A DNA stretch of 64,000 bases from Actinophytocola algeriensis (GTDB lineage Bacteria; Actinomycetota; Actinomycetes; Mycobacteriales; Pseudonocardiaceae). The notes under the pieces are model-generated. The model was not told the origin of the DNA. It was given only the letters and a program-made list of their open reading frames with translations, and did not search any database. Of the stretch, positions 1 through 64,000 are shown piece by piece. The stretch is from contig NZ_JACHJQ010000012.1 in assembly GCF_014203735.1 (NCBI RefSeq), positions 62,001 to 126,000 of the forward strand, in the 5' to 3' direction. The position numbers and the translations under genes are program-made. Numbering within the stretch: position 1 is the first letter of the stretch; each line of letters begins with the position of its first letter.

Positions 1-161
1 ACGAGTTCGACGCGGTCGTGGACTTCGACAAGGTGCTCCGCGACCCGGGTGCCCCGAGCAAGCTGGCGCCCGCGTTCGACTCCGGCGACCACATCCACCC
101 GAACGGCGCGGGCAACAAGGCGATGGCCGAGGCCGTCCCGCTGCACAAGATCGTTCGCTGA
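1..161 (+). CDS. SGNH/GDSL-type hydrolase, C-terminal end (partial)
   Basis: Only the last 52 codons lie in the window; the reading frame enters at base 3 and stops at TGA 159-161. The visible end carries DHIHPNGAGN, the typical SGNH-hydrolase block V in which Asp and His complete the Ser-Asp-His triad of esterases and acylhydrolases. The catalytic Ser block lies upstream, outside the window, so substrate and secretion cannot be judged. A strong hairpin follows 3 bases after the stop, so the gene probably ends its transcription unit. The family call rests on one short motif but fits it well. Confidence 0.7.
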   Translation, partial: EFDAVVDFDKVLRDPGAPSKLAPAFDSGDHIHPNGAGNKAMAEAVPLHKIVR

Positions 162-164
162 CGG

Positions 165-201
165 GGTGGTCCCGGTGGCCGACCGCGCCACCGGGACCAC
201 C
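165..201 (+). terminator. Hairpin terminator after the SGNH hydrolase
   Basis: Perfect 14-bp inverted repeat GGTGGTCCCGGTGG / CCACCGGGACCACC with a 9-base loop, 3 bases after the stop codon. No U-tract follows, which is common for actinobacterial terminators. Confidence 0.75.
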
Positions 202-343
202 GCCGTGTTCTCGGATGACCCCCTGGCAGCCGCACCTCAGGGGAACGTGACGCAAGCCAGCCACAAGTACGTGACCGAACAGAACTCGCCGTCCCCAGCG
301 CGACCAGAACGTTGAGTTCCGGGGAGGCGGAACAGGGGCCCCG

Positions 344-1300
344 ATGCCGCTTGACCCGCAGTTCGCCGCCATGCGTGCGGAACGCATGGCGCGTGGGGCG
401 ACACCGTTGTACGAGATGACGCTCGCGCAGGCGCGTGCCGCCGACCTCGCGGACATCCGCGCGGCGGGCGGGGACGCCGAGCCCGTGTTCGAGGTGACCG
501 ACGGGACGTTCCCCGGCAGGCGGGGCGTGCTGCCGGTACGCGTCTACCGCCCGTCCGCCGACCGTCCACTCGGGACATTGGTGTACTTCTTCGGCGGTGG
601 CTGGACACTGGGCGGCATCGACACGTCCGACGGCGTCTGCCGGGCACTCGCGAACGCCGCCGGGTGCCTGGTCGTCACCCCGGGCTACCGGCTGGCGCCC
701 GAGCACCCGTTCCCCGCTGCCGTGGACGACTGCCTCGCCGCGGTCGAGTGGGTGGCCAGGAACGCGGAGGCGCTGGGCGCCGACCCCGACCGGATCGCGG
801 TCGGTGGCGACAGCGCGGGCGGGAACCTGGCGGCCGTGGTGGCCCAGGAGGGCAAGGATGTCGGCCCCCGACTCGCCGCGCAGGTGCTCGTGTACCCGAA
901 CACCTGCTACCGCTCCGGCACCGACTCGTTGCGCGACAACGACGACAGGTGGCTGTTCAACCACCACTCCGTCGACTGGTACTGGCGCAACTACCTCCCC
1001 GACCCCGGCGCGGGCCGCGACCCCCGGGTGTCACCGCTGCTCGCCCCGGACCTGTCGAGGCTGCCACCCGCGCTCGTGATCACCGCCGAGTACGACCCGC
1101 TGCGCGACGAGGGCGAGCGCTACGCCGAGCGGATGCGGGCGGCCGGGGTGCCGGTGGAACTGACCCGTTACGACGGGATGGCGCACGGGTTCTTCACCAT
1201 GTCCGGGGTGCTGCCCGACGCCCGCCGTGCCGTCGCCCAAGCCGCGGAGTACCTGCGGAAGATGCCGGCCCTCCAGGGGACGCGGGCCGATGACGCGTGA
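344..1300 (+). CDS. Alpha/beta hydrolase, HSL-type esterase family
   Basis: A 318-residue cytoplasmic hydrolase of the hormone-sensitive-lipase (bacterial type IV esterase) family. The nucleophile elbow GDSAGG puts Ser at about residue 157; Asp251 (EYDPLRDEG) and His281 (AHGFF) complete the triad. The oxyanion-hole motif, normally HGGG, reads FGGGW (residues 83-87), so the leading His is replaced by Phe. No signal peptide is seen. The stop overlaps the start of the FMN oxidase by 11 bases, so the two genes are probably co-translated, which suggests it hydrolyses an ester or amide connected with that pathway. The substrate is unknown. Confidence 0.85.
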   Translation: MPLDPQFAAMRAERMARGATPLYEMTLAQARAADLADIRAAGGDAEPVFEVTDGTFPGRRGVLPVRVYRPSADRPLGTLVYFFGGGWTLGGIDTSDGVCRALANAAGCLVVTPGYRLAPEHPFPAAVDDCLAAVEWVARNAEALGADPDRIAVGGDSAGGNLAAVVAQEGKDVGPRLAAQVLVYPNTCYRSGTDSLRDNDDRWLFNHHSVDWYWRNYLPDPGAGRDPRVSPLLAPDLSRLPPALVITAEYDPLRDEGERYAERMRAAGVPVELTRYDGMAHGFFTMSGVLPDARRAVAQAAEYLRKMPALQGTRADDA

Positions 1301-2393
1301 CGACCCGCTGACCGTCGCCGACGTCGCCCGGCTCGCGCAGGCGCGGCTGCCGAAGGAGCTGTGGGACTACGTCGCGGGCGGCAGCGGCGCGGAGACGACC
1401 CTCGCGGCCAACCGGGCCGCGCTCGACGAGGTGGCGGTGCTGCCCAGGGTGCTGGCGGGCGTGGCCGCGCCGGACCCCGGGACCCGGCTGCTCGGCTCCG
1501 CGTCCTCGCTGCCGCTCGCCGTGGCGCCGATGGCCTACCAGCGACTCCTGCACCCCGACGGCGAGCTCGCCACCGCCGAGGCCGCCGAGGCGGCCGGCGT
1601 GCCGTTCGTGGTGAGCACCCTGGCCAGCGTGACGGTGGAGGAGGTCGTGAAGACCGGCGCCACCACCTGGTTCCAGCTCTACTGGCTGCGCGCGCCAGGT
1701 GTCGTCGAGGACCTCGTGGCGCGGGCCGAGGACGCGGGTTGCGAGGCGCTGGTCGTGACCGTCGACGTACCGGTCATGGGGCGGCGGCTGCGCGACGTGC
1801 GCAACTCGTTCGTGCTGCCGGACGACGTGGTCGCCGCACACCTCACCGGCGGCGGCGACGGCACTGCGAGCCGCGCGCACGCCCGGGAAGCCGGGACATC
1901 GGCGATCGCCGCGCACACCGCGGCCGCGTTCGCCCCCGGACTCGGGTGGTCGGACCTCGAGTGGTTGCGCGACCGGACGTCACTCCCGCTGGTGCTGAAG
2001 GGGATCCTCGACCCCCGGGACGCCGTGCGCGCCGCCGGGTGCGGGGTGGACGCGGTCGTGGTGTCCAACCACGGCGGCCGCCAGCTCGACGGGGCGGCCC
2101 CGAGCATCGCCGCCGTGCCCTCGGTCGTGGCGGCGCTGGCCGGGCAGGCCGCCGTGTACCTCGACAGCGGGATCCGCACCGGCACCGACATCCTCCGCGC
2201 GCTGGCGTCCGGCGCGGACGGCGTGCTCGTCGGCAGGCCCGTGCTGTACGGGCTGGCGGCCGACGGCGCGCCGGGCGCCGGCCGTGTGCTTTCCCTGCTG
2301 GCCGAGGAGTTCCGCGACGCGATGACGTTGGCCGGGTGCGCCGACGTCGCCGCGGTGCGGGAGTTGTCCACCGTTCGAACTGTGAGGGCCTGA
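1290..2393 (+). CDS. hmo: FMN-dependent alpha-hydroxyacid oxidase (Hmo-like)
   Basis: A 367-residue TIM-barrel flavoprotein of the glycolate/lactate/mandelate oxidase family that oxidises a 2-hydroxy acid to a 2-keto acid. The diagnostic motif SNHGGRQLDG is near residues 258-267 and supplies the catalytic His and the substrate-binding Arg; the FMN-binding segments DSGIRTGTDI and GVLVGRPVLYG follow. The start at ATG 1290 lies inside the hydrolase end, and an in-frame upstream extension has no family similarity. The stop overlaps the aminotransferase start by one base. An oxidase directly before an HpgT-like aminotransferase matches the Hmo-HpgT pair of 4-hydroxyphenylglycine formation. The family is certain; the hydroxymandelate substrate is inferred from context, and no HmaS gene is present. 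Confidence 0.8.
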   Translation: MTRDDPLTVADVARLAQARLPKELWDYVAGGSGAETTLAANRAALDEVAVLPRVLAGVAAPDPGTRLLGSASSLPLAVAPMAYQRLLHPDGELATAEAAEAAGVPFVVSTLASVTVEEVVKTGATTWFQLYWLRAPGVVEDLVARAEDAGCEALVVTVDVPVMGRRLRDVRNSFVLPDDVVAAHLTGGGDGTASRAHAREAGTSAIAAHTAAAFAPGLGWSDLEWLRDRTSLPLVLKGILDPRDAVRAAGCGVDAVVVSNHGGRQLDGAAPSIAAVPSVVAALAGQAAVYLDSGIRTGTDILRALASGADGVLVGRPVLYGLAADGAPGAGRVLSLLAEEFRDAMTLAGCADVAAVRELSTVRTVRA

Positions 2394-3814
2394 TGACCGT
2401 CGTCGACCTGACCGGAGCGCTGTCCGAGGACCGGTCGCCCGCCGTGGTGCTGGCACCCGTCGCGGAGCTGCCGCCACGCCGCACACCCGTGCGCACGGAC
2501 CTGTCCACCGAGGAGCTGCACCCCTCGCTGGAGGACCCGGCGCTGACGTCGATGAACCTCCTCAACGAGATCGCGAACCACTACCCGGACGCGGTGTCGT
2601 TCGCGGCGGGCCGCCCCTACGAGGAGTTCTGGGACGTCGACGACCTCCCGAGGTACCTCGCCCGGTTCACCGAGCACCTGCGCACGGATCTGGGCTACAG
2701 CGAGGAAAGGGTGCGCAGGACGCTGTTCCAGTACGGGCGCACCAAGGGGATCGTGCACGAGCTGGTGGCCGCCAACCTGGAGCTGGACGAGGACATCCGC
2801 GTCGACCCGGAGTCCATTGTGGTCACGGTCGGCTGCCAGGAGGCGATGGTCCTGGTGCTGCGCGCGCTCCGGTCCGGCCCGAAGGACGTACTGCTCGCCG
2901 TGTCGCCCACCTACGTCGGCCTCACCGGCGCGGCGCGGCTGGTCGACATGCCGGTGCTGCCGGTCGCGAGCGGCGCGGCGGGCATCGACTTCGACGACCT
3001 GCTCGACCAGGTCCAGGGCGCCCGCGCCGCCGGGCTGCGGCCACGCGCCCTGTACGTCATGCCGGACTTCGCGAACCCCTCCGGTGTCAGCATGACGGAG
3101 AAGACGCGCAGGACACTGCTGCAGCTGGCGCGCGAGGAGGACTTCCTGCTGCTGGAGGACAACCCGTACGGCCTGTTCCACAGCGGCGAGCGGGTGCCGA
3201 CGTGCAAGGCGCTCGACGAGCAGCGCCGCGTCGTGTACCTGGGTTCGTTCGCGAAGACGGTCCTGCCTGGCGCGCGGGTCGGCTACGTGGTGGCAGACCA
3301 GACGGTGACGGGCCCGGACGGCTCGGCCGGCCTGTTGGCGGACGAGTTGTCGAAGATCAAGAGCATGCTGACCGTGAACACGCCCGCGTTGGCACAGGCG
3401 ATCGTCGGCGGCAAGCTCCTCGAGCACGGATGCAGCCTGGTGCAGGCCAACGAGGGGGTGCGGGAGGTCTACGCGGCGAACCGTGCCCGGCTGGCCGACG
3501 GGCTCGCCGCCCGCTTCGGTACCGGCTCTCCGGTCACGTGGAACGCCCCCGCCGGTGGCTTCTTCGTGGTGGTCACCGTCCCCTTCCCGGCCGACGACGC
3601 GCTGCTGACCCGCTCGGCCCGCGACTACGGCGTCCTCTGGACACCCATGCACCACTTCTACGACGTGGACGGCCACGGCAGGAACGGCACGCGTTCCCTG
3701 CGGTTGTCCTGCAGCGTGCTGACGCCGGAACAGATCGACACCGGTCTGGACCGCCTGGCTCTCTTCATCACCGACGAACTGGCGAGAACGCGCCGTGGTG
3801 CGGAAGTGAGGTAA
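2393..3814 (+). CDS. hpgT: PLP aminotransferase, hydroxyphenylglycine transaminase-like (HpgT)
   Basis: A 473-residue fold-type I class I/II aminotransferase. The stretches SFAAGRPYEEF, RRTLFQYGRTKGI and VTVGCQEAM resemble HpgT of glycopeptide pathways and PglE-type phenylglycine transaminases. The PLP lysine is about residue 288 in SFAKT, with the downstream GARVGY phosphate-binding segment. About 45 residues precede the conserved core (SLEDPALTSMN). HpgT uses tyrosine as amino donor to convert a (hydroxy)phenylglyoxylate to (hydroxy)phenylglycine. It is coupled to the preceding oxidase (TGATG overlap), which would supply the keto acid. A different aryl or alkyl glyoxylate is possible. Convergent terminators follow. 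Confidence 0.8.
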   Translation: MTVVDLTGALSEDRSPAVVLAPVAELPPRRTPVRTDLSTEELHPSLEDPALTSMNLLNEIANHYPDAVSFAAGRPYEEFWDVDDLPRYLARFTEHLRTDLGYSEERVRRTLFQYGRTKGIVHELVAANLELDEDIRVDPESIVVTVGCQEAMVLVLRALRSGPKDVLLAVSPTYVGLTGAARLVDMPVLPVASGAAGIDFDDLLDQVQGARAAGLRPRALYVMPDFANPSGVSMTEKTRRTLLQLAREEDFLLLEDNPYGLFHSGERVPTCKALDEQRRVVYLGSFAKTVLPGARVGYVVADQTVTGPDGSAGLLADELSKIKSMLTVNTPALAQAIVGGKLLEHGCSLVQANEGVREVYAANRARLADGLAARFGTGSPVTWNAPAGGFFVVVTVPFPADDALLTRSARDYGVLWTPMHHFYDVDGHGRNGTRSLRLSCSVLTPEQIDTGLDRLALFITDELARTRRGAEVR

Positions 3815-3819
3815 ATCTT

Positions 3820-3853
3820 CGCGCCCGGCGGAATGTGGTTTCCGCCGGGCGCG
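3820..3853 (+). terminator. Terminator hairpin after the hpgT-like gene
   Basis: Perfect 14-bp stem (arms 3820-3833 and 3840-3853) with a 6-base loop, 5 bases after the aminotransferase stop. The core arm is GCGCCCGGCGGAA. Confidence 0.8.
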
Positions 3854-3868
3854 ACAATTCCTGACGGG

Positions 3869-3896
3869 CAGGACGGAAATCGACGTCCTGTCTTTT
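3869..3896 (+). terminator. Second hairpin with T-tract
   Basis: Inverted repeat CAGGACG / CGTCCTG (3869-3875 and 3884-3890) followed directly by TCTTTT. It is a weak backup of the classical rho-independent form for rightward transcription. Confidence 0.5.
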
Positions 3897-3932
3897 GTCG
3901 TGTCTCGTCGTTGTTTTGCCGCCGGCACGACA

Positions 3933-3970
3933 GTGGGCCCGTGTCGCGGAATTCCGCGACACGGGCCCAC
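3933..3970. repeat. 38-bp perfect palindrome between convergent genes
   Basis: Two 19-base arms meet with no unpaired centre (the core is GGAATTCC). It lies 9 bases beyond the stop of the small peptide gene on the minus strand and can act as its terminator or as a 3'-end stabiliser. Confidence 0.7.
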
Positions 3971-3979
3971 CGGTTTCAA

Positions 3980-4135
3980 CTAGCTGAGTCCGGCCCCGGC
4001 CTCGAGCTCGCTGCCGCCGAACGCGCGCTCGGCCTCGCCACCACCGAAGTTGACTTCGCTGCCGCCGAAAGCCTGCTCGGCCTCGCCGCCACCGAACTGC
4101 GCCTGCTCGAACTCACTGCCACCAAACGTGCCCAT
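3980..4135 (-). CDS. Small repetitive FGG(S/G)E peptide, candidate modified-peptide precursor
   Basis: A 51-residue acidic peptide built from five pentapeptides, alternately FGGSE and FGGGE (residues 4-8, 14-18, 23-27, 30-34, 39-43), with spacers FEQAQ, AEQA, VN and AERA and the tail LEAGAGLS. The start at ATG 4135 is set by an excellent ribosome site, AAAGGAG, 8 bases upstream (4144-4150). A -35/-10 pair and an inverted repeat lie just before it, and a strong palindrome follows the stop, so it looks like a dedicated transcript. It has no Cys, Ser-rich or leader-like segment of a known class that I can name. It is adjacent to a KASIII-like gene on the same strand and to the oxidase-aminotransferase pair. 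The gene is well supported; a role as precursor is inference. Confidence 0.65.
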   Translation of the reverse strand: MGTFGGSEFEQAQFGGGEAEQAFGGSEVNFGGGEAERAFGGSELEAGAGLS

Positions 4136-4170
4136 GTGGGGGTCTCCTTTGTCGAGGGTATTACAGAAAA

Positions 4171-4199
4171 AGTATCCAGAGTATTCCTCCCTGCCGCAA
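4171..4199 (-). promoter_or_regulatory. Promoter of the small peptide gene
   Basis: On the minus strand, -35 TTGCGG (4194-4199), a 17-bp spacer and -10 GATACT (4171-4176) stand about 30 bases before the AAAGGAG/ATG of the peptide gene. The layout is that of a sigma-70 type promoter. Confidence 0.5.
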
Positions 4200-4221
4200 G
4201 CTGCATTCGCTCCGGAATACT
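4180..4221. promoter_or_regulatory. Candidate operator: spaced inverted repeat AGTATTCC/GGAATACT
   Basis: Perfect 8-bp arms at 4180-4187 and 4214-4221 flank and overlap the -35 element and spacer of the peptide promoter. The 26-bp spacing suggests two half-sites for a dimer or tetramer, or DNA looping. The cognate regulator is not known; the HxlR regulator of this cluster is one candidate. Confidence 0.4.
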
Positions 4222-4308
4222 GCGCCGAACGGCTGCTGTCGTTGGTGCCGAATGGTGTTCCAGGTGGATTACTCACGGTCCGTCATGGGTGTTCGTGAAA
4301 TGCGCCGC

Positions 4309-5244
4309 TCAGTGCTCGACAACCATCGCGGAGAAGATGGCGCCGTACGCGGCAGAAGCCATGAGATAGCGGTCTCCCGCCCTCAGCATCCCGCTGTCCA
4401 CGGCGGTGCGGTAGTTCAGGAAGGGGTCTGCCGCGAACGTGTGGCCGATCAGGGGCACGTTGTCCAACAGCACGGCCGTCGGCGGCAGCCCGAGCTGCCT
4501 GCACACCTTCCGCCATGACCGCACGTTCACGTTGTGCGGCAGGATCAGCCGGAGTTCGTCGACGCGCAGCCCGGCCCGCTCGGCGGCGGTGCTGATCACC
4601 TCGGCCACCAGCACGGTGTACTCCTTGGCGAAGCGCTCCGCGTGGTCCGGGCGGTCGGTGGCCCAGTGGTCGAGGTCGCCGCGCTGCAGCGTCGCGTAGC
4701 TCAGCACCCGATCGCGCCCGCCTGCCGAGGACACGAGGCAGGCGGCGGACGCCTCCCCGAAGATCCGCGCCTCCGGCCGCAGTGTCTCGTCGAGGGTGAA
4801 GACCTGCTCGGCGGCGACGATCAACGCGAGCGCGTCCGGGTCACCGTCCAGCGCGAGCAGCCGCCCGGCCATGTCCACCGCCAGCAGCCCCGCGGCACAC
4901 CCGTGGTGGGTGACCGCGAAGGCGGTCGCGCCACCCACGCCGAGCTGTTCGCACACGTCCGGCAGCGGGTTCAGCGGGTGGGGCTGCGAGACCGGCACGG
5001 TGCGCGCGTACAGCACGTAGCGGATCTGGTTCCGGAGCGCGGCCAGTGACGGCAGGTTGTGCGCGGCCCGCACCAGGAGGTCGGTCAGCGTCTCGCCCGG
5101 CTGCTGGCGGCGTACCTCCGAGTAGCCGTAGGACCGCCGCAGGGTGTCGACAGTGGAGGCGGGCAGCTGCCAGTCGGCGAGCAGCTCCTCGAGCGGTACC
5201 AGGCGATCCGGCAGGTGACCCGCGATCTCGCGGAGAGCGGTCAT
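4309..5244 (-). CDS. KASIII-like 3-oxoacyl-ACP synthase/acyltransferase
   Basis: A 311-residue thiolase-fold protein related to FabH-type ketosynthase III. The active-site Cys is residue 116 (HHGCAAG) and the first catalytic His is 237 (LPHNVN). The third position, usually Asn in a GNT motif, reads IGHTFA with His268, giving a Cys-His-His arrangement like KAS I/II rather than FabH Cys-His-Asn. Such proteins can do C-C condensation or acyl transfer to O or N. The start at ATG 5244 has GAAGGA 7 bases upstream. It is divergent from the thioesterase across only 29 bases and upstream of the repetitive peptide gene on the same strand. The acyl donor and acceptor are unknown. Confidence 0.75.
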   Translation of the reverse strand: MTALREIAGHLPDRLVPLEELLADWQLPASTVDTLRRSYGYSEVRRQQPGETLTDLLVRAAHNLPSLAALRNQIRYVLYARTVPVSQPHPLNPLPDVCEQLGVGGATAFAVTHHGCAAGLLAVDMAGRLLALDGDPDALALIVAAEQVFTLDETLRPEARIFGEASAACLVSSAGGRDRVLSYATLQRGDLDHWATDRPDHAERFAKEYTVLVAEVISTAAERAGLRVDELRLILPHNVNVRSWRKVCRQLGLPPTAVLLDNVPLIGHTFAADPFLNYRTAVDSGMLRAGDRYLMASAAYGAIFSAMVVEH

Positions 5245-5273
5245 GAGCGATTCCTTCGTACTACTGTCGACCC

Positions 5274-5705
5274 ATGACGGGAGAACGCACCGGCCACTTC
5301 TGGGATGCCGTCGAGGGCCGGGCGCCGATGCCCGCGGCGACGATCACGCTGGGCTGGTCGCTGATCCACGCCGACACCGAGCGGGGCGAGATCGAGGTCT
5401 CCTTCGAGGCGTCCGAGGAGTTCCTCAACCCCGCGGGCAGCGTCCAGGGTGGTTTCCTGACCGCGATGCTCGACGACACCATGGGCCCCGCGCTCGCGGC
5501 CACGCTGGGGCCGGGCCTGTACGGGACGACCATCGATCTCAAGGTGAGCTTCCTGCGGCCGGCCAAACCCGGGCGGCTGGTGGGCCGCGGGCGGGTCGTG
5601 CACCGCGGCAGCACCATCGCCTTCCTGGCGGGCGAACTGCTGGACGACGCCGGGCGGGTGGTGGCCGTGGGGTCGGCGACCACCCGGATCGTGCGGACCG
5701 GCTGA
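5274..5705 (+). CDS. PaaI-type hotdog acyl-CoA thioesterase
   Basis: A 143-residue single hotdog domain of the PaaI/4HBT type. The segment NPAGSVQGGFLTAMLDDTMGPA (about residues 51-72) is the usual helix with the N/H-x-G-x-x-x-x-x-D/E-type catalytic region; KVSFLRPAKPGRLVGRGRVVH forms the downstream sheet. It would release free acid from an acyl-CoA or acyl-carrier thioester. Start ATG 5274 shows no Shine-Dalgarno, and TACTACTGT lies just upstream, so a leaderless transcript is possible. In the phenylglycine pathway a thioesterase (PglD) acts just before the transaminase, which parallels the HpgT-like gene here, but the parallel is only suggestive. Confidence 0.8.
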   Translation: MTGERTGHFWDAVEGRAPMPAATITLGWSLIHADTERGEIEVSFEASEEFLNPAGSVQGGFLTAMLDDTMGPALAATLGPGLYGTTIDLKVSFLRPAKPGRLVGRGRVVHRGSTIAFLAGELLDDAGRVVAVGSATTRIVRTG

Positions 5706-5718
5706 GCCGCCGGGCTCA
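5703..5718. terminator. Short hairpin between convergent thioesterase and MFS genes
   Basis: TGAGCC / GGCTCA with a 4-base loop, beginning in the stop codon of the thioesterase. A weak 6-bp stem. Confidence 0.3.
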
Positions 5719-5728
5719 CCGATGGTGT

Positions 5729-7021
5729 TCACCCGGTGGTGTCGGCGGTGAGCCGGGCGTCCACACCGGACCGGTAGCGCAGCAAGGGGATCATGGTCAC
5801 CACCAGGCACAGGGTTCCGGACAGGATGATCGCGGGCTGCAGCCCGAAGCCGGCGACCGCGAGCCCGGCGATGGTCGCGCCGAACGCGAGGCTGCTGCCG
5901 GAGACCGCGGTCACCATGCCGAACACGCGGTTCTGCAGTTCGACCGGGACGCGGGCGTAGAGCATCGCGCCGAGAATCGGCCGGAACGCCGCCTGGCTCA
6001 CCCCGCAGAGCGCAGAGACGACGAGTATCACGACGAGGCTGTCGGTCAGCCCGAGCGTCAGCTGCCGTGGAGCGACGCACAACGCCACGCTGACGCAGAA
6101 AGTCAGGTACCGCGGCAACTTCGGCCCGAAGACGGTGAACGCGATGTTGCCCCCGATCGCACCGAACGCGAACGCGCTGAGGATGAGCCCGACCGCGGTC
6201 GCCTCACCGAAGTGCTCGTCCACCCACAGCGGCACGAACACCGCGTAGTTGGCGACGGTGAACAGGTTCACCACCGAGGTCATGGCGAGCATCCCGACCA
6301 GCAGCCGGTCCTGCCACAGGTGACCGGCGCCGCGCCGCAGTGCGGTGAAGTACCCCTCCTTCACCGCCGAGTCGCGGTCCGGCAGGGTGCCGGCCGGCGG
6401 GTGCACCAGCAGTCCGATGAGGAGTGCGGACAGGGCGAAGCTCGCCGCGTCGAACCAGATCGCGCCCTGCGGTCCCAGCCAGACGATCAACAGGGCGCCG
6501 AGCGGCGCGGCCGTCACCATCGCCACGTTGCCGGCCCCGTCGTAGATGGCGGTGGTCCGGATGATCTTCATGCCCGCCGCGTCGCTGACGGGACGGAGCA
6601 GGACGTGCTGGGCCCGGCCGCCGACACCGGTGAGCGCGCCCTTGACCGCGACCAAAGCGGCCAGCGGGAGGAACCCGATGTCCGGCGTCACCGCGACGAC
6701 GGCCATGGCGAGCGCGGCGGCGCACTCCGCGACGATCAGCGTGCGCCGGATCCCGAACCGGTCGGTCAGCGGGGTGGCGAACACCCCGGCCAGCAGGGCG
6801 GGCACGACCGAGGCCATGGAGATCAGGCCCATCTTCGCAGCGCTACCGGTGCTGGTCAGCACCAGCCACGGCACGGCCACCGTCGTCACCACGCTGCCGA
6901 GCATGGACACGACGTGGCCCGTCAACAGCGCGGCGAGCCCGATCCTGCTGGCGGTCCGGCTCCTGCCCGGTGTCTCGCCACCAGGTGCCTCGCTGCCCGC
7001 CGCCTCGTTGACCGCGCTCAA
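5729..7021 (-). CDS. MFS transporter, probable exporter
   Basis: A 430-residue membrane protein with about 12 hydrophobic segments. The loop-2/3 motif DRFGIRRTL (typical MFS G-x-x-x-D-R-x-G-R-R form) follows the second helix, and a charged central loop (about residues 200-225) divides two six-helix halves. The likely start is TTG at 7021, in a TTGA overlap with the stop of the ligase gene; no better start exists near the first helix. It is co-transcribed with the acyl-AMP ligase. The family resembles MFS drug or siderophore exporters, so it may export the cluster product and give self-resistance. Confidence 0.8.
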   Translation of the reverse strand: MSAVNEAAGSEAPGGETPGRSRTASRIGLAALLTGHVVSMLGSVVTTVAVPWLVLTSTGSAAKMGLISMASVVPALLAGVFATPLTDRFGIRRTLIVAECAAALAMAVVAVTPDIGFLPLAALVAVKGALTGVGGRAQHVLLRPVSDAAGMKIIRTTAIYDGAGNVAMVTAAPLGALLIVWLGPQGAIWFDAASFALSALLIGLLVHPPAGTLPDRDSAVKEGYFTALRRGAGHLWQDRLLVGMLAMTSVVNLFTVANYAVFVPLWVDEHFGEATAVGLILSAFAFGAIGGNIAFTVFGPKLPRYLTFCVSVALCVAPRQLTLGLTDSLVVILVVSALCGVSQAAFRPILGAMLYARVPVELQNRVFGMVTAVSGSSLAFGATIAGLAVAGFGLQPAIILSGTLCLVVTMIPLLRYRSGVDARLTADTTG

Positions 7022-8571
7022 TCCGCCGTGCTTTCGACCAGCACGTGCTCGGCCGCGTACTTCTCGCGCAGCTGCCGGGTGTTCGTCTTGCCACTGCCGG
7101 TCCTGGGCAGGTCGTCGACGAACTCGAACGACCGCGGCGTCCACACCCAGCTGAGCTTCTCCTTGACCAGAGCGGAAAGCTCCTCCTCGGTCACCGTGGC
7201 GTCCTCGGTGAGCACGAGGTAGGCGTGGGCGGCCTCCCCGAGTTCCTGGTGCGGCACACCGATCACGGCGGCCGCGCGGACCTGCGGGTGGGTCGTCAGC
7301 ACGTCCTCGATCGCGCGCGGGAAGATGTGGTGGCTGCCGTAGGTGGTGATGATCATGTCGCTGGCGCGGCCGGTGAGGTGGATGTAGCCGTCGTCGTCGA
7401 CGTGGCCGAGGTCGCCGGTGCGCACCCAGCCGTCGACGAGCGTCGCCGCGGTCTGCTCCGGATTCCCTACGTACCCGGCGAAGTTGAGCAGGCTGGCCAC
7501 CCACAGCTCGCCGGTCTCCCCGACGGGCAGCACGGTGGTGCCGTCCTCGCCGCGGATCTGCAGCCGGACGTCGCCGTACGCGGGTCCACACGAGCCGATC
7601 CGGTCCGGGTCGGTGCCGACACCGGGATACGCGGAGATGAAGGGCGATTCCGACAGCCCGTAGGTGATGCGGACGACCGGGCCGAAGCGGTCGACGGCCT
7701 CCCGCAGCCGCACCGGGTTGGTGGCCGCGGTGCCCACGCTCAGCACGGCCATCGCGGACAGGTCGCGCTTGTCGATGTCGGGGTGGTCCAGGATCTCGTA
7801 GAGCATCAGCGGGGTGATGAACGTGGAGTTGACCTGTTCGCGCTCCAGCAGTTCGAGGAACTCCGTGGCGCGGAAGAACCGTGAGACCAGCAGTGTGCCG
7901 CCGGTGAACAGGTACAGGAACGCCGAGGTCTGCCCGGCGACGAACCACATCGGCGTGATGGAGAGGTGGCGGTAGCGCGGTTCGTCCGCCGCGAGGATGT
8001 GCTCGGCGAGCGTGATCAGCTGCTCGTAGAGGTTCGCCGTGTGGAGCAGCGGCTTGGGAATCCCGGTGGTGCCGCTGGTCTGGAAGACCGACTCCGGCGT
8101 CCCGGTCGCATCGTCCACATCGAAGGGTTCCGCGCCTTCGGGCCGCGGCGCGAGGATGTCCGGACCGGCCCCGCCCGGCCCGACGCAGTACGCCGGGATC
8201 CCGAGCCGGTCGACGAGCTCCTGGCCGATGCGCTCGTGCACCGCGACCTCGTAGAGCAGTGCCTCCGGCCGCACCTGCTCGAGATAGGCGGTCAGTTCCA
8301 CGGGGGTGCTGGCGTTCGACACCCACGCGGTGCGGCAGCCGATCAGGTGCAGTGCGAGCTGGATCGCGTGGGCGTGCGGCGGATAGCCCAGGAGCATCCC
8401 CACCGTGGTACCCGGTCGCAGCCCCGAATCCACGAGGTTCGCCGCGATGTCGAGCGTCGCGGCGTGGAGATCGGCGTAGGTCAACCGGGTCTCGCCGTTG
8501 ACCAGAGCCTCGCGGTCCCCGTACTCCGCGAAGAGTTCCAGTGCGCGCACCACGTAGTCCGGGGAACTCAT
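7018..8571 (-). CDS. Acyl-AMP ligase (ANL superfamily acyl-CoA synthetase)
   Basis: A 517-residue adenylate-forming enzyme. The P-loop motif TSGTTGIPKP is near residue 168, the adenine motif YGLSES near 300, the hinge WVRTGDLGHVDDDGYI near 390, and the catalytic Lys lies in PRTGSGKTNTRQLRE near the C-terminus. Start ATG 8571 follows GGAG at 8 bases. It would activate a carboxylic acid as acyl-AMP and pass it to CoA or a carrier, giving a substrate for the two KASIII-like proteins and the thioesterase. It overlaps the MFS gene by 4 bases. The acid is unknown, and no carrier protein is encoded nearby. Confidence 0.85.
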   Translation of the reverse strand: MSSPDYVVRALELFAEYGDREALVNGETRLTYADLHAATLDIAANLVDSGLRPGTTVGMLLGYPPHAHAIQLALHLIGCRTAWVSNASTPVELTAYLEQVRPEALLYEVAVHERIGQELVDRLGIPAYCVGPGGAGPDILAPRPEGAEPFDVDDATGTPESVFQTSGTTGIPKPLLHTANLYEQLITLAEHILAADEPRYRHLSITPMWFVAGQTSAFLYLFTGGTLLVSRFFRATEFLELLEREQVNSTFITPLMLYEILDHPDIDKRDLSAMAVLSVGTAATNPVRLREAVDRFGPVVRITYGLSESPFISAYPGVGTDPDRIGSCGPAYGDVRLQIRGEDGTTVLPVGETGELWVASLLNFAGYVGNPEQTAATLVDGWVRTGDLGHVDDDGYIHLTGRASDMIITTYGSHHIFPRAIEDVLTTHPQVRAAAVIGVPHQELGEAAHAYLVLTEDATVTEEELSALVKEKLSWVWTPRSFEFVDDLPRTGSGKTNTRQLREKYAAEHVLVESTAD

Positions 8572-8802
8572 CACACACTCCAGATGTACGTGAGCGGCGA
8601 GCGTCCGCCGCCCGAGGGATGCGAGCGGCCGAAGCCTACCTGGGAAATCGCGGAAACCGACCGGCACAAAATTGTTCCTGTCCCGGGGTGCGGAGCACAC
8701 GGCTGAACGGGTCAGAGAAGTGCTCCCGTCTGCCGAACGCCCTTGGTACGAACAACACCGAGCCTTCCCGGACGGCGGGGAGCACCGCGTACTGTCGCCC
8801 GC

Positions 8803-9633
8803 ATGCGTGGAATGTTCGTCACCGGCGCGCCGTCCGAGGACGACCGCGCCCGCACTCCGCTGCGGGTGCACAGCGCGGCGGGCCGGACCTTCGACGAGCT
8901 GACCGGCCAGACGCTGAACCCGACGATGCGCGGCTATGTGAACGACCTGGCTGCCCCGTACGGGCTGGCGGTGCGCGAGGACCTGATCGACCAGGGTGCC
9001 GGCCGTTCCTACGGCGAGATGTGCGTACCCCTGCTGGACGAACTGGTACCCGAGGACCGGCCTGCCGATCTGCTGGTACTGGCCACGGCGATCCCCGACG
9101 TCCGCTACGGCCGTTCCACCGCCACCTACCTGAGCTGGCACTGCGCTGGTGCCCCCCTGGGGTTCACGGTCTGCGATCAGGGACTCCTGGCCGCGTTCAC
9201 CGCACTGCACCTGGTGGAGGCCTACGCACACACCGGCGCGTGCGGGCGAGCCGTGCTCCTGGTGGCAGAACAGCCGACCGTCTACCACGAACTCCCCGTA
9301 CCCACCCCGCTACCGGACCGCGCGGCGGCGGTAGGCGTGGTCCTCGAACCGAACGGCACCCGCTCGGTCCGACGCCACATGAAGATCGCGGAACACGACG
9401 TGGGTGCGGTGCTGTCCCGGTTCTCCGGGACCGTACTGGCCGGCGCGGGCCTGGCGGGGTCGGCACCGGCGAGTTCCTTGGTGTGCCAGGAGAACCAGCC
9501 GTTGACCGGTATCTGGCTGGAGTTGGCGCGACGGCTGCCCGAGTGGAGGGGAAGCGGGGAACAGGTGGTGCTGGCGGAGTACGACCCGGCACTGGGCCAC
9601 CTGTTCACCGCGACCCTCCGCTTCGACGCCTGA
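8803..9633 (+). CDS. Shortened KASIII/thiolase-fold protein, divergent
   Basis: A 276-residue protein that resembles the ketosynthase III fold: VLATAIPDVR (about 93) and FTVCDQGLLAAFTALH (about 121) correspond to the FabH core strand and the helix that begins with the nucleophilic Cys, here Cys124. The usual His and Asn motifs of the second half are not visible, and the protein is about 50 residues shorter than FabH, though the last strand and turn (EYDPALGHLFTATLRF) look intact. Start ATG 8803 has no good ribosome site; GGGGAG is 20 bases away, so the start may differ. It may pair with the other KASIII-like protein as a non-catalytic or acyl-transfer partner. Function is not established. Confidence 0.6.
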   Translation: MRGMFVTGAPSEDDRARTPLRVHSAAGRTFDELTGQTLNPTMRGYVNDLAAPYGLAVREDLIDQGAGRSYGEMCVPLLDELVPEDRPADLLVLATAIPDVRYGRSTATYLSWHCAGAPLGFTVCDQGLLAAFTALHLVEAYAHTGACGRAVLLVAEQPTVYHELPVPTPLPDRAAAVGVVLEPNGTRSVRRHMKIAEHDVGAVLSRFSGTVLAGAGLAGSAPASSLVCQENQPLTGIWLELARRLPEWRGSGEQVVLAEYDPALGHLFTATLRFDA

Positions 9634-10446
9634 TCAGTCGACGAGCGCGCCCGCGGACAGGTTGGCGATCGTCCCGGTCATGGTCCCCACCCGGTCCGAA
9701 GCCAGGAACGCGGCCGTCTCCGCTATGTCCGACAGCGTGGGCAGTCTCTTCAGAAGCGTCCCCTGCGCCATCGCCCCGCCGTCGAGCAACTCCTCGACCG
9801 ACTGCCCGGCCGCCGCCGCGGCGTTGGTGAAGAGTTCCTTGGTGTAGGACCCCGCTGCCGGCCCGTCGACGACGGCATGGGGACGGATCCCGATGACCCG
9901 GATGTTCGCGGGCGCCAGTTCCGCGGCCAGGATCCGGGAGAAGGCTTCCTTGCCCGCCGCGCTGACGCCGTGCCCCAGGATGCCGCCGACGGCCAGTTTG
10001 GCGCCCGGCTCGGACAACGTCAGGATCACGCCGGGGCGCCCGCGCCCCATGTGCCGGGCCACGGCCTTGCTCGTGACGAACAGCGTCCGCAGAAATCCGT
10101 CGATCGGCCGCATGAACTCCTCGAGTGAGAGGTCGGCCAGCAAGGTCCCCTGATCGTGCATGACGCTCACGGCGTTGAGGGCGATGTCGATTCCGCCTGC
10201 CGCGGCCGCGACGGCGTCCGCGTGCTCCTCGACCGCGTGCTGATCGGCCACGTCGACCTGCGCGATCTCGACCTTCCCTCCTGCGTCGGCGATGTCACGC
10301 GCCACGACGTCGAGCGCGGCCCGCGTCCGCCCTGCGATGAACACCCGCGCGCCTTCCCGGGCGAACACCCGCGCGACCGCCCCGCCGATCGCGCCTCCAC
10401 CGCCGTAGATCACCGCGTTCTTGCCCTCGAGCAGCAGTCCGCTCAT
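9634..10446 (-). CDS. Short-chain dehydrogenase/reductase with altered active site
   Basis: A 270-residue Rossmann-fold SDR. The cofactor loop YGGGGAIGGAVA is near residue 11 and FIAGRT (Arg after strand 2) favours NADP(H). The NAG motif appears as LNAVSV, and catalytic Ser as ILTLSEPG. The YxxxK box reads S-A-A-G-K (GVSAAGKEAF), so the usual Tyr is Ser while Lys remains; activity as a normal alcohol dehydrogenase is doubtful. Start ATG 10446 is preceded by GGAGG at 6 bases. It is divergent from the HxlR regulator and so is its likely target. Confidence 0.8.
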   Translation of the reverse strand: MSGLLLEGKNAVIYGGGGAIGGAVARVFAREGARVFIAGRTRAALDVVARDIADAGGKVEIAQVDVADQHAVEEHADAVAAAAGGIDIALNAVSVMHDQGTLLADLSLEEFMRPIDGFLRTLFVTSKAVARHMGRGRPGVILTLSEPGAKLAVGGILGHGVSAAGKEAFSRILAAELAPANIRVIGIRPHAVVDGPAAGSYTKELFTNAAAAAGQSVEELLDGGAMAQGTLLKRLPTLSDIAETAAFLASDRVGTMTGTIANLSAGALVD

Positions 10447-10500
10447 GTGTGTCCTCCAAGAGAAGCCCGACCATGTGAGCGAAAGAGTAACCACGTTTGA

Positions 10501-10513
10501 TTGTTAAAAACAA
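10501..10513. promoter_or_regulatory. Candidate HxlR operator
   Basis: The palindrome TTGTT-AAA-AACAA sits in the 111-bp divergent gap between the SDR and the HxlR gene, in unusually AT-rich DNA. Position and symmetry fit an operator controlling both genes; this is inference. Confidence 0.35.
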
Positions 10514-10557
10514 CTAGCCGCTGTGGTAGTTTAGGACCGAACGAGAGAGGAGTGGTC

Positions 10558-11211
10558 GTGCCCACCAACCGCAGCTACCGCGACTCGTGCGGGATCGCCA
10601 GGGCCCTCGACGTCGTCGGTGAGCGATGGGCGCTGCTGGTCGTGCGCGAGCTGCTGTTGGCGCCGCAACGTTTCTCCGAGCTGCGGCACGCCCTGCCCCA
10701 CGTGAGCTCGAACCTGCTGGCGGACCGGCTCCGGGAACTGGAACACCGCGGAGTGGTCCACCGCGGCGAGGCCTACGAACTGACCGACTGGGGCCGGAAA
10801 CTGGAACCGATCGTCCGAGCCCTCGGCGACTGGGGGATCGACGCCCCGCAACCCCCGGAGCCGACCGCGCTGAGCGCCACGTCGGTGCTGATCTTCCTCG
10901 AAGGAGCCGCCCGCCCCGACCCCGCGGCACCACCCACGACCTACCGCCTCGAGCTGGACGGCCGGGTGTGGACGGTCCACCTGGCCTCCGGCCGCGCCGA
11001 GGTACGCCCGGGCGAGCCCCCAACGGCGGACGTCTCGCTCCGCACAGACCCCAAGACCCTCAGCGCCCTGCTGTCCGACCCGGCCACCCTCGACACCGCT
11101 CGCACCGACGGCAGCGTCGCGGTGGTGGGAGACGTGTCGGCCATCAGCCATCTGCTGCACGCGGTCACCGACCCGTGGCCCGCCGGCGACCAGTTGAATA
11201 TGTCGCAATAA
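10558..11211 (+). CDS. HxlR-family regulator with SCP2-like C-terminal domain
   Basis: A 217-residue protein. Residues 1-100 form an HxlR winged helix (CGIARALDVVGERWALLVVRELL, then RFSELRHALPHVSSNLLADRLRELEHRGV, shown here as two separate runs of the family pattern). Residues 105-215 resemble the SCP2 sterol-carrier domain often fused to such regulators (LELDGRVWTVHL, ADVSLRTDPKTL). GTG 10558 is chosen because AGAGGAG ends 5 bases before it. It is divergent from the SDR and probably controls it, perhaps sensing a hydrophobic or thiol-reactive ligand. Confidence 0.85.
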   Translation: MPTNRSYRDSCGIARALDVVGERWALLVVRELLLAPQRFSELRHALPHVSSNLLADRLRELEHRGVVHRGEAYELTDWGRKLEPIVRALGDWGIDAPQPPEPTALSATSVLIFLEGAARPDPAAPPTTYRLELDGRVWTVHLASGRAEVRPGEPPTADVSLRTDPKTLSALLSDPATLDTARTDGSVAVVGDVSAISHLLHAVTDPWPAGDQLNMSQ

Positions 11212-11420
11212 ACGGTCACCCGAACGAGCGCCTTGCCTCCTGGATCCGGATCGCGTACGTGGATGCGCTGACCGAGGCGCGTTTCGACGATGTCCTCAGG
11301 AACCGGCTCGAGGCGCTGTACGCGACGTTGCCGCAGGGACCGGTCCACACGCGACTCACCGACGTGGTCGAGCAGGCCCACCACGAGTACCGCAAGCGTG
11401 GCCGGCCTGGTGTCACGTGA
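11211..11420 (+). pseudogene. Open-frame fragment, possible gene remnant
   Basis: A 69-codon open frame ending at TGA 11418-11420 has protein-like composition (ERLASWIRIAYVDAL, RNRLEALYATLPQG, EQAHHEYRKRG), but there is no start codon with a ribosome site; the first GTG (11259) would give only 53 residues. It overlaps the 3' end of the GH3 gene by 8 bases. I do not recognise a family. It may be the tail of a lost gene. Confidence 0.25.
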
Positions 11421-13569
11421 TCGTCAGCGTACGGCTGGTGGTGTCCGCCGAGCTGGTGCCGGTGTGGATGTCGATCTCACCCGGCTCCACCACGAAGCGG
11501 CCGTTCGGGTCGCCGGTCCAGAAGCCGAGGTCGTCGGCGCCGAGGGAGAAACGCACGACCGTGGCCTCGCCCGCCGCCAGGTGGACGCGGCGGAAGCCGC
11601 GGAGCCTGCGCACCGGTTGCACGATGCTCGCCGCGCGGTCGTGCACGTACAGCTGGACGACCTCGTCGCCTGCGCGGTCGCCCGTGTTGCGCAGGGCCAC
11701 CGTGACCTCGACCGTGCCGCCGTCGCGCAGGGCGGCCGCCTCGACCCGTTCCTGGCTCAGTTCCGGGGCCACCACGGCGAAACCGGTGTAGCTCAGGCCG
11801 TGGCCGAACGGGAACCGGGGCCCGTCGGCGAGGTCGAGGTACGCCGACACGAACGGGTTGTCCGGCCGCGCGGGGTCGTAGGGGCGGCCGGTGTTCTCCC
11901 GGTTGTGGTAGATCGGCACCTGCCCGACCGTGCGCGGGAACGTGACCGGGAGCTTGCCGCCGGGGTTGACGGCTCCGGTCAGGACGTCGGCGATCGCGTT
12001 GCCAGCTTCGATGCCCGGGTGCCAGGCCATGAGCAGCGACGGCACGGTGTCCATCCACGCACCCGTCAGCGGCCTGCCGCCCACCAGGACCACGGCGTAC
12101 GGCTTGCCGGTCGCGGCGATGGCGGCGATCAGCTCCTCCTGCGCGCCGGGCAGGTCCAGGTCGGAACGGGTGGCCGCCTCACCGCTGAGCGCCGACGGTT
12201 CACCGGCGACGACGATCGTCACGTCGGCGGCCATGGCGGCGTCGACCGCAGCCGGGACGTCCTCAGCGCAGGTGATCCGCGCGTTCGGCAGCGCCGTCTC
12301 GAGCGCCTGGCGGACGGTGCCCGCCGGGAAGCGGCGCTGGGTCTCGCCGAGCACCCACGTGCCCAGCAGGTCGGTCGAGTCGGCGAACGGGCCGACCACG
12401 GCAACGGCCGAGATCGCCGGGTCGAGGGGGAGCACCGCCGGTGAGTTCTTCAGCAGCACCGTGCACCTGGCCGCCACGTCCCGTGCCGCTGCCCGCGCGT
12501 CGGGTGTGGGCTCCGTGACCACCGCGTCGAGGTCCACGTACGGCCGGTCGAACAACCCCAGCCGGAACTTCAGCCGCAACACGCGGGTGACCGCGTCGTC
12601 CAGCCGTTCCTCGCTGATCGCACCGCGCGCCAGCAACTCGGCGCCGTGCGCGACGAGGCTGGTGCTCGCCATCTCCACGTCCACCCCGGCGGTCAAGGCC
12701 AGCCTGGCCGCGTCGGCGCGGTCGGCGGCGAAGCCGTGGACGACCAGCTCGTCGATCGCGGCCCAGTCACTGACCACGACACCGTCGAAGCCCCACTGCG
12801 TCTTGAGGATGTCGGTCAGCGTGTGGGTGTTGCCGTGCGCGGGCACGCCACTGACGGTGTTGAAGGCGGCCATGACGGTCGCCGCGCCCGCGTCGACGGC
12901 GGCCAGGAACGGCGGCAGGTAGAGGTTGCGCAGCCGCTGCTCCGACACGTCCACGGTGTTGTAGTCGCGCCCGCCTTCCGCGCCGCCGTACGCGGCGAAG
13001 TGCTTGGCGCAGGCCGCGACGCGGTCGGGAGCGGAGAGTGAGGACAGCGACGCGCCCTGGTAGCCGCGGACCTTGGCGGCCGCGTAGCGCGCGGTCAGGT
13101 ACGGGTCTTCGCCGTGGCTCTCCGCGATGCGGCCCCAGCGCGGCTCGTGGGTGACGTCCATCATCGGCGAGAACGCCCAGTGGATCCCGTCGGACCGGGC
13201 CTCGCGGGCGGACACGGCGCCGTCGGTCTCGGTGACGGCCGGGTCGAACGCGGCGGCCTGGGCCAGCGGGATGGGGAAGGTCGTCCAGTAGCCGTGGATG
13301 ACGTCGAGCCCGTAGAGCAGCGGGATGCCGAGCCGGGACTCCTCGACGGCGATGCGCTGCAGCGCGTTGGCGTTCTCCGCGCCCATCAGGTTGAGCACGG
13401 ACCCGACCCGGCCCGCGCGGGCGGCGGACTCGACGTCCTCGGTGCCGGGCCCGCCGGGTCCGGTGTTGAAACCCCAGGCCAGATGCTGGAGCTGCCCGAG
13501 TTTCTCCATCGGCGTCATGCGGCCGAGCAGCTCCTTGATCGCGGCGTCGTGGTGGTCGGCGCTGCTCAT
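11413..13569 (-). CDS. Glycoside hydrolase family 3, beta-glucosidase
   Basis: A 718-residue GH3 enzyme. The N-terminal TIM barrel has the KH(F) substrate motif at 189-190 and the nucleophile Asp268 in VVVSDWA; the alpha/beta sandwich starts near 360 and a fibronectin III-like domain closes the protein (about 630-718, with VTVALRNTGDRAGDEVVQLY). There is no signal peptide, so it acts in the cytoplasm on imported oligosaccharides. Start ATG 13569 has AGAGGA about 10 bases upstream. It lies downstream of the binding protein and GH16 genes on the same strand but behind a terminator hairpin, so it may be read at a lower level. Likely role: cleaving beta-gluco-oligosaccharides to glucose. Confidence 0.9.
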   Translation of the reverse strand: MSSADHHDAAIKELLGRMTPMEKLGQLQHLAWGFNTGPGGPGTEDVESAARAGRVGSVLNLMGAENANALQRIAVEESRLGIPLLYGLDVIHGYWTTFPIPLAQAAAFDPAVTETDGAVSAREARSDGIHWAFSPMMDVTHEPRWGRIAESHGEDPYLTARYAAAKVRGYQGASLSSLSAPDRVAACAKHFAAYGGAEGGRDYNTVDVSEQRLRNLYLPPFLAAVDAGAATVMAAFNTVSGVPAHGNTHTLTDILKTQWGFDGVVVSDWAAIDELVVHGFAADRADAARLALTAGVDVEMASTSLVAHGAELLARGAISEERLDDAVTRVLRLKFRLGLFDRPYVDLDAVVTEPTPDARAAARDVAARCTVLLKNSPAVLPLDPAISAVAVVGPFADSTDLLGTWVLGETQRRFPAGTVRQALETALPNARITCAEDVPAAVDAAMAADVTIVVAGEPSALSGEAATRSDLDLPGAQEELIAAIAATGKPYAVVLVGGRPLTGAWMDTVPSLLMAWHPGIEAGNAIADVLTGAVNPGGKLPVTFPRTVGQVPIYHNRENTGRPYDPARPDNPFVSAYLDLADGPRFPFGHGLSYTGFAVVAPELSQERVEAAALRDGGTVEVTVALRNTGDRAGDEVVQLYVHDRAASIVQPVRRLRGFRRVHLAAGEATVVRFSLGADDLGFWTGDPNGRFVVEPGEIDIHTGTSSADTTSRTLTIT

Positions 13570-13604
13570 GCCGGTGGGTTCCTCTCCGAGCGGTCTTCTG
13601 GCTG

Positions 13605-13637
13605 GCCGGTGGCACGCCGCCGGGGCGTGCCACCGGC
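13605..13637 (-). terminator. Hairpin between GH16 and GH3 genes
   Basis: A 14-bp perfect stem (13605-13618 with 13624-13637) and a 5-base loop, starting 6 bases after the GH16 stop on the minus strand. It probably ends or attenuates transcription of the binding-protein/GH16 unit before GH3. Confidence 0.65.
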
Positions 13638-13643
13638 GGGTGG

Positions 13644-14447
13644 TCAGCCGAGGGCGGCGTCCTGGTACACCCTCACATAATCGATCTTGAACTGTTGCGG
13701 GAACTGCACACTCGCGTCGGGGTGCCCGATCCACGAGGCACCCACCGCGGTGTTCATGATGATGTGCATCGGCCTGTCGAAGTAGGCGCCGGTCGGCGCG
13801 AACTGGCAGGTCTGCTGCCCGTCGACGTAGTAGGTCAGCTTCGGCCCTGGCTCCCAGATGAGGCTGTAGGTGTGGTAGTCCGCCGACAGGTTCACCGGGC
13901 TCGCGTACTGGCAGCCCTGGTTGGCGCCGAGGTCCGTGCCGTTCGGGGTGTCGGCGTAGTGCAGCGCGTGGTGCACCTTCGTCGGGTCGTTCCACAGCTC
14001 GGCGAAGTCGATCTCGTTGCCGCCCGGACCCGGCCAGTTGCCGGTGACGTCACCCTGGAGCCACAGCGCGGGCCAGATGCCCTTGCCCATCACCGGCATC
14101 TTCGCCCGCACCTCGATCTTGCCGTAGGTGAACGAGTACCGGCCCTTCGTCCACACCATGCCCGACGTGTACGGCTTGCTGCCGTACTGCCGCTTCTCCG
14201 TGGTCAGCACGAGGTTGCTGCTCGCGGTGGTGACGGCGAACGACGTGTACGCCTGGTCGGAACCGGGGGACAGCAGACCCTCGATCACACCCCACTTCTG
14301 GTGGTCGAGCGTGTCGAACGTGTCGCCCCAGACGAACTGCCAGTCGTAGGCGGTCTGGTCCGCGGCCGCACTTCCCGCGGTCACCGGCAACGTGGCCGCG
14401 GTCAGCACGCAGGCGGCCGCGAGCAGTCGCCGTAATCGTTTGTGCAT
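13644..14447 (-). CDS. Secreted glycoside hydrolase family 16 (beta-glucanase)
   Basis: A 267-residue protein. Residues 1-29 form a signal peptide (MHKRLRRLL, hydrophobic core, cut near GSAAA-DQ). The GH16 catalytic motif ExDxxE is NEIDFAE with Glu145, Asp147 and Glu150; upstream GIWPALWL lines the cleft. The fold and short length match endo-1,3- or 1,3-1,4-beta-glucanases without a binding module. ATG 14447 follows GGAG at 6 bases. It sits 35 bases after the binding-protein gene in the same direction, so it is probably secreted to cut beta-glucan into oligosaccharides taken up by that transporter. Confidence 0.9.
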   Translation of the reverse strand: MHKRLRRLLAAACVLTAATLPVTAGSAAADQTAYDWQFVWGDTFDTLDHQKWGVIEGLLSPGSDQAYTSFAVTTASSNLVLTTEKRQYGSKPYTSGMVWTKGRYSFTYGKIEVRAKMPVMGKGIWPALWLQGDVTGNWPGPGGNEIDFAELWNDPTKVHHALHYADTPNGTDLGANQGCQYASPVNLSADYHTYSLIWEPGPKLTYYVDGQQTCQFAPTGAYFDRPMHIIMNTAVGASWIGHPDASVQFPQQFKIDYVRVYQDAALG

Positions 14448-14482
14448 CACTCTCTCCTTCGCTGGACGGGTGAAGCCGAGCG

Positions 14483-16117
14483 CTACTGCTGTGCGTGTGC
14501 CTTCTCGAACTCGCCACGGACCTGGTCGCCGCCGTTCTGCTTCCACTGGCGCACGACGTCCGCCCAGCCCGACACCGGCTGGTTGCCGCGGACGATCTCG
14601 CTGCGGGCGTTGTTCAGCGCCTTCGACAGCACCGAACCCTTGCTCGCGTTGACCGGTGAGTACAGGCCGACGGTCGGGTCCGGTACCAACAGCGGCGCCA
14701 CCTCCTTGTGGAACGCGTACTGCTTGTCCACCACGGTCCGGTCGCCGGGCCCGAGGATCGCCGGCTGGTCGACGAGGTACTGCATGGGGATCTTGACGTT
14801 CGTCTCGCCGGTACCGGTGAGGGCGGGAAGTCCGGCACTCATCGTGTGGTCGACACCGTCGACGCCGAACTTGCGGAACAGGTGCTCGGTGGTGCCGAAC
14901 GGCGCCGCCATCCAGTTCGCGATCGCGAGCAGCTGCCGGACGCGCTTCTCGTCGCCCTTCTTGATGCCGGTGACCGCGAAGCTGCCCTTGCCGGTGAAGT
15001 GCCTGCCGTCCCCGCCGCCGTCCTGGGCGGGGGCGAGCAGGCCGCCGACGTCGATGCCCGGGTAGGTGCCGAGCAGGATGTCCCACGCCGCGTAGCCGTC
15101 GACCTTCATGGCGATCTTGCCGGTGCCGAACCAGTCGCGGCCCTGCTGGAAGGTCGCGCTGAACGTGTCCGGGTGGAACAGTCCCTTCTCGACCATCGCG
15201 ACGAGCGCGGCGAGCGCCTCGGTGTACTCCTCGGTCTCGACGGCGTTGGTGAACTTCCCGTTCTTCTCGGCCCAGCCGTTGGGCACCCCGAACGACTCGA
15301 GCAGGAACAGCAGCGCGCCGCCGCCACCGAGACCGGTGTCGCCGAGCGCCCACCGCCCGGCCTTCGCGTCGGTCAGTCCCTGGCACAGCTCGACGAACTC
15401 GGCGTGGTTCGCGGGCTTGGGGTTCAACGACCGGGCCGCGACCAGGTCGTCGCGGACGAACATGATCTCGCCGATGCTCGCGCGTGGCGTCGGCAGGCCG
15501 TGGATGCCACCGTTGGCGATCATCGGCCGCCAGCAGAACTCCGGGATGTTGGCCAGGAACGGGTACTCCTTGACCGCGTCACCCGACAGGTACGGCGTCA
15601 GGTCGGCGAACTTGGCGCGCAGCACGCCGGGCAGGTCGGGCGTCCAGGACGGCAGCATCACCATGTCGGGCAGGTCCCCGCCGGCGATGGTCGCGGTGAC
15701 CTTGGTGCTGTAGTCGCTGTCCGGGACCATGTTGAACGCGAGGTCCGCGCCGATCCGGTCGTTGAGCGCCTGCCAGTACGCGTTGCCGGACAGCGGCGGC
15801 GGTACCGGGGTGAAGGTGTCGACCAGGATCGACACCTTGCCCGCGCCGGCACCGGGCTTGTCCTTGATCGCGGTGACGAGGTTCTCCGGGTACCGGTAGA
15901 AGCCCGGCAGCAGGTGCTCGCCGGCGGGCAGGTCCGGGGTCACCCCGGCGTAGGGGACGTGGGTCGGCAGCTTGACGCGGGCGTTGGCCGCCGCGGTGTT
16001 GGCGGCGCCGCCACCACCGCCGCAGGCCGAGAGGAACGACGTCGATGCGGCCGCGAGGGTCATCGCGCCCATGCCGCGCAACAGGGCGCGGCGGCTCACA
16101 ACTCTGTGCTGGGTCAC
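14483..16117 (-). CDS. Extracellular solute-binding lipoprotein (LplA/YtcQ type)
   Basis: A 544-residue carbohydrate ABC binding protein. The N-terminus reads VSRRALLRG (twin-arginine-like) then LAAASTSFLSAC with the lipobox Cys near residue 32, so it is exported and lipid-anchored. The long mature part, with FNMVPDSDYSTKVTATIAGG-type segments, matches large LplA/YtcQ binding proteins. GTG 16117 is chosen: it fits the signal, and an upstream ATG at 16174 would lie inside the operator. It is the first gene of the minus-strand unit with GH16 and works with the two permeases across the divergent gap; energy probably comes from a shared ATPase encoded elsewhere. Confidence 0.85.
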   Translation of the reverse strand: MTQHRVVSRRALLRGMGAMTLAAASTSFLSACGGGGGAANTAAANARVKLPTHVPYAGVTPDLPAGEHLLPGFYRYPENLVTAIKDKPGAGAGKVSILVDTFTPVPPPLSGNAYWQALNDRIGADLAFNMVPDSDYSTKVTATIAGGDLPDMVMLPSWTPDLPGVLRAKFADLTPYLSGDAVKEYPFLANIPEFCWRPMIANGGIHGLPTPRASIGEIMFVRDDLVAARSLNPKPANHAEFVELCQGLTDAKAGRWALGDTGLGGGGALLFLLESFGVPNGWAEKNGKFTNAVETEEYTEALAALVAMVEKGLFHPDTFSATFQQGRDWFGTGKIAMKVDGYAAWDILLGTYPGIDVGGLLAPAQDGGGDGRHFTGKGSFAVTGIKKGDEKRVRQLLAIANWMAAPFGTTEHLFRKFGVDGVDHTMSAGLPALTGTGETNVKIPMQYLVDQPAILGPGDRTVVDKQYAFHKEVAPLLVPDPTVGLYSPVNASKGSVLSKALNNARSEIVRGNQPVSGWADVVRQWKQNGGDQVRGEFEKAHAQQ

Positions 16118-16154
16118 GGCGAGGACTTCCGTTCTCGGAAAGGCTTGGGGGCTT

Positions 16155-16174
16155 GTGATGATGCGCATCATCAC
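16155..16174. promoter_or_regulatory. LacI-type operator, 20-bp perfect palindrome
   Basis: GTGATGATGCGCATCATCAC is fully symmetric with a central CG, the hallmark of LacI/GalR operators. It begins about 5 bases after the predicted start of transcription of the binding-protein promoter, so a bound repressor would block it. The LacI gene is the adjacent divergent gene. Confidence 0.75.
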
Positions 16175-16185
16175 GATGGTGTCGG

Positions 16186-16214
16186 ACTGTAGATCGGGGT
16201 GAATCCCGTGTCAA
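16186..16214 (-). promoter_or_regulatory. Strong promoter of the binding-protein/GH16 unit
   Basis: On the minus strand, TTGACA (16209-16214), a 17-bp spacer and TACAGT (16186-16191). The -35 is the exact consensus. Transcription would begin near 16179, just before the LacI-type palindrome. Confidence 0.65.
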
Positions 16215-16247
16215 TACCAAGCAAAAGCACTGTGTACGAGGATGTGG

Positions 16248-16276
16248 TTGACCTGGAGAACATCGTCTGGCTACTC
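16248..16276 (+). promoter_or_regulatory. Candidate promoter of the lacI-family gene
   Basis: TTGACC (16248-16253), a 17-bp spacer and CTACTC (16271-16276), about 45 bases before the chosen GTG start. The -10 is a weak match. Confidence 0.35.
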
Positions 16277-16321
16277 TCCGGACGTCAACAGATAATGCGC
16301 AATATCAAGGTGGGAGCAACG

Positions 16322-17395
16322 GTGAAGGCGTCCGAACGGCCGAAGAAGCGGCCGACGCAGGCCGACGTCGCGCGGCTGGCGAGCGTGTCGCCCGCGGTCG
16401 TGTCCGCGGTCGTGAACGGCCGCGACGGCTCGAACGGGGTCCGGGTCGGCGACCGGACCGCCGCGCGGGTCGAGGAGGCCATCCGCCAGCTCGGGTACGT
16501 GCCGAACGTGGCCGCCAGGAGCCTGGCCCGCGGCCGCAACGGGATCATCGGCGTGTTCACGTACGAGGCCCTGTTCCCGATGCAGGCCATGAGCTACTAC
16601 CACCCGTTCCTGGTCGGCGTGGAGGAGGCGGTCGAGGAGCTCGACTGCCACTTGCTGCTGTTCACCGGGTCGCACACCGACGACCGCCGCCGCTCGATCT
16701 ACAAGAACGGCACCAACTCGCTGCAGGTCGCCGACGGCTCCGTCCTCATCGGACAGTCGGAGGACCGCGACGAGCTGGCCGCGCTGGTCCGCGACGGGTA
16801 TCCGGCGGTGTTCATCGGTCGCCGGGAGCTGCCGGGCGCGGAGGTGTCCTACGCGGCGGCCGACTACGGCACGGCCACCCGCCAGCTCGTCGAGCGGATC
16901 AGCGGGCTGGGACACCGCGGGATCGCCCGGCTGCGCGGCGGGTCGAACCACGAGTCGATCCTCGACCGCGACGCCGGTTTCGCGGCCGCGCGGGAACTGC
17001 TCGGCGACCGGGTCGACACCACGGAGGTGTTCGTTCCGCCGCGTGCCGAGTCCATCGCGGCGGTCGTGCCCGGCCTGGTCGAACAGGGCTACACCTGCAT
17101 CGTCACCGACGACCGGGAGCGGGCGGGCGACGTGTGCGCCGCCGCGACGGCACTGGGGCTGTCGGTGCCTGCCGACCTCTCGGTCGCCGCGCTCAGTGAG
17201 TACTCCTACGTCGACAACGCCGTCGAACGCTGGGACATCACCACCATCACGACGCCGGGCCGGGAGATGGGCGCCGCGGCGGTGCGGCTGCTGGCCGACC
17301 TGCTGGACAACCCCGCCGACCGCTCGCCGCGCCGGGTCGTCATCGACTGCGGCTTCCACGCCGGCGCCACCCTGACCGCACCACAAGGAGCCTGA
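16322..17395 (+). CDS. LacI-family transcriptional regulator
   Basis: A 357-residue regulator. The HTH is TQADVARLASVSPAVVSAVV (about residues 10-29), followed by the hinge helix PNVAARSLA and a periplasmic-binding-like sensor domain to the end (HPFLVGVEEA, VSYAAADYGTATRQL, TTITTPGREMGAAA). GTG 16322 is preferred because GGGAG lies 5 bases upstream; ATG 16295 is an alternative. It probably binds the 20-bp palindrome in the divergent gap and releases it on a beta-gluco-oligosaccharide. Its stop overlaps the next ATG by one base. Confidence 0.9.
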   Translation: MKASERPKKRPTQADVARLASVSPAVVSAVVNGRDGSNGVRVGDRTAARVEEAIRQLGYVPNVAARSLARGRNGIIGVFTYEALFPMQAMSYYHPFLVGVEEAVEELDCHLLLFTGSHTDDRRRSIYKNGTNSLQVADGSVLIGQSEDRDELAALVRDGYPAVFIGRRELPGAEVSYAAADYGTATRQLVERISGLGHRGIARLRGGSNHESILDRDAGFAAARELLGDRVDTTEVFVPPRAESIAAVVPGLVEQGYTCIVTDDRERAGDVCAAATALGLSVPADLSVAALSEYSYVDNAVERWDITTITTPGREMGAAAVRLLADLLDNPADRSPRRVVIDCGFHAGATLTAPQGA

Positions 17396-18996
17396 TGTAC
17401 GAAGAGACCTGCGACATCCTCGTCGTCGGCGGTGGCCTCGGCGGTGTCGCCGCCGCGCTGGCCGCGCTGCGGCTGGGCCGCACCGTCGTCCTCACCGAGG
17501 AGACCGACTGGCTCGGCGGTCAGCTGACCTCGCAGGCGGTGCCACCCGACGAGCACCCGTGGATCGAGCAGTTCGGGTGCACCGCGACCTACCGGCGGCT
17601 GCGCGACCTCATCCGCGACTACTACCGCCGCGCGTACCCGCTGACCGAACAGGCGGCGGCGACGGTCAACCTCAACCCCGGCAAGGGTCACGTCAGCCGG
17701 ATCTGCCACGAGCCGAGGGTCGCGGTCGCGGCGATCGAGGAGATGCTCGCGCCCTACCGGTCGAGCAGGCAGCTGCGGATCCTGCCGCGGCACCGGCCCG
17801 TCGCCGCCGAGGTCGACGGCGACCGCGTCACCGCGGTGCGGCTGCTCGACACCGGCAGTGGCAACGAGCTGACCGTGTCCGCGTCGTACATCCTCGACGC
17901 CACCGAGATGGGGGAGCTGCTGGAGCTGGCGGGCGTCGAGCACGTCGTCGGTTCGGAGAGCCGCGACGACACCGGCGAGCCGCACGCCGTCGAGGGCCCG
18001 GCCCAGCCGATGGACCAGCAGTCGTTCACGTTCTGCTTCGCGCTCGACCACCGGCCCGGCGAGGACCACACCATCGACCGGCCGGCGACCTACGACTTCT
18101 GGCGCTCCTACGCGCCGGACTTCTGGCCCGCGCCGCTGCTCAGCTGGCGGCAGGTCGCCCCGGAGACGCTCCAGCCGTACACGAAGCGGGTCTTCGAACC
18201 GGACGAGGACTTCGACCTGTGGCGGTTCCGCCGGATCCTGCACAAGCCGCACCTCGACGACTCCTACGACGGCGGCGACATCACGCTGGTCAACTGGCAG
18301 CAGGTCGACTACTGGCTCGGGCCGCTCATCGGCGTGGCCGACGCGGAACGCGACCGGCACCTCGAGGGCGCCAAGCAGCTCAGCCTGTCCTTTCTGTACT
18401 GGATGCAGACCGAGGCGCCCAACCACCTCGGTGGCACCGGCCACCCGGGGCTGCGGCTGCGCCACGACGTCACCGACACCGCAGACGGGCTCGCCAAGTA
18501 CCCCTACATCCGCGAGTCCCGCCGCATCCGGGCCGAGTTCACCGTGTCCGAACTGCACGTCGGCGTGGCGGCTCGCGGTTCACTGCTGGGTGCCGAGGAG
18601 TTCCGCGACAGCGTCGGCATCGGCAGCTACCGCATCGACCTGCACCCGTCGACCGGCGGGCCTGCCGGGCCGCGCCAGTACGTGGACGTGGCGAGCTGGC
18701 CGTTCCAGATCCCGCTCGGCGCACTGCTGCCGGTCCGGGTCGAGAACCTGTTGCCCGCCAACAAGAACATCGGCACCACCCACATCTCCAACGGCTGCTA
18801 CCGGCTGCACCCGGTCGAGTGGAACATCGGCGAGGCCGCCGGCGCACTCGCCGCGCACTGCCTCGACACGGGCGCGGTGCCGCGCCAGGTGCGGGCCGAC
18901 GCGGCCCGGCTCGAGTCCTACCAGGACACACTGACCGACCTCGGTGTCGAGCTGGCCTGGCCCGCCGAGGTCCGCACCCAGAAGAAGTACAACTGA
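17395..18996 (+). CDS. FAD-dependent oxidoreductase (FAD_oxidored/PF12831 type)
   Basis: A 533-residue flavoprotein. The dinucleotide fold is at the start (DILVVGGGLGGVAAALAAL, residues 8-26), the second glycine-rich turn is WLGGQLTSQ, and near the end the FAD contact NGCYRLHPVEWNIGEAAGALAAH is of the type seen in this family (two adjacent runs). No signal peptide. It is fused translationally to the LacI gene and precedes the two sugar permeases. Members of this family are frequent in polysaccharide loci, but a confirmed substrate is not known to me; oxidation of an imported sugar or aglycone is a guess from context. Confidence 0.75.
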   Translation: MYEETCDILVVGGGLGGVAAALAALRLGRTVVLTEETDWLGGQLTSQAVPPDEHPWIEQFGCTATYRRLRDLIRDYYRRAYPLTEQAAATVNLNPGKGHVSRICHEPRVAVAAIEEMLAPYRSSRQLRILPRHRPVAAEVDGDRVTAVRLLDTGSGNELTVSASYILDATEMGELLELAGVEHVVGSESRDDTGEPHAVEGPAQPMDQQSFTFCFALDHRPGEDHTIDRPATYDFWRSYAPDFWPAPLLSWRQVAPETLQPYTKRVFEPDEDFDLWRFRRILHKPHLDDSYDGGDITLVNWQQVDYWLGPLIGVADAERDRHLEGAKQLSLSFLYWMQTEAPNHLGGTGHPGLRLRHDVTDTADGLAKYPYIRESRRIRAEFTVSELHVGVAARGSLLGAEEFRDSVGIGSYRIDLHPSTGGPAGPRQYVDVASWPFQIPLGALLPVRVENLLPANKNIGTTHISNGCYRLHPVEWNIGEAAGALAAHCLDTGAVPRQVRADAARLESYQDTLTDLGVELAWPAEVRTQKKYN

Positions 18997-19006
18997 CCGG
19001 GAGCCG

Positions 19007-19984
19007 ATGATGGCTGTGCTGAGCAGACCGCGCGGGGTGGTCGAGACGCTGCCCACCCGGCCCGCGCCGCGCCGGGTGGGCCGAGGGCGGCGGCTGCGCC
19101 GGGACTGGCTGCTGCTCGTGTGCGCGGTGCCAGGGCTGGTGTGGCTGCTGGTGTTCCACTACGCGCCGCTGCTGGGCAACGTCATCGCGTTCAAGGACTA
19201 CCAGCCCTACGTGGGGATCGCGGACGCGCCGTGGGTGGGGTTCGACAACTTCTCGATCATCGTCAACGGGGACCCCGCCTTCCTCAACGCCCTGGTCAAC
19301 ACGCTGGTCATCTCACTCCTGCAGCTGCTGTTCGTGTTCCCCATCCCGATCGCGCTGGCGCTGCTGCTCAACTCGCTGGTGTCGGAGCGGATGAAGCGGA
19401 CGGTGCAGTCCATCCTGTACCTGCCGCACTTCCTGTCCTGGGTGATCATCGTCGCGATCTTCCAGCACATGCTGGGCAACACCGGTCTGCTCAACGGTTT
19501 CCTGACCGAGCACGACCTCGGCAGCGTGAGCATCATCGGCAACCCGGAGCTGTTCAAGGAGCTCGTCGTCGCCCAGGTGGTCTGGAAGGACACCGGCTGG
19601 GGCATGATCCTGTTCCTCGCCGCGATGTCGCGGATCGACCCGGAGCTGTACGAGGCGGCCGCGGTCGACGGTGCGTCCCGGCTGCGCCAGGTGTGGCACG
19701 TGACGCTGCCGGGCATCAAGTCGGTCGTCGCGCTCCTGCTGATCCTGCGACTCGGCGACGTGCTCTCCGTCGGTTTCGAGCAGATCCTGTTGCAGCAGAA
19801 CGCGGTCGGCCCGACGGCGTCGGAGGTGCTCGACACCTACGTGTTCAACAACGCGGTCGGCGCCGGCTCGTGGGGCGCGTCCGCCGCCGCCGGACTGGTC
19901 AAGGGAGTCGTCGGCGTGGCGCTCGTGCTGGGTGCGAACAAGGTGGCGCACCTGTTCGGTGAGCGGGGGGTGTACCAGCGATGA
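19007..19984 (+). CDS. ABC sugar transporter permease (LplB type)
   Basis: A 325-residue inner-membrane permease with about six transmembrane helices after a basic N-terminus. The cytoplasmic EAA loop reads EAAAVDGASRLRQVWHVTLP, which contacts the ATPase. The early segment HYAPLLGNVIAFKDYQPY is typical of LplB/YteP permeases for complex oligosaccharides. Two ATG codons in a row (19007 and 19010) follow CCGGGAG. Together with the next gene it forms the channel for the binding protein encoded across the gap. No ATPase gene is near. Confidence 0.9.
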   Translation: MMAVLSRPRGVVETLPTRPAPRRVGRGRRLRRDWLLLVCAVPGLVWLLVFHYAPLLGNVIAFKDYQPYVGIADAPWVGFDNFSIIVNGDPAFLNALVNTLVISLLQLLFVFPIPIALALLLNSLVSERMKRTVQSILYLPHFLSWVIIVAIFQHMLGNTGLLNGFLTEHDLGSVSIIGNPELFKELVVAQVVWKDTGWGMILFLAAMSRIDPELYEAAAVDGASRLRQVWHVTLPGIKSVVALLLILRLGDVLSVGFEQILLQQNAVGPTASEVLDTYVFNNAVGAGSWGASAAAGLVKGVVGVALVLGANKVAHLFGERGVYQR

Positions 19985-20850
19985 GTGTTGCCCTGACCCC
20001 GGCCCGCCCGGCGACCCGGGCGGCCAAGGGCCTGGTCCTGACGGTGTGCTGTCTGGTGGTGATCCTGCCGTTCCTCGCGGTGGTCTCCACCAGCCTCGCC
20101 GACGAGAGCCAGGTCGCGGCGGCAGGCGGGTACGTCCTGTGGCCGGAACGGCCGAGCTTCTACGCCTACGAGGCCATCTTCGACGGCGGCGTGGTGACGC
20201 GGGCGCTGCTGGTGTCCGTGGGCGTCACCGTCGTCGGCGCGTCGCTCTCGTTGGCGTGCACCGCGCTGCTGGCGTACGGGCTGTCCCGGCCGGGCAGCTT
20301 CGGCAGCAGGCCGATCCTGATGGTCGTGCTGTTCAGCGTCCTGTTCTCGCCGGGCATCATCCCGATGTACCTGACGGTCAAGGAGCTGGGCCTGCTGGAC
20401 AGCTACTGGGCGCTGATCCTGTCGGCGCTGATCAACGGGTTCAACGTGATCGTGATGCGCGCGTTCTTCCTCGAGCTGCCCCAGGAACTCCTCGACGCGG
20501 CGAAGATCGACGGTGCCAGCGAGCTGACCATCCTCGTCCGGATCGTCCTGCCGCTGTCGAAGGCGGTCGTGGCGGTGATCGGCCTGTTCTACGCCGTGGC
20601 GTACTGGAACAACTTCTTCTCCGCCCTGCTCTACATCACGGACAACTCCAAGTACCCGCTGTCGCTGATCCTCCGCACCTACGTGGTCGACAACGCCACC
20701 ATCGGCACCGGCGACGCGACCCAGGTGCCGCCACAGCAGTCCCTCCAGATGGCGATGCTCGTGGTCAGCATCCTGCCGATCCTGCTGGTGTACCCGTTCC
20801 TGCAGAAGCACTTCGCGAAGGGCATCATGATCGGCGCGGTCAAGGGCTGA
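19981..20850 (+). CDS. ABC sugar transporter permease (YtcP/LplC type)
   Basis: A 289-residue permease with six predicted transmembrane helices. The EAA loop reads LLDAAKIDGASELTILVRI, and SPGIIPMYLTVKELGLLDSYWAL (seen as two runs) is characteristic of the YtcP/LplC branch. The ATG lies in an ATGA overlap with the previous permease stop, so the two are coupled. It is the last gene of the unit; the next 199 bases carry no gene and a possible promoter of the following operon. Confidence 0.9.
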   Translation: MSVALTPARPATRAAKGLVLTVCCLVVILPFLAVVSTSLADESQVAAAGGYVLWPERPSFYAYEAIFDGGVVTRALLVSVGVTVVGASLSLACTALLAYGLSRPGSFGSRPILMVVLFSVLFSPGIIPMYLTVKELGLLDSYWALILSALINGFNVIVMRAFFLELPQELLDAAKIDGASELTILVRIVLPLSKAVVAVIGLFYAVAYWNNFFSALLYITDNSKYPLSLILRTYVVDNATIGTGDATQVPPQQSLQMAMLVVSILPILLVYPFLQKHFAKGIMIGAVKG

Positions 20851-20999
20851 CCCGCGGCTGCGAGTTCGTATATCAGACAGTGAGCACGCTGTAGCGGATG
20901 CCGACAGGCATCGATCGCCTAGGTGACGCATTGTGCCTGGTCAGTGTCCATGACCATGCGGTACAGGTCCCGTTCGGACAGTGAGATTGACGCGAGGCC

Positions 21000-21026
21000 T
21001 TGTGTTCTCTCGAGCCTCCCTAATAT
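21000..21026 (+). promoter_or_regulatory. Candidate promoter of the acyl-CoA catabolic operon
   Basis: TAATAT (21021-21026) lies in an AT-rich patch about 24 bases before the first gene; a poor -35, TTGTGT (21000-21005), is 15 bases upstream. Suggestive only. Confidence 0.3.
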
Positions 21027-21049
21027 ATTTCACGCCAACGGAGGTGCTC

Positions 21050-21412
21050 ATGGACGTGCAGCCAGTCGTTGCCGAACCGGACCCGCGGGTTCGGGTGGCG
21101 GGTGAGGGTGACGGCCTCCTGCTGCTCGGTGTGCGGTGTGCCGGGTGTGGGCTCGCCGCGGTCGAACCAGTCCTGCGGTGCGGTGCCTGCGGTGGCGACA
21201 CCGAGCCGACCTCCCTGCGCCCCAACGGAAACGTGTGGTCCTGGACGGTTGTGGGGGTCGGGCCGGACCGGGGCACCGCCTTCGCGTACGTCGATCTCGA
21301 TGACGGGCCTCGGGTGCTCGTCCGGCTCGGCGAAGGCACGCCGCGGGTGGTCGGGACGCGGGTGCGCGTACGGGGCACGACGCCCGACGGAGATCTGGAG
21401 GCCGGTGCGTGA
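21050..21412 (+). CDS. DUF35 Zn-ribbon/OB-fold protein, partner of the thiolase
   Basis: A 120-residue protein with a zinc ribbon (Cys30, Cys33, Cys44, Cys47 in CAGC and CGAC) followed by an OB-fold (VWSWTVVGV, FAYVDLDDGPRVLV, GTRVRVRG). Start ATG 21050 has a clear GGAGG 5 bases upstream. DUF35 proteins pair with SCP-x-type thiolases, as ChsH2 does with Ltp2, and help bind acyl-CoA. The thiolase starts in the stop codon of this gene, which supports a complex. It opens a run of at least eight overlapping genes. Confidence 0.85.
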   Translation: MDVQPVVAEPDPRVRVAGEGDGLLLLGVRCAGCGLAAVEPVLRCGACGGDTEPTSLRPNGNVWSWTVVGVGPDRGTAFAYVDLDDGPRVLVRLGEGTPRVVGTRVRVRGTTPDGDLEAGA

Positions 21413-22539
21413 ACCCGCGGATATACGGAGTCGGCAGCAGCCTGTTCGGCCGGCAGCCGGGCACCGAGGTCGCTGAGCTCGCCGCCCGCGCCGGGCTCGA
21501 CGCCCTTCGTGACGCCGGGACCGACCAGGTCGACGCCGTGTACGTCGGCACCGTGTTCGGGGAGATGGGCGCCGCGCAGCGGGCCACGCACCGGCTCGGG
21601 TTGCACGGGGTGCCGGTCATCCGGGTCGAGAACGCCTGCGCCAGCGCCACGACCGCGCTGCACGAGGCCACCGCCGCCGTCGCGGCCGGGCGGTACCGGA
21701 CCGTGCTCGCGCTGGGTGTCGAGCACATGTCGCGCCTGCCCAGGGGCCCGTTGCCGACCGAGCCGCGGGACCCGCACGGCCGCGCCGGGTTGTTGCTGCC
21801 CGCCATGTACGCGATGGCGGCCACCCGCTACCTGGAAACCACGCCGTTGACCCGCGAGGACCTCGCCGCCGTCGCCGTCAAGAACCACGGCAACGCGCTC
21901 GCCAACCCGCTCGCCGAGTTCGGGGCCCGACTCACCGAGGACGAGGTGCTCGCCTCGAAGTCCATCGCCGAGCCGTTGACGCTGCACCAGTGTTCACCGA
22001 TCTCCGACGGGGCCGCCGCCGCGGTCGTCGGGGCCGGCAGGGGACATGAGCGGGACGTCGAGATCGCGGCGTCCGAGCTGCGGTCGGGTGGGTTGTGGGA
22101 CAGCCGGTCTCCGCACGTGTGGGGCTTCGACATCGTCCGTGACACCGCACGCGCCGCCTACCTCGCCGCGGGCATCGCGGCGCACGACGTGGACCTCGTC
22201 GAGTGCCACGACGCCTTCACCATCGGTGAGGTCACGACGACCGAGTCGCTCGGGCTCGCCGAGCCGGGGGAGGGTTACCGGCTCGTCCGCGACGGGGTGA
22301 CCGCCGTGGACGGCAAGACCCCGGTCAACCCGTCCGGCGGGCTGCTCGGGCGTGGCCACCCGCTGGGCGCTACGGGCCTCGCCCAGGTGTACGAGGTCGT
22401 CACCCAGCTGCGGCACGAAGCGGGGGAGCGGCAGGTCGCGCACGCCCGCACCGGTGTCGTCGAGACCATGGGCGGCGGCGTCACCGGCATCGACGGCAAC
22501 GCGTGCGTCGTACTCGTGCTGCGGGGGAGGGACCGGTGA
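21409..22539 (+). CDS. SCP-x/Ltp-type thiolase-like enzyme
   Basis: A 376-residue thiolase-superfamily protein. The nucleophile position is Cys77 in ENACASATTAL, so unlike the Ltp2 retro-aldolases it retains Cys; His motifs are VECHDAFT and GRGHPLGATG. It starts at GTG 21409, overlapping the DUF35 stop. With the DUF35 partner it would cleave or form a C-C bond of an acyl-CoA: thiolytic release of acetyl- or propionyl-CoA, or retro-aldol cleavage of a 3-hydroxyacyl-CoA. Hydratases and ligases in the operon would provide the substrate. Confidence 0.85.
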   Translation: MNPRIYGVGSSLFGRQPGTEVAELAARAGLDALRDAGTDQVDAVYVGTVFGEMGAAQRATHRLGLHGVPVIRVENACASATTALHEATAAVAAGRYRTVLALGVEHMSRLPRGPLPTEPRDPHGRAGLLLPAMYAMAATRYLETTPLTREDLAAVAVKNHGNALANPLAEFGARLTEDEVLASKSIAEPLTLHQCSPISDGAAAAVVGAGRGHERDVEIAASELRSGGLWDSRSPHVWGFDIVRDTARAAYLAAGIAAHDVDLVECHDAFTIGEVTTTESLGLAEPGEGYRLVRDGVTAVDGKTPVNPSGGLLGRGHPLGATGLAQVYEVVTQLRHEAGERQVAHARTGVVETMGGGVTGIDGNACVVLVLRGRDR

Positions 22540-24011
22540 ACCTCGCGACCCTGTCGCACCGCAACGCCCGCCGCACGCCGGACCGCCTGGCGATCGCCCA
22601 GGGCGGCCTGCGGGTCACCTACTCCGAGCTGTCCGACCGCGTCGCCCGCCTCGCCGGGCTCCTGCACGCGCGGGGTGTGCGGCCCGGTGACCGCGTCGGC
22701 ATCCTGCAGCACAACGGGATCGCGCTGCTGGAGTCGCTGCTCGCCTGCTTCCACGGCGGGTTCGCTGCGGTCCCGGTGAACGCCCGCAGCACCCCGCACG
22801 AGGTCGGCGTGATCGCCGAGGACTCCGCCGCGGCCGCGTGGCTCATCACCGCCGAGTACGCCGGGCACGTCGACGGCGCCGTCCTCGATGGACAGCCACC
22901 GGACGTGGAACCGTTGCCACAGCACGACTCCCGGGCCGACGACCCGGCGTGGATCTTCTACACCTCCGGCACCACCGGCCGCCCCAAGGGGGCGGTGCTC
23001 AGCCACCGGAACCTGGCCGCGATGGTCCTGGCGTACCTCGCCGACGTGCGTGACCTCGACGGCAGTGCGACAGTCCTGCACGCCGCCCCGCTCACCCACG
23101 GGTCCGGGCTGTACGCGCTGCCCGCCATTGCCAAGGGCGCGACCCAGCTGATCACCGCGTCCCGCAGCTACGACCCCGCCGAGGTGCTCGGGATCGTCGA
23201 GACCGAACGGGTCACCGACATCGCGTTCCTCGCGCCGACCATGGTCAACCGGCTCGTGCGTGCGCAGCAGGAGTACCCGCGCGACACCACCTCCCTGGTG
23301 AACGTCGTCTACGGCGGCGCTCCCATGTACCCCACCGACATCGCCCGCGCGCTGGAGGTGTTCGGACCGGTGTTCTCCCAGATCTACGGGCAGGCCGAGG
23401 CACCCGTCACGATCACGACGCTGCACCGCACCGAGCACAGCGCGGAGCGGTACGGCACCGTCGGTCACGCCTACACGTCCGTCGAGGTGGGCGTCCGCGA
23501 CGGTGACACCGTCACCGACTACGGCGACGGCGAGATCGTGGTCCGCGGGGACGTCGTGATGACCGGCTACTGGCGGAACCCGGACGCCACGGCGAAGTCC
23601 ATCGTGGACGGTTGGCTGCGGACCGGGGATATCGGCCGGATCTCCGCTGACGGCACGGTCCGGCTGCTCGACCGGGACAAGGACGTGGTCATCAGCGGCG
23701 GCGCCAACATCTACCCGCGTGAGGTCGAGGAGGTCATCCTGACCCACCCGGACGTCCGCGAGGTCGCGGTGGTCGGCGCACCGGACGCCGAGTGGGGCGA
23801 GCGGCTCGTCGCGGCGATCGTCGCCGAGGACGGCGCCGACCGGGCCGCGCTGTCCGAGCAGGTCGAGAAGCTCTGCCGGGAACGCCTGTCCGGCTACAAG
23901 GTCCCGCGCGACATCGAGTGGATGTCGCAGCTGCCCAAGAGCCCCTACGGCAAGGTTCTCAAGCGCGAGCTTCGGAACCGGTACTGGAGTGGTCGTGACA
24001 GTGTCATCTGA
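22536..24011 (+). CDS. Acyl-CoA synthetase (AMP-binding), first of two
   Basis: A 491-residue ANL enzyme. P-loop FYTSGTTGRPKGAVLSH (about 149-165), IYGQAEAP adenine motif, GWLRTGDIGRISADG hinge and the catalytic Lys in LPKSPYGKVLKRELR near the end. The GTG start at 22536 overlaps the thiolase stop. It activates a carboxylic acid with ATP and CoA at the entry of the pathway. It differs clearly from the next gene, so the pair probably handles two acids or two stages. Confidence 0.9.
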   Translation: MNLATLSHRNARRTPDRLAIAQGGLRVTYSELSDRVARLAGLLHARGVRPGDRVGILQHNGIALLESLLACFHGGFAAVPVNARSTPHEVGVIAEDSAAAAWLITAEYAGHVDGAVLDGQPPDVEPLPQHDSRADDPAWIFYTSGTTGRPKGAVLSHRNLAAMVLAYLADVRDLDGSATVLHAAPLTHGSGLYALPAIAKGATQLITASRSYDPAEVLGIVETERVTDIAFLAPTMVNRLVRAQQEYPRDTTSLVNVVYGGAPMYPTDIARALEVFGPVFSQIYGQAEAPVTITTLHRTEHSAERYGTVGHAYTSVEVGVRDGDTVTDYGDGEIVVRGDVVMTGYWRNPDATAKSIVDGWLRTGDIGRISADGTVRLLDRDKDVVISGGANIYPREVEEVILTHPDVREVAVVGAPDAEWGERLVAAIVAEDGADRAALSEQVEKLCRERLSGYKVPRDIEWMSQLPKSPYGKVLKRELRNRYWSGRDSVI

Positions 24012-25575
24012 GCGGGTCGGCTGGCCGGCCGACGTCGACGCGCGCGTGCCAGCGGGCTACGCGATCGCGCACGCCGCGTGCGACCGCTGGGCGGCGGACC
24101 CCACCCGCCGCGCGCTGCTCGACCTGAGCGCCGGTGCCCCGAGGTGGTGGACCTTCGCCGACGTGCGCGACGCCTCCGGCAGGCTCGCCAACGCTCTGGC
24201 CGCACACGGGGTCCGGTTCGGTGACCGGGTCGCGATCGCACTGCCGCAGAGCGCGGACGCCGCGCTCGCGCACCTCGCCGTCTACCGGCTCGGCGCGGTC
24301 GCGGTGCCGATTAGCCTCATGCACCGCGAGGAGGCCATCGCGCAGCGGCTGTCGGACAGCGGGGCGACGGTCGCGATCACCACCGCCGAGCACTGGGCGG
24401 CGTTCGTGGCGGGCAGCGCGGTCGCCGACGGAGTCACGTGGCTGCGCACCGGCACCCCCGAGTTCACCGCGATGACGACCACCGGGTCGGTCACGACCCC
24501 GGCCGCGCCGATCGCCGAGGAGACCCCGGCCGTCATCGTCTACACCTCCGGCACCACCGGCACCCCCAAGGGTGTCGTGCACGCGCACCGCGTCGTCGCC
24601 GCGCACGCCGCACCGATCTCCCTCGCCCACGACGGGTTCCCGCACGCGGGTGATCTGCTGTGGAGCCCCGCCGACTGGGCGTGGGCCGGTGGCCTGATCG
24701 ACTGCCTGCTCTCGGCGTGGCACGCGGGCGTGCCGATCGTCGCGCACCGCGCACGCAGGTTCGACCCCGACGAGGTCCTGGATCTCATCGCGCGCCACGG
24801 GATCCGCAACGCCTTCCTGCCCGCCACCGCGCTGCGGCTGCTGCGCCGGTCGGACAAGAAGGCGACGTTGCGCACCATCATGACCGGGGGCGAACCGGTC
24901 GACGAGGACATCGTCGCCTGGGCCACCGCCGAACTGGGCGCCACCCCGAACGTCGTGTTCGGGCAGACCGAGGCGTCGTGCGTCGTCGGCAACTCGCACT
25001 CCGTGCTGCCACAACGTCCCGGCGCGCTCGGTGTCGCGTACCCCGGTGCCGAGGTCGCGGTCCTCGACCCCGACGGCACCGCCGAGTGCGCGCCGGACGA
25101 GCTCGGCGAGATCGCCGTCCGCGCCGACAGCCCGGCCGTCATGCTCGGCTACTGGCGGCGGGAGGCCGACACCGCGGCCAAGATCGTCGACGGCTGGCTG
25201 CGCACCGGTGACCTCGGCCGCCGCGACGCCGACGGCTACTTCTGGTTCACCGCCAGGGCCGACGACCTGATCATCTCCAGTGGCTACCGCATCGGCCCGG
25301 TCGAGATCGAGAGCTGCCTGCAGCAGGACCCGAGGGTCGCCGAGGTCGCCGTGGTCGGGCGGGACGACGCCGAACGCGGGCAGGTCGTGTGTGCGCTGGT
25401 GGTGCCGAAGGACGGCGTCGAACGCTCCGGCGCGCTGGCGGACGAGCTGCGTGACCGGGTGCGCGGACGGCTCGCCACCTACGAGGTGCCGAGGGTCGTC
25501 GAGTTCCTCGACGCGCTGCCGCGCACCACCACCGGCAAGGTCCAGCGCTCCGCCATCCGGCGGGCAGGGGAGTGA
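23995..25575 (+). CDS. Acyl-CoA synthetase (AMP-binding), second of two
   Basis: A 526-residue ANL enzyme resembling acetyl-/medium-chain acyl-CoA synthetases: VYTSGTTGTPKGVVHAHR, then the acetyl-CoA-synthetase-like WSPADWAWAGGLID, FGQTEAS, GWLRTGDLGRRDADG and PRTTTGKVQRSAIR with the catalytic Lys. Start GTG 23995 has GGAG 5 bases before; GTG 23989 is also possible. The start lies 17 bases inside the previous gene. It would make a short or branched acyl-CoA. Confidence 0.9.
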   Translation: MTVSSERVGWPADVDARVPAGYAIAHAACDRWAADPTRRALLDLSAGAPRWWTFADVRDASGRLANALAAHGVRFGDRVAIALPQSADAALAHLAVYRLGAVAVPISLMHREEAIAQRLSDSGATVAITTAEHWAAFVAGSAVADGVTWLRTGTPEFTAMTTTGSVTTPAAPIAEETPAVIVYTSGTTGTPKGVVHAHRVVAAHAAPISLAHDGFPHAGDLLWSPADWAWAGGLIDCLLSAWHAGVPIVAHRARRFDPDEVLDLIARHGIRNAFLPATALRLLRRSDKKATLRTIMTGGEPVDEDIVAWATAELGATPNVVFGQTEASCVVGNSHSVLPQRPGALGVAYPGAEVAVLDPDGTAECAPDELGEIAVRADSPAVMLGYWRREADTAAKIVDGWLRTGDLGRRDADGYFWFTARADDLIISSGYRIGPVEIESCLQQDPRVAEVAVVGRDDAERGQVVCALVVPKDGVERSGALADELRDRVRGRLATYEVPRVVEFLDALPRTTTGKVQRSAIRRAGE

Positions 25576-25583
25576 GGGCAGAC

Positions 25584-26405
25584 ATGGGGATTCCCCGGGA
25601 GTGGGAGACGATCGACGTCGACATCGCCGACTCGATCGCGACCGTGACGCTCAACCGGCCGGACCGGATGAACGTCATGAACCTGACCATGCGCGACGAG
25701 CTGGTCGCGTGCTTCGACCACTTGCGCACCGCCGTCGACAAGGTCCGCGTCGTCGTCATCACCGGTGCGGGCGACGCGTTCTGCGCAGGCGGGGACGTCA
25801 ACGACTTCGACGGCACCCCGGCCGAGGACCTGCACGACCTCATGCGGCTCCGCAGCCACCGCTGGTTCCAGGGCCTGTGGTCGTTGCCGCAGCCCACGAT
25901 CGCGGCGGTCAACGGCACCGCGGCGGGCGGTGGGGCGAACCTGGTGCTCGCCACCGACCTCGCGATCGCGTCGGACCGCGCGCGGTTCGGCGAGACGTTC
26001 ATCCGCGTCGGCCTGATGCCCGACCTCGGCGGCCTGTACCTGCTGCCGCGGCTCGTGGGGCTGCGCAAGGCGAAGGAGCTGTGCTTCTCCGGAGAGCTGA
26101 TCCCGGCGGAGCAGCTCGCCGAGCTGGGCCTGGTGTCCCGCGTCGTGCCACACGACGACCTGTACGCCGAGACCATGAAGCTCGCGCAGGACCTCGCCGG
26201 CAAACCGCGCCACACCCTGGCACTCACCAAGATGGTGCTCAACCGGGCCACCGAGCAGTCCATGGAAGAGGTGCTGCTCAACGAGCTCCTCGGCCAGTCC
26301 TACCTGTTCGGCACCCGCGACCAGCGGGACGCGCTCGGCGCGTTTCTCCACCCGTCCCCGAAGGCGTCCACACTGGACGGGAAGGCGGCCGACGGTGACC
26401 GGTAG
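25584..26405 (+). CDS. Enoyl-CoA hydratase/isomerase family protein
   Basis: A 273-residue crotonase-fold protein. The oxyanion-hole strands are CAGGDVNDF and NGTAAGGGANLVLA; the position of the first catalytic Glu (E144-like) is occupied by Gly/Ala and the second region reads GLMPDLGGLYLLPR with Asp where Glu164 of hydratase often lies. So plain crotonase chemistry is uncertain; isomerase, hydrolase or lyase activity is possible. ATG 25584 is chosen after GAGGG; the gene overlaps the MaoC start by 11 bases. Confidence 0.8.
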   Translation: MGIPREWETIDVDIADSIATVTLNRPDRMNVMNLTMRDELVACFDHLRTAVDKVRVVVITGAGDAFCAGGDVNDFDGTPAEDLHDLMRLRSHRWFQGLWSLPQPTIAAVNGTAAGGGANLVLATDLAIASDRARFGETFIRVGLMPDLGGLYLLPRLVGLRKAKELCFSGELIPAEQLAELGLVSRVVPHDDLYAETMKLAQDLAGKPRHTLALTKMVLNRATEQSMEEVLLNELLGQSYLFGTRDQRDALGAFLHPSPKASTLDGKAADGDR

Positions 26406-26853
26406 GCACCTGGAGGAGTTCGCGGTCGGCGACGTGTACGTGCACGTGCCGTCCAGGACCGTCACCGAGACGGACAACGTGCTGTTCTCCACGATGACGA
26501 TGAACCCGCAGCCGCTGCACCTGGACGCGGAGTTCGCCCGCACCACCGAGCACGGCAAGCCGGTCGTGAACGGCATGTTCACGCTCGCACTGATGATGGG
26601 GCTGACCGTGCACGACACGACGCTCGGCACCACGCTGGGCAACCTCGGCTTCTCCCGGATCGACTTCCACCGCCCGGTGTTCGCCGGTGACACCCTCACC
26701 GCCGAGACCGAGGTGGTGAGCGTGCGGCCGTCGAGGTCCAAGCCGGACCGCGGGATCGTCGAGTTCGAGCACCGCGCCCGCAACCAGCACGGCGAGCTGC
26801 TGATCACGTGCCGCCGCGCGGGCATGATCCTGCGGAAGGAGGTGGCGGCGTGA
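26395..26853 (+). CDS. MaoC-like acyl-CoA hydratase (itaconyl/mesaconyl-CoA type)
   Basis: A 152-residue hotdog hydratase. The hydratase motif appears as TMNPQPLHLDAEFA (about residues 37-50) with the paired Asn/Asp and His of R-specific hydratases; this TMN-x-x-PLH-x-D form is typical of the mesaconyl-/itaconyl-CoA hydratase branch. GTG 26395 starts inside the previous gene. The next gene is a CitE-type lyase, the same order of functions as the mycobacterial Rv2499c/Rv2498c pair linked to itaconate breakdown. It would add water to an unsaturated dicarboxyl-CoA. Confidence 0.8.
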   Translation: MTGRHLEEFAVGDVYVHVPSRTVTETDNVLFSTMTMNPQPLHLDAEFARTTEHGKPVVNGMFTLALMMGLTVHDTTLGTTLGNLGFSRIDFHRPVFAGDTLTAETEVVSVRPSRSKPDRGIVEFEHRARNQHGELLITCRRAGMILRKEVAA

Positions 26854-27692
26854 CCCCCGCCCGCTCCTGGCTGTACGTCCCGGCGCACGACGAACGCAAG
26901 ATCGCGAAGGCCCGCACCGCCGGTGCCGACGCGGTGATCCTCGACCTCGAGGACGGGACTCCGGCCGACAGCAAGGAGATCGCGCGTGACCTCGTCGCGC
27001 GGGAGCTGGCCGACCGGCCGGGACCGGCGCGGTACTGGGTGCGGATCAACGCCGTCGAACCCGGCACGGGCTGGCAGGACGACCTCGCCACCGCTCGCAC
27101 CGCGCACGGGGTCGTGATCCCCAAGGTGTCGCGGCCCGACCAGGTGCACGCGGTGCATGATCGCTCCGGTGACCTCGAGCTGGCGCCGATCGTCACCGAG
27201 AACGCCGCCGGGGTGCTCGCGATGGAACGGACGCTCACCGCCGCGCCGACCGTGCGCACCGCCTTCTGGGGCGCCGAAGACCTCCGGGCCGACCTCGGTG
27301 CCCGCGCCAACCGCGACGACCGGGGCGAGCTGCTGGACGTGTTCCGCGTGGTGCGGTCGCTGTTCCTGGTGCAGTGCGCGGCCGCCGGGGTCGCCGCCGT
27401 GGACACGCCGTGCCTGGACATCCGCGACCTGGCGGCGGTCGCCACCGACAGCCGCGCCGCGTACCTGCTGGGTTTCGCCGGCAAGCAGGTGATCCACCCG
27501 GCGCACGTGCGCGGGGTGAACGCGGGCTTCCTGCCCACACCGGAGGAGGTCGCCGCCGCGCAGGAGGTGGTCGCCGCGTTCGGCGACCGCGACGGCGGCG
27601 CCTACCGGGTGGCCGGCGCGATGGTCGACCAACCCCACCTGCGCAGCGCGAAGCTCGTGCTGGCCAGGGCAACCGAGGCGGGAGAACGATGA
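26850..27692 (+). CDS. CitE/HpcH-type CoA-ester lyase (citramalyl-CoA lyase-like)
   Basis: A 280-residue TIM-barrel lyase. SWLYVPAHDERKIAKA (residues 6-21) is the N-terminal CoA-binding signature; AVILDLEDGTP and the Mg-binding Glu/Asp residues (PIVTENAAGVL, FWGAEDLRADLGA) are present, and GKQVIHPAHV lines the C-terminal lid. It cleaves a 3-hydroxy-dicarboxyl-CoA such as citramalyl- or malyl-CoA to acetyl-CoA plus pyruvate or glyoxylate. GTG 26850 overlaps the MaoC stop (GTGA), so both steps are co-translated. The exact substrate is inferred from the pairing. Confidence 0.85.
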   Translation: MTPARSWLYVPAHDERKIAKARTAGADAVILDLEDGTPADSKEIARDLVARELADRPGPARYWVRINAVEPGTGWQDDLATARTAHGVVIPKVSRPDQVHAVHDRSGDLELAPIVTENAAGVLAMERTLTAAPTVRTAFWGAEDLRADLGARANRDDRGELLDVFRVVRSLFLVQCAAAGVAAVDTPCLDIRDLAAVATDSRAAYLLGFAGKQVIHPAHVRGVNAGFLPTPEEVAAAQEVVAAFGDRDGGAYRVAGAMVDQPHLRSAKLVLARATEAGER

Positions 27693-29083
27693 CGGACAAC
27701 ACGGCGGTCGAGATCGCCGGGCACCTCGCGTCCGTGCGGGACGCCGACCTGCCCGAGAGCGCCGTCAGTGCCGCGCACACGTGCATGGTCGACACGTTCT
27801 CCGTGCTGACCGCGGGCGCCGACACCGACGTGATCCGCCGGGTGCTGCCGGTGATCCGGGCCTGGGGCGGCGCCGAGCAGTCGACCGTGTGGGGGACGGG
27901 GGAGCGGGTCCCGGACCACTCCGCGGTGTTCGCGAACGCGGCGATGGTGCACCAGTACGACTTCGACGACACCCACGACACCGCCGTCTGCCACCCGACC
28001 GGTGCGTCGCTCACCGCCGCGCTCGCGGTCGCCGAGGCCGAGGGCGGGGTCAGTGGCGAGCTGCTCACCCGTGCCGTGGTCGCGGGCAACGACCTGACCT
28101 GCCGGATCGCGGGTGCCATCGACGGTGGCCTGTGGGACTTCCCATGGGTGCGCGCGCCCGTCGCCGGGATCTTCGGCGCCACCGCCGCGGCCGGGGTCGT
28201 GCTGGGCCTGTCCGCCGAACAGATGCACGCCGCGCTCGGGCTCGCCTTGCCGCAGGCGGCCGGCACGCTCGAGTCGGTGACCGGCCACAAGTCCATGGTG
28301 CGGTCGATCCGCGACGGCCTGGCGTACAAGGACGCGATCGTCGCGGCCCGCCTCGCCCAGGCCGGGGTGCGTGGCGACGACCGGGTGTTCGACGGTCCGT
28401 ACGGCCTGTACGGCGCGTACTTCGACGGGAAGTACTCGCCGGAACGGCTCACCGACGGGCTGGGCACCCGGTACGAGGGCGACGGCGTGTCGCTCAAGCC
28501 GTGGCCGAGCTGCCGCCACACCCACGCCACGCTCACCGCCTATCTCGACGCGCTGGCCTCGCCCGGCTTCGCGACCGCGCGGGTCGAGTCCGTGACGGCG
28601 TTCGTCGGCACCGGGAACCTGCGGCTCTGCGAGGGGAAACCCTGGCCCGCCAACCACATCGACGCGCTGTGCCACCTGCCGTTCGTGCTCGCCGTCGCCA
28701 CGGTGCACCGCGAGGTGCCGTTGCGCGCGTTCGAGCAGGAGGGGCGCGAGGACCCGGCGGTGCGGGACGCGGCCGCCCGGGTGCGGTGGGAACACGACCC
28801 CGCGCACGACCGGCTCGGCACGATCGAGCCTGGCCGGGTGCGTGTCGTGTTCACCGACGGCCGCGTCGCGGAGACCGTCGCGGAACGCGGTCTCGGCCAC
28901 CCCGAGAACCCGTTGTCCGCTGAGCAGCAACGCCGCAAGTGGCAGGACTGCGCAACGCACGGCGCGCCGAAACTCGGGGGCGCGAGGGCGGACGCGCTGT
29001 ACGACGCCATCCGGCGGGTGCCGGAGATGGCCGACGTCCGCGAACTCGGAGAGGAGGTCCGTCGTGCCGTAGCAGACCAGTAA
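27689..29083 (+). CDS. MmgE/PrpD family protein
   Basis: A 464-residue protein of the 2-methylcitrate dehydratase / cis-aconitate decarboxylase family. YDFDDTHDTAVCHPTGAS (about 91-108) and GHKSMVRSIRDGLAYKDA, followed by SLKPWPSCRHTHATLTA near residue 270, are the conserved active-site blocks. The ATG overlaps the lyase stop (ATGA). Family members dehydrate methylcitrate, decarboxylate cis-aconitate to itaconate, or hydrolyse or epimerise related acids, so it fits a branched di/tricarboxylate pathway, but the sequence alone does not fix the reaction. Last enzyme gene before the GntR regulator. Confidence 0.85.
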   Translation: MTDNTAVEIAGHLASVRDADLPESAVSAAHTCMVDTFSVLTAGADTDVIRRVLPVIRAWGGAEQSTVWGTGERVPDHSAVFANAAMVHQYDFDDTHDTAVCHPTGASLTAALAVAEAEGGVSGELLTRAVVAGNDLTCRIAGAIDGGLWDFPWVRAPVAGIFGATAAAGVVLGLSAEQMHAALGLALPQAAGTLESVTGHKSMVRSIRDGLAYKDAIVAARLAQAGVRGDDRVFDGPYGLYGAYFDGKYSPERLTDGLGTRYEGDGVSLKPWPSCRHTHATLTAYLDALASPGFATARVESVTAFVGTGNLRLCEGKPWPANHIDALCHLPFVLAVATVHREVPLRAFEQEGREDPAVRDAAARVRWEHDPAHDRLGTIEPGRVRVVFTDGRVAETVAERGLGHPENPLSAEQQRRKWQDCATHGAPKLGGARADALYDAIRRVPEMADVRELGEEVRRAVADQ

Positions 29084-29087
29084 CATC

Positions 29088-29098
29088 CTGAATTTCAG
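29088..29098. promoter_or_regulatory. Short palindrome before the GntR gene
   Basis: CTGAA-T-TTCAG lies in the 41-bp gap between the MmgE/PrpD and GntR genes. Its size suits a FadR-subfamily GntR half-site pair; autoregulation is a guess. Confidence 0.3.
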
Positions 29099-29124
29099 CG
29101 CTGTCGAGACAGGGAGTGGTCCAC

Positions 29125-29790
29125 GTGCCGGAGCGGAACGCGTTCGCGGCGACACTGCGAGACCGGATCGCGCAGCAGCTGCGCGACCAGATCCTCAGTG
29201 GTGTGCTGCCCAACAACTCCAAGATCGGCATCGACGAGCTGGCCACCCAGTTCGGCAGCAGTCGCACGCCGGTCCGCGAGGCGCTGATCGAGCTGTCGCA
29301 CCAGGGACTCGTCGAGATCGTGCCGCGCAGGGGCGCGACGGTCACCGGCATGTCCGTCGACACCGTCCGGGACAACTTCAACGTCTTCGGCGGCCTGTCC
29401 GGGCTGGCGGCCGAGTGGACGACCATGCGGGCGAACACCGAGGTGACCGCGCGGCTGCGCGCGATCATCGACGAGGCAGGGCCGGACATGACGGCCGAGC
29501 AGCTGATCGAGAACAACTGGCGACTGCACCGGGAGATCAACCGCAACTGCGGTTCCGACCGGCTCATCGCGATGATCGGCCAGCTGTCCTCGACCATGCC
29601 GGCCAGCTACTTCAACCTGATCCCCGAACAGGTCCAGATCAGCCTGCGTGAGCACGCGGACCTGGTCAACGCCATCGCTCGCGGCGACGCGGCCGGTGCG
29701 CGCTTCCTCGCCGAACACCACCTTCGGCAGGCAGGAGAACAGATGGTGCAGCGCATCGAGAACACCGCGCGGGACACGGCGGCGTCATGA
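29125..29790 (+). CDS. GntR-family regulator, FadR subfamily
   Basis: A 221-residue regulator. The winged helix spans about residues 5-70 (LRDQILSGVLPNNSKIGIDE, then [20 protein letters not shown]), and the alpha-helical FCD effector domain follows, with a metal/ligand His in NWRLHREIN and in HADLVNAIARGDA and AEHHLRQ. GTG 29125 is preferred: GGGAG is 8 bases upstream; GTG 29116 would overlap that site. It lies inside the catabolic run and probably responds to a pathway acid. Confidence 0.85.
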   Translation: MPERNAFAATLRDRIAQQLRDQILSGVLPNNSKIGIDELATQFGSSRTPVREALIELSHQGLVEIVPRRGATVTGMSVDTVRDNFNVFGGLSGLAAEWTTMRANTEVTARLRAIIDEAGPDMTAEQLIENNWRLHREINRNCGSDRLIAMIGQLSSTMPASYFNLIPEQVQISLREHADLVNAIARGDAAGARFLAEHHLRQAGEQMVQRIENTARDTAAS

Positions 29791-29800
29791 CGGCGGAGAC

Positions 29801-30238
29801 ATGACCGGGCAGGCGGCCCGCCGGGCCGAGCCGGCACTGGACGACGACGCCGCGGCACTGCTCGCGGCGAAGGCGGTCGAGTTGGCCAAGGCGTCCGGGT
29901 TGCGGGTGGCGGCGGTCGTGGTCGACGCCGCGGGACAGGTCGTCGCCGTGCGGCGGCAGGCCGACTCGTACCCGACCACGTACCACATCGCGCTCGCGAA
30001 GGCCTTCACGTCGGCCAACTTCGGCCGGGAGTCCGGCGAGATGGGCAGGCTCCTGGCCGGTGTCGAACGCGGGATCCACATCACGCAGGCCGACGACCGC
30101 CTGCTGTTCATCGACGGCGGTTGCGCGCTGGTACGCGATGGCGTGCTCGTGGGCGGGATCGGCGTCAGCGGCGCGTCCGCGGACGAGGACCTCGCGTGCG
30201 CGCGCGGTGCCGTCGAACACTGGGTGACCAGCCGCTGA
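29801..30238 (+). CDS. GlcG/HbpS-type heme-degrading-domain protein (DUF336)
   Basis: A 145-residue cytoplasmic protein of the GlcG/HbpS family: LAKASGLRVAAVVVDAAGQV, HIALAKAFTSANFGRES and GGIGVSGASADEDLACARGA are its usual blocks. The family often accompanies glycolate, diol or aromatic catabolic operons, and its biochemical role is poorly defined. It lies 10 bases after the GntR gene; the ribosome site GGAG is only 2 bases from ATG 29801, so initiation may be weak or coupled. Confidence 0.8.
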   Translation: MTGQAARRAEPALDDDAAALLAAKAVELAKASGLRVAAVVVDAAGQVVAVRRQADSYPTTYHIALAKAFTSANFGRESGEMGRLLAGVERGIHITQADDRLLFIDGGCALVRDGVLVGGIGVSGASADEDLACARGAVEHWVTSR

Positions 30239-30298
30239 CCTGCGGCTGAGCACGTCAGGTCAACGGAGTCACGTAGCGGTATCGATCTTCCGGCGCTC

Positions 30299-30326
30299 TT
30301 GTCGGGAGCGGTGGCCGCGGGATAGG
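30299..30326 (+). promoter_or_regulatory. Candidate promoter of the ABC importer unit
   Basis: TTGTCG (30299-30304), a 16-bp spacer and GATAGG (30321-30326) in the 131-bp gap before the ATPase gene; an AT-rich run TAAAAAATAT follows. Weak matches. Confidence 0.3.
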
Positions 30327-30369
30327 CATAAAAAATATCAGCAACGCTTCAGTGGGAGGCGGTCAGCTC

Positions 30370-31230
30370 ATGTCCCGAGCGCACGCGACGACAACCGCAC
30401 CGACGACGCCCGGCCAGGTCAGCCTGACCGGGTTCGGGCAGTGGTTCCGCAGCGGTTCCGGTGCCCGCTGGGCGACCCGCGACGTCAGCCTGGACATCCC
30501 GGCCGGGCAGTTCGTCTCGGTCGTCGGCCCCTCCGGGTGCGGCAAGAGCACGCTGCTCAACGCGATCGCCGGGCTGCGCAAGCCGTCCGCGGGCCAGGTC
30601 TCGATCGACGGCCACCCGGTGTCCGGTGTGGACCGCGGGGTCGGCTACCTGTTCCAGCGGGACGCGTTGCTGCCGTGGCGGTCCGTGCTGTCCAACGTGA
30701 TGCTGCCGCTCACCTACCGCGGTGTGTCCAAAAAGGAGGCGGCGCGCCGCGCCCACGCCTGGATCACCCGGGTCGGGCTGTCGGGTTACGAGGACCACTA
30801 CCCCCACCAGCTCTCCGGTGGCATGCGCAAGCGGGTCGCGCTCGCGGCCGTGTTCGTCTACGAACCCCGGGTACTGCTGATGGACGAGCCGTTCAGCGCA
30901 CTGGACGTGCAGACCCGCAACCTCATGGAGAACGAGCTCCTCGACATCTGGCACGAGACGCGCCCGACCGTCCTGTTCGTCACCCACGACCTGGAGGAGG
31001 CCCTCGGCCTGTCCGACCGGGTGGTGGTGTTCACCGCCGGCCCCGGCCGGATCAAGTCCGACTACCCGGTGTCGCTGCCGCGGCCTCGGCTGTTGACCGA
31101 GATCCGCTTCGACCCCGCCTTCCAGGAGCAGTACGAGACCTTGTGGAACGACCTTCGCAGCGAGGTCATGACCGCCTACGAGGCGGAAGCGGGCTCCGCA
31201 GGGGGAGCCACCACCCAGTCATCTCAATGA
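30370..31230 (+). CDS. ABC transporter ATPase (SsuB/TauB type)
   Basis: A 286-residue ATPase. Walker A GPSGCGKST (53-61), Q-loop FQRDALLPWR, signature LSGGMRKRVALAA (about 149), Walker B VLLMDEPFSALD and switch VTHDLEEA are all intact. The Q-loop LLPWR form is typical of nitrate/sulfonate/taurine/aromatic-acid importers. ATG 30370 is chosen with GGAGG about 10 bases upstream. It energises the two permeases and lipoprotein encoded next and probably imports the acid degraded by the upstream enzymes. Confidence 0.9.
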   Translation: MSRAHATTTAPTTPGQVSLTGFGQWFRSGSGARWATRDVSLDIPAGQFVSVVGPSGCGKSTLLNAIAGLRKPSAGQVSIDGHPVSGVDRGVGYLFQRDALLPWRSVLSNVMLPLTYRGVSKKEAARRAHAWITRVGLSGYEDHYPHQLSGGMRKRVALAAVFVYEPRVLLMDEPFSALDVQTRNLMENELLDIWHETRPTVLFVTHDLEEALGLSDRVVVFTAGPGRIKSDYPVSLPRPRLLTEIRFDPAFQEQYETLWNDLRSEVMTAYEAEAGSAGGATTQSSQ

Positions 31231-31243
31231 GGAGAACCTGACC

Positions 31244-32275
31244 ATGAACACGAGATTCCGGGCCGGGCGCGTGGTCGCCGCGGTCTGTGCGGTCGCCCTC
31301 GCGGCCACCGCCTGCGGGAGCGCCGACGGCGACGCCGACGGCGAGGTGCCGCCCACGGTCACGATCGGCATCGGCGGCGCGGGCGTCATCGCCTACGCGG
31401 CCACGTACGTCGCGCAGCACGAGGGCTTCCTCGACGAGGAGCTGGAGAAGATCGGCAGCAAGCCGGAGTACGTCGACCTGGAGGGGTCCGTGCAGGCGGT
31501 GCAGGCACTCGCGACCGAGGAGGTCGACTTCGTCACCAGCGTGTCGTCGGCCGGGCTCGCGGCGGTGGCCGAGGGTGCCGAGGTCACCGAGGTGTCGCAG
31601 TTCCTCACCACCGACATGGTGTTCCTGACCGCGACACCCGGACTGCCCACTTCGGACAGTGACCCGTCGGCGATCGTCGAGGGCCGCAAGTGGGGCATCC
31701 CCGGGTTCGGCTCGACCGCGCACCTCACCGCGTTGTCCGCGCTGGTGAAGTGGGGCTACAAGCCGGGCGACGTCGAGTTCGTGCCGATCGGGCACGTCGC
31801 GTCGTCCGCCGCCGCGGTCGAGCAGAAGCTCGCCGACTACTACTGGCTCGGCACGGTCGCCGAGGGCCTGGTCGCCGACGGCACGGTCGACCTGGTGCTC
31901 GACTTCTTCGACCCGGCGGTGACCGAGAAGTACTACGGCGGCGGGTACGCCACGGCGGGCCTGTTCGCGCTGCCGACGTACCTGTCGGACCAACCCGAGG
32001 TCGGCAAGGCGGTCGTCACCGCGCACACCCGCGCGATGGCGGCGATCAGTGCGAAGAAGGACGACCCTGCCGCGGTGATGGCGATGCTGCCGGAGGACCT
32101 GCGCGGCGACTCCACCGTCGCGCTGCTGGCGCGGGTGCTGCCCGGCTACTCCGCGGACGGCACGGTCGACGAGGCCGCGATCGAGCGCGTGGTCGAGGCG
32201 AGCAAGGCCGGTGAGCTGATGTCGGCCGACGCCGAGGTCGACGCCGCCTCCTTCGCCAACAACGACTACCGGTAG
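31244..32275 (+). CDS. ABC transporter substrate-binding lipoprotein (SsuA/NMT1-like)
   Basis: A 343-residue secreted lipoprotein: a basic start, hydrophobic core and lipobox LAATAC with Cys24, followed by an acidic linker (GSADGDADGE). The mature domain has the SsuA/ThiY-type features VTIGIGGAGVIAYAATYVAQHEGF (two runs) and AVQALATEEVDFVTSVSSAG. RBS GAGGAG is 10 bases before ATG 31244. It captures the ligand for the importer. The ligand may be an organic acid or sulfonate; nothing in the sequence distinguishes these. Confidence 0.85.
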   Translation: MNTRFRAGRVVAAVCAVALAATACGSADGDADGEVPPTVTIGIGGAGVIAYAATYVAQHEGFLDEELEKIGSKPEYVDLEGSVQAVQALATEEVDFVTSVSSAGLAAVAEGAEVTEVSQFLTTDMVFLTATPGLPTSDSDPSAIVEGRKWGIPGFGSTAHLTALSALVKWGYKPGDVEFVPIGHVASSAAAVEQKLADYYWLGTVAEGLVADGTVDLVLDFFDPAVTEKYYGGGYATAGLFALPTYLSDQPEVGKAVVTAHTRAMAAISAKKDDPAAVMAMLPEDLRGDSTVALLARVLPGYSADGTVDEAAIERVVEASKAGELMSADAEVDAASFANNDYR

Positions 32276-32281
32276 GCGATC

Positions 32282-33088
32282 ATGGTGACGCGAACCGACG
32301 AACCGCCCACCCCTACCGCCGAGCCGGAGGTGAAGCGGGCACCTCGGAACTGGCCGTGGCAGCTGCTGGTGTTCGCCGCCTTCGTGGGGGTGTGGCACCT
32401 GGGAGTCCACGCCGGACTGCTTTCCCGCCGGTCGTTCGCGGAACCCGCCCAGGTGTTCACGTGGATGTGGGACTGGCACAGCTCGGGTGCCAGCCTCCCG
32501 CACCTCGGCTTCACGCTGTCCGCGGCAGGCATGGGTTACCTCGCCGGCATCGTGCTCGGCGCCTCGGTGGCGGCGCTCTTCGTGTTCGTGCCGTTCCTCG
32601 GCCGGGTGTTCAACCCGTTCATGGCGCTCGTGAACGGCATTCCCAAGATCGTGCTCGCACCGCTGCTCGTGCTGGTGTTCGGACTCGGCTTGGAGTCCAA
32701 AGTGGCCACCGCGGCGCTGCTCGTGTTCTTCGCGTCGTTCTTCAACTTCTCCGGCGGGCTGCGCAGCGTCAACCGGGTGCTGATCGACAACACGAAGTCG
32801 ATGGGTGCGTCCCGGTCGCAGATGGCGACGTCGCTGTACCTGCCCGCGATGGTGGCGTGGACGATCTCGACGCTGCGGGTCGGCATCGCCTTCGCGCTGC
32901 TCGGCGTGGTGGTCGGCGAGTTCGTCGGCGCCAGTGAGGGCATCGGCTGGAACATCAAGCTCGCGGGTGAGCTGAACCAGCCGGAGCGGCTGCTCGGCGC
33001 GCTCATCACCCTCGGCCTGGTCGCGGCCGTGGTCGACCGTGTCCTCGTGGTCGTCGAACGGAGGTTCTCGCAATGGAAGCTCGCGTGA
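32282..33088 (+). CDS. ABC transporter permease (SsuC type), first
   Basis: A 268-residue permease with about six transmembrane helices and the EAA-type loop SMGASRSQMATSLYLPAMVAW. The segment GIPKIVLAPLLVLVFGLG is the conserved mid-membrane motif of SsuC/TauC permeases. It ends inside the next permease gene (16-base overlap), which implies a heterodimeric channel made in fixed ratio. Confidence 0.9.
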   Translation: MVTRTDEPPTPTAEPEVKRAPRNWPWQLLVFAAFVGVWHLGVHAGLLSRRSFAEPAQVFTWMWDWHSSGASLPHLGFTLSAAGMGYLAGIVLGASVAALFVFVPFLGRVFNPFMALVNGIPKIVLAPLLVLVFGLGLESKVATAALLVFFASFFNFSGGLRSVNRVLIDNTKSMGASRSQMATSLYLPAMVAWTISTLRVGIAFALLGVVVGEFVGASEGIGWNIKLAGELNQPERLLGALITLGLVAAVVDRVLVVVERRFSQWKLA

Positions 33089-33927
33089 TCACGACGTCCC
33101 GGCCGGTGCCGCCCGCCGACCCGGCCGTGCCCGCCACGGAGCTGGCGGGGCTGCGCAGGCGGGAGCGGATCGTCACATCGTTGGTGTGGCTGTGCCGCGC
33201 GCTGGTGGTCGTCGTGCCGCTGGCGCTGTGGCAGTACCTGTCGGACGAACGCATCATCCCGCGGTTCCTGTTCTCCTCGCCGGAGGCGGTGTGGGAACGG
33301 CTGGTGGAGTGGACCCTCGACGGGACGATCCTGTCGAACGCGTCGTTCACGCTGATGAACGCGTTCCTGGGGTACTTCCTGGGCCTGTTCATCGGCGTGG
33401 CGCTGGCCGTGCTGTTCACCGTTTCTCCGCGCCTCGGCGGCATCTTCATCCCGTTCCTCACGATGATCAACGCGATCCCGCGCATCGCGTTCGCGCCGCT
33501 GCTGGTGGCGTGGTTCGGCTTCGGCCTGGCGTCGAACATCGCGCTGGTCGTGCTGGTGATCGTGTTCGTGAACTTCTTCGCCGCCTACGGTGGACTGTCC
33601 GCTGTGGACGAGGGAAACCTGTTGTGGGCCAAGGCGCTGGGTGCCTCCCAGTGGCAGGTGTGGACGACGGTCCGCCTGCCCGCGATCGGCGTGTGGGTGC
33701 TCAGCTCGCTGCGCATGTGCATCGGCCTCGCCCTGTCCGCCGCGATCGTGTCGGAGTTCGTCGGCGGTGCCCGCGGGATCGGTTACCTGGCGTCGTCGTC
33801 GACCAACACGTTCAAGAGCGCGGGTGTGTACGCCGCCATCACCGTGACGATCGTGGTGGCGGGCCTGCTCGACGTGTTCCTGAGAATGGCCGAGCGGCGG
33901 ATGTCCCAGTGGTCCGCCCACGTGTGA
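33073..33927 (+). CDS. ABC transporter permease (SsuC type), second
   Basis: A 284-residue permease with six predicted helices. The coupling loop is ALGASQWQVWTTVRLPAIGVW, and NAIPRIAFAPLLVAWFGFG mirrors the partner. ATG 33073 lies within the end of the first permease and has GGAGG upstream (AACGGAGGTTCTCGC). It completes the SsuABC-like importer. Confidence 0.9.
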   Translation: MEARVITTSRPVPPADPAVPATELAGLRRRERIVTSLVWLCRALVVVVPLALWQYLSDERIIPRFLFSSPEAVWERLVEWTLDGTILSNASFTLMNAFLGYFLGLFIGVALAVLFTVSPRLGGIFIPFLTMINAIPRIAFAPLLVAWFGFGLASNIALVVLVIVFVNFFAAYGGLSAVDEGNLLWAKALGASQWQVWTTVRLPAIGVWVLSSLRMCIGLALSAAIVSEFVGGARGIGYLASSSTNTFKSAGVYAAITVTIVVAGLLDVFLRMAERRMSQWSAHV

Positions 33928-33940
33928 TTGGAGCCCTGAC

Positions 33941-34339
33941 ATGACCTGGCGCATGCACCACATGAACATCCCGGCGCACGACATCGACGCGTCCGCGGAG
34001 TTCTACGAGAACGTGCTCGGCATGACCCCGAGCCGCCCCCCGTTCCGCGCGGACTACGACCCGGGCCGCAAGATCGGCTGGTTCGAGACGGAGGGCTCGG
34101 CACAGCTGCACCTGGCGAAGCCCGACCCGAACTTCGCGCAGCGCAACGGAATGCACGTGAACCCGACGGTGAACGGCCACGTCGCGATCGAGGTGGACGA
34201 CCTGGACGCGGTGAAGGAACGGCTCCGCGAGCGAGGGCTGTACTTCGCCGACCCGGGCAACTGGGCCCTGCGCGACTACCGCCAGATCTACTTCCTGGAC
34301 CCGTCGATGAACTGCGTGGAGGTCAACCAGCACCTGTGA
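33941..34339 (+). CDS. VOC-superfamily (glyoxalase/dioxygenase-like) protein
   Basis: A 132-residue vicinal-oxygen-chelate protein with two beta-alpha-beta-beta-beta units: MHHMNIPAHDIDASAEFYENVLGM at the start and HVAIEVDDLDAVKERLRERG in the second half (each given in part). Metal ligands are probably the first His (about 7), a His near 84 and the C-terminal Glu in NCVEVNQH. It is 13 bases after the second permease and probably in the same transcript. Isomerase, lyase or dioxygenase activity cannot be told apart. Confidence 0.8.
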   Translation: MTWRMHHMNIPAHDIDASAEFYENVLGMTPSRPPFRADYDPGRKIGWFETEGSAQLHLAKPDPNFAQRNGMHVNPTVNGHVAIEVDDLDAVKERLRERGLYFADPGNWALRDYRQIYFLDPSMNCVEVNQHL

Positions 34340-34369
34340 GCGGGTTGGTGGTGCGGCGATGCACGGCTC

Positions 34370-35098
34370 TCAGTACTCCGATCTCAGGGACGCGATGGCG
34401 AGCTTCTGCGTGACGTAGGCGCAGGTGTCACACGCGGGGCGCAGGTGGAACCTGCCACGGTTGTCGGCGTGGGTCTGGTGTGCCGCGGTGGCGCCGCCGA
34501 CGTACTCGAAGTGGGCCCTGGCCTCGGTGATGGTCATGGCGGTGTTCGGGTCGACGTTCCAGAGGTAGTCGGAGATGGTGCCGATCTCGGCGCACCGGCC
34601 GTGGCCGCGGCCCATGTCGATGTCCTCGCCCGCGTCGACGCGGCCCTCGAGCTCGTCGAGCAGCGCCTGGACCACGGGGTGGACCCTCGGCCGGGCCCCG
34701 CCTTTCATGCTGGTGTGCGCGGACATGCTGTCACCGGCCAGGAGGGTGCCCGCCATGGTGGGCTGGTCTCGGGCGCCTCGGAAGGTGTCGTCGGTGCGCG
34801 TGGCGAGGCGGTACGAGTTGTCCTCGAGCTCGTTCCGCTCACCGGCGGTCAGTGGGTGCTTCCCGGTGTGCGGGACCTGGTCCAGGCGGGTGTTCCGTGC
34901 GCCGGTCAGCGTCTGGCGGGCGTCCGGGTCGAACGCGTGGGGCGCGCGGGGAGTCGGCGTCGTCTTGTCGACGTGGCCTTCCGGCAGGGTGAACCGGACC
35001 CTCTTGGCGACCCGCTCCTTGAACCGGTCCTCGAGTGCCCGCTTGCCACCCTCCTTGCCACCGTCGCTCTGGTTGTTGTCGTCACCGAAGGGTTCCAT
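34370..35098 (-). CDS. YwqJ-like deaminase-fold protein (polymorphic-toxin type)
   Basis: A 242-residue protein. The C-terminal 110 residues carry the zinc-deaminase pattern of the YwqJ/polymorphic-toxin clade: GHGRCAEIGTISDYL with Cys169 and catalytic Glu171, then PACDTCAYV with Cys223 and Cys226. The first 130 residues are charged and low in hydrophobics (HPLTAGERNELED near 81), with no signal peptide or export domain, so it looks like a toxin payload without a delivery module, or an internal effector. ATG 35098 follows GGAG at 5 bases. It is co-directional with the acidic 231-residue protein 16 bases upstream, which may be its immunity or chaperone partner. The target (nucleotide, nucleic acid or protein) is unknown. 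Confidence 0.7.
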   Translation of the reverse strand: MEPFGDDNNQSDGGKEGGKRALEDRFKERVAKRVRFTLPEGHVDKTTPTPRAPHAFDPDARQTLTGARNTRLDQVPHTGKHPLTAGERNELEDNSYRLATRTDDTFRGARDQPTMAGTLLAGDSMSAHTSMKGGARPRVHPVVQALLDELEGRVDAGEDIDMGRGHGRCAEIGTISDYLWNVDPNTAMTITEARAHFEYVGGATAAHQTHADNRGRFHLRPACDTCAYVTQKLAIASLRSEY

Positions 35099-35114
35099 GT
35101 CGTCTCCGTCCCGG

Positions 35115-35810
35115 TCAGTGGTTCTGCTCGGCGAGCACTTCGGCGATCAGGGCCATGCGCCGTTCCTCGGACAGCTCCGCGAACTCCGGGTCCTCCGCGA
35201 GCAGCTCGGCCATGTTCGCGTCGGCGAACTCCGTCGGCGTCGGCACCTCGACCTGCCCGATCTCCTGGGCCTGCCCGGGTTCCGCCGGTGCCTGCTCGGG
35301 GATCACCACGCCGTACTCGGCGAGCACCGCGCGCACCGCGTCCGCGCCCTGCCCGCGCACCGGGGCGAGCAGGGCCTCGGTCGCCTCCCCGAAGCCGTGG
35401 TCGGTGGCCGCGCTCAACAGCCACGGCTCGAACTCGGCCCAGTGTTCGTCGGTGCCGTTCCACAGCGTGGCGTTCTCCGCGAGGAACGCCCACCACGCCT
35501 GCTGGTCGAACCCGGCTTCTTCCGGCGTTTCCTGCGCGGCTTCGGCGTACTGGTCGAGGTGGTCGTCGGCGACCCTGGTCAGCTCGTCGGGGTTGTCGAG
35601 CAGCGCGTCGCGCTGGTCCTCCGGCAGCTCGTCGAGGTGGCGCAGCAACGCGTCGACGGCCGGGTAGGGTGCCGGATCGGTGATGGAGAGCTTTTCCAGG
35701 AAGTAAACCCGGCGCTCCTGCCACTCCGCCTCCGGCTGCTCGAGCCGGTGCCGGGACAGCTCCTGGAGCGGTTCCCCGAGCCACTGCCACAGTTCGTCCT
35801 TTGTGGACAT
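35115..35810 (-). CDS. Acidic protein, possible partner or immunity factor of the deaminase
   Basis: A 231-residue, strongly acidic, soluble protein with many Glu/Asp/Gln and Trp residues (DELWQWLGEPLQELSRHRLE at the start; AWWAFLAENATLWNGTDEHW near 120). A Pro/Gln/Glu linker (about 178-195) leads to a helical tail EFADANMAELLAEDPEFAEL. I recognise no family. ATG 35810 has AGGAG at 5 bases. It is the first gene of a two-gene unit with the deaminase-fold gene; acidic neighbours of such toxins are often immunity proteins, although immunity genes more commonly follow the toxin. Role inferred only. Confidence 0.6.
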   Translation of the reverse strand: MSTKDELWQWLGEPLQELSRHRLEQPEAEWQERRVYFLEKLSITDPAPYPAVDALLRHLDELPEDQRDALLDNPDELTRVADDHLDQYAEAAQETPEEAGFDQQAWWAFLAENATLWNGTDEHWAEFEPWLLSAATDHGFGEATEALLAPVRGQGADAVRAVLAEYGVVIPEQAPAEPGQAQEIGQVEVPTPTEFADANMAELLAEDPEFAELSEERRMALIAEVLAEQNH

Positions 35811-36162
35811 ATGAACTCCTGTCGTGGATCCTCCTCATTCACGATAGGAGCCGGGGATGGCGGGGCAAGGCCCGATCGGAATGCCTCAAAGGGCGCGAAT
35901 TTCTGCACCTCGGTACGGGTAGTCACGGATTTACGGGACGGCATCCGGCGAGCGGGCCGCCTGCCGCGCCGCCGCTGACCAACACGCGGCCGGGTGGCCG
36001 CGTGTCACCCGGCCCGTTCCGTTTCGGCCAACCGGCGCAACACGCACCGGCACCGTGACCACGAAAACCGGGAATCTCCTGAGGAATCTGTCGGGGCATT
36101 CGGTTTTCCACCACCATCGGACAGTCGTGACCGACGTGCCAGGGGCGGTCCGGAGGTGATGG
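35811..36162. other. 352-bp divergent intergenic region with hairpin
   Basis: It separates the deaminase unit from the SARP chimera and contains the leftward promoter noted above. A perfect 10-bp hairpin, ACACGCGGCC / GGCCGCGTGT with a 4-base loop (35982-36005), lies near its centre. GGAGGTGATGG precedes the rightward ATG. I see no gene in it. Confidence 0.5.
35841..35868 (-). promoter_or_regulatory. Candidate promoter of the deaminase unit
   Basis: On the minus strand TTGCCC (35863-35868), a 16-bp spacer and TATCGT (35841-35846), about 30 bases before the ATG at 35810. Confidence 0.4.
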
Positions 36163-37356
36163 ATGGCGGTGCTCGTGCTGGGTTGCCCCGTCGTCACCCG
36201 CGACCAGGCGTACCTGCGACCGTCGCGGCGGTCCGCGCGTGTCCTGCTCGGGGTGTTCGGGCTGCGGCCGAACCGGCGGCTGGCCGCCGACTGGCTCGTC
36301 GGCGCGCTGTGGCCGGACCGCCCACCACCGTCGGCGGCCGCGAACCTCCGCTCCCACATCGCCGAACTGCGCAGGCTGCTGGGCACCGGACCCCGCATCG
36401 AACGCGCGGGCGACGGCTACCTGCTCGCCGCCACGCCGGGCGACGTGGACACCGCGCAGTTCCTGGACCTGGTGCACGAGGCCAGGAACAGCCGCGACCA
36501 GGGCGACAACGCACGCGCGGCGGTCCTCCTGGCCGAAGCGCTCGCGCTCTGGCGCGGGCTCGTGCTGGAGGGCATCCCGGTGCCGTCGGCCGTGCAGCCC
36601 CAGGCCACCGTCCTCGACGAGGAACGCCTGTCCGCCACCGAGGAACTCGAGTGGGCGCCCTCCGCACCCGACGACGTGCCGTTGGAACTGGTGCTGGTGT
36701 GCACCGACCAACTGGACGAGGAACCCGAGGTGATGCTCATCGGCGCGGTCCCGTCCACGGCGTCGCTCGAGGACCTGCTCGACCGGACCGATGCGCCACG
36801 GCTCGCCGAGGTCGAACAGCTGGGCGCCGCTGACGCCGCCCTCCTGCACGCGACCCCCGCGTCGGCCGTCGCCCACGACCCGGCCGCGATCCCGCTCACC
36901 CAGCACCGGCCCGGCATGATGAGCGCCAGGACCGAGTTCTTCTCCCGTCCGCTGCCCGCCGACGCCATCACGGCCCTCGTCACCCACGTCGCCGAGAACC
37001 GCGTCTTCGGTGAGTTCCGCCAGGTCGCGTTCACCCCGTGGCGCGGCGCATACGGCCGCGTGCCACCGGACGCGACCGCGTTCGTCCACCGCGCTCCCGC
37101 CTACCTGGTCAAGCACACGGTATTGCTGGGCCCGAACGGCGCGGCCCGCCGCGGCGGCGACGCGCTCGACTGGCTCACCGCGGGCTGGGCGGCGCTCCAC
37201 CCGTGGGGCACCGGCGGCGCCTACCAGAACTTCCCCGACCCCGCGCTGACCGACTGGATGACCGCCTACTACGGCGCCAACGCCACCCGACTCCGTGCGG
37301 TGAAAGCACAGTACGACCCCGAGAACGTCTTCCGTTTCGCTCAGTCGATCCACTGA
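36163..37356 (+). CDS. Chimera: SARP-type DNA-binding half joined to berberine-bridge oxidase tail
   Basis: A 397-residue protein of two unrelated parts. Residues 1-160 look like a SARP regulator: an OmpR-type winged helix (LRPNRRLAADWLVGALWP, ANLRSHIAELRRLLG) and the start of the BTAD domain (ALALWRGLVLEGI). From about residue 170 the sequence matches the second half of an FAD-linked oxidase with a BBE end: FSRPLPADAITALVTHV, YGRVPPDATAFVHR, and GAYQNFPDPALTDWMTAYYG then KAQYDPENVF. The N-terminal FAD-binding half of the oxidase and the rest of BTAD are missing. ATG 36163 follows GGAGG at 6 bases and the frame is open. Most simply an in-frame deletion fusion, probably not an active oxidase; DNA binding may remain. 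Confidence 0.7.
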   Translation: MAVLVLGCPVVTRDQAYLRPSRRSARVLLGVFGLRPNRRLAADWLVGALWPDRPPPSAAANLRSHIAELRRLLGTGPRIERAGDGYLLAATPGDVDTAQFLDLVHEARNSRDQGDNARAAVLLAEALALWRGLVLEGIPVPSAVQPQATVLDEERLSATEELEWAPSAPDDVPLELVLVCTDQLDEEPEVMLIGAVPSTASLEDLLDRTDAPRLAEVEQLGAADAALLHATPASAVAHDPAAIPLTQHRPGMMSARTEFFSRPLPADAITALVTHVAENRVFGEFRQVAFTPWRGAYGRVPPDATAFVHRAPAYLVKHTVLLGPNGAARRGGDALDWLTAGWAALHPWGTGGAYQNFPDPALTDWMTAYYGANATRLRAVKAQYDPENVFRFAQSIH

Positions 37357-37420
37357 CCGGGTTCGAGCCCGCGGACGGGCTATCGCCGAAACTGAGCAAC
37401 TTTTGCTGCAAATCGACAAT

Positions 37421-37433
37421 CTTTCGCCGAAAG
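37421..37433. promoter_or_regulatory. CTTTCG-C-CGAAAG palindrome upstream of secreted oxidase
   Basis: A 6-bp-arm palindrome lies 67 bases before the ATG at 37500, with a related CGCCGAAA at 37384. The CGAAA/TTTCG pattern is like operators found before secreted hydrolase genes of actinomycetes. The binding protein is unknown. Confidence 0.35.
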
Positions 37434-37499
37434 TAGTCATATGATCTGGCTCACGTCACCCTTCCCCCTGCGATCTCGACCAACGGAACGGGACCCACC

Positions 37500-40319
37500 A
37501 TGCGAAGAAACCCGAGGTGGCGCGCTGCCGCCTGCGCCGGACTGCTGGTGATCACCAGCGCCGCAACCGTCCTCGCCACGACCGCCGCCCAGGCCCATCC
37601 GGTGAATGCCGCCGACTACCAGCAAGTGGAGCTAGCCAAGGGCGTCGGCGAGATGGGCGAGCCGATGTCACTCGCCGTGCTGCCGGACCGGTCGGTCCTG
37701 CACACCTCCCGCAACGGCCAGCTGCGCCGCACCGACGCCGCGGGCACCACCTCGGTGATCGGCACGCTGGCCGTGTACTCCCACGACGAGGAGGGTCTGC
37801 AGGGCGTCGGCGTCGATCCCGGTTTCGCCACGAACCGGTTCATCTACCTGTACTACGCGCCGCCGCTGTCGACCCCCGGTGGCGACGCACCGGCCTCCGG
37901 CACCGACTTCTCCGCCTGGAACGGCGTGAACCGGTTGTCCCGCTTCACCCTCAACGCCGACTACACGCTCAACACGGGCAGCCAGGTCACTGTCCTGGAC
38001 GTGCCGGCGAGCCGTGGCATCTGCTGCCACGTCGGCGGGGACATCGACTTCGACGCCTCGGGCAACCTCTACCTGACGACCGGTGACGACACCAACCCGT
38101 TCGACTCCGGTGGCTACGCGCCGATCGACGAGCGCTCCGGCCGCAACCCGGCCTACGACGCGCAGCGCAGCTCAGCCAACACGAACGACCTGCGCGGCAA
38201 GGTGTTGCGCATCAAGGTGAACGCGAACGGCTCGTACTCGATCCCGGTGGGCAACCTGTTCGCGCCCGGCACCGCGAGGACCCGTCCGGAGATCTACGCG
38301 ATGGGCTTCCGCAACCCGTTCCGGATGAGCGTGGACAAGGCGACCGGCGTGGTCTACCTCGGCGACTACGGCCCGGACGCGGGGTCGGCCAGCGCGACGC
38401 GCGGTCCCGGCGGGCAGGTCGAGTTCAACCGCATCACCTCCGCGGGCAACTACGGCTGGCCCTACTGCACCGGCTCGAACACGACGAACGAGACCTACGT
38501 CGAGTTCACGTTCCCGTCCGGGCCGTCCGGTGCGCGGTACAACTGCGCCGCGCCGGTCAACAACTCCCCGAACAACACCGGGCTGACGAACCTCCCGGCC
38601 GCACGCGCGGCGTGGATCAAGTACGACGGCTGCTCGGTCGCCGCGTTCGGCTGCGGCTCGGAGTCGCCGATGGGCGGCCCGGTCTACCGTTACGACCCGA
38701 ACCTGAACTCGTCGGTCAAGTTCCCGCAGGTCCTCGACGGGCACGTGTTCCTCGGCGAGTACGGCCGCCGGTGGCTGCGCACCGCGCACGTCAACAGCGA
38801 CGGCTCCGCGGGCCAGATCGACACGTTCCCGTGGACCGGCACCCAGGTCATGGACATGGCGTTCGGCCCGGACGGCGCGCTCTACGTGCTGGACTACGGC
38901 ACCGGCAACTTCGGCGGCGACGCCAACTCCGCCCTGTACCGCATCGAGTACAACCCGGCGGGCAACCAGGCACCCACCGCGAAGGTCACCGCGAACCGGA
39001 CGTCGGGCCTCGCGCCGCTGACGGTGAACTTCAGCTCGGCGGGGTCGTCCGACCCGGAAGGCGGGGCGCTGTCCTACCTGTGGAACTTCGGCGACGGCAC
39101 CACGTCGACCGCGGCCAACCCGACCAAGTCCTACGCCACCAACGGCCAGCGCACGGCGACGCTGACGGTCACCGACTCCGGTGGCCGGACCGGCAACGCG
39201 TCGGTCGTGGTGACCGTCGGCAACACCGCGCCGGCCGTCACCCTGAGCACGCCGGTCAACGGCTCGACGTTCAACTTCGGTGACACCGTGCCGTACACGA
39301 TCACGGTGTCCGACCCGGAGGACGGCGCGATCGACTGCACGAAGGTCAAGCTGACCTACGTGCTCGGCCACGACAGCCACGGCCACCCGATCACGTCGAA
39401 GAACGGTTGCTCCGGCACGATCACCATCCCGGTCGACGGTGAGCACGACACCGCGGCGAACCTGTACGCGGTGTTCGACGCCGAGTACACCGACAAGGGC
39501 GCGAACGGCCAGCCCGCGCTGACCACCCACGCGCAGAACAGGTTGCAGCCCGCCCACCGGCAGGCCGAGCACCACAGCAGCCAGTCGGGCACCAGCCAGA
39601 TCACCAAGACGGGCGCGGAGGGCGGCAAGACCGTCGGCGACATCAACAACGGTGACTGGATCGCGTTCCAGCCCTACGCGCTCGGCGGCGTCACCCGGGT
39701 CTCCGCGCGGGTGTCCTCCGGCGGAGTGGGCGGGACGCTCAGCGTGCGCACCGGTTCGGCGACCGGCACCGTGCTCGGCTCGATGACGATCCCCAACACC
39801 GGCGGCTGGGAGACGTTCACGGACGTGGCGGCCAACCTCACCGGCGCGCCGGCGGGTGCCACGACGCTCTACCTGACCTTCTCCGGCGGCGCGGGCGCGT
39901 TGTTCGACGTGGACGCGTTCACCTTCTCGAAGACCGCGGCAGGCGGGCAGGGACCGATCCGGGGCAGCGGCAAGTGCGTCGACATCTCCGGCGCGGGCAC
40001 CGCGGACGGCACGAAGGTCCAGCTGTACACCTGCAACGGCACCGCGGCACAGTCGTGGACGGTCACCGGCGCCACCCTGCGCGCGCTCGGCAAGTGCCTC
40101 GACGTCTCGGGCGGCGGCACCACCGATGGGACGCTCGTGCAGCTGTGGACCTGCAACGGTTCCGGCGCGCAGAACTGGGCCGCGAACGCCGACGGCACGC
40201 TGCGCAACCCGCAGTCGGCCAAGTGCCTCACCCCGTCGGGCAACGCCACCGCCGACGGCACGCAACTGGTGATCTCCACGTGCACCACCGCCACGACACA
40301 GCGCTTCACCCTCCCATGA
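37500..40319 (+). CDS. Secreted sorbosone/glucose dehydrogenase-like beta-propeller with PKD, CBM6-like and ricin domains
   Basis: A 939-residue exported protein. Signal peptide 1-32 (cut near AQA-HPV). Residues about 40-490 form the GSDH/PQQ-type six-bladed propeller (GLQGVGVDPGF, DLRGKVLRIKVN, AMGFRNPFRMSVD, FGPDGALYVLDYG). A PKD domain lies near 500-580 (SDPEGGALSYLWNFGDGTTS). A carbohydrate-binding, CBM6-like region spans about 680-810 (VGDINNGDWIAFQPYALGG), and a ricin-type trefoil with QLYTC/QLWTC repeats occupies the last 122 residues. It probably oxidises or binds sugars outside the cell. It is 11 bases from the ThuA protein gene, with which it shares the ricin domain. Confidence 0.85.
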   Translation: MRRNPRWRAAACAGLLVITSAATVLATTAAQAHPVNAADYQQVELAKGVGEMGEPMSLAVLPDRSVLHTSRNGQLRRTDAAGTTSVIGTLAVYSHDEEGLQGVGVDPGFATNRFIYLYYAPPLSTPGGDAPASGTDFSAWNGVNRLSRFTLNADYTLNTGSQVTVLDVPASRGICCHVGGDIDFDASGNLYLTTGDDTNPFDSGGYAPIDERSGRNPAYDAQRSSANTNDLRGKVLRIKVNANGSYSIPVGNLFAPGTARTRPEIYAMGFRNPFRMSVDKATGVVYLGDYGPDAGSASATRGPGGQVEFNRITSAGNYGWPYCTGSNTTNETYVEFTFPSGPSGARYNCAAPVNNSPNNTGLTNLPAARAAWIKYDGCSVAAFGCGSESPMGGPVYRYDPNLNSSVKFPQVLDGHVFLGEYGRRWLRTAHVNSDGSAGQIDTFPWTGTQVMDMAFGPDGALYVLDYGTGNFGGDANSALYRIEYNPAGNQAPTAKVTANRTSGLAPLTVNFSSAGSSDPEGGALSYLWNFGDGTTSTAANPTKSYATNGQRTATLTVTDSGGRTGNASVVVTVGNTAPAVTLSTPVNGSTFNFGDTVPYTITVSDPEDGAIDCTKVKLTYVLGHDSHGHPITSKNGCSGTITIPVDGEHDTAANLYAVFDAEYTDKGANGQPALTTHAQNRLQPAHRQAEHHSSQSGTSQITKTGAEGGKTVGDINNGDWIAFQPYALGGVTRVSARVSSGGVGGTLSVRTGSATGTVLGSMTIPNTGGWETFTDVAANLTGAPAGATTLYLTFSGGAGALFDVDAFTFSKTAAGGQGPIRGSGKCVDISGAGTADGTKVQLYTCNGTAAQSWTVTGATLRALGKCLDVSGGGTTDGTLVQLWTCNGSGAQNWAANADGTLRNPQSAKCLTPSGNATADGTQLVISTCTTATTQRFTLP
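39951..40316 (+). repeat. Duplicated 122-codon ricin-domain segment, copy 1
   Basis: The final 122 codons of the propeller protein match the final 122 codons of the ThuA protein (41663-42028) without any gap; by eye about 95 of 122 residues agree. Both start with GPIRGSGKCVD and end in TQ plus TLP or TMP. Recent domain duplication or gene conversion is likely. Confidence 0.85.
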
Positions 40320-40330
40320 GAGGACACGAC

Positions 40331-42031
40331 ATGAGACACACCGTTCGGTCGGTCCTCGCGGTGGTCGCGACCACCGCGACGATCATGGCCTGTACCAGCG
40401 GTCCGGCCGCCAGCGCCGCGGACGCCCCGTACGACGTGCTGGTGTTCTCCAAGACCGCGGGCTTCCGCCACGACGCGATCCCGACCGGGATCGCGACCAT
40501 CCGGGAACTGGGTGCGGCCAACAACTTCACGGTGACCGCCACCGAGGACGCGGGAGCCTTCACCACCGCCAACCTCGCCCAGTACGAGACCGTCGTGTTC
40601 CTCAACACCACGGGGGACGTGCTCAACGCCACCCAGCAGACCGCGTTCGAGTCCTACGTCCGGTCCGGCAAGGGGTTCGTCGGTGTGCACGCCGCGGCGG
40701 ACACCGAGTACGACTGGCCGTTCTACGGCGAGCTGGTCGGCGCGTACTTCTCGTCGCACCCGGCGATCCAGCAGGTGACCGAACGGGTGGAGAACCGCGC
40801 GCACGCGGCGACCGCACACCTCGGTCAGAACTGGGTCCGCACCGACGAGCTGTACAACTACCGCACCAACCCGCGCGGCACCGCACGGGTGCTCGCCACG
40901 CTGGACGAGTCGACGTACTCCGGTGGCACCATGGGCGCCGACCACCCGCACACCTGGTGCAAGACCTACCAGGGCGGCCGGTCGTTCTACACCGGCAACG
41001 GCCACACCCAGGCGAGCTACAGCGAACCGGCGTTCCGGTCGATGCTGCTCGGCGGGCTCCGGTACACGGCGGGCCGGACCAAGGCCGACTGCCGCCCGGA
41101 GACCGGGTACACCACGCTGTACAACGGTTCCACCTCCGGCTGGTCGCAGGCCGGGCCGGGCAGCTTCAGCAACTCCGACGCGACGCTCACGTCGGTCGGC
41201 GGCATGGGACTGTTCTGGTACAGCACCAAGGAGTTCCGGTCCTACTCGCTCAAGATGGACTGGCGGCTGGCCGGTGACGACAACTCCGGTGTGTTCCTCG
41301 GGTTCCCGCCGAGCACCGACCCGAACTCGGCGGTGAACAACGGGTACGAGGTGCAGATCGACGCGACCGACGCGGCCGATCGCACGACCGGTTCGGTGTA
41401 CGGCTTCAAGTCCGCCGACCTGGCCGCGCGGGACGCGGCGCTGAACCCGCCAGGGGAGTGGAACACCTACGAACTGCTCGTCGAAGGCGAACGCCTGCAG
41501 GTGTTCCTGAACGGGGTGAGGATCAACGACTTCACCAACACCGTGCCCGCCCGCTCCCTCACCTCGGGCCACATCGGCATCCAGAACCACGGCTCCGGTG
41601 ACGACGTGTCGTTCCGCCACGTCCGGATCAAGGAGCTCGGCACCACCCCAACCCCGGGCGTCGGCCCGATCCGGGGCAGCGGCAAGTGCGTCGACGTGTC
41701 GGCGTCCGGCACCGCGGACGGCACCAAGATCCAGCTGTACACGTGCAACGGCACGGGCGCCCAGACGTGGTCGGCGTCCGGCTCGACGCTGCGCGCACTG
41801 GGCAAGTGCATGGACGTCGCGGGCGGCGGCACCGCCGACAACACCCGCGTACAACTGTGGACCTGCAACGGAACCGGCGCCCAGAACTGGGCTCCCCAGG
41901 CCGACGGCACACTGCGCAACCCGCAGTCCGCCAAGTGCCTGACCCCACAGGGCGGCGGGACGGCCGACGGCACACAGCTGGTCATCGCACCGTGCACTGG
42001 TGCCACGACCCAGAAGTGGACGATGCCCTGA
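40331..42031 (+). CDS. Secreted ThuA-like + DUF1080 (3-keto-glycoside hydrolase-like) + ricin protein
   Basis: A 566-residue exported protein. Signal peptide about 1-35 (MRHTVRSVLAVVA start; an ACTSG motif at about 21 could be a lipobox). Residues 36-250 are ThuA-like, a glutamine-amidotransferase-like fold (VLVFSKTAGFRHDAIPTGIA, GFVGVHAAADTEYDWPFYGEL parts, and GNGHTQASYSEPAF). Residues 260-435 are DUF1080, a concanavalin-like sugar domain (LFWYSTKEFRSYSLKMDWR, GVFLGFP). A 122-residue ricin trefoil ends it. ThuA/DUF1080 proteins act on 3-keto-disaccharides and glycosides, so with the upstream propeller protein it suggests extracellular keto-sugar handling. Confidence 0.85.
   Translation: MRHTVRSVLAVVATTATIMACTSGPAASAADAPYDVLVFSKTAGFRHDAIPTGIATIRELGAANNFTVTATEDAGAFTTANLAQYETVVFLNTTGDVLNATQQTAFESYVRSGKGFVGVHAAADTEYDWPFYGELVGAYFSSHPAIQQVTERVENRAHAATAHLGQNWVRTDELYNYRTNPRGTARVLATLDESTYSGGTMGADHPHTWCKTYQGGRSFYTGNGHTQASYSEPAFRSMLLGGLRYTAGRTKADCRPETGYTTLYNGSTSGWSQAGPGSFSNSDATLTSVGGMGLFWYSTKEFRSYSLKMDWRLAGDDNSGVFLGFPPSTDPNSAVNNGYEVQIDATDAADRTTGSVYGFKSADLAARDAALNPPGEWNTYELLVEGERLQVFLNGVRINDFTNTVPARSLTSGHIGIQNHGSGDDVSFRHVRIKELGTTPTPGVGPIRGSGKCVDVSASGTADGTKIQLYTCNGTGAQTWSASGSTLRALGKCMDVAGGGTADNTRVQLWTCNGTGAQNWAPQADGTLRNPQSAKCLTPQGGGTADGTQLVIAPCTGATTQKWTMP
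41663..42028 (+). repeat. Duplicated 122-codon ricin-domain segment, copy 2
   Basis: Second copy of the ricin-type segment described at 39951-40316, at the end of the ThuA/DUF1080 protein. Confidence 0.85.
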
Positions 42032-42038
42032 CAAGTGG

Positions 42039-42075
42039 CCGGGTGCCGCGGGTTTCCTGACCCCGCGGCACCCGG
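42039..42075 (+). terminator. Terminator after the ThuA/DUF1080 gene
   Basis: Perfect 14-bp stem CCGGGTGCCGCGGG / CCCGCGGCACCCGG with a 9-base loop, 7 bases after the stop. Confidence 0.75.
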
Positions 42076-42118
42076 CGCAGTGGAGTCCGCGGCGCGATCG
42101 GCGCGGTGGCCTCGCGCG

Positions 42119-42289
42119 ATGGTGCGCTCCCAGGGCCTCCGGGGCCGGCCCGCCGTGCGCGGCGATCGCGACTTCCTCTTCGCGGTGCGGCGCGCCGCCC
42201 TGAAGACATACGTCGAACAGACGTCGCGTCGGGATGTTGCCGAACAGCGCGCGGTCGCTGACGAGGAGTGGAGTCCTGGCCATGCGTGA
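42119..42289 (+). pseudogene. Remnant of a GNAT acetyltransferase N-terminus
   Basis: A 56-codon open frame from ATG 42119 to TGA 42289. The part DRDFLFAVRRAALKTYVEQT resembles the opening of GNAT acetyltransferases (usually D-x-x-FLFxLHRAA-x-x-x-YVEQTWG-WDE); the expected GxWDE continuation is altered, and the acetyl-CoA-binding part is absent. No ribosome site is seen. It lies between a terminator and the convergent LAL gene, and is best read as a decayed fragment. Confidence 0.4.
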
Positions 42290-42306
42290 ACCACGGTTGC
42301 CCGACG

Positions 42307-45114
42307 TCAGGACAGGGCACGGGCGAGTTCGCGGCGGCCGTTGATGCCGAGCTTGGTGTAGATCCGGCCGAGGTGGTTCTCCACCGTCTTCGGTGTCACG
42401 AACAGTTCATGTGCGATCTCACGGTTCGCGCGGCCGGTCAACGCGAGGTCCGCGACGCGGCGCTCGCTCGCGGTCAGCGCCTGGACCCCGGCGAACATCA
42501 GCTTCCGGGGGCGGTCGCCAAGCGACTCCAGCGCGGCGACCGCCCTCGTGCGCAACGCGATCGAGCCGCACTCGGTGGCCAGGTCGATGCCGCGGTGCAG
42601 CGGGTCGCGAGCCTCGCTGCGGCGCCCGGCCACGCGCAGCGCCTCGCCGAGGTCGACCAGCGCGCGGGCCAGGTGCAGCCGGGCACGGGAGGTTTCGAGG
42701 ACCGCCACCGCTTCGGTGAGCAGGGCGAGCCTGCCGTCCGGCTCGGCGTGTGCGAGAACCCGCAGGGCGGGGCCGACGTCGGTCGGTGTGTTCCACTTCC
42801 GTGCCACGGCGACGAGTTCACCGGCCAGCGTGCGCGCCTCGCGCTGCTCGCCGAGCAGCAGCAGCGCCTGCACCGCGGGAGAGCGCCAGGACATCGTCGG
42901 CGGATCCACGCCGATCGCGTGCAGCTGGTCGCGTTGTTCGAACGCCTCGGCGCGGGCCAGTTCCGGGTTGCCGCGGGCGAGAGCCACGCTGGCTCGCGGC
43001 TCGTGCAGCCATATCGTCGGGAGCATCCTGGGCACGTCGGAATGCTCGGCGTCGAACCGCGCGAGCAGGGTCGCGGCCCCGTCGACGTCACCGCGTTCCA
43101 GCGCGCAGTAGGCACCGAAGTGGGTCGCGGTGGCGCGCAGGGCGATCACCTGCGCGACGGGATCCTCCTCGGACACCGCGGCGAGCACGCCTTCCGCCTC
43201 CGCCTCGACGAAGGCGAGGTTGCCCAGCTGCCAGTGCATGATGATCGCCGGGTTGCACACCATGGCGAACTCGACCGGCGAGCCGTGCAGGCGCACCCGC
43301 TGCTTGGCCCGGTCGATCTCGCGCCTGGCGTCGTCGAAGCCGTCTGCGGCGATCAGCGCCACCAGGGCCACCAGCCAGGCCACCATGGCATCGATGCTGC
43401 CGGTGGCGTCGTCGAAGTAGGCCCCGCCTGCCAGGGCCCGCCGGGCCGTGGCCGCCACCTCCTCGGCGGGCCACACCTCGTAGCGGCCCATCTGGGCCAG
43501 CAGCCCGAGCAGTGTGCGCTCGTCCGGGGTGATGCCGGGCAGGGTGGCATAGCCCCGCAGGTGCGCGGAGGCCACCTTCCGCTGCTCGGGCAGGAACGAC
43601 CTGATCACCGCGAGCCGCGCCTCCAGGTGCATCCGGCCCGCCTCCCTGGCACCGGCCGGGCGCGCGGCGATCGCCTGCGTCAACTCCTCGATCGCGACCT
43701 GCGGACCGTCGACGATCGCGGTGGCCGACGCGGCGGCCGCGACCAGTTCGGCATCCGGCAGTCCGGCAGCGGCGGCCCGCAGCTGGTTCCGCGCCTCGCG
43801 CGCGTTGCCGGTGCGCAGCAGCGCACGCCCCCACTCCGCGCGCAGCCCCGCGTCGTCCGGGCATTCGCTGACCGCGCGCTCGAGGTGGGTCGCCGCGGTG
43901 GCGCCGTCCCCGGCGGCCAGCAGCGCCGCCGCCGCGTGGCGCAGCACGTCGACGGCATCGGGCAGCGTGCCGCGGGGTGCGTGCATCAGGTGCGCGGCGA
44001 TCCGGTCCGCCGGTGCCCTGCCCGCGCTGAGCTCGGTGGCGGCGCGGGCGTGCAGCGCGGCGCGTGACATCGGCCCGAGATCGGCCAGGACCGCCTCGCG
44101 CACCACCGGGTGCAGGAACCTGAGGTGCTCGGCGTCGTCGGCGAGCACGTGCGCGGCGACGAGTGCCTCGACCGCCGGGGGCAGGTCCGCGACACCCACG
44201 TCGGCGACCGCCCCGGTCAGCCACGGGTCGCCGCCGGGGCCCAGCACGGCGGCGGCCCCGGCCAGCCGCACCGCGTCGGCGGGCAGCCGCCCCAGCGCGG
44301 CCCGGAACACCGTGCTCGGCCCGAGCCCGCCGATCCGCACGGCGGTCGCGGCGTGGTCGAGCGGCAGTTCGAGCGTCTCCAGCTCGTCGAGCAGAACCGT
44401 GGCCAGGAACGGGTTTCCGCCACTGGCGTCGTACAACGCGGTGACCACGTCGGCGGCAGGCCGCACGCCGCGGGACGCCGCCAGCTCGCTCAGCGCCTCG
44501 CGGGTGAGCGGACGCGGCAGCATCCGCTCCGCATGCCGCGAGTCACTCAGCTGCGCCAGCGGGCCGGAGTTCTCCGCCGGGGGCCGGGTCGCCACGACCA
44601 GTGCGATCGGCAGGTCCGAGATCCGCCGGGACAGGTAGACCAGGAACTGCAGCGATGGCAGATCGGACCAGTGTGTGTCGTCGACCGTGATCAGCAACGG
44701 CCGGGTGGCGGACAGGTCGACGGCCACCCACCACAACGCGTGGAGCGTGCGCGCCAGCTCGGCTTCGCTCGGGTCGGCGGCGGCACCGTCGAGCGCGGCC
44801 AGTGCGGCACCGGACGGCCCGGCGAGGATCGCTTCGCGCACCTCGCCCTGGTAGCGGGTCACCGAGCGTTCCACCATCTGCCGGACGACACCCCAGGGCA
44901 TCGCGCTCTCCAGCGCGTCGCCGATGGCCTGCAGACGACCGAAACCCCGCTGTTTGGCCATGGCCCGGCACGTCCCCACCAACCGGGTCTTGCCGATGCC
45001 CGCCGTGCCCTCGATGACGACGATCCGGCCCTCGCCCCGGGTGGCACTGTCCAGTGCGACGGCGATCCGCTCGAGCTCCCGGTCCCGCTCGAGCGTGTGG
45101 TCCTCCCGGCTCAT
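42307..45114 (-). CDS. LuxR-family ATP-binding regulator (LAL)
   Basis: A 935-residue LAL regulator. An AAA/NACHT-like ATPase domain comes first (Walker A VIEGTAGIGKTRLVG near 33-47, Walker B PLLITVDDTHW), then a long helical TPR-like middle, and a C-terminal LuxR HTH (LTASERRVADLALTGRANRE, then TPKTVENHLGRIYTKLGI) ends 10 residues before the stop. ATG 45114 overlaps the stop of the metallo-hydrolase gene (ATGA), so the two are one unit. LAL proteins activate sugar or secondary-metabolite genes; the target here is not evident. Confidence 0.9.
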   Translation of the reverse strand: MSREDHTLERDRELERIAVALDSATRGEGRIVVIEGTAGIGKTRLVGTCRAMAKQRGFGRLQAIGDALESAMPWGVVRQMVERSVTRYQGEVREAILAGPSGAALAALDGAAADPSEAELARTLHALWWVAVDLSATRPLLITVDDTHWSDLPSLQFLVYLSRRISDLPIALVVATRPPAENSGPLAQLSDSRHAERMLPRPLTREALSELAASRGVRPAADVVTALYDASGGNPFLATVLLDELETLELPLDHAATAVRIGGLGPSTVFRAALGRLPADAVRLAGAAAVLGPGGDPWLTGAVADVGVADLPPAVEALVAAHVLADDAEHLRFLHPVVREAVLADLGPMSRAALHARAATELSAGRAPADRIAAHLMHAPRGTLPDAVDVLRHAAAALLAAGDGATAATHLERAVSECPDDAGLRAEWGRALLRTGNAREARNQLRAAAAGLPDAELVAAAASATAIVDGPQVAIEELTQAIAARPAGAREAGRMHLEARLAVIRSFLPEQRKVASAHLRGYATLPGITPDERTLLGLLAQMGRYEVWPAEEVAATARRALAGGAYFDDATGSIDAMVAWLVALVALIAADGFDDARREIDRAKQRVRLHGSPVEFAMVCNPAIIMHWQLGNLAFVEAEAEGVLAAVSEEDPVAQVIALRATATHFGAYCALERGDVDGAATLLARFDAEHSDVPRMLPTIWLHEPRASVALARGNPELARAEAFEQRDQLHAIGVDPPTMSWRSPAVQALLLLGEQREARTLAGELVAVARKWNTPTDVGPALRVLAHAEPDGRLALLTEAVAVLETSRARLHLARALVDLGEALRVAGRRSEARDPLHRGIDLATECGSIALRTRAVAALESLGDRPRKLMFAGVQALTASERRVADLALTGRANREIAHELFVTPKTVENHLGRIYTKLGINGRRELARALS

Positions 45115-45740
45115 CCGACCAGGCGTCTCAGCCGGTCGGGATCGCGCAGGGGCCTGCCGTGCCCGAACAGGACGAGGCTGGGCCGCAGGTCGGCCAGCCT
45201 GCGCATGGACTCACGGTTGCGTTCCCGGTCCCAGGTGAGGAAGTCCGGCGGTCCGGAGACGCGCGGCATCCGGAAGAACACGTCCCCGCAGATCAGCACG
45301 CCGTCGTGGTCGCGCCACAGTGCGATGTGACCGGGGGAGTGGCCGGGCACGTCCAGCACGGTGAACCCGGCGACCTCGTCGCCTTCCCGCAGCCCCCGCC
45401 CGACCGGGTGCGGCTCCGGCATCTTCATGCGCGACAGCAGCTTCGGCAACCGGCCGGGTGCCGCGACCGGGGTCGCGGTCTCGATCGCCTCGATGTCGCG
45501 TTGCCCGGCCCACAGCGGCAGGTCGTACTCGTCGCAGATGGCGTGGCTCGAACCGAAGTGGTCCGGGTGCGCGTGCGTGACGACGTGGGCGCTGATCCGC
45601 TGTCCGCGCAGCTGGCGCGAGATCCGGCGGCGAGCCGCGGGCGTTCCCGCGTCGACGAGCACGTCCTCCACCAGATAGGCGTTGATCATGTGAGGTGGGC
45701 GGCCAAGGAGCTGATGGACACCGGGTGCCAGCGGTCGCAT
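45111..45740 (-). CDS. Metallo-beta-lactamase-fold hydrolase
   Basis: A 209-residue cytoplasmic enzyme. The zinc motif HAHPDH is at residues 56-61, later ligands are VPGHSPGHIAL (His) and LICGDVFF (Asp), and FGHGRPL near the C-terminus gives the last His. The complete ligand set supports a binuclear hydrolase of the glyoxalase II/lactonase type. ATG 45740 (MRPLAPGVHQLL) starts at the family's usual place, though it has no clear ribosome site; an upstream TTG at 45779 would add 13 residues. It is translationally coupled to the LAL regulator. Confidence 0.85.
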   Translation of the reverse strand: MRPLAPGVHQLLGRPPHMINAYLVEDVLVDAGTPAARRRISRQLRGQRISAHVVTHAHPDHFGSSHAICDEYDLPLWAGQRDIEAIETATPVAAPGRLPKLLSRMKMPEPHPVGRGLREGDEVAGFTVLDVPGHSPGHIALWRDHDGVLICGDVFFRMPRVSGPPDFLTWDRERNRESMRRLADLRPSLVLFGHGRPLRDPDRLRRLVG

Positions 45741-45936
45741 TGGAAGATCGTAACCGGCCGGACATCCCCCAGGAATCAAGAACGTGGGGGTGGGCGTGGG
45801 GGTTTCTCCCGCTCCCCCCAGGCTTTCCGCCGCGGGAAGTGAGGGGGTCGTCCCTCATGCCCGGAGGGTGGGTGCGGCGCGAAGGTTGTACCAGCGCCGA
45901 CGGAACGGGCCGGAGGCGACGAGGGGAGAGAGAACG

Positions 45937-47079
45937 ATGAAGAAAGCATCCATGATCGCGGTCGCGGTGGCGGCACTCACCATCGCGGGAGCGGGTTCGG
46001 CGGGAGCCGACCTCGGCACCCCGACCGTCGACGTCGACACCACGAAGGTGGCGCAGGCGATCGACACGGCGCTGGGTGGCCGGACCACGGTCGCCTACGC
46101 CTACGCCGTCACCGAGAACGGCAAGCTGGTGGAGACGGGGGCGGAGGGCAAGGCGCGGATCGACAAGGGCATCGACTTCACCCCGAACACCCGCATCGAG
46201 ATCGCCAGCGCCACCAAGAACGTCACCGCGGCCGCACTGCTCAAGCTCACCGAGGCGGCGGAGCTGACGCCGGAAACCAAGATCTGGTCCCTCCTGCCGC
46301 CGGACATGCGCACCGGCGCGGACCCGTCGTGGCAGAACGTGAAGATCAAGCACATCCTGGGCCACACCTCGGGGCTCGCCCAGCTGGTGGGCGGGCAGAG
46401 CGACACCGAGCTGGACAAGATGTCCACCCTCTACGCGGGCCTCAAGTACACGATGACCAAGCCGGTCGTGGCCGGCTCGGGGTACGCCTACGAGAACCGG
46501 AACTACGCCTTCGCGCGGGTGGTCATCTCGAGGCTGTGGCGCGTGACCGAGCCCGGCCGGGGGCTGCCGGACTGGATCGGGCCGAACGCGGTCCCGTGGA
46601 CGATGTACTACGTCAACGAGAAGCTGTTCGCCCCCGCCGGCATCTCCTGGGTGAGCTGCCTCGCGTCGAACCCGGACACCGCGGCGCACGCCTACGACCG
46701 GACCGACACCGCCAAGGGCGGATTGCTGTTCCAGATGTCGGGTACGAGCTTTGAGGCGTGCGCGAGCTACCGGGGGCTGCACATGTCGGCGGTCGACATG
46801 GTCCGCTGGCAGACCTACCTGCGGCACGGCAACATCGTCTCGTCGACCGTTCGCCAGTGGATGGACACGCTGGGCCTGGGCTGGCGCCCCTACTCGGTCC
46901 TGCCCGCCGGCGGGTACGCCCACGGCGGCAGCTACACCATCAACGGCCGCGCGGTGAACACGTGCCACGGGAAGTTCGCGGGCAACGTGGAGGTGGCCGT
47001 GGTCGTCAACAGCAAGATCGGTATCTCCGGCACCCACCCGTGCACCGTCGTGGCCAACGCGGTCAAGAACGCAGGCTGA
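45937..47079 (+). CDS. Secreted serine hydrolase, class C beta-lactamase/DD-peptidase-like
   Basis: A 380-residue exported enzyme. Signal peptide 1-24 (cut near SAGA-DLG). Penicillin-binding motifs are present: SATK (Ser91, Lys94), YEN (Tyr185, Asn187) and a C-terminal HGG (YAHGGSY) in place of KTG. This set marks the beta-lactamase/D-aminopeptidase/esterase (Pfam beta-lactamase) family. ATG 45937 follows GAGGGGAGAG. It stands alone, ended by a very long hairpin. It may act on cell-wall peptides or esters; true beta-lactamase activity is not implied. Confidence 0.85.
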   Translation: MKKASMIAVAVAALTIAGAGSAGADLGTPTVDVDTTKVAQAIDTALGGRTTVAYAYAVTENGKLVETGAEGKARIDKGIDFTPNTRIEIASATKNVTAAALLKLTEAAELTPETKIWSLLPPDMRTGADPSWQNVKIKHILGHTSGLAQLVGGQSDTELDKMSTLYAGLKYTMTKPVVAGSGYAYENRNYAFARVVISRLWRVTEPGRGLPDWIGPNAVPWTMYYVNEKLFAPAGISWVSCLASNPDTAAHAYDRTDTAKGGLLFQMSGTSFEACASYRGLHMSAVDMVRWQTYLRHGNIVSSTVRQWMDTLGLGWRPYSVLPAGGYAHGGSYTINGRAVNTCHGKFAGNVEVAVVVNSKIGISGTHPCTVVANAVKNAG

Positions 47080-47088
47080 CCGAGGTTC

Positions 47089-47149
47089 CACCGAGAAAGG
47101 GCGTGCGGCCCACGGTCGACGACCGTGGGCCGCACGCCCTTTCTCGGTG
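47089..47149 (+). terminator. Very long perfect hairpin terminator
   Basis: A 29-bp perfect stem (47089-47117 with 47121-47149) closed by a 3-base loop, 9 bases after the serine-hydrolase stop. The right arm contains CCCTTTCTCGG. It is far longer than the other terminators in the window. Confidence 0.85.
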
Positions 47150-47317
47150 CTTGCCGGGAGTGGCTGTATCACGGCGCCGCCCGGACGATCTGAAGGTGAT
47201 GCTTCTCGATCGGCGGCGGGCCGGGCAGCGGCCGCCGATAGCCGATCGATAGCGGACTGGAGGCGTCGAGGCGTCCTCTGGTAGCAGGCAGATTCATCGG
47301 GGTGCTGGAGGCGAGCC

Positions 47318-47719
47318 ATGACTGCCACCACGACGTATCCGAAGTCCACGCAGTGGCGGACGAGTGCCGGCCCGGCCGGGGTCGCGCAGCACGGCACGGC
47401 ACCGGCGCTCATCGCAGGCGATGACGTCGACGCGATCAGCATGCCTGCCGCCTTCGGTGCGCTCGTGCTGGCCGAGCTGGAGATCATGATGCTGGCCGGT
47501 CCGATCGTCGCCGACGACGGTTCGTGGATCTTCTTGACCCAGCGTGCCGACACCCGGCAGCCGGTCGTGCCCGGCGACCTGCTCCCGCTCGGTGTCAGGG
47601 CGGTCCCGGCAGGCACCCCGCTCGCGACCGCCGACCGGCGCGCCCAAGCACCGGCGATCTGGTGGACCGTCATCGGCGCAGCCCGCCGGGTCGCCTATCG
47701 AACCCGTCGGGTGGCCTGA
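47318..47719 (+). CDS. Hypothetical protein of 133 residues
   Basis: Starts at ATG 47318 with GGAGG 7 bases upstream. The central part, DDVDAISMPAAFGALVLAEL then LAGPIVADDGSWIFLTQRAD, resembles short actinobacterial proteins related to the N-terminal part of bifunctional primase-polymerase proteins, but no catalytic motif is visible, so that link is weak. The tail is basic (AARRVAYRTRRVA). No signal peptide or membrane segment. It ends 48 bases before the GntR gene. Confidence 0.55.
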   Translation: MTATTTYPKSTQWRTSAGPAGVAQHGTAPALIAGDDVDAISMPAAFGALVLAELEIMMLAGPIVADDGSWIFLTQRADTRQPVVPGDLLPLGVRAVPAGTPLATADRRAQAPAIWWTVIGAARRVAYRTRRVA

Positions 47720-47767
47720 CGGTCGACGGGGCTCAAGGCCCTTGACCAGTGCTGCTAGGGTCGCAGT

Positions 47768-48421
47768 ATGCAATATATTAGTCGGGTGGACCGGGTGCGT
47801 CTCAGTGATCAGGCGCTCGGGGCCATCCGGCGGGCGATCGTGGTGGGGGAGCTGGCGCCGGGTACGCCGGTGAAGGACGTGGAGCTGGCCGCCCGGATGG
47901 GCCTGTCCCGGACGCCGGTCCGGGAGGCGCTCGCCAGGCTCGCGGACGAGGGCCTGATCGAGTCCAAGCCGCACAGCTACACGCGGGTCACACCGATGGA
48001 CGCCGACGCGGTCCGGGACGCGCACGCGGTCGTGCAGTCGATGCACGGGCTGGCCACGCGGCTCGCGGTGCCCCGGCTCACCGCGGCGCACCTGGACGCG
48101 ATGCGTGCGGCCAACGCCCGGTTCGCGGCCGCGGTGGACACCGGTGCGCTGGAAGACGCCATCGCCTGCGACGACGACTTCCACGGCGTGCCGGTGCTGG
48201 CCTGTGCGAACACGGCCGTCGCGGCGACGATCCGCAGGTACACACCGTTGCTGCACCGCGCGATCTACCTCTACTTCCGGTCGCCGCTAGGCAGGGACTC
48301 GGCCCCGATGCACGAGCGGATCGTCGCCGCGTGCGAAGCCGGTGACGCCACCCTCGCGGCAGAACTCGCCGAGCGGAACTGGGCGAACCTGGCGGTCCTG
48401 ATGGAGGAGAAGAACCCATGA
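47768..48421 (+). CDS. GntR-family regulator, FadR subfamily, next to ACC deaminase
   Basis: A 217-residue regulator with a winged helix ([20 protein letters not shown], then [20 protein letters not shown]) and an FCD domain ([24 protein letters not shown] hold the metal-type His residues). No ribosome site precedes ATG 47768; AATATATTAG follows it, so a leaderless transcript or a later GTG (47786) is possible. The stop overlaps the ACC deaminase start (ATGA), so it likely controls that gene. Confidence 0.8.
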
Positions 48422-49410
48422 CCTTCGAGCGCTACCCGCTGCTGCTCGGCCCATCCCCGATCCACCCGCTGGAACGCCTCACCGCGCACCTGGGCGGCGC
48501 CGAGCTGTGGGCCAAACGCGAGGACCTCAACTCAGCGCTCGCCTTCGGGGGCAACAAGACCCGCAAGCTCGAGTACCTCGTCGCGGACGCGCTCGCGCAG
48601 GGCTGCGACACACTCGTGTCGATCGGCGGCGTGCAGTCCAACCACACCAGGCAGGTCGCGGCCGCCGCCGCGCGGGCGGGGCTGAAGTGCGTGCTGGTGC
48701 AGGAGAAGTGGGTCGAATGGGAGGACCGGGGTTACGACCGGGTCGGCAACATCCAGCTGAGCAGGCTGATGGGTGCCGACATCCGGCGTGACCCGTCCGG
48801 CTTCGGCATCGAGGTCAAGGAGTCCTGGCAGCGCGCGCTCGACGACGTGCTGGCCGCGGGCGGCACACCGTATTCCATCCCGGCCGGCGCGTCGGACCAC
48901 CCGCTCGGCGGCCTCGGCTTCGCCGACTGGGCCGACGAGGTGCGACAGCAGGAGCGCGAGCAGGGCGTCTTCTTCGACACCGTCATCGTCTGCTCGGTCA
49001 CCGGCAGCACCCAGGCGGGCATGGTGGCGGGCTTCGCCGGGCAGGACCGCAAGCGGCGGGTGATCGGCATCGACGCCTCGGCCAAACCCGCCGAGACCCT
49101 GGACGCGGTCCGCCGGATCGCCAAGCAGACCGCCGGACTGCGCGGCTCGTCCGTGTCGGACGACGACGTCGAACTGGACGAGCGCTACCACGCGGGCATC
49201 TACGGCGTCCCGGACGACCAGACGATCGCGGCCATGAAACTCGCCGCCAGAACCGAGGCGATGATCACCGACCCGGTCTACGAGGGCAAGTCGATGGCCG
49301 GTCTGATCGACCTGGTGACCACCGGCGAGATCAGCCGCGACTCCCGCGTGCTGTACGCACACCTCGGTGGCCAGCCCGCGCTGAACGCGTACTCGGGCCT
49401 GGAGTTCTGA
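48418..49410 (+). CDS. acdS: 1-aminocyclopropane-1-carboxylate deaminase
   Basis: A 330-residue PLP enzyme (fold type II). The PLP Lys is residue 47 in [11 protein letters not shown], with the catalytic Ser74 in GVQSNHTRQ. The two residues that separate ACC deaminase from D-cysteine desulfhydrase are of the ACC type: Glu289 in DPVYEGK (Ser in desulfhydrase) and Leu316 in YAHLGG (Thr in desulfhydrase). It converts ACC to 2-oxobutyrate and ammonia, a trait of plant- and soil-associated bacteria that lowers plant ethylene. It is coupled to the preceding GntR gene. Confidence 0.9.
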
Positions 49411-49449
49411 CACCCGGCGTGCGGACCAGACCCGCGCTTGCCAGTGCTC

Positions 49450-50823
49450 TCAGCGCGCGGACAGCGCACGCGCACAGGCACCCAGCCCGTACTCGCTGGA
49501 CGCCTTGACGAACACCACGTCTCCTGGCGCGATCAGCGCGGTGGCCACCCTGGTGGCTCCGGCCACGTCCTCGGCCGTGTGCACCGCGACCCGCGAGCCG
49601 GACGCCGCCCGCGCCATGGCCAGTGGATCGCCGTCGCCGACCGCGATCAGCACGTCGATGCCGAGGTCGGCCACCAGCCTGCCCACCTGCTCGTGCCGGG
49701 CCAGCGACGCGTCGGCCTGCTGCCCCATCGCACCGAGCACCGCGATGGTGCGGCGGTCACCGGCCAGCGCGCTGAACGCGTGCAGCCCGGCTCGCATGGA
49801 TTCCGGGTTGGCGTTGTAGGCGTCGTTGATGACGGTGACGCCGTCCGGCCGGTCGGTGATCTCGAAGCGGCCCGACGAGCGGCGCGTTGCCGCGTTCAGC
49901 CCGGCGGCGATCTCGTCGGCGGACAACCCCAGCGTGGTGGCGGCCGCGGCGGCGCCCAGCGCGTTGGCCACCTGGTGCTCGCCGATGAGGTCGAGTGCGA
50001 CCCGGGCCCGGCCCGACGGCGTCACCAGGTCGAACGAGGGCCGGGCCCCGTCGCCGAGGCACACCTCCTCGGCCCGCACCCCGGCGCCCGGCGACCTGCC
50101 GTACAACAGGACCCGCGCTGTGGTGCGCGCCGCCATGGCCACGACATACGGGTCGTCCGCGTTGAGCAGCGCGTGCCCGTCCGGCGGCAGGGCCGCCACC
50201 AGCTCGCCCTTGGCCTCGGCCACGTCCGCCAGCCCGCCGCCCATGCGCGACACGTGCGCGGCGCCGACGTTGAGCACCAGGCTCACCTGCGGCGGCGCGA
50301 TCCCGGTCAGGTACGTCAGGTCACCCTTCCTGCCCGCGCCCATCTCCAGCACCAGATACCGGGTCCCGGCATCGGCCCGCAGCACGGTGAGCGGCAGCCC
50401 GAGCTCGTTGTTGAACGAGCGGTCGGTCGAGACCGTCGGCGCGTACCGTTCGAGTACCTGGGCCAGGAGGTCCTTGGTCGTGGTCTTGCCCACGGAGCCG
50501 GTCAGGGCGATCACCGTGCAGTCGAGGCGTTCGAGTACGTGCCTGGCCAGCACGCCGAGTGCCGCCTGCACGTCCGCCACCACGATCGCGGGCACCCCGA
50601 CCGGGCGGGCGGCCAGCACGGCCACGGCGCCGTCGGCGACCGCCTTGGCCGCGTAGTCGTGACCGTCGACGCGGGCGCCGACCGTCGCCGCGAACAGGCC
50701 GCCGGGCACCACCTCGCGCGAGTCGACCGCCGACGGCCCCGTCACCGGCGCGGCCGGGTCGGGCACGCCGTCCAGGCTCGCGTCCAGGACGCGGGCGATC
50801 TCGGCCAGCGTCATCGGGATCAC
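49450..50823 (-). CDS. murF: UDP-MurNAc-tripeptide--D-alanyl-D-alanine ligase (MurF)
   Basis: A 457-residue Mur ligase. ATP loop ALTGSVGKTTTKDLLAQVL (about 110-128), central STDRSFNNELGLPLTVL, then MGAGRKGDL and the C-terminal INDAYNANPESMRAGL, all diagnostic for MurF. It adds the D-Ala-D-Ala dipeptide to the peptidoglycan precursor in the cytoplasm. GTG 50823 is chosen because GAGGAG is 6 bases before it and it overlaps the ddl stop (GTGA); ATG 50814 is the alternative. Its partner here is ddl rather than the division-cell-wall cluster, so it may be a second copy. Confidence 0.9.
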   Translation of the reverse strand: MIPMTLAEIARVLDASLDGVPDPAAPVTGPSAVDSREVVPGGLFAATVGARVDGHDYAAKAVADGAVAVLAARPVGVPAIVVADVQAALGVLARHVLERLDCTVIALTGSVGKTTTKDLLAQVLERYAPTVSTDRSFNNELGLPLTVLRADAGTRYLVLEMGAGRKGDLTYLTGIAPPQVSLVLNVGAAHVSRMGGGLADVAEAKGELVAALPPDGHALLNADDPYVVAMAARTTARVLLYGRSPGAGVRAEEVCLGDGARPSFDLVTPSGRARVALDLIGEHQVANALGAAAAATTLGLSADEIAAGLNAATRRSSGRFEITDRPDGVTVINDAYNANPESMRAGLHAFSALAGDRRTIAVLGAMGQQADASLARHEQVGRLVADLGIDVLIAVGDGDPLAMARAASGSRVAVHTAEDVAGATRVATALIAPGDVVFVKASSEYGLGACARALSAR

Positions 50824-51788
50824 GCGCCGCTCCTCGCGAGCCCCAGGTCGATGAGACGGCTCAGCAGGTCCGGGTACGAGAGCCCGCCTGCCTCCCAGCC
50901 TCTGGCGTAGACGGAACGAGCGGTGAAGCCGGGCATCGTGTTGATCTCCAGTACGTACAGGCGGCCCGTGTGCTCCTCGTAGAGGAAGTCGACCCGTGCC
51001 AGGCCGTAACCGCCGATCGCCCGGTAGGCGTGCAGGGACAGCGCCCGCACCTCGTCGGCGATCGCTTCGGGCAGCGGGGCGGGCACGGTGGCGAGCTCGT
51101 GGTCGCTGAGGTATTTGCCCTCGTAGTCGAGCCAGTCGCCGCGGACGTTGAGCTCGACGGCGACCGAGGCAGCCGGGGTGTCGTGGTCGCCGAGCACTCC
51201 GCAGGTCAGCTCGCGGGCGATGACGCCCTGCTCGACGACGACCACCCGGTCGTGGCGGAAGGCCGTCTCGACGCCCGTGTGCAGTTCCGCCATGGAGGTG
51301 ACGCGGGAGATGCCGATGGAGGAGCCCATGTTGGCCGGTTTGACGTACAGCGGCCAGTCGAGGGACTTCACGAGGCCCGCGCGGTCGGTCGTGGTGTGCC
51401 AGTCGTGCTCGGTGAACCAGACGTGCGGGGTCATCGGGATGCCTTCTGCCCGGAACGCCCGCCGCATCGCGGTCTTGTCCATCGCCACGGCCGAGGCCAG
51501 GACGCCGCAACCCACGTACGGCAGGCCCAGCGCCTCCAGGTGTCCCTGAACGACACCGTCCTCGCCGAACGGGCCGTGCAGCACGGGGAAGACGATGTCG
51601 ATCTCGCTGTCCACCACGCCTCTGCGCAGCTCCAGCGACCACCTGCCCTGCCGGTCGATGACGACGAGGACGGGGTCGTACCGCTCCCTCGGCAGTGCGT
51701 CGAGCACCGCCTGCGCGGACTGGAGCGACACCTCGTGCTCGGCAGATGGCCCGCCTGCCAGCACGGCCACGCGCAGGCGTTCAGTCAT
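50820..51788 (-). CDS. ddl: D-alanine--D-alanine ligase
   Basis: A 322-residue ATP-grasp ligase. VLAGGPSAEHEVSL at the start, VLHGPFGEDG, YVKPANMGSSIGIS (ATP/Ser), DYEGKYLSDHELATVPA (omega loop with the KY of D-Ala-D-Ala ligases), and LEINTMPGFT (Mg ligands) are in order. The Tyr in the omega loop argues for D-Ala-D-Ala rather than a VanA-type D-lactate ligase. Start ATG 51788. It makes the dipeptide used by the MurF encoded next, with a 4-base overlap. Confidence 0.9.
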   Translation of the reverse strand: MTERLRVAVLAGGPSAEHEVSLQSAQAVLDALPRERYDPVLVVIDRQGRWSLELRRGVVDSEIDIVFPVLHGPFGEDGVVQGHLEALGLPYVGCGVLASAVAMDKTAMRRAFRAEGIPMTPHVWFTEHDWHTTTDRAGLVKSLDWPLYVKPANMGSSIGISRVTSMAELHTGVETAFRHDRVVVVEQGVIARELTCGVLGDHDTPAASVAVELNVRGDWLDYEGKYLSDHELATVPAPLPEAIADEVRALSLHAYRAIGGYGLARVDFLYEEHTGRLYVLEINTMPGFTARSVYARGWEAGGLSYPDLLSRLIDLGLARSGA

Positions 51789-51926
51789 GATCACCCGGGA
51801 AGTGTCGGCGGTCCGGCTGATCGGTTGCCAGCGCATTCACTGCTCAATTTCTGGTCATTCCACGAGCAGTACTCGGGCAGTTTTTGGTCTGCGAAACGAA
51901 CAGCGTCCCCGCCTAACCTGCCGGCC

Positions 51927-52619
51927 ATGCGCACTATCGGGCTCATCGGCGGGTTGAGCTGGGAATCGACGGTCATCTACTACCAGATCATCAACCAGCG
52001 GGTGCGTGAGCGCCTCGGCGGCAGCCATTCCGCCAACAGCCTGATCTGGTCGGTCGACTACACGACCGTCGAGGACCTCATCTTCGCGGGCCGGTGGGGC
52101 GAGGTGGGCGAGCTGCTCGCGGGCGCTGGCGCCCGGCTGGAGGCCATGGGCGCCGAACTGCTCCTCGTCTGCAGCAACACCTTCAGCCGGGTGAACGACG
52201 AGGTGGAGCGGGCGGCGAGCGTGCCGGTGCTGCACATCGCCGACGCCGTGGGCGCCGAGGTCAGCGCCAGGGGGATGCGCAAGGTGGGTCTGCTGGGCAC
52301 CCGCTTCACCATGGAGGAGTCCTTCTACTCCGACCGGCTGGCCGGGCACGGCTTCGAGGTGGTGGTCCCCGGGCGCGACGAGCGCGAGCTGGTCCACCGG
52401 GTGATCTTCGACGAGCTGGTGCGCGGGGTGCTGTCGCCATCGTCCAGGGACGCGTTCGTGCGGACGATCGCGGGCCTGGCCGCCCGGGGCGCCGAGGCCG
52501 TCATACTCGGCTGCACGGAGATCGAGCTGCTGATCACCGACAAGGACACCGCCATCCCGTTGCTGCCGAGCGCGCGGCTGCACGCGGAAGCGGCAGCCGC
52601 CTTCGCCCTGGTCCGCTGA
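51927..52619 (+). CDS. Aspartate/glutamate racemase family protein
   Basis: A 230-residue racemase: MRTIGLIGGLSWESTVIYY at the start, LLLVCSNTFSRVNDEV with the first catalytic Cys (about 88-90 region), and AVILGCTEIELLI with the second Cys. The first motif has NTF where aspartate racemases usually have NTMH/NTAH, so specificity is open. It is divergent from ddl-murF across 138 bases and probably supplies a D-amino acid; its location suggests a cell-wall link. Confidence 0.85.
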   Translation: MRTIGLIGGLSWESTVIYYQIINQRVRERLGGSHSANSLIWSVDYTTVEDLIFAGRWGEVGELLAGAGARLEAMGAELLLVCSNTFSRVNDEVERAASVPVLHIADAVGAEVSARGMRKVGLLGTRFTMEESFYSDRLAGHGFEVVVPGRDERELVHRVIFDELVRGVLSPSSRDAFVRTIAGLAARGAEAVILGCTEIELLITDKDTAIPLLPSARLHAEAAAAFALVR

Positions 52620-52624
52620 CCGCC

Positions 52625-54574
52625 TCAGGTCGACCCGTGCACCTCGCGGCGCCACAGGTCGTCGGCTATGCGTTCGACGCCGGCGATCAGGTGACGGCGG
52701 TAGGTGCTGAAGGACAGACCGAGACGCTCGGCGGCGGCCTCCTGGGTGGGGGCGCCGCGCAGGTAGGTGACGTCGAGGGCGCGATGCGGCTTGCCGGCCC
52801 GCGGATCCCGGCCCAGGTCGCGGATGCCGTCCTCGAGCAGCTCGCGCAGGGCGTCGGCGGGGTCGGCCCGGCCGGCGAGCAGCCTGCTGCGGGTGAGGGG
52901 GTTGGCGGCCAGCTCCCCGGATTTCGACAGGTGACGCAGCGCCTTGCGGACGGCGTCGGTGAACTCCTCCTGCGACAGCACCACCAGCTCCGGTTCGTGC
53001 CTCTCCGGGGCCTCCTGCGCGCCTGCCGACAACAGCCGGTCGAGCCAGACCCGCGCAGGCACCGTCCGCCAGTCGTGGGCGGGCAGGAACCGACCGCCTG
53101 CGGGGTCGTCACCGCGGCCGGCCATGAACGACCAGGCCAGGCGTTCCGAGCGCAGGATCCAGCCCACGGCCCGCCACCGGATCAGGGTCATCACCGGCGA
53201 CCTGCCGAACTGGTGCTCGCGCACCCAGGTCCGGTAGACGGCCAGGTGTTCGCCGCGCCGCAGCGGAGCGCCGGCGCGGGCGTCGGCCCAGGCCGAGGCG
53301 ACGACCGGGTCCGCATGCGCCTCCGTCTCCGACTCCAGGCGGAGCCAGGCGCCCGCGCCCGCCAGTTCGCCGTTCGCGGTGTACCGGTAGAGGCGGAACG
53401 CCTGCGGCTGCCTGGTCATCCAGTGGGAGACGGTGGCCACCTCGTCCCACTCGGTGGCCAGGCGCAGCAGGTCCTCGGCGTCCTCGGGGCGGAAGACGTC
53501 CTCGACGATCTCACCCGCACCGCGCCAGGCGTGCGGCGCCGGTGCCCGGCTTTCGTCGCGGTGCAGGTAGAACAGCGAGCCGACGGCCCAGAGCACGTCC
53601 GCGTCGGCCGCGGCGTGGATCTGCTGTGTGAGGTGGGCCTTGACGCGCCGGTGCAGGTCGGCGTACCCCCGCGGGTCGCGCCAGCGCAGGTCGGCTTCGA
53701 CGATCTCGCGCACGACGTCGTGCGGGTACAACCCGAGCGGGCTCGACTCGACGAACGGCAGCCGCCGCAGCCAGGAGAACAGCGCCGCCGCGTCCTCGTC
53801 GGGCAGCACCGCCCGCAGCACCTCCTGCGTGGACCGGTACGTGTGCGCGCAGACCTCCAGTGCGTGCCGGTGCGCCGGGCTGGGCACGTCACCGACGAGC
53901 TGGTCGAGCAGGGTGGCGACCACGTCGTGGGTGGGCGCCCAGCGGGCGCCCGCGGCGCTGTCGCCGGTCGCCGCCGCGGCCCCGAGCGACAGGGCGAGCG
54001 GGTGCCCGCCTGCGAAGGCGAGCAGCGGATCACGCATTTCACCGGCCACGCCGCGGGAGTCCAGCAGTGCGCCGGCGTCCATGGGTTCCAGGTCGCCCAG
54101 CCCGATGACCTGCACCATGCCGGCCCAGCCCGGGTCGGCCCGCCACGTCATGTCCGGGGGTGTGCGCCCGGCCACCACGACCAGCGCACCGACCGGCAGC
54201 GCCGGCAGGAACCGCTCGCGAAGCCAGCTCTCCAGGTGGTGGATGCGCTCGAAGCTGTCGATCAGCAGCACCGCGCGTTCGCCGGCGAGCACCGACCCGG
54301 TCGCGGCGATGACGGCCGCCGGGGACGGGTCGAGCACCCGCGCGTCCAGCGTCAGCACGGTGCGACCGGCCTCCGCGGCCCGCTGGGCGACGCAGCTCAG
54401 CAGCGCCGACTTGCCGACGCCGCCGGGGCCGTGCACGAACAGCACCCTGCCGCCGCCACCGCACAGCGCCTCGTCGAAGGCAGCGAGCTCCTCCTTCCGT
54501 CCGACGAAGGCACGCAGCCGCGCGGCCTGGAGACGTCCTTCCCAGCGTCCCTCTTCACCTCGCGTGCAGGCCAC
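52625..54574 (-). CDS. STAND-type ATPase with C-terminal HTH
   Basis: A 649-residue protein: Walker A VHGPGGVGKSALLS (about 48-61), Walker B AVLLIDSFERI, a GxP-type sensor and winged-helix-like section (GGHPLALSLGAAAA), a middle region that resembles an acyltransferase-like or TPR fold without clear motifs, and a terminal HTH of sigma-4 type (APTQEAAAERLGLSFSTYRR). The start is GTG 54574 with GGAG 8 bases upstream. It converges with the racemase gene. Likely a signalling regulator; targets unknown. Confidence 0.75.
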   Translation of the reverse strand: MACTRGEEGRWEGRLQAARLRAFVGRKEELAAFDEALCGGGGRVLFVHGPGGVGKSALLSCVAQRAAEAGRTVLTLDARVLDPSPAAVIAATGSVLAGERAVLLIDSFERIHHLESWLRERFLPALPVGALVVVAGRTPPDMTWRADPGWAGMVQVIGLGDLEPMDAGALLDSRGVAGEMRDPLLAFAGGHPLALSLGAAAATGDSAAGARWAPTHDVVATLLDQLVGDVPSPAHRHALEVCAHTYRSTQEVLRAVLPDEDAAALFSWLRRLPFVESSPLGLYPHDVVREIVEADLRWRDPRGYADLHRRVKAHLTQQIHAAADADVLWAVGSLFYLHRDESRAPAPHAWRGAGEIVEDVFRPEDAEDLLRLATEWDEVATVSHWMTRQPQAFRLYRYTANGELAGAGAWLRLESETEAHADPVVASAWADARAGAPLRRGEHLAVYRTWVREHQFGRSPVMTLIRWRAVGWILRSERLAWSFMAGRGDDPAGGRFLPAHDWRTVPARVWLDRLLSAGAQEAPERHEPELVVLSQEEFTDAVRKALRHLSKSGELAANPLTRSRLLAGRADPADALRELLEDGIRDLGRDPRAGKPHRALDVTYLRGAPTQEAAAERLGLSFSTYRRHLIAGVERIADDLWRREVHGST

Positions 54575-54686
54575 TGCGGATCTCCGAGGTCGTCACCACG
54601 GCCGGCAGGAGCACGGCGAGCACCGGCGCGACCTCGGCGAACAGCCGGTCACGGGGCCGGAGCGGGATGGCGCGTGGTCCGTTCAT
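54555..54686 (-). CDS. Small open frame (43 residues) overlapping the STAND ATPase start
   Basis: ATG 54686 to TGA 54555-54557, overlapping the ATPase gene by 20 bases in another frame. The product is basic at the start (NGPRAIPLRPRDRLF) with a hydrophobic run APVLAVLLPAVV. There is no clear ribosome site. The overlap would suit translational coupling, but coding is not proven. Confidence 0.3.
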   Translation of the reverse strand: MNGPRAIPLRPRDRLFAEVAPVLAVLLPAVVTTSEIRSGLHAR

Positions 54687-54763
54687 GACGACCACGATCG
54701 GCGCTGAATGTGCGTGCGCCGTCCGCCGTGTGTAACGGTTTCTCGACAGAGGCGGTTGCCCTG

Positions 54764-55639
54764 TCAGCCAGAGGTGCGGCCGGTCGACGCGGTGGCGGAC
54801 CGGCTTCGCGACGCGCGCTCACCTACGGGGATGTCGGCGCCGCGGTCCATGACCCGGGAACTCCTGCCCGAAGGAGGGTGCGCCGCCGTCGCGAGCGTCG
54901 TCAGGGTCGCGCGGCAGACCTTTCCCGTGGGGCCCAAGGGAAGTTCGGGGAGGAGCAGGAGGCGTTCCGGTAGTTTGGCCGGTTCCAGGTCGCGGCGGTA
55001 GGTGTTCTCGAGCAGCTTGGCGAGCTCGGCCTCCCGCGTGCCCCGCGCGACCACCACGGTGTCGACGAACCGGCCGTAGAAAGCGGCGCAGTACTTGGCG
55101 CACAACGGGGTGTGCCCGCCGACGACCTTCGGGGTGTTGCCCAGGCCGAACCGCTCGTTGCCCGGGTCGATCCGTTCGGGCGCGAACGCGAGGTAGAAGT
55201 CCTCGCCCGCCCGCAGCCCGCTCTCCCGTTCGAGGATCGGCAGCACGACCTCCTCGGTCGTGCCGGGGTGGCTGGTCGACTCCACCACGACGAGCGTGCC
55301 GGTTCGCAGGTGCGCACCGACGGTTCTGCTCGCCGCCCGGAGCGGACCGAGGTCAGGGGTCCGATCGGCGGTGAGCCCGGTGGGTACGCAGATCACCACG
55401 GTCTCGGCGGACGCGATCACCGACGGGGCTGTGCCCGCGGCGAACCCGAGGAGGCGCAGTTCGGCGATGTCTTCGTCGGACACGCCCGCCACGTGGGAAC
55501 GCGCGGCGGCGAGCGTGTCGACGACCGAGGGGTCGACGTCCAGTCCCGCGGTGCGCAGGCCCGCCCGGCACGCCCGGAGGGCGAGCGGGATGCCCACGTA
55601 CCCGAGGCCGACCACGAGCAGTTCGTGCTCGGCCGTCAC
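54764..55639 (-). pseudogene. Truncated UDP-sugar dehydrogenase fused to an acyl-ligase tail
   Basis: Residues 1-215 are a clear nucleotide-sugar dehydrogenase N-terminus (VVGLGYVGIPLA, VVICVPTGLT, ESTSHPGTTEEVV, FAPERIDPGN, AKLLENTYR). The sequence then changes within a codon to RDLEPAKLPERLLLLPELPL and GPTGKVCRATL, the C-terminal signature of AMP-forming ligases with their catalytic Lys, followed by a Ser/Arg-rich end. The catalytic Cys region and sugar-binding half are gone (normal length is about 430). The start is GTG 55639, overlapping the preceding gene's stop. Best explained by a deletion joining two genes; not expected to be active. Confidence 0.75.
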
Positions 55640-55949
55640 CTGACGACCGAGAACGAACCGGAGCCCGGGGCGACGTGCGAGCCGAACCCCGGGGCCACGG
55701 TCAACCCGGGCGTGAGGCAGAACGGGTCACCGTAGATCAAGACGTCCTTGTCGGTCTGGTTGATGAGCACGTGCGCGTCGATGGGCAATTTCACGCAGCC
55801 ATCCGGATCTTCCCATACGGCCACTTCTGTGACTTCCGTCGAGAAGACGATGACTCTCCCCGGTTCGGATTCCGCGGCGGCCGGCACAGCGGTTGCCAAA
55901 CTGATTGTGGCGGCGATAACCGCGGCCCCGGCGAGGAATTTGTGTTCAT
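55636..55949 (-). pseudogene. Secreted small protein, frameshifted directly after its start codon
   Basis: AGGAGG precedes ATG 55949, but translation from it gives an unrelated frame (MNTNSSPGPRLSPP). A shift of one base within the next four codons gives a perfect signal peptide, KFLAGAAVIAATISLATAV then PAAA-ES, and an 80-residue mature part ending at 55636 (VIVFSTEVTEVAVWEDPDG, DKDVLIYGDPFCLTPGLTVA) with two Cys. No start codon with a ribosome site exists in the long frame. Either a one-base loss inactivated the gene, or the base count in this sequence is wrong. Function of the mature part is unknown. Confidence 0.6.
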
Positions 55950-56156
55950 GACTCCTCCTCGATTTGTCGGCGCTTCCCGATGTGAATTTAGCAACGCGGT
56001 AGCGAGGCGGCAGGAATTCTGCGTCGACTTGCCCGGAAAGTGTGGACTGTGCGGGATTCACTAGTTGTCCGCCGAGAGTGTGGCCACCCTGTGTCGTCGG
56101 CACCCGCCGTCCCCCGCACGGTCCCTAACCCAGAGTGCGACTCAAGTAGCGGAGGG

Positions 56157-58286
56157 TCACCGCACTCGTCGGGCCGCGGACGACAGCCCACCGAGGCTGA
56201 CCGTCATCACGAGCACACCGAGCACCGCGATGACCGCGGGGGTGAGAGGCGACCGCAGCGGGCCCCCGTCGGCGAGTTCGTGCTCCGGTACCGATGCTGG
56301 TGCCGGAACCCGTGCTGGTGCCGGTGTCGCGGGTTCAGGTGCCCGGGACGCGATGTCCGGCAACGGGTTTCCCGGTGCCACCGCCACGGTCGTGGTGCGG
56401 TGGACGGCGGCCACCGCACCGGTTGGCCTGCCCGGCAACGCCGGGGTGCCCGACACGACGAGCGCGACGGTCACCGGCCCGTCCACCACCAGCCGGCACG
56501 TGTAAACGGTGGCCGCCCCTGGCGCGAGGTCGGGCAGTGGCCGACCGCACTCGGCGGGTTCGCCGGTCACGACGAGGTCGGTGAGCGTGACGTCGCCGGT
56601 GTTGCGCACGCGCACGGTCAGTGTCACCACGTCGCCCGGCGCGATCGGGCCCGGCGGTACCGTCACGTCGATGTCCAGGTCGGCGCGCACGATCCGGTAC
56701 GGCACACCGGTGGTCGCGGTGACCGGGGCGCCGAGCTCGTCGAGTGCGGTGGCCGTCACGGGTGCGGTGGTCGCGGGCGTCAAGCAGTCGGTCGTGGCCG
56801 AGGAGCCCGGAATCAGGGTGGCCGCCACCTCGCCCGCGCAGCCGAGACCCGCCAGCCGCACCGAGGACAGTGCCGCGTCGCCGGAGTTGGTGACGACGAC
56901 CCGGTGGGTCACGACCTCACCGGCCAGCACGACGTCGTGCGGTGTGCCGATCCGCAACGCGAGCGCCGGCCTGATGACGCGGGTGGTCGTGGTGGCCGTC
57001 GCCGTGAGCGCACCGCCTGCCGGATCCGTCGCGGCGGCGGACGCCGTCAGCGCGCCGGTGACCGCGGGGCCGGTGCAGGCGACCTCGGCGTGCTCGCCGG
57101 GGCCCAGCGGGCCGACGTCCTTCGCGCAGGCCGGGTCGAGCCCGAACGTCACCGAGGTGCCGTGCAGCGGCACGCCGCCGGTGTTGGTGACGACCGCCCG
57201 TTGGGTGATCGCCTCGCCCGCGTGGGCGACCGGGCGGTCCACGTCGGTCACCAGCGCGATGCCGGGCAGCGGGACCGACAGTGCGAGCACGTGCAGCAGG
57301 TAGTGGTCGGGTCCTGCTGTCGCGACGACGTCGACGCTCGTCACCCCTGGTCGCACGCCGGTCAGTTCGACGGTCTTCGCGTCCACGCTCATGTTGTTGC
57401 GGTGCGCGGGAGCGCGGGCGCCGGTCGCGCCGGCCACGAAGAAGTTGTCCTGGCTGCCGGTGCCCGTCGGCTCCGGCCGCGGACTCCCGTTCACCACGAG
57501 CGCGTCGCCGCCGATGCCCTGGTCGCCTTCCAGCGCGACCACGCCGAGCCTGGGCGTCCCGCCCGCGATCCGCAGGCCGGGCGGGTGCAGCAGGACGTGC
57601 GCGGGCCCGCTGCCCACACTGGCGTGTCCGGTGTGGACGACCACGCGGTGGCGGGGTGCGCCATCGTGCGACCACACCGCGGACATCGACCAGCCGCCCG
57701 CGCAGTCGTGGCCCCGGCCGGTCCACACGCCGCCGACGGTCAGCGCGACCGGTCCCGTCGTGGCCGCGAACCGGTCGGTCACGTCCGCGTGCGCGCTGTA
57801 CCAGCGGTCCGACCTTGGTGGCGCCGCGCCCGCCGTGACCGGGGCGGACAGCGGAGCGGCGGCGCCGGCCACCGACAACACGACCGACGCGGGTGACCCC
57901 GGCGGCCAGGTCCCCGTGCGCGCGCACGGACCGGAGCCGTCGGGCAGCGTGCCTGCCCACGACAGCGTCGCGTGCACGATCCGCGCCCCGGCGGGGATGT
58001 CGAGCGCCGCCGAGGACGAGGTGACCGTGCGCGGGTCGTCGTCGGTATCCACCCACACCATCGGGTGGTCGTTGTTCAGCGCGCCGCTCCCGGTGTCCTC
58101 CGCGGCCCGGCACGCCGTCGCGGCCGCGGGACACGCCGTGACGGTGTTGCCAACGAGCACGAGGTCGCCCGGTACGTCGTCGTCGAACGCGACGGTCCAT
58201 TCCGGAGCTTCGGGTGCGGCCGGTATCGGCGGGGCGACCAGCGTGAGCAGCGCCGCCACCGCGAGCACCCCGATCGGTCTGCGCAC
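56157..58286 (-). CDS. Secreted DUF11-repeat surface protein
   Basis: A 709-residue protein. Signal peptide 1-24 (GVLAVAALLTLVAPPIPA). Residues 25-350 form an adhesin-like beta domain (DDVPGDLVLVGNTVTACPAA, ATLSWAGTLPDGSGP, NNMSVDAKTVEL). Three DUF11/CARDB-type beta-sandwich repeats follow, each with a VTNTG / VTNSGD / VRNTGD motif and a Cys pair (about 370-640). A Pro/Ala-rich linker (PEPATPAPARVPAPASV) leads to a C-terminal membrane helix and basic tail (SSAARRVR), without a clear LPxTG. GTG 58286 is the start. Probably anchored at the cell surface. Confidence 0.8.
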   Translation of the reverse strand: MRRPIGVLAVAALLTLVAPPIPAAPEAPEWTVAFDDDVPGDLVLVGNTVTACPAAATACRAAEDTGSGALNNDHPMVWVDTDDDPRTVTSSSAALDIPAGARIVHATLSWAGTLPDGSGPCARTGTWPPGSPASVVLSVAGAAAPLSAPVTAGAAPPRSDRWYSAHADVTDRFAATTGPVALTVGGVWTGRGHDCAGGWSMSAVWSHDGAPRHRVVVHTGHASVGSGPAHVLLHPPGLRIAGGTPRLGVVALEGDQGIGGDALVVNGSPRPEPTGTGSQDNFFVAGATGARAPAHRNNMSVDAKTVELTGVRPGVTSVDVVATAGPDHYLLHVLALSVPLPGIALVTDVDRPVAHAGEAITQRAVVTNTGGVPLHGTSVTFGLDPACAKDVGPLGPGEHAEVACTGPAVTGALTASAAATDPAGGALTATATTTTRVIRPALALRIGTPHDVVLAGEVVTHRVVVTNSGDAALSSVRLAGLGCAGEVAATLIPGSSATTDCLTPATTAPVTATALDELGAPVTATTGVPYRIVRADLDIDVTVPPGPIAPGDVVTLTVRVRNTGDVTLTDLVVTGEPAECGRPLPDLAPGAATVYTCRLVVDGPVTVALVVSGTPALPGRPTGAVAAVHRTTTVAVAPGNPLPDIASRAPEPATPAPARVPAPASVPEHELADGGPLRSPLTPAVIAVLGVLVMTVSLGGLSSAARRVR

Positions 58287-58449
58287 GGAACCTTATCCTT
58301 TCGTCGTAAGGACTTCGTACCCTCTCCGGAGCGGACTTCGCGGCACGGTCACCCGATGGAGTCAACTCGTCATCGGCCGCCTTGATGTGGCGACGAGGTG
58401 CACTAGCGTCGTTCGTGAACCGGCAGACCCGCTGACCCGAATGTGAACC

Positions 58450-59220
58450 GTGGCCTTCGACATCGCCGTCTTCTTCGTCCTCCCGCTCCTCCTCGTCATC
58501 GTGGTGACCGTCCTGGCCGGACGGCGCGCGCGGGCGCGGAGCGAGGAGTACGACAGCGACTCCGTCTCGTTCGTCGGCGGCGTCCTCTGCGCGATGTTCA
58601 CCGTCGTGCTGGCGTTCTTCGTCGTGTTCGCGTGGCAGAACGGCGCGGACCTCGACAGCCACGCGACCGCCGAGTCCGATGCCGTGCTCGACACCTACTG
58701 GCAGATGGCGGTCGTCCCGCAGCCGGACGCCGACGCCGTCCGGACCCTGCTGAGCCAGTACGCGAGGCAGGTCGCCGACCGCGAATGGCCCGCGCTCACC
58801 GACGGACGCGACGAGCCTGAGGTCGCCGACACGATCGTCGCGCTGCGCGCCGCGGTGACCGCCCTGCCGATCGACGCGGAAGTCGTCGCGGAAGCACGGA
58901 AACAGGCGCTGCAGAACCTGCGCACGATCGACGAGCACCACCGGGCCCGCGTGGCCATGGCGACCTCCACCGACGCGTTCACGATCGCGCTGCTGGTCGG
59001 CACCGCTTTCGGCGCCGTGCTGATGATCGCCTTCCCACTGATCTTCGGGTTGAGCAGGCGCCCGGCCAACCTCGTCCTGATGGTGCTGCTGACCGTGACG
59101 CTCAGCGCCACGATGTACGTCTCGTGGCAGCTGATGCACCCCCTGGAGGGCTTCTTCGGCGCGACACCGGACGTCTTCCGCGCGGCACTGGACGAGATGA
59201 CGGCGCAGTCGGGCACCTGA
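58450..59220 (+). CDS. DUF4239 (bestrophin-like) membrane protein
   Basis: A 256-residue membrane protein with two N-terminal helices (IAVFFVLPLLLVIVVTVLAG; GGVLCAMFTVVLAFFVVFAW), a soluble middle of about 100 residues, and two C-terminal helices (ALLVGTAFGAVLMIAFPLIF; LVLMVLLTVTLSATMYV). This layout is the DUF4239 family, distantly related to bestrophin channels. GTG 58450 starts just before the first helix. Channel activity is unproven. It stands alone, ended by a hairpin. Confidence 0.8.
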   Translation: MAFDIAVFFVLPLLLVIVVTVLAGRRARARSEEYDSDSVSFVGGVLCAMFTVVLAFFVVFAWQNGADLDSHATAESDAVLDTYWQMAVVPQPDADAVRTLLSQYARQVADREWPALTDGRDEPEVADTIVALRAAVTALPIDAEVVAEARKQALQNLRTIDEHHRARVAMATSTDAFTIALLVGTAFGAVLMIAFPLIFGLSRRPANLVLMVLLTVTLSATMYVSWQLMHPLEGFFGATPDVFRAALDEMTAQSGT

Positions 59221-59228
59221 CCGCACGA

Positions 59229-59249
59229 CGGGATGGCGAGACCATCCCG
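59229..59249 (+). terminator. Terminator after the DUF4239 gene
   Basis: CGGGATGG / CCATCCCG with a 5-base loop, 8 bases after the stop. Confidence 0.6.
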
Positions 59250-59396
59250 GCAAGGCGTGTCCGCGCCGGTCACCGCCACCTGGACGGTCTTGGCGCCGCA
59301 TGACACGACCGCGTTTGAGGCGCCCGTTCCGTGTAACCCGAAGTGTGTCCAAGCCCCCAGTGGCCCACGCACATCCGGTTACCGGAGGTACAGCAC

Positions 59397-60362
59397 ATGA
59401 CCACCACTCTCCCTCAGCCCGCGGCGGACAGACGTGACGGACCGGAGCCGATGCTCGCCGGCGAGAAGTCCGACGGGCAGCTGGCGCTGGTGAAGCTGTT
59501 CGCGATCGTGCCGCTCCTCGCCCTGGTCGCGGCCGTGCCGTTCGCCTGGGGATGGGGCCTTGGCTGGGTGGATGTCGGCCTCGCCCTGTTCTTCTACACG
59601 TTCACCTGCCTCGGCGTGACCGTCGGCTTCCACCGGTACTTCACGCACGGCTCGTTCAAGGCCAAGAGGGGTTTGCGGGTGGCGCTGGCCGTCGTGGGCA
59701 GCATGGCGATGCAGGGACCGGTCGTGGGCTGGGTCGCCGACCACCGCCGCCACCACGCCTACGCCGACAAGGAGGGCGACCCGCACTCGCCGTGGTTGTT
59801 CGGCACCGGCCCGGTCGCGCTCGCGAAGGGTTTCTGGCACGCGCACATGGGCTGGATGTTCGAACGCGAGCAGACCAACGCCGTCCGTTTCGCGCCCGAC
59901 CTGCTCGCCGACCGCGACATCCGGCGGGTCGACCGGCTCTTCCCGGTGCTCACCGTCGCCACCCTCGTCGTGCCCGCCGTGCTGGGCGGACTGATCACGA
60001 TGTCCTGGTGGGGTGCGGTCACCGCGTTCTTCTGGGCCAGCCTGGTCCGGGTTGCGCTGCTGCACCACGTCACCTGGTCGGTCAACTCCATCTGCCACAT
60101 GATCGGTGACCGGCCCTACGAGGCACGCGACAAGTCGGCCAACTTCTGGCCGCTGGCCATCGCCTCCATGGGCGAGTCCTGGCACAACTCCCACCACGCC
60201 GACCCGACCTGCGCCCGGCACGGCGTGCGGCGCGGCCAGCTCGACATCTCGGCACGGCTGATCTGGGTGTTCGAGAAGCTCGGCTGGGTCTACCGGGTCC
60301 GCTGGCCCAAACCCGAACGCCTCGCGGCCAAGCTCAAGGCGCCGGCACGCGACCACGCCTGA
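59397..60362 (+). CDS. Acyl-CoA delta-9 desaturase
   Basis: A 321-residue membrane di-iron desaturase with the three His boxes HRYFTH (79-84), HRRHH (116-120) and HNSHH (near 257), and hydrophobic helices before and between them (LFAIVPLLALVAAVPFAW; VPAVLGGLITMSWWGAVTAF). It is the stearoyl-CoA-type desaturase of actinobacteria, introducing a cis double bond into fatty acyl-CoA to adjust membrane fluidity. ATG 59397 has GGAGG 8 bases upstream. It is monocistronic and converges with the SWIM gene. Confidence 0.9.
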   Translation: MTTTLPQPAADRRDGPEPMLAGEKSDGQLALVKLFAIVPLLALVAAVPFAWGWGLGWVDVGLALFFYTFTCLGVTVGFHRYFTHGSFKAKRGLRVALAVVGSMAMQGPVVGWVADHRRHHAYADKEGDPHSPWLFGTGPVALAKGFWHAHMGWMFEREQTNAVRFAPDLLADRDIRRVDRLFPVLTVATLVVPAVLGGLITMSWWGAVTAFFWASLVRVALLHHVTWSVNSICHMIGDRPYEARDKSANFWPLAIASMGESWHNSHHADPTCARHGVRRGQLDISARLIWVFEKLGWVYRVRWPKPERLAAKLKAPARDHA

Positions 60363-60394
60363 CGGCCTGGGCTCCGTCCCGGCCCCGCGGCGCG

Positions 60395-62311
60395 TCAGTG
60401 CAGTTCGCCGGCGGTGAGGAGGCGGGTCTCGGCGCGTAGCCACGTGACTGGGTCGGCCGGGTTCGTGGACCAGGCGTCGACGGCCTCGGCACAGCGGGTC
60501 AGCCCGGTGCGCCTCAGTGCGTCGGCGATCGGGGTGGCCCGGGTGGCGATGGTGGGTGGCAGGCGGGTGAGGCCGCGGTGGGCCGCTTCGGCGAGGAGTG
60601 CCATGGCGTTCTCGATCGCGGCGGCCAGCGGGTCGGGATTCGCTTGGCCGGTGGGAGGTGGGACCGCGCCGGTCGGGGTGGCGAGGTCGGGTACGACCAC
60701 CCCGTCGGCGGTGTGCACGGCATACGGCTCGATGACCAGGCCGCCGTGTGCCCGGCGGATCGCGCCACTCACCTCGACCGGGTCGCGGGCCAGCGCGTCC
60801 GCCAGCGCGTCGAGGGCGCCGGGTGCGGCCGCTCGGTGGGTCAGGCTGACCGTCGCGGCGGCGCCGTCGGAGTCCGCCACGACGGCATCGAGTCGTTGCG
60901 CGCCCGCGTCGTAGCGGACCTGGCGCACCTCCGTCACCGGCATGACGCGGACCAGTTCGGCCGCGACCCTCGGTCGCACCACCCTCGGCGGCAGGCCGGT
61001 CAACTGTGCCAGTGCCTCGGTCACCGAGGGCCGCAGCGCACGCGGCAGCTCTGTCCACGACCCGCCCAGCGGGCTGATGGTCGTGCGGGCCAGTCTGCCC
61101 GCACCGAACCGCACCACCCGGCCCGCGCTGCGCACCGCCGCCTCGCTGACCACGTTGCCCGCGGCGAGCGACTCGAGTGTCGTGCCCGCGATCCTGCGGG
61201 ACGCGATCGCGCCCGTGCGCCCTGCCCAGCGGTGCCGCACGGCCAGCACCGTCTCGGTGCCGGGGTGGGCGAGGAACACCTCGGCGGTGTCCGCGTCCTC
61301 GGTGTCGTCCTCGCCGGTGGCGCGACCGACACGGCAGCCCAGCGCCACCAGGCGCACCTGCCGCAGCGGCGTCTCCGCCGGCTCGTCGGTGCCCAGCACC
61401 CGCGACGGCGCCCGCCCGGCCGCGTGGTGGCGGGCGTGCAGTTCCGCGATCAGCTCGGCGACCCGCACCGGGTCGTGCTGGGCGGACCGCGTGCCGTAGG
61501 CCGTGAGCTGTTCGACCAGTTCCGCGAGCGCCGCGGCCGGCCAGCGCAGGTTCGCGCGCTCGCACGCCGCGTGTTCCCTGCGCAGAGCCGCGACCAGGAC
61601 CTCGTCGGCGGACACGACGCCGGTGCGCAGCAGCTCACCGGCCGTCGCCGCCACCCCCGCCATCGCCGCCGGGACCGGCTGCCGATCCGCCTGTCCGGTG
61701 AGGTCGACGGTCACGTCGTGGTCGTCCGGCTCGTGCGCGTCGGCGTGGCGGCACGCCCACACGGCGACGACGACCAGCGCGTCCCGGGACTCCGCGCGGG
61801 CGTCGCAGTCGACGAAACCCAGCTCGCCGGGCACCAGGAAGCGCACCGTTGCCGACGGCGTCTCCACGGTCATGGCCTGCCTGCGCACCCGGGCGGTGAG
61901 CCCACCACCCACCATGCGCCGGGCCGCTGTCATGGTGCGGGTACCGAACCGGTCGGTCAGTTCCTCGTCGGTCACCGACCCCGGCCAGCCCGCCGGGACC
62001 GCGGCGTCCGGAGTGCCCGGAGTGCCCGCGGTGTCCGGAATGGACGCGTGGTCGCGCTGGTAGGCGAGCACGGCACCGATGCGGTGCCTGCAGATCCCGG
62101 GCGCGCCGCACGTGCAGTCCGCCGTGTCCAGGCCGTGGCCGGGTGGCAGCGTCACCTTCGCGCCGTCGGCGAAACTCGCCTCGACCGTGCCGTCGCCGGC
62201 CGACGTCACCGGTGGGACGCCGTCGAGGTCGCGGGTGGCGCGTTTGACCAGGCCGCGGTTCGCGAGGCCCGCGAGGGCGTCGGTCGTGAGCGCGAGCAGG
62301 TCGGTCCTCAC
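60395..62311 (-). CDS. SWIM zinc-finger protein of the MoxR/VWA module
   Basis: A 638-residue protein. The SWIM finger CxCx(n)CxH reads CTCGAPGICRHRIGAVLAYQ (about 73-92). The rest is a long alpha-rich region without catalytic motifs (GSWTELPRALRPSVTEALAQ near 435). The start is GTG 62311, in a GTGA overlap with the VWA gene. SWIM proteins of this length, together with VWA and DUF5682 proteins and a MoxR ATPase, form a conserved bacterial module thought to act as a chaperone or conflict system. It is the last gene of the leftward unit. Confidence 0.8.
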   Translation of the reverse strand: MRTDLLALTTDALAGLANRGLVKRATRDLDGVPPVTSAGDGTVEASFADGAKVTLPPGHGLDTADCTCGAPGICRHRIGAVLAYQRDHASIPDTAGTPGTPDAAVPAGWPGSVTDEELTDRFGTRTMTAARRMVGGGLTARVRRQAMTVETPSATVRFLVPGELGFVDCDARAESRDALVVVAVWACRHADAHEPDDHDVTVDLTGQADRQPVPAAMAGVAATAGELLRTGVVSADEVLVAALRREHAACERANLRWPAAALAELVEQLTAYGTRSAQHDPVRVAELIAELHARHHAAGRAPSRVLGTDEPAETPLRQVRLVALGCRVGRATGEDDTEDADTAEVFLAHPGTETVLAVRHRWAGRTGAIASRRIAGTTLESLAAGNVVSEAAVRSAGRVVRFGAGRLARTTISPLGGSWTELPRALRPSVTEALAQLTGLPPRVVRPRVAAELVRVMPVTEVRQVRYDAGAQRLDAVVADSDGAAATVSLTHRAAAPGALDALADALARDPVEVSGAIRRAHGGLVIEPYAVHTADGVVVPDLATPTGAVPPPTGQANPDPLAAAIENAMALLAEAAHRGLTRLPPTIATRATPIADALRRTGLTRCAEAVDAWSTNPADPVTWLRAETRLLTAGELH

Positions 62312-63441
62312 CGGCCGATCCTCTCCGCCACGAACTCGGCCAGGTGGCCCGGCGTCATCGCGCCGACGTGGGCGCCGACGTCGGCGAGCCGTTGCCCGAG
62401 AACGCGGTCGTAGTCGGGGTTCGCGGTGTCGTCCAGTGCGGCGAGGCACAGCACGTGGGTGCCCTGCCCGACCAGCCCGGCCACGGTGCGCACCAGCGCG
62501 CCGTCGTCCCCGCCCTCGTAGAAGTCGGACACGATGGCGACGATCGCCCGCCTCGGCGCGTCCACGAGGTCCGCGCCGTAGCGGACTGCCCGCGCGATGT
62601 CGGTGCCGCCGCCGAGCTGCACCTTCATCAGCAGCTCCACCGGGTCGGTCACGTCTGAGGTCAGGTCGACGACGTTCGTGTCGAACGCGACGAGGTGGGT
62701 GCGCAACCCCGGCACGCCCCACAGGCAGGCCGCGGTCACCGCCGAGTGGATCACCGAGTCCACCATCGAGCCCGACTGGTCGACCAGCAGCACCAGCTGC
62801 CACGGCTGGGTGTGCCGCCGCCCGCGCGAGGTGAACCGCGGCCGCTCGATCAGCAACCGTTTCTGTTCCGGCTGGTAGTGCGCGAGGTTGGCGCGCACGG
62901 TGCCGCGGAAGTCGAAGTCGCGTGCCTGCCGGAAGTTGCTCGGCGTGCGCAGCCGCGTGCCGGTCAGCCCGCGCCGCACCTCGGTCGCCAGGCGGGCCAT
63001 CAGCTCCCGCACGACCTCGGCGACGATCCGGCGCGCGAGCGCCAGCACGTCGGGGTTCATCAGGTGCTTGGTGCGCAGCACCGCCCGCAGCAGGGCGGGG
63101 TTCGGTTCGACCCGCGCCAGCACGTCCGGGTCGGTGACGATCTCGTGGATGTCGTAGCGCTCGACCGCGTCCCGTTCCAGCCGTTCGACGGTTTCCGTGG
63201 GGAACAGGCGGTGCACGTCGTCGAGCCAGTCGACCGGCGTGACGGACGAGTCCTCGCTGCCACCTGCGCGCACCCCGCGGCCGGCCAGTTCGGGATCGCG
63301 GCCGTACAGCCAGGACAGGGCCGCGTCCATGTCCGCCGCGTCGCCGTCGAGCCCGGTCATGCCCGCCGCGGGTGCGCCGAGCACCAGCCGCCAGCGCTCC
63401 AGGTCCGTCATGGGTGCGCTGTCCCCGGTTCCACTGTTCAC
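62308..63441 (-). CDS. VWA-domain protein of the MoxR/SWIM module
   Basis: A 377-residue protein. The first 200 residues are alpha-helical (VDWLDDVHRLFPTETVERLE). The VWA domain begins near 215 with an intact MIDAS, LLVDQSGSMVDSV, followed by the Thr/Asp sites GGGTDIARAV and VSDFYEGG. A CoxE/YehP-like protein that binds a partner through the metal site. The start overlaps the stop of the DUF5682 gene (63438-63441), and the end overlaps SWIM, so all three are one operon. Confidence 0.85.
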   Translation of the reverse strand: MNSGTGDSAPMTDLERWRLVLGAPAAGMTGLDGDAADMDAALSWLYGRDPELAGRGVRAGGSEDSSVTPVDWLDDVHRLFPTETVERLERDAVERYDIHEIVTDPDVLARVEPNPALLRAVLRTKHLMNPDVLALARRIVAEVVRELMARLATEVRRGLTGTRLRTPSNFRQARDFDFRGTVRANLAHYQPEQKRLLIERPRFTSRGRRHTQPWQLVLLVDQSGSMVDSVIHSAVTAACLWGVPGLRTHLVAFDTNVVDLTSDVTDPVELLMKVQLGGGTDIARAVRYGADLVDAPRRAIVAIVSDFYEGGDDGALVRTVAGLVGQGTHVLCLAALDDTANPDYDRVLGQRLADVGAHVGAMTPGHLAEFVAERIGR

Positions 63442-64000
63442 AGGTCCGCCAACCCCGCCCGCGTGAGCATCTCGTCGATCGCCTCCTCGATGGCCGCGCC
63501 GCCGGCCACCAGCACCGGGTCGGTCCGCACCCGCAGCAGTGCGCGCCCGGACCCCTCGCCGCCGCGGCGTGCCACCAGCGCGGTCGCGAACCGCTCCCGT
63601 TCGGCGGGCGGGAAGAACTCGAACGCCTGCCGCAGCGCGGGCAGCGCCACCAGGAAGTCGTGCGCGGACAACGCGCTGACCAGCTCGTCGAGCACCGACG
63701 TGAGGCCGTCGTCGGCCAGCACCTCTTCGCGGGCCACCGCGAACAGCCCGGCGAGCCAGTCACCGAGCACCGATGGCGACCGTGGCACGGCGTCGGCTGC
63801 GGCCACCGGCTCGCCGAGCGCCCAGCACAGGCCGAGCCCGGCGCCACGCAGGTCCGGTGGCACGTCCTGGTTCGCGAACAGCCGGCCGCCGACACCGACA
63901 GCCGTCGCCCTGTCGAGGTCGAGCGCGGCACCACCGTCGCGGACCGCGTCGCGGACCGCGGCGAGCGCACGCAGCCGCGCCGGTTCTGCGGGGACGTCAC
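63438..64000 (-). CDS. DUF5682-family protein, C-terminal part (runs off the window)
   Basis: The last 187 codons are visible; the 5' end lies beyond base 64000. The visible end (ATAVGVGGRLFANQD, GLGLCWALGEP, LPALRQAFEFFPPAERERFA, EMLTRAGLADL) is the typical alpha-helical C-terminus of DUF5682 proteins that precede VWA and SWIM genes. An adjoining MoxR-type AAA gene is expected outside the window. The stop overlaps the VWA start (GTGA or ATGA form). Confidence 0.7.
   Translation of the reverse strand, partial: DVPAEPARLRALAAVRDAVRDGGAALDLDRATAVGVGGRLFANQDVPPDLRGAGLGLCWALGEPVAAADAVPRSPSVLGDWLAGLFAVAREEVLADDGLTSVLDELVSALSAHDFLVALPALRQAFEFFPPAERERFATALVARRGGEGSGRALLRVRTDPVLVAGGAAIEEAIDEMLTRAGLADL

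Follow-up and report, generated by a model that had tools for sequence, protein, structure and literature searches.

The window, that is, the whole stretch of 64,000 nucleotides of Actinophytocola algeriensis DNA that was analysed, contained on its minus strand a small gene for a peptide built of FGG(S/G)E repeats. The gene and the elements surrounding it were:

3931..3972, minus strand: terminator-like hairpin of 19 pairs, identified by folding, with no T-run behind it
3980..4135, minus strand: FGG(S/G)E repeat peptide, 51 aa, ATG to TAG, recognised by its frame, homologues and purifying selection
4144..4150, minus strand: ribosome-binding site AAAGGAG, 8 nt before the ATG; CAAGGAGG in both homologues
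4171..4176, minus strand: -10 element GATACT, 6/6 columns invariant in three genomes
4180..4221, minus strand: inverted repeat AGTATTCC/GGAATACT (arms 4221-4214 and 4187-4180), in the window only
4194..4199, minus strand: -35 element TTGCGG, 17 bp from the -10
4197..4210, minus strand: conserved 14-mer GCGAATGCAGCTTG, over and upstream of the -35

The first-pass annotation had described a frame of 51 residues with five alternating pentapeptides, and this frame was present at 3980-4135 on the minus strand. The peptide was acidic and its units were, in order, FGGSE, FGGGE, FGGSE, FGGGE and FGGSE, a strict alternation. Five FGGxE units were never reached in 200,000 shuffles of the peptide's own composition, where the maximum was three, while alternation of S and G across five units would arise by chance alone in 1 case in 16. 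Comparing the five units with one another, in all ten pairs, gave 20 synonymous and 8 non-synonymous differences, so that the repeat is not a fresh tandem duplication.

Homologues were found in Actinophytocola xanthii 11-183 (39 aa; L006:11070-11189) and in the MAG Actinophytocola sp. Dino_bin25 (34 aa; L005:11067-11171). The window peptide has five FGGxE units, the A. xanthii peptide three and an N-terminal GGSE, and the MAG peptide only two, which are separated by a hydrophobic stretch, FGADSILSVLSVV. This stretch between the MAG units resembles the attachment site of a carrier protein. Cys, Lys, Trp, Tyr and Pro were absent from all three copies, and the C-terminal LEAGAG(L/V)S was common to two of them. 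No match to the peptide was found in Pfam, NCBIfam or the PDB at E 10, which bears out the earlier statement that it belongs to no named family. No publication on this peptide appeared among the papers listed on pheganomycin, Actinophytocola and A. xanthii, hydroxyphenylglycine, hydroxymandelate synthase, PqsBC/KASIII and multi-core precursors, and among the matches listed for FGGSE or FGGGE none looked relevant by title or start of abstract.

An ideal AAAGGAG site and a promoter with 17-bp spacing had also been claimed. The former was located at 4150-4144, and AAGGAG preceded the ATG in all three copies, with the reading frame kept. The latter, TTG(C/T)GG-17 bp-GATACT, was present as the same pair with the same spacing in 3/3 homologues. 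Across the three genomes, the invariant columns amounted to 16/17 over GCGAATGCAGCTTGCGG, 4/17 in the spacer and 6/6 in the -10 element; elsewhere there were 13/39 in the 5' leader and 11/32 just upstream. A sigma-70 consensus scan of 3700-4400 called no promoter, so the assignment rests on conservation. A short stem with a T-run, probably a chance occurrence, was flagged by the terminator scan inside the promoter spacer (4177-4193, minus strand). The 14-mer GCGAATGCAGCTTG occurred exactly once in each carrier genome (3/3), before the peptide gene, and had no exact copy in three other Actinophytocola genomes searched; with one mismatch allowed it was found at 7 places in 4/6 genomes, compared with 22 for a reversed control pattern. 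From these counts, the 14-mer is not an element that recurs across the cluster. The inverted repeat spanning the -35, which had been read as an operator, was present in the window and absent from both homologues.

The palindrome noted after the stop codon proved to be a hairpin of 19 pairs (-44.1 kcal/mol, z -10), and an equally placed strong hairpin was found 3' of the stop in all three copies (-41.1 and -40.7 kcal/mol in the homologues). Its earlier designation as a terminator is only putative, because the window hairpin has no T-run behind it and was not flagged by the terminator scan. A known RNA at the locus was considered and rejected; all 8 Rfam matches up to E 1 overlapped the hairpin and none reached the gathering score, the best being a microRNA model (E 0.00068, 30.3 bits compared with 77.5 needed).

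Codons were paired by repeat unit by hand for the analysis of selection, with gained or lost units excluded. The window and A. xanthii copies, compared over 31 codons, gave dN 0.09 and dS 0.75, from 11.2 differences at 23.5 synonymous sites and 5.8 at 69.5 non-synonymous sites (Fisher test on rounded counts, p 1.1e-4). The MAG copy, with 11 pairable codons, gave dS 1.04 and dN 0.11 against the window and 0.79 and 0.04, respectively, against A. xanthii. Judged from this low dN relative to dS, together with the conservation of promoter, ribosome site, frame and hairpin, the peptide is the product of a translated gene under selection at the protein level.

A profile of the three peptides, searched at E 0.1, matched 39 of 390 family genomes. 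The peptide was accepted as real in three of these, and the other 36 (best E 0.0016) were taken as chance. Weak matches were fetched for 27 of the 36 genomes (L012-L038), the other 9 being left out. None of the 27 loci had two FGGxE in one frame; 26 were other sequence on inspection, while L028 sat at a contig edge. No relative of KASIIIa, TE, MFSb or KAS-like lay beside any of the 27, and ligase matches of 25-33% were seen at 4 of them. Only the three carriers were therefore considered real, given that the next E-value was 0.0016 and that none of the 27 weak loci fetched had two FGGxE in a frame. The only match among 394 genomes sampled from the class, at E 0.001, was the window's own genome; the other two carriers were absent from its matches, so this sample is thin within the genus. 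Among virus contigs, 140 stretches fitted a pattern and none was confirmed as carrying the peptide. The three carrier genomes are few and related, and do not constitute independent evidence.

The peptide gene lies beside genes for acyl-transfer enzymes, and the neighbouring genes described in the window were:

344-1300: alpha/beta hydrolase, best match Abhydrolase_3, lesser match to Peptidase_S9 over the cut-off
1290..2393, plus strand: FMN-dependent dehydrogenase, called HmO-like, from Pfam/NCBIfam scans
2393..3814, plus strand: class I/II aminotransferase, called HpgT-like, convergent with the peptide gene
4309..5244, minus strand: KASIIIa, KAS III family, Pfam ACP_syn_III_C, with C116, H237 and H268
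5274..5705, plus strand: hot-dog (4HBT) thioesterase, from Pfam
5729..6976, minus strand: MFS exporter, start uncertain
7018..8568, minus strand: acyl-CoA ligase (AMP-binding), start codon uncertain
8803..9633, plus strand: KAS-like partner protein, no Pfam match, named from reading its sequence

KASIIIa lies directly upstream of the peptide gene on the same strand, and its orthologues in A. xanthii and the MAG were 79% and 82% identical, with the next matches in the 390 family genomes at 57% or less. The peptide and KASIIIa at 79-100% identity were found in the same 3/390 genomes, whereas a KASIII relative at E 1e-15 was present in 84/390. KASIII genes on plasmids were found in 31 records, all below 60% identity. 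The whole block, consisting of the KAS-like partner, acyl-CoA ligase, MFS exporter, thioesterase, KASIIIa and peptide, was present in 3/3 carriers. Two genomes other than that of the window thus have the peptide beside the same KASIII, so that a lack of conserved homologues with the same neighbours, named earlier as a result that would refute the proposal, was not observed. The peptide gene has transcription signals, is constrained as a coding sequence and is linked to this block.

Cys116, His237 and His268 were invariant in an alignment of 13 KASIII proteins. Directly behind the conserved Gly267, 13/13 of them had His, a place occupied by Asn in FabH. The KAS-like protein (276-304 aa, without a Pfam match; 8803-9633 and L004:7251-8165) resembles a non-catalytic partner, and a relative of it was seen in 30/30 related KASIII loci fetched (L059-L088). 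The nearest solved relatives of the acyl-CoA ligase were fatty-acyl and aryl CoA ligases, which do not fix its substrate.

The larger cluster starts some 22 kb ahead of the window, ends some 11 kb inside it and also has carriers, KAS enzymes, an HPPD-family enzyme, PhyH, DUF3050, a methyltransferase, a P450, a condensation-domain protein and E1-type dehydrogenase subunits. The HpgT/Hmo-KASIII setting that had been proposed for the peptide held for KASIII, adjacent in 3/3. The HmO/HpgT-like genes adjoin the block in the window and A. xanthii, i.e. in 2/3 carriers, and were not found in the examined stretches of two MAG contigs (L005, L088-L090). HmaS, HmO and HpgT are tentative names, given by us and in the first-pass annotation; the HmaS-like protein matched the NCBIfam model of 4-hydroxyphenylpyruvate dioxygenase over the cut-off, while the NCBIfam matches of the HmO- and HpgT-like proteins were all below it. 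In the MAG, related parts of the cluster occur twice, once on contig C63 and once on C160 (L088; L005/L089/L090). Both have genes of the HPPD-family, P450, methyltransferase and PDH types, and the peptide lies only in the part with KASIIIa. Behind the convergent HpgT-like gene of the window there is a terminator-like plus-strand hairpin with a T-rich tail at 3866-3893.

We infer that the peptide is highly expressed and serves the block as a substrate, an acceptor or a docking chain. The explanation that we prefer, tentatively and with well short of even confidence, is that it is a leaderless multi-unit substrate or acceptor of the KASIII block. The peptide would be produced in quantity, the ligase would activate a carboxylic acid, and the KASIII pair would transfer this acid to, or condense it with, the peptide or pieces cut from it at the Glu/Ala-rich spacers. 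The thioesterase would proofread and the MFS protein would export the product. The repeated FGGxE would be the unit that is recognised or modified, which would leave the number of units free to vary. This explanation is favoured because the locus has the anatomy of a precursor gene, with its own transcription unit, near-equal units of variable number, fast change, and an exporter and an acid-activating ligase adjoining. Several points count against it: the peptides have no leader, the cluster scans showed no RiPP-type modifying enzyme or RRE and only one possible peptidase, no PGM1-type ligase was found in the window genome or the MAG, the MAG copy retains only two FGGxE units, and the carriers are few, in three related genomes.

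A modified-peptide precursor with several cores had been suggested earlier. The short gene with a ribosome site, promoter and coding selection accords with a RiPP precursor, and this suggestion is possible, but neither a leader nor a modifying enzyme was found. The first repeat starts at residue 4 of the window peptide, residue 2 of the A. xanthii peptide and residue 4 of the MAG peptide, and none of the three has a leader or recognition region beside a core. No RiPP-type modifying enzyme or RRE was found in Pfam scans of 30 of the 32 listed cluster proteins (E 0.01, some at 1e-5; the peptide was among the 30 and KAS3 was scanned in part, while KASIIIb and ACP3 were excluded), scans that could not reveal a new type of modifying enzyme. 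The sole possible peptidase in the cluster is the alpha/beta hydrolase at 344-1300, in which Peptidase_S9 ranks below the Abhydrolase_3 match.

The same lack of a leader and modifying enzyme places a second explanation close behind. The peptide could be a multivalent docking chain, acidic and putatively disordered, whose repeated short linear motif binds, holds or regulates cluster enzymes such as the KASIII pair or the ligase while itself staying unmodified. The motif recurs at a spacing of 7-10 residues and in a number that varies among the copies, the net charges of the three peptides are -8.5, -6.5 and -3.5, and the peptide co-occurs with KASIIIa in 3/3 genomes, all of which would suit such a chain, as would cluster scans in which no RiPP-type enzyme was seen. 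However, among the 84 family genomes that have a KASIII relative, 81 lack such a peptide, and the disorder is our own reading. We regard docking as only slightly less probable than the substrate or acceptor role.

A third explanation starts from the position of the gene. In 17 of the 30 related KASIII loci, which were those fetched from the matches in 84 genomes, a scan for open reading frames with ribosome sites placed a carrier protein next after KASIII, and direct reading found one in two further loci (L067, L088), for a total of 19/30. The window's own KASIIIb and that of A. xanthii are also followed directly by a carrier protein. The peptide, which occupies this slot behind KASIIIa in 3/3 genomes, could have displaced the carrier protein there and assumed some of its role. 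The sequence FGADSIL in the MAG copy resembles a phosphopantetheine site, and the motif class [LFIVM]G[AGVHTS][DHE]S[LIMV] occurred only 7 times in 1.6 million six-frame residues, repeats from the same DNA included. Yet this GxDS(L/I) motif is present in 1/3 copies, was noticed after the fact, and appeared as the same class in 1937 of 200,000 shuffles of the MAG peptide (about 1%). Moreover, 11 of the 30 loci (L069, L078-L087) have no carrier protein directly behind KASIII. A degenerate carrier was rejected, as none of the three peptides had a PP-binding Pfam match at E 10. Likeness to a carrier was likewise rejected with a profile built from 21 carriers, taken at KASIII genes where a carrier is expected, and 1000 shuffles per peptide; the peptides did not rise above the shuffles, which were at least as good in 533/1000 cases for A. 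xanthii and 766/1000 for the MAG, the window peptide having no reported score. The carrier-like acceptor suggested earlier thus found no homology support in either Pfam or the profile, with its motif in the MAG copy only, and a carrier substitute is unlikely. A more specific form of the idea, in which a KASIII cassette was duplicated and a small ribosomal peptide with repeated FGGxE handles then came to stand in for its carrier, is less probable still; a disordered peptide, in place of a phosphopantetheine carrier, would then receive or present the acyl groups.

It is quite unlikely that the frame is a regulatory small ORF or leader that controls its neighbours through its translation or its transcript. 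Such a role would fit the gene's own promoter, the strong hairpin and the 14-mer, but in the window the hairpin is followed by the HpgT-like gene, which is convergent, and not by a same-strand gene that an attenuator leader could regulate. In addition, selection acts on the amino acids, and no Rfam match reached the gathering score.

We consider equally improbable a classical RiPP precursor of known class, or a pheganomycin-type precursor joined to an arylglycine from the HmO/HpgT-like enzymes. Several repeated units are present, as are HPPD-family (HmaS-like), HmO-like and HpgT-like enzymes in the cluster, and the HmO-like protein has a match below the cut-off to the mycofactocin enzyme MftD, as it has to lactate dehydrogenases. 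An arylglycine is not assured, since the HmaS-like protein was called 4-hydroxyphenylpyruvate dioxygenase by NCBIfam over the cut-off. HmO/HpgT-like genes were not seen beside the MAG copy, nor was a RiPP-type modifying enzyme seen in the cluster scans. Pheganomycin-type ligation was unsupported, with no PGM1_C (PF18105, E 0.01) in the window genome or the MAG, in a search whose control was positive in 2/14 genomes; the single PGM1_C of A. xanthii is on contig C185 (L093, G004:C185:24285-24437) and not on the peptide contig C112. Finally, a spurious frame in GC-rich DNA is hardly credible, for although the frame is short, lies in GC-rich sequence and is overlapped by other open frames on either strand, the start, ribosome site, frame, promoter and hairpin are conserved in three genomes with synonymous turnover.

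Small coding genes like the FGGxE gene can easily escape annotation, and this one lies in a cluster type that otherwise uses discrete carrier proteins. A substrate role would mean that a ribosomal peptide is coupled to KASIII/ligase acyl chemistry without a recognisable RiPP enzyme, and a docking role would make the peptide a genetically simple scaffold for a biosynthetic complex.

Four known systems invite comparison. The carrier protein found behind KASIII in related clusters is small and lies in the same slot downstream of KASIII on the same strand, and the peptides in that slot are acidic. It differs from them in its length (about 90 aa compared with 34-51 aa), in the lack of homology and in the GxDS(L/I) site that is missing from 2/3 peptide copies. 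PqsB and PqsC form a heterodimer. The likeness to them is in layout only, a KASIII near a partner without a recognisable KAS domain, and none of the 22 matched PDB sequences was a chain named PqsC.

The pheganomycin precursor, Pgm2, has several tandem cores, and the primary paper on this system is reportedly that of Noike in 2015. In the part of the source consulted (PMC8939145), PGM1 is described as joining the core peptide to an arylglycine-type acid. The locus resembles the Pgm2/PGM1 system in having a ribosomal peptide beside candidate arylglycine genes. It differs in that the window genome and the MAG have no PGM1_C and that the HmO/HpgT-like genes are not adjacent in 1/3 carriers.

Multi-core RiPP precursors are of the cyanobactin, thiovarsolin and plesiocin types. 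They differ from the FGGxE peptide, which has no leader and in whose cluster the scans found no RRE or known modifying enzyme, and they share with it a short ribosomal gene, near-equal units of variable number and spacers. Membership of the RiPP, pheganomycin-type and carrier groups each failed at least one tested feature, and the claim of membership was lowered as a result; the FGGxE peptide may nevertheless work in a precursor-like manner through its multiple units.
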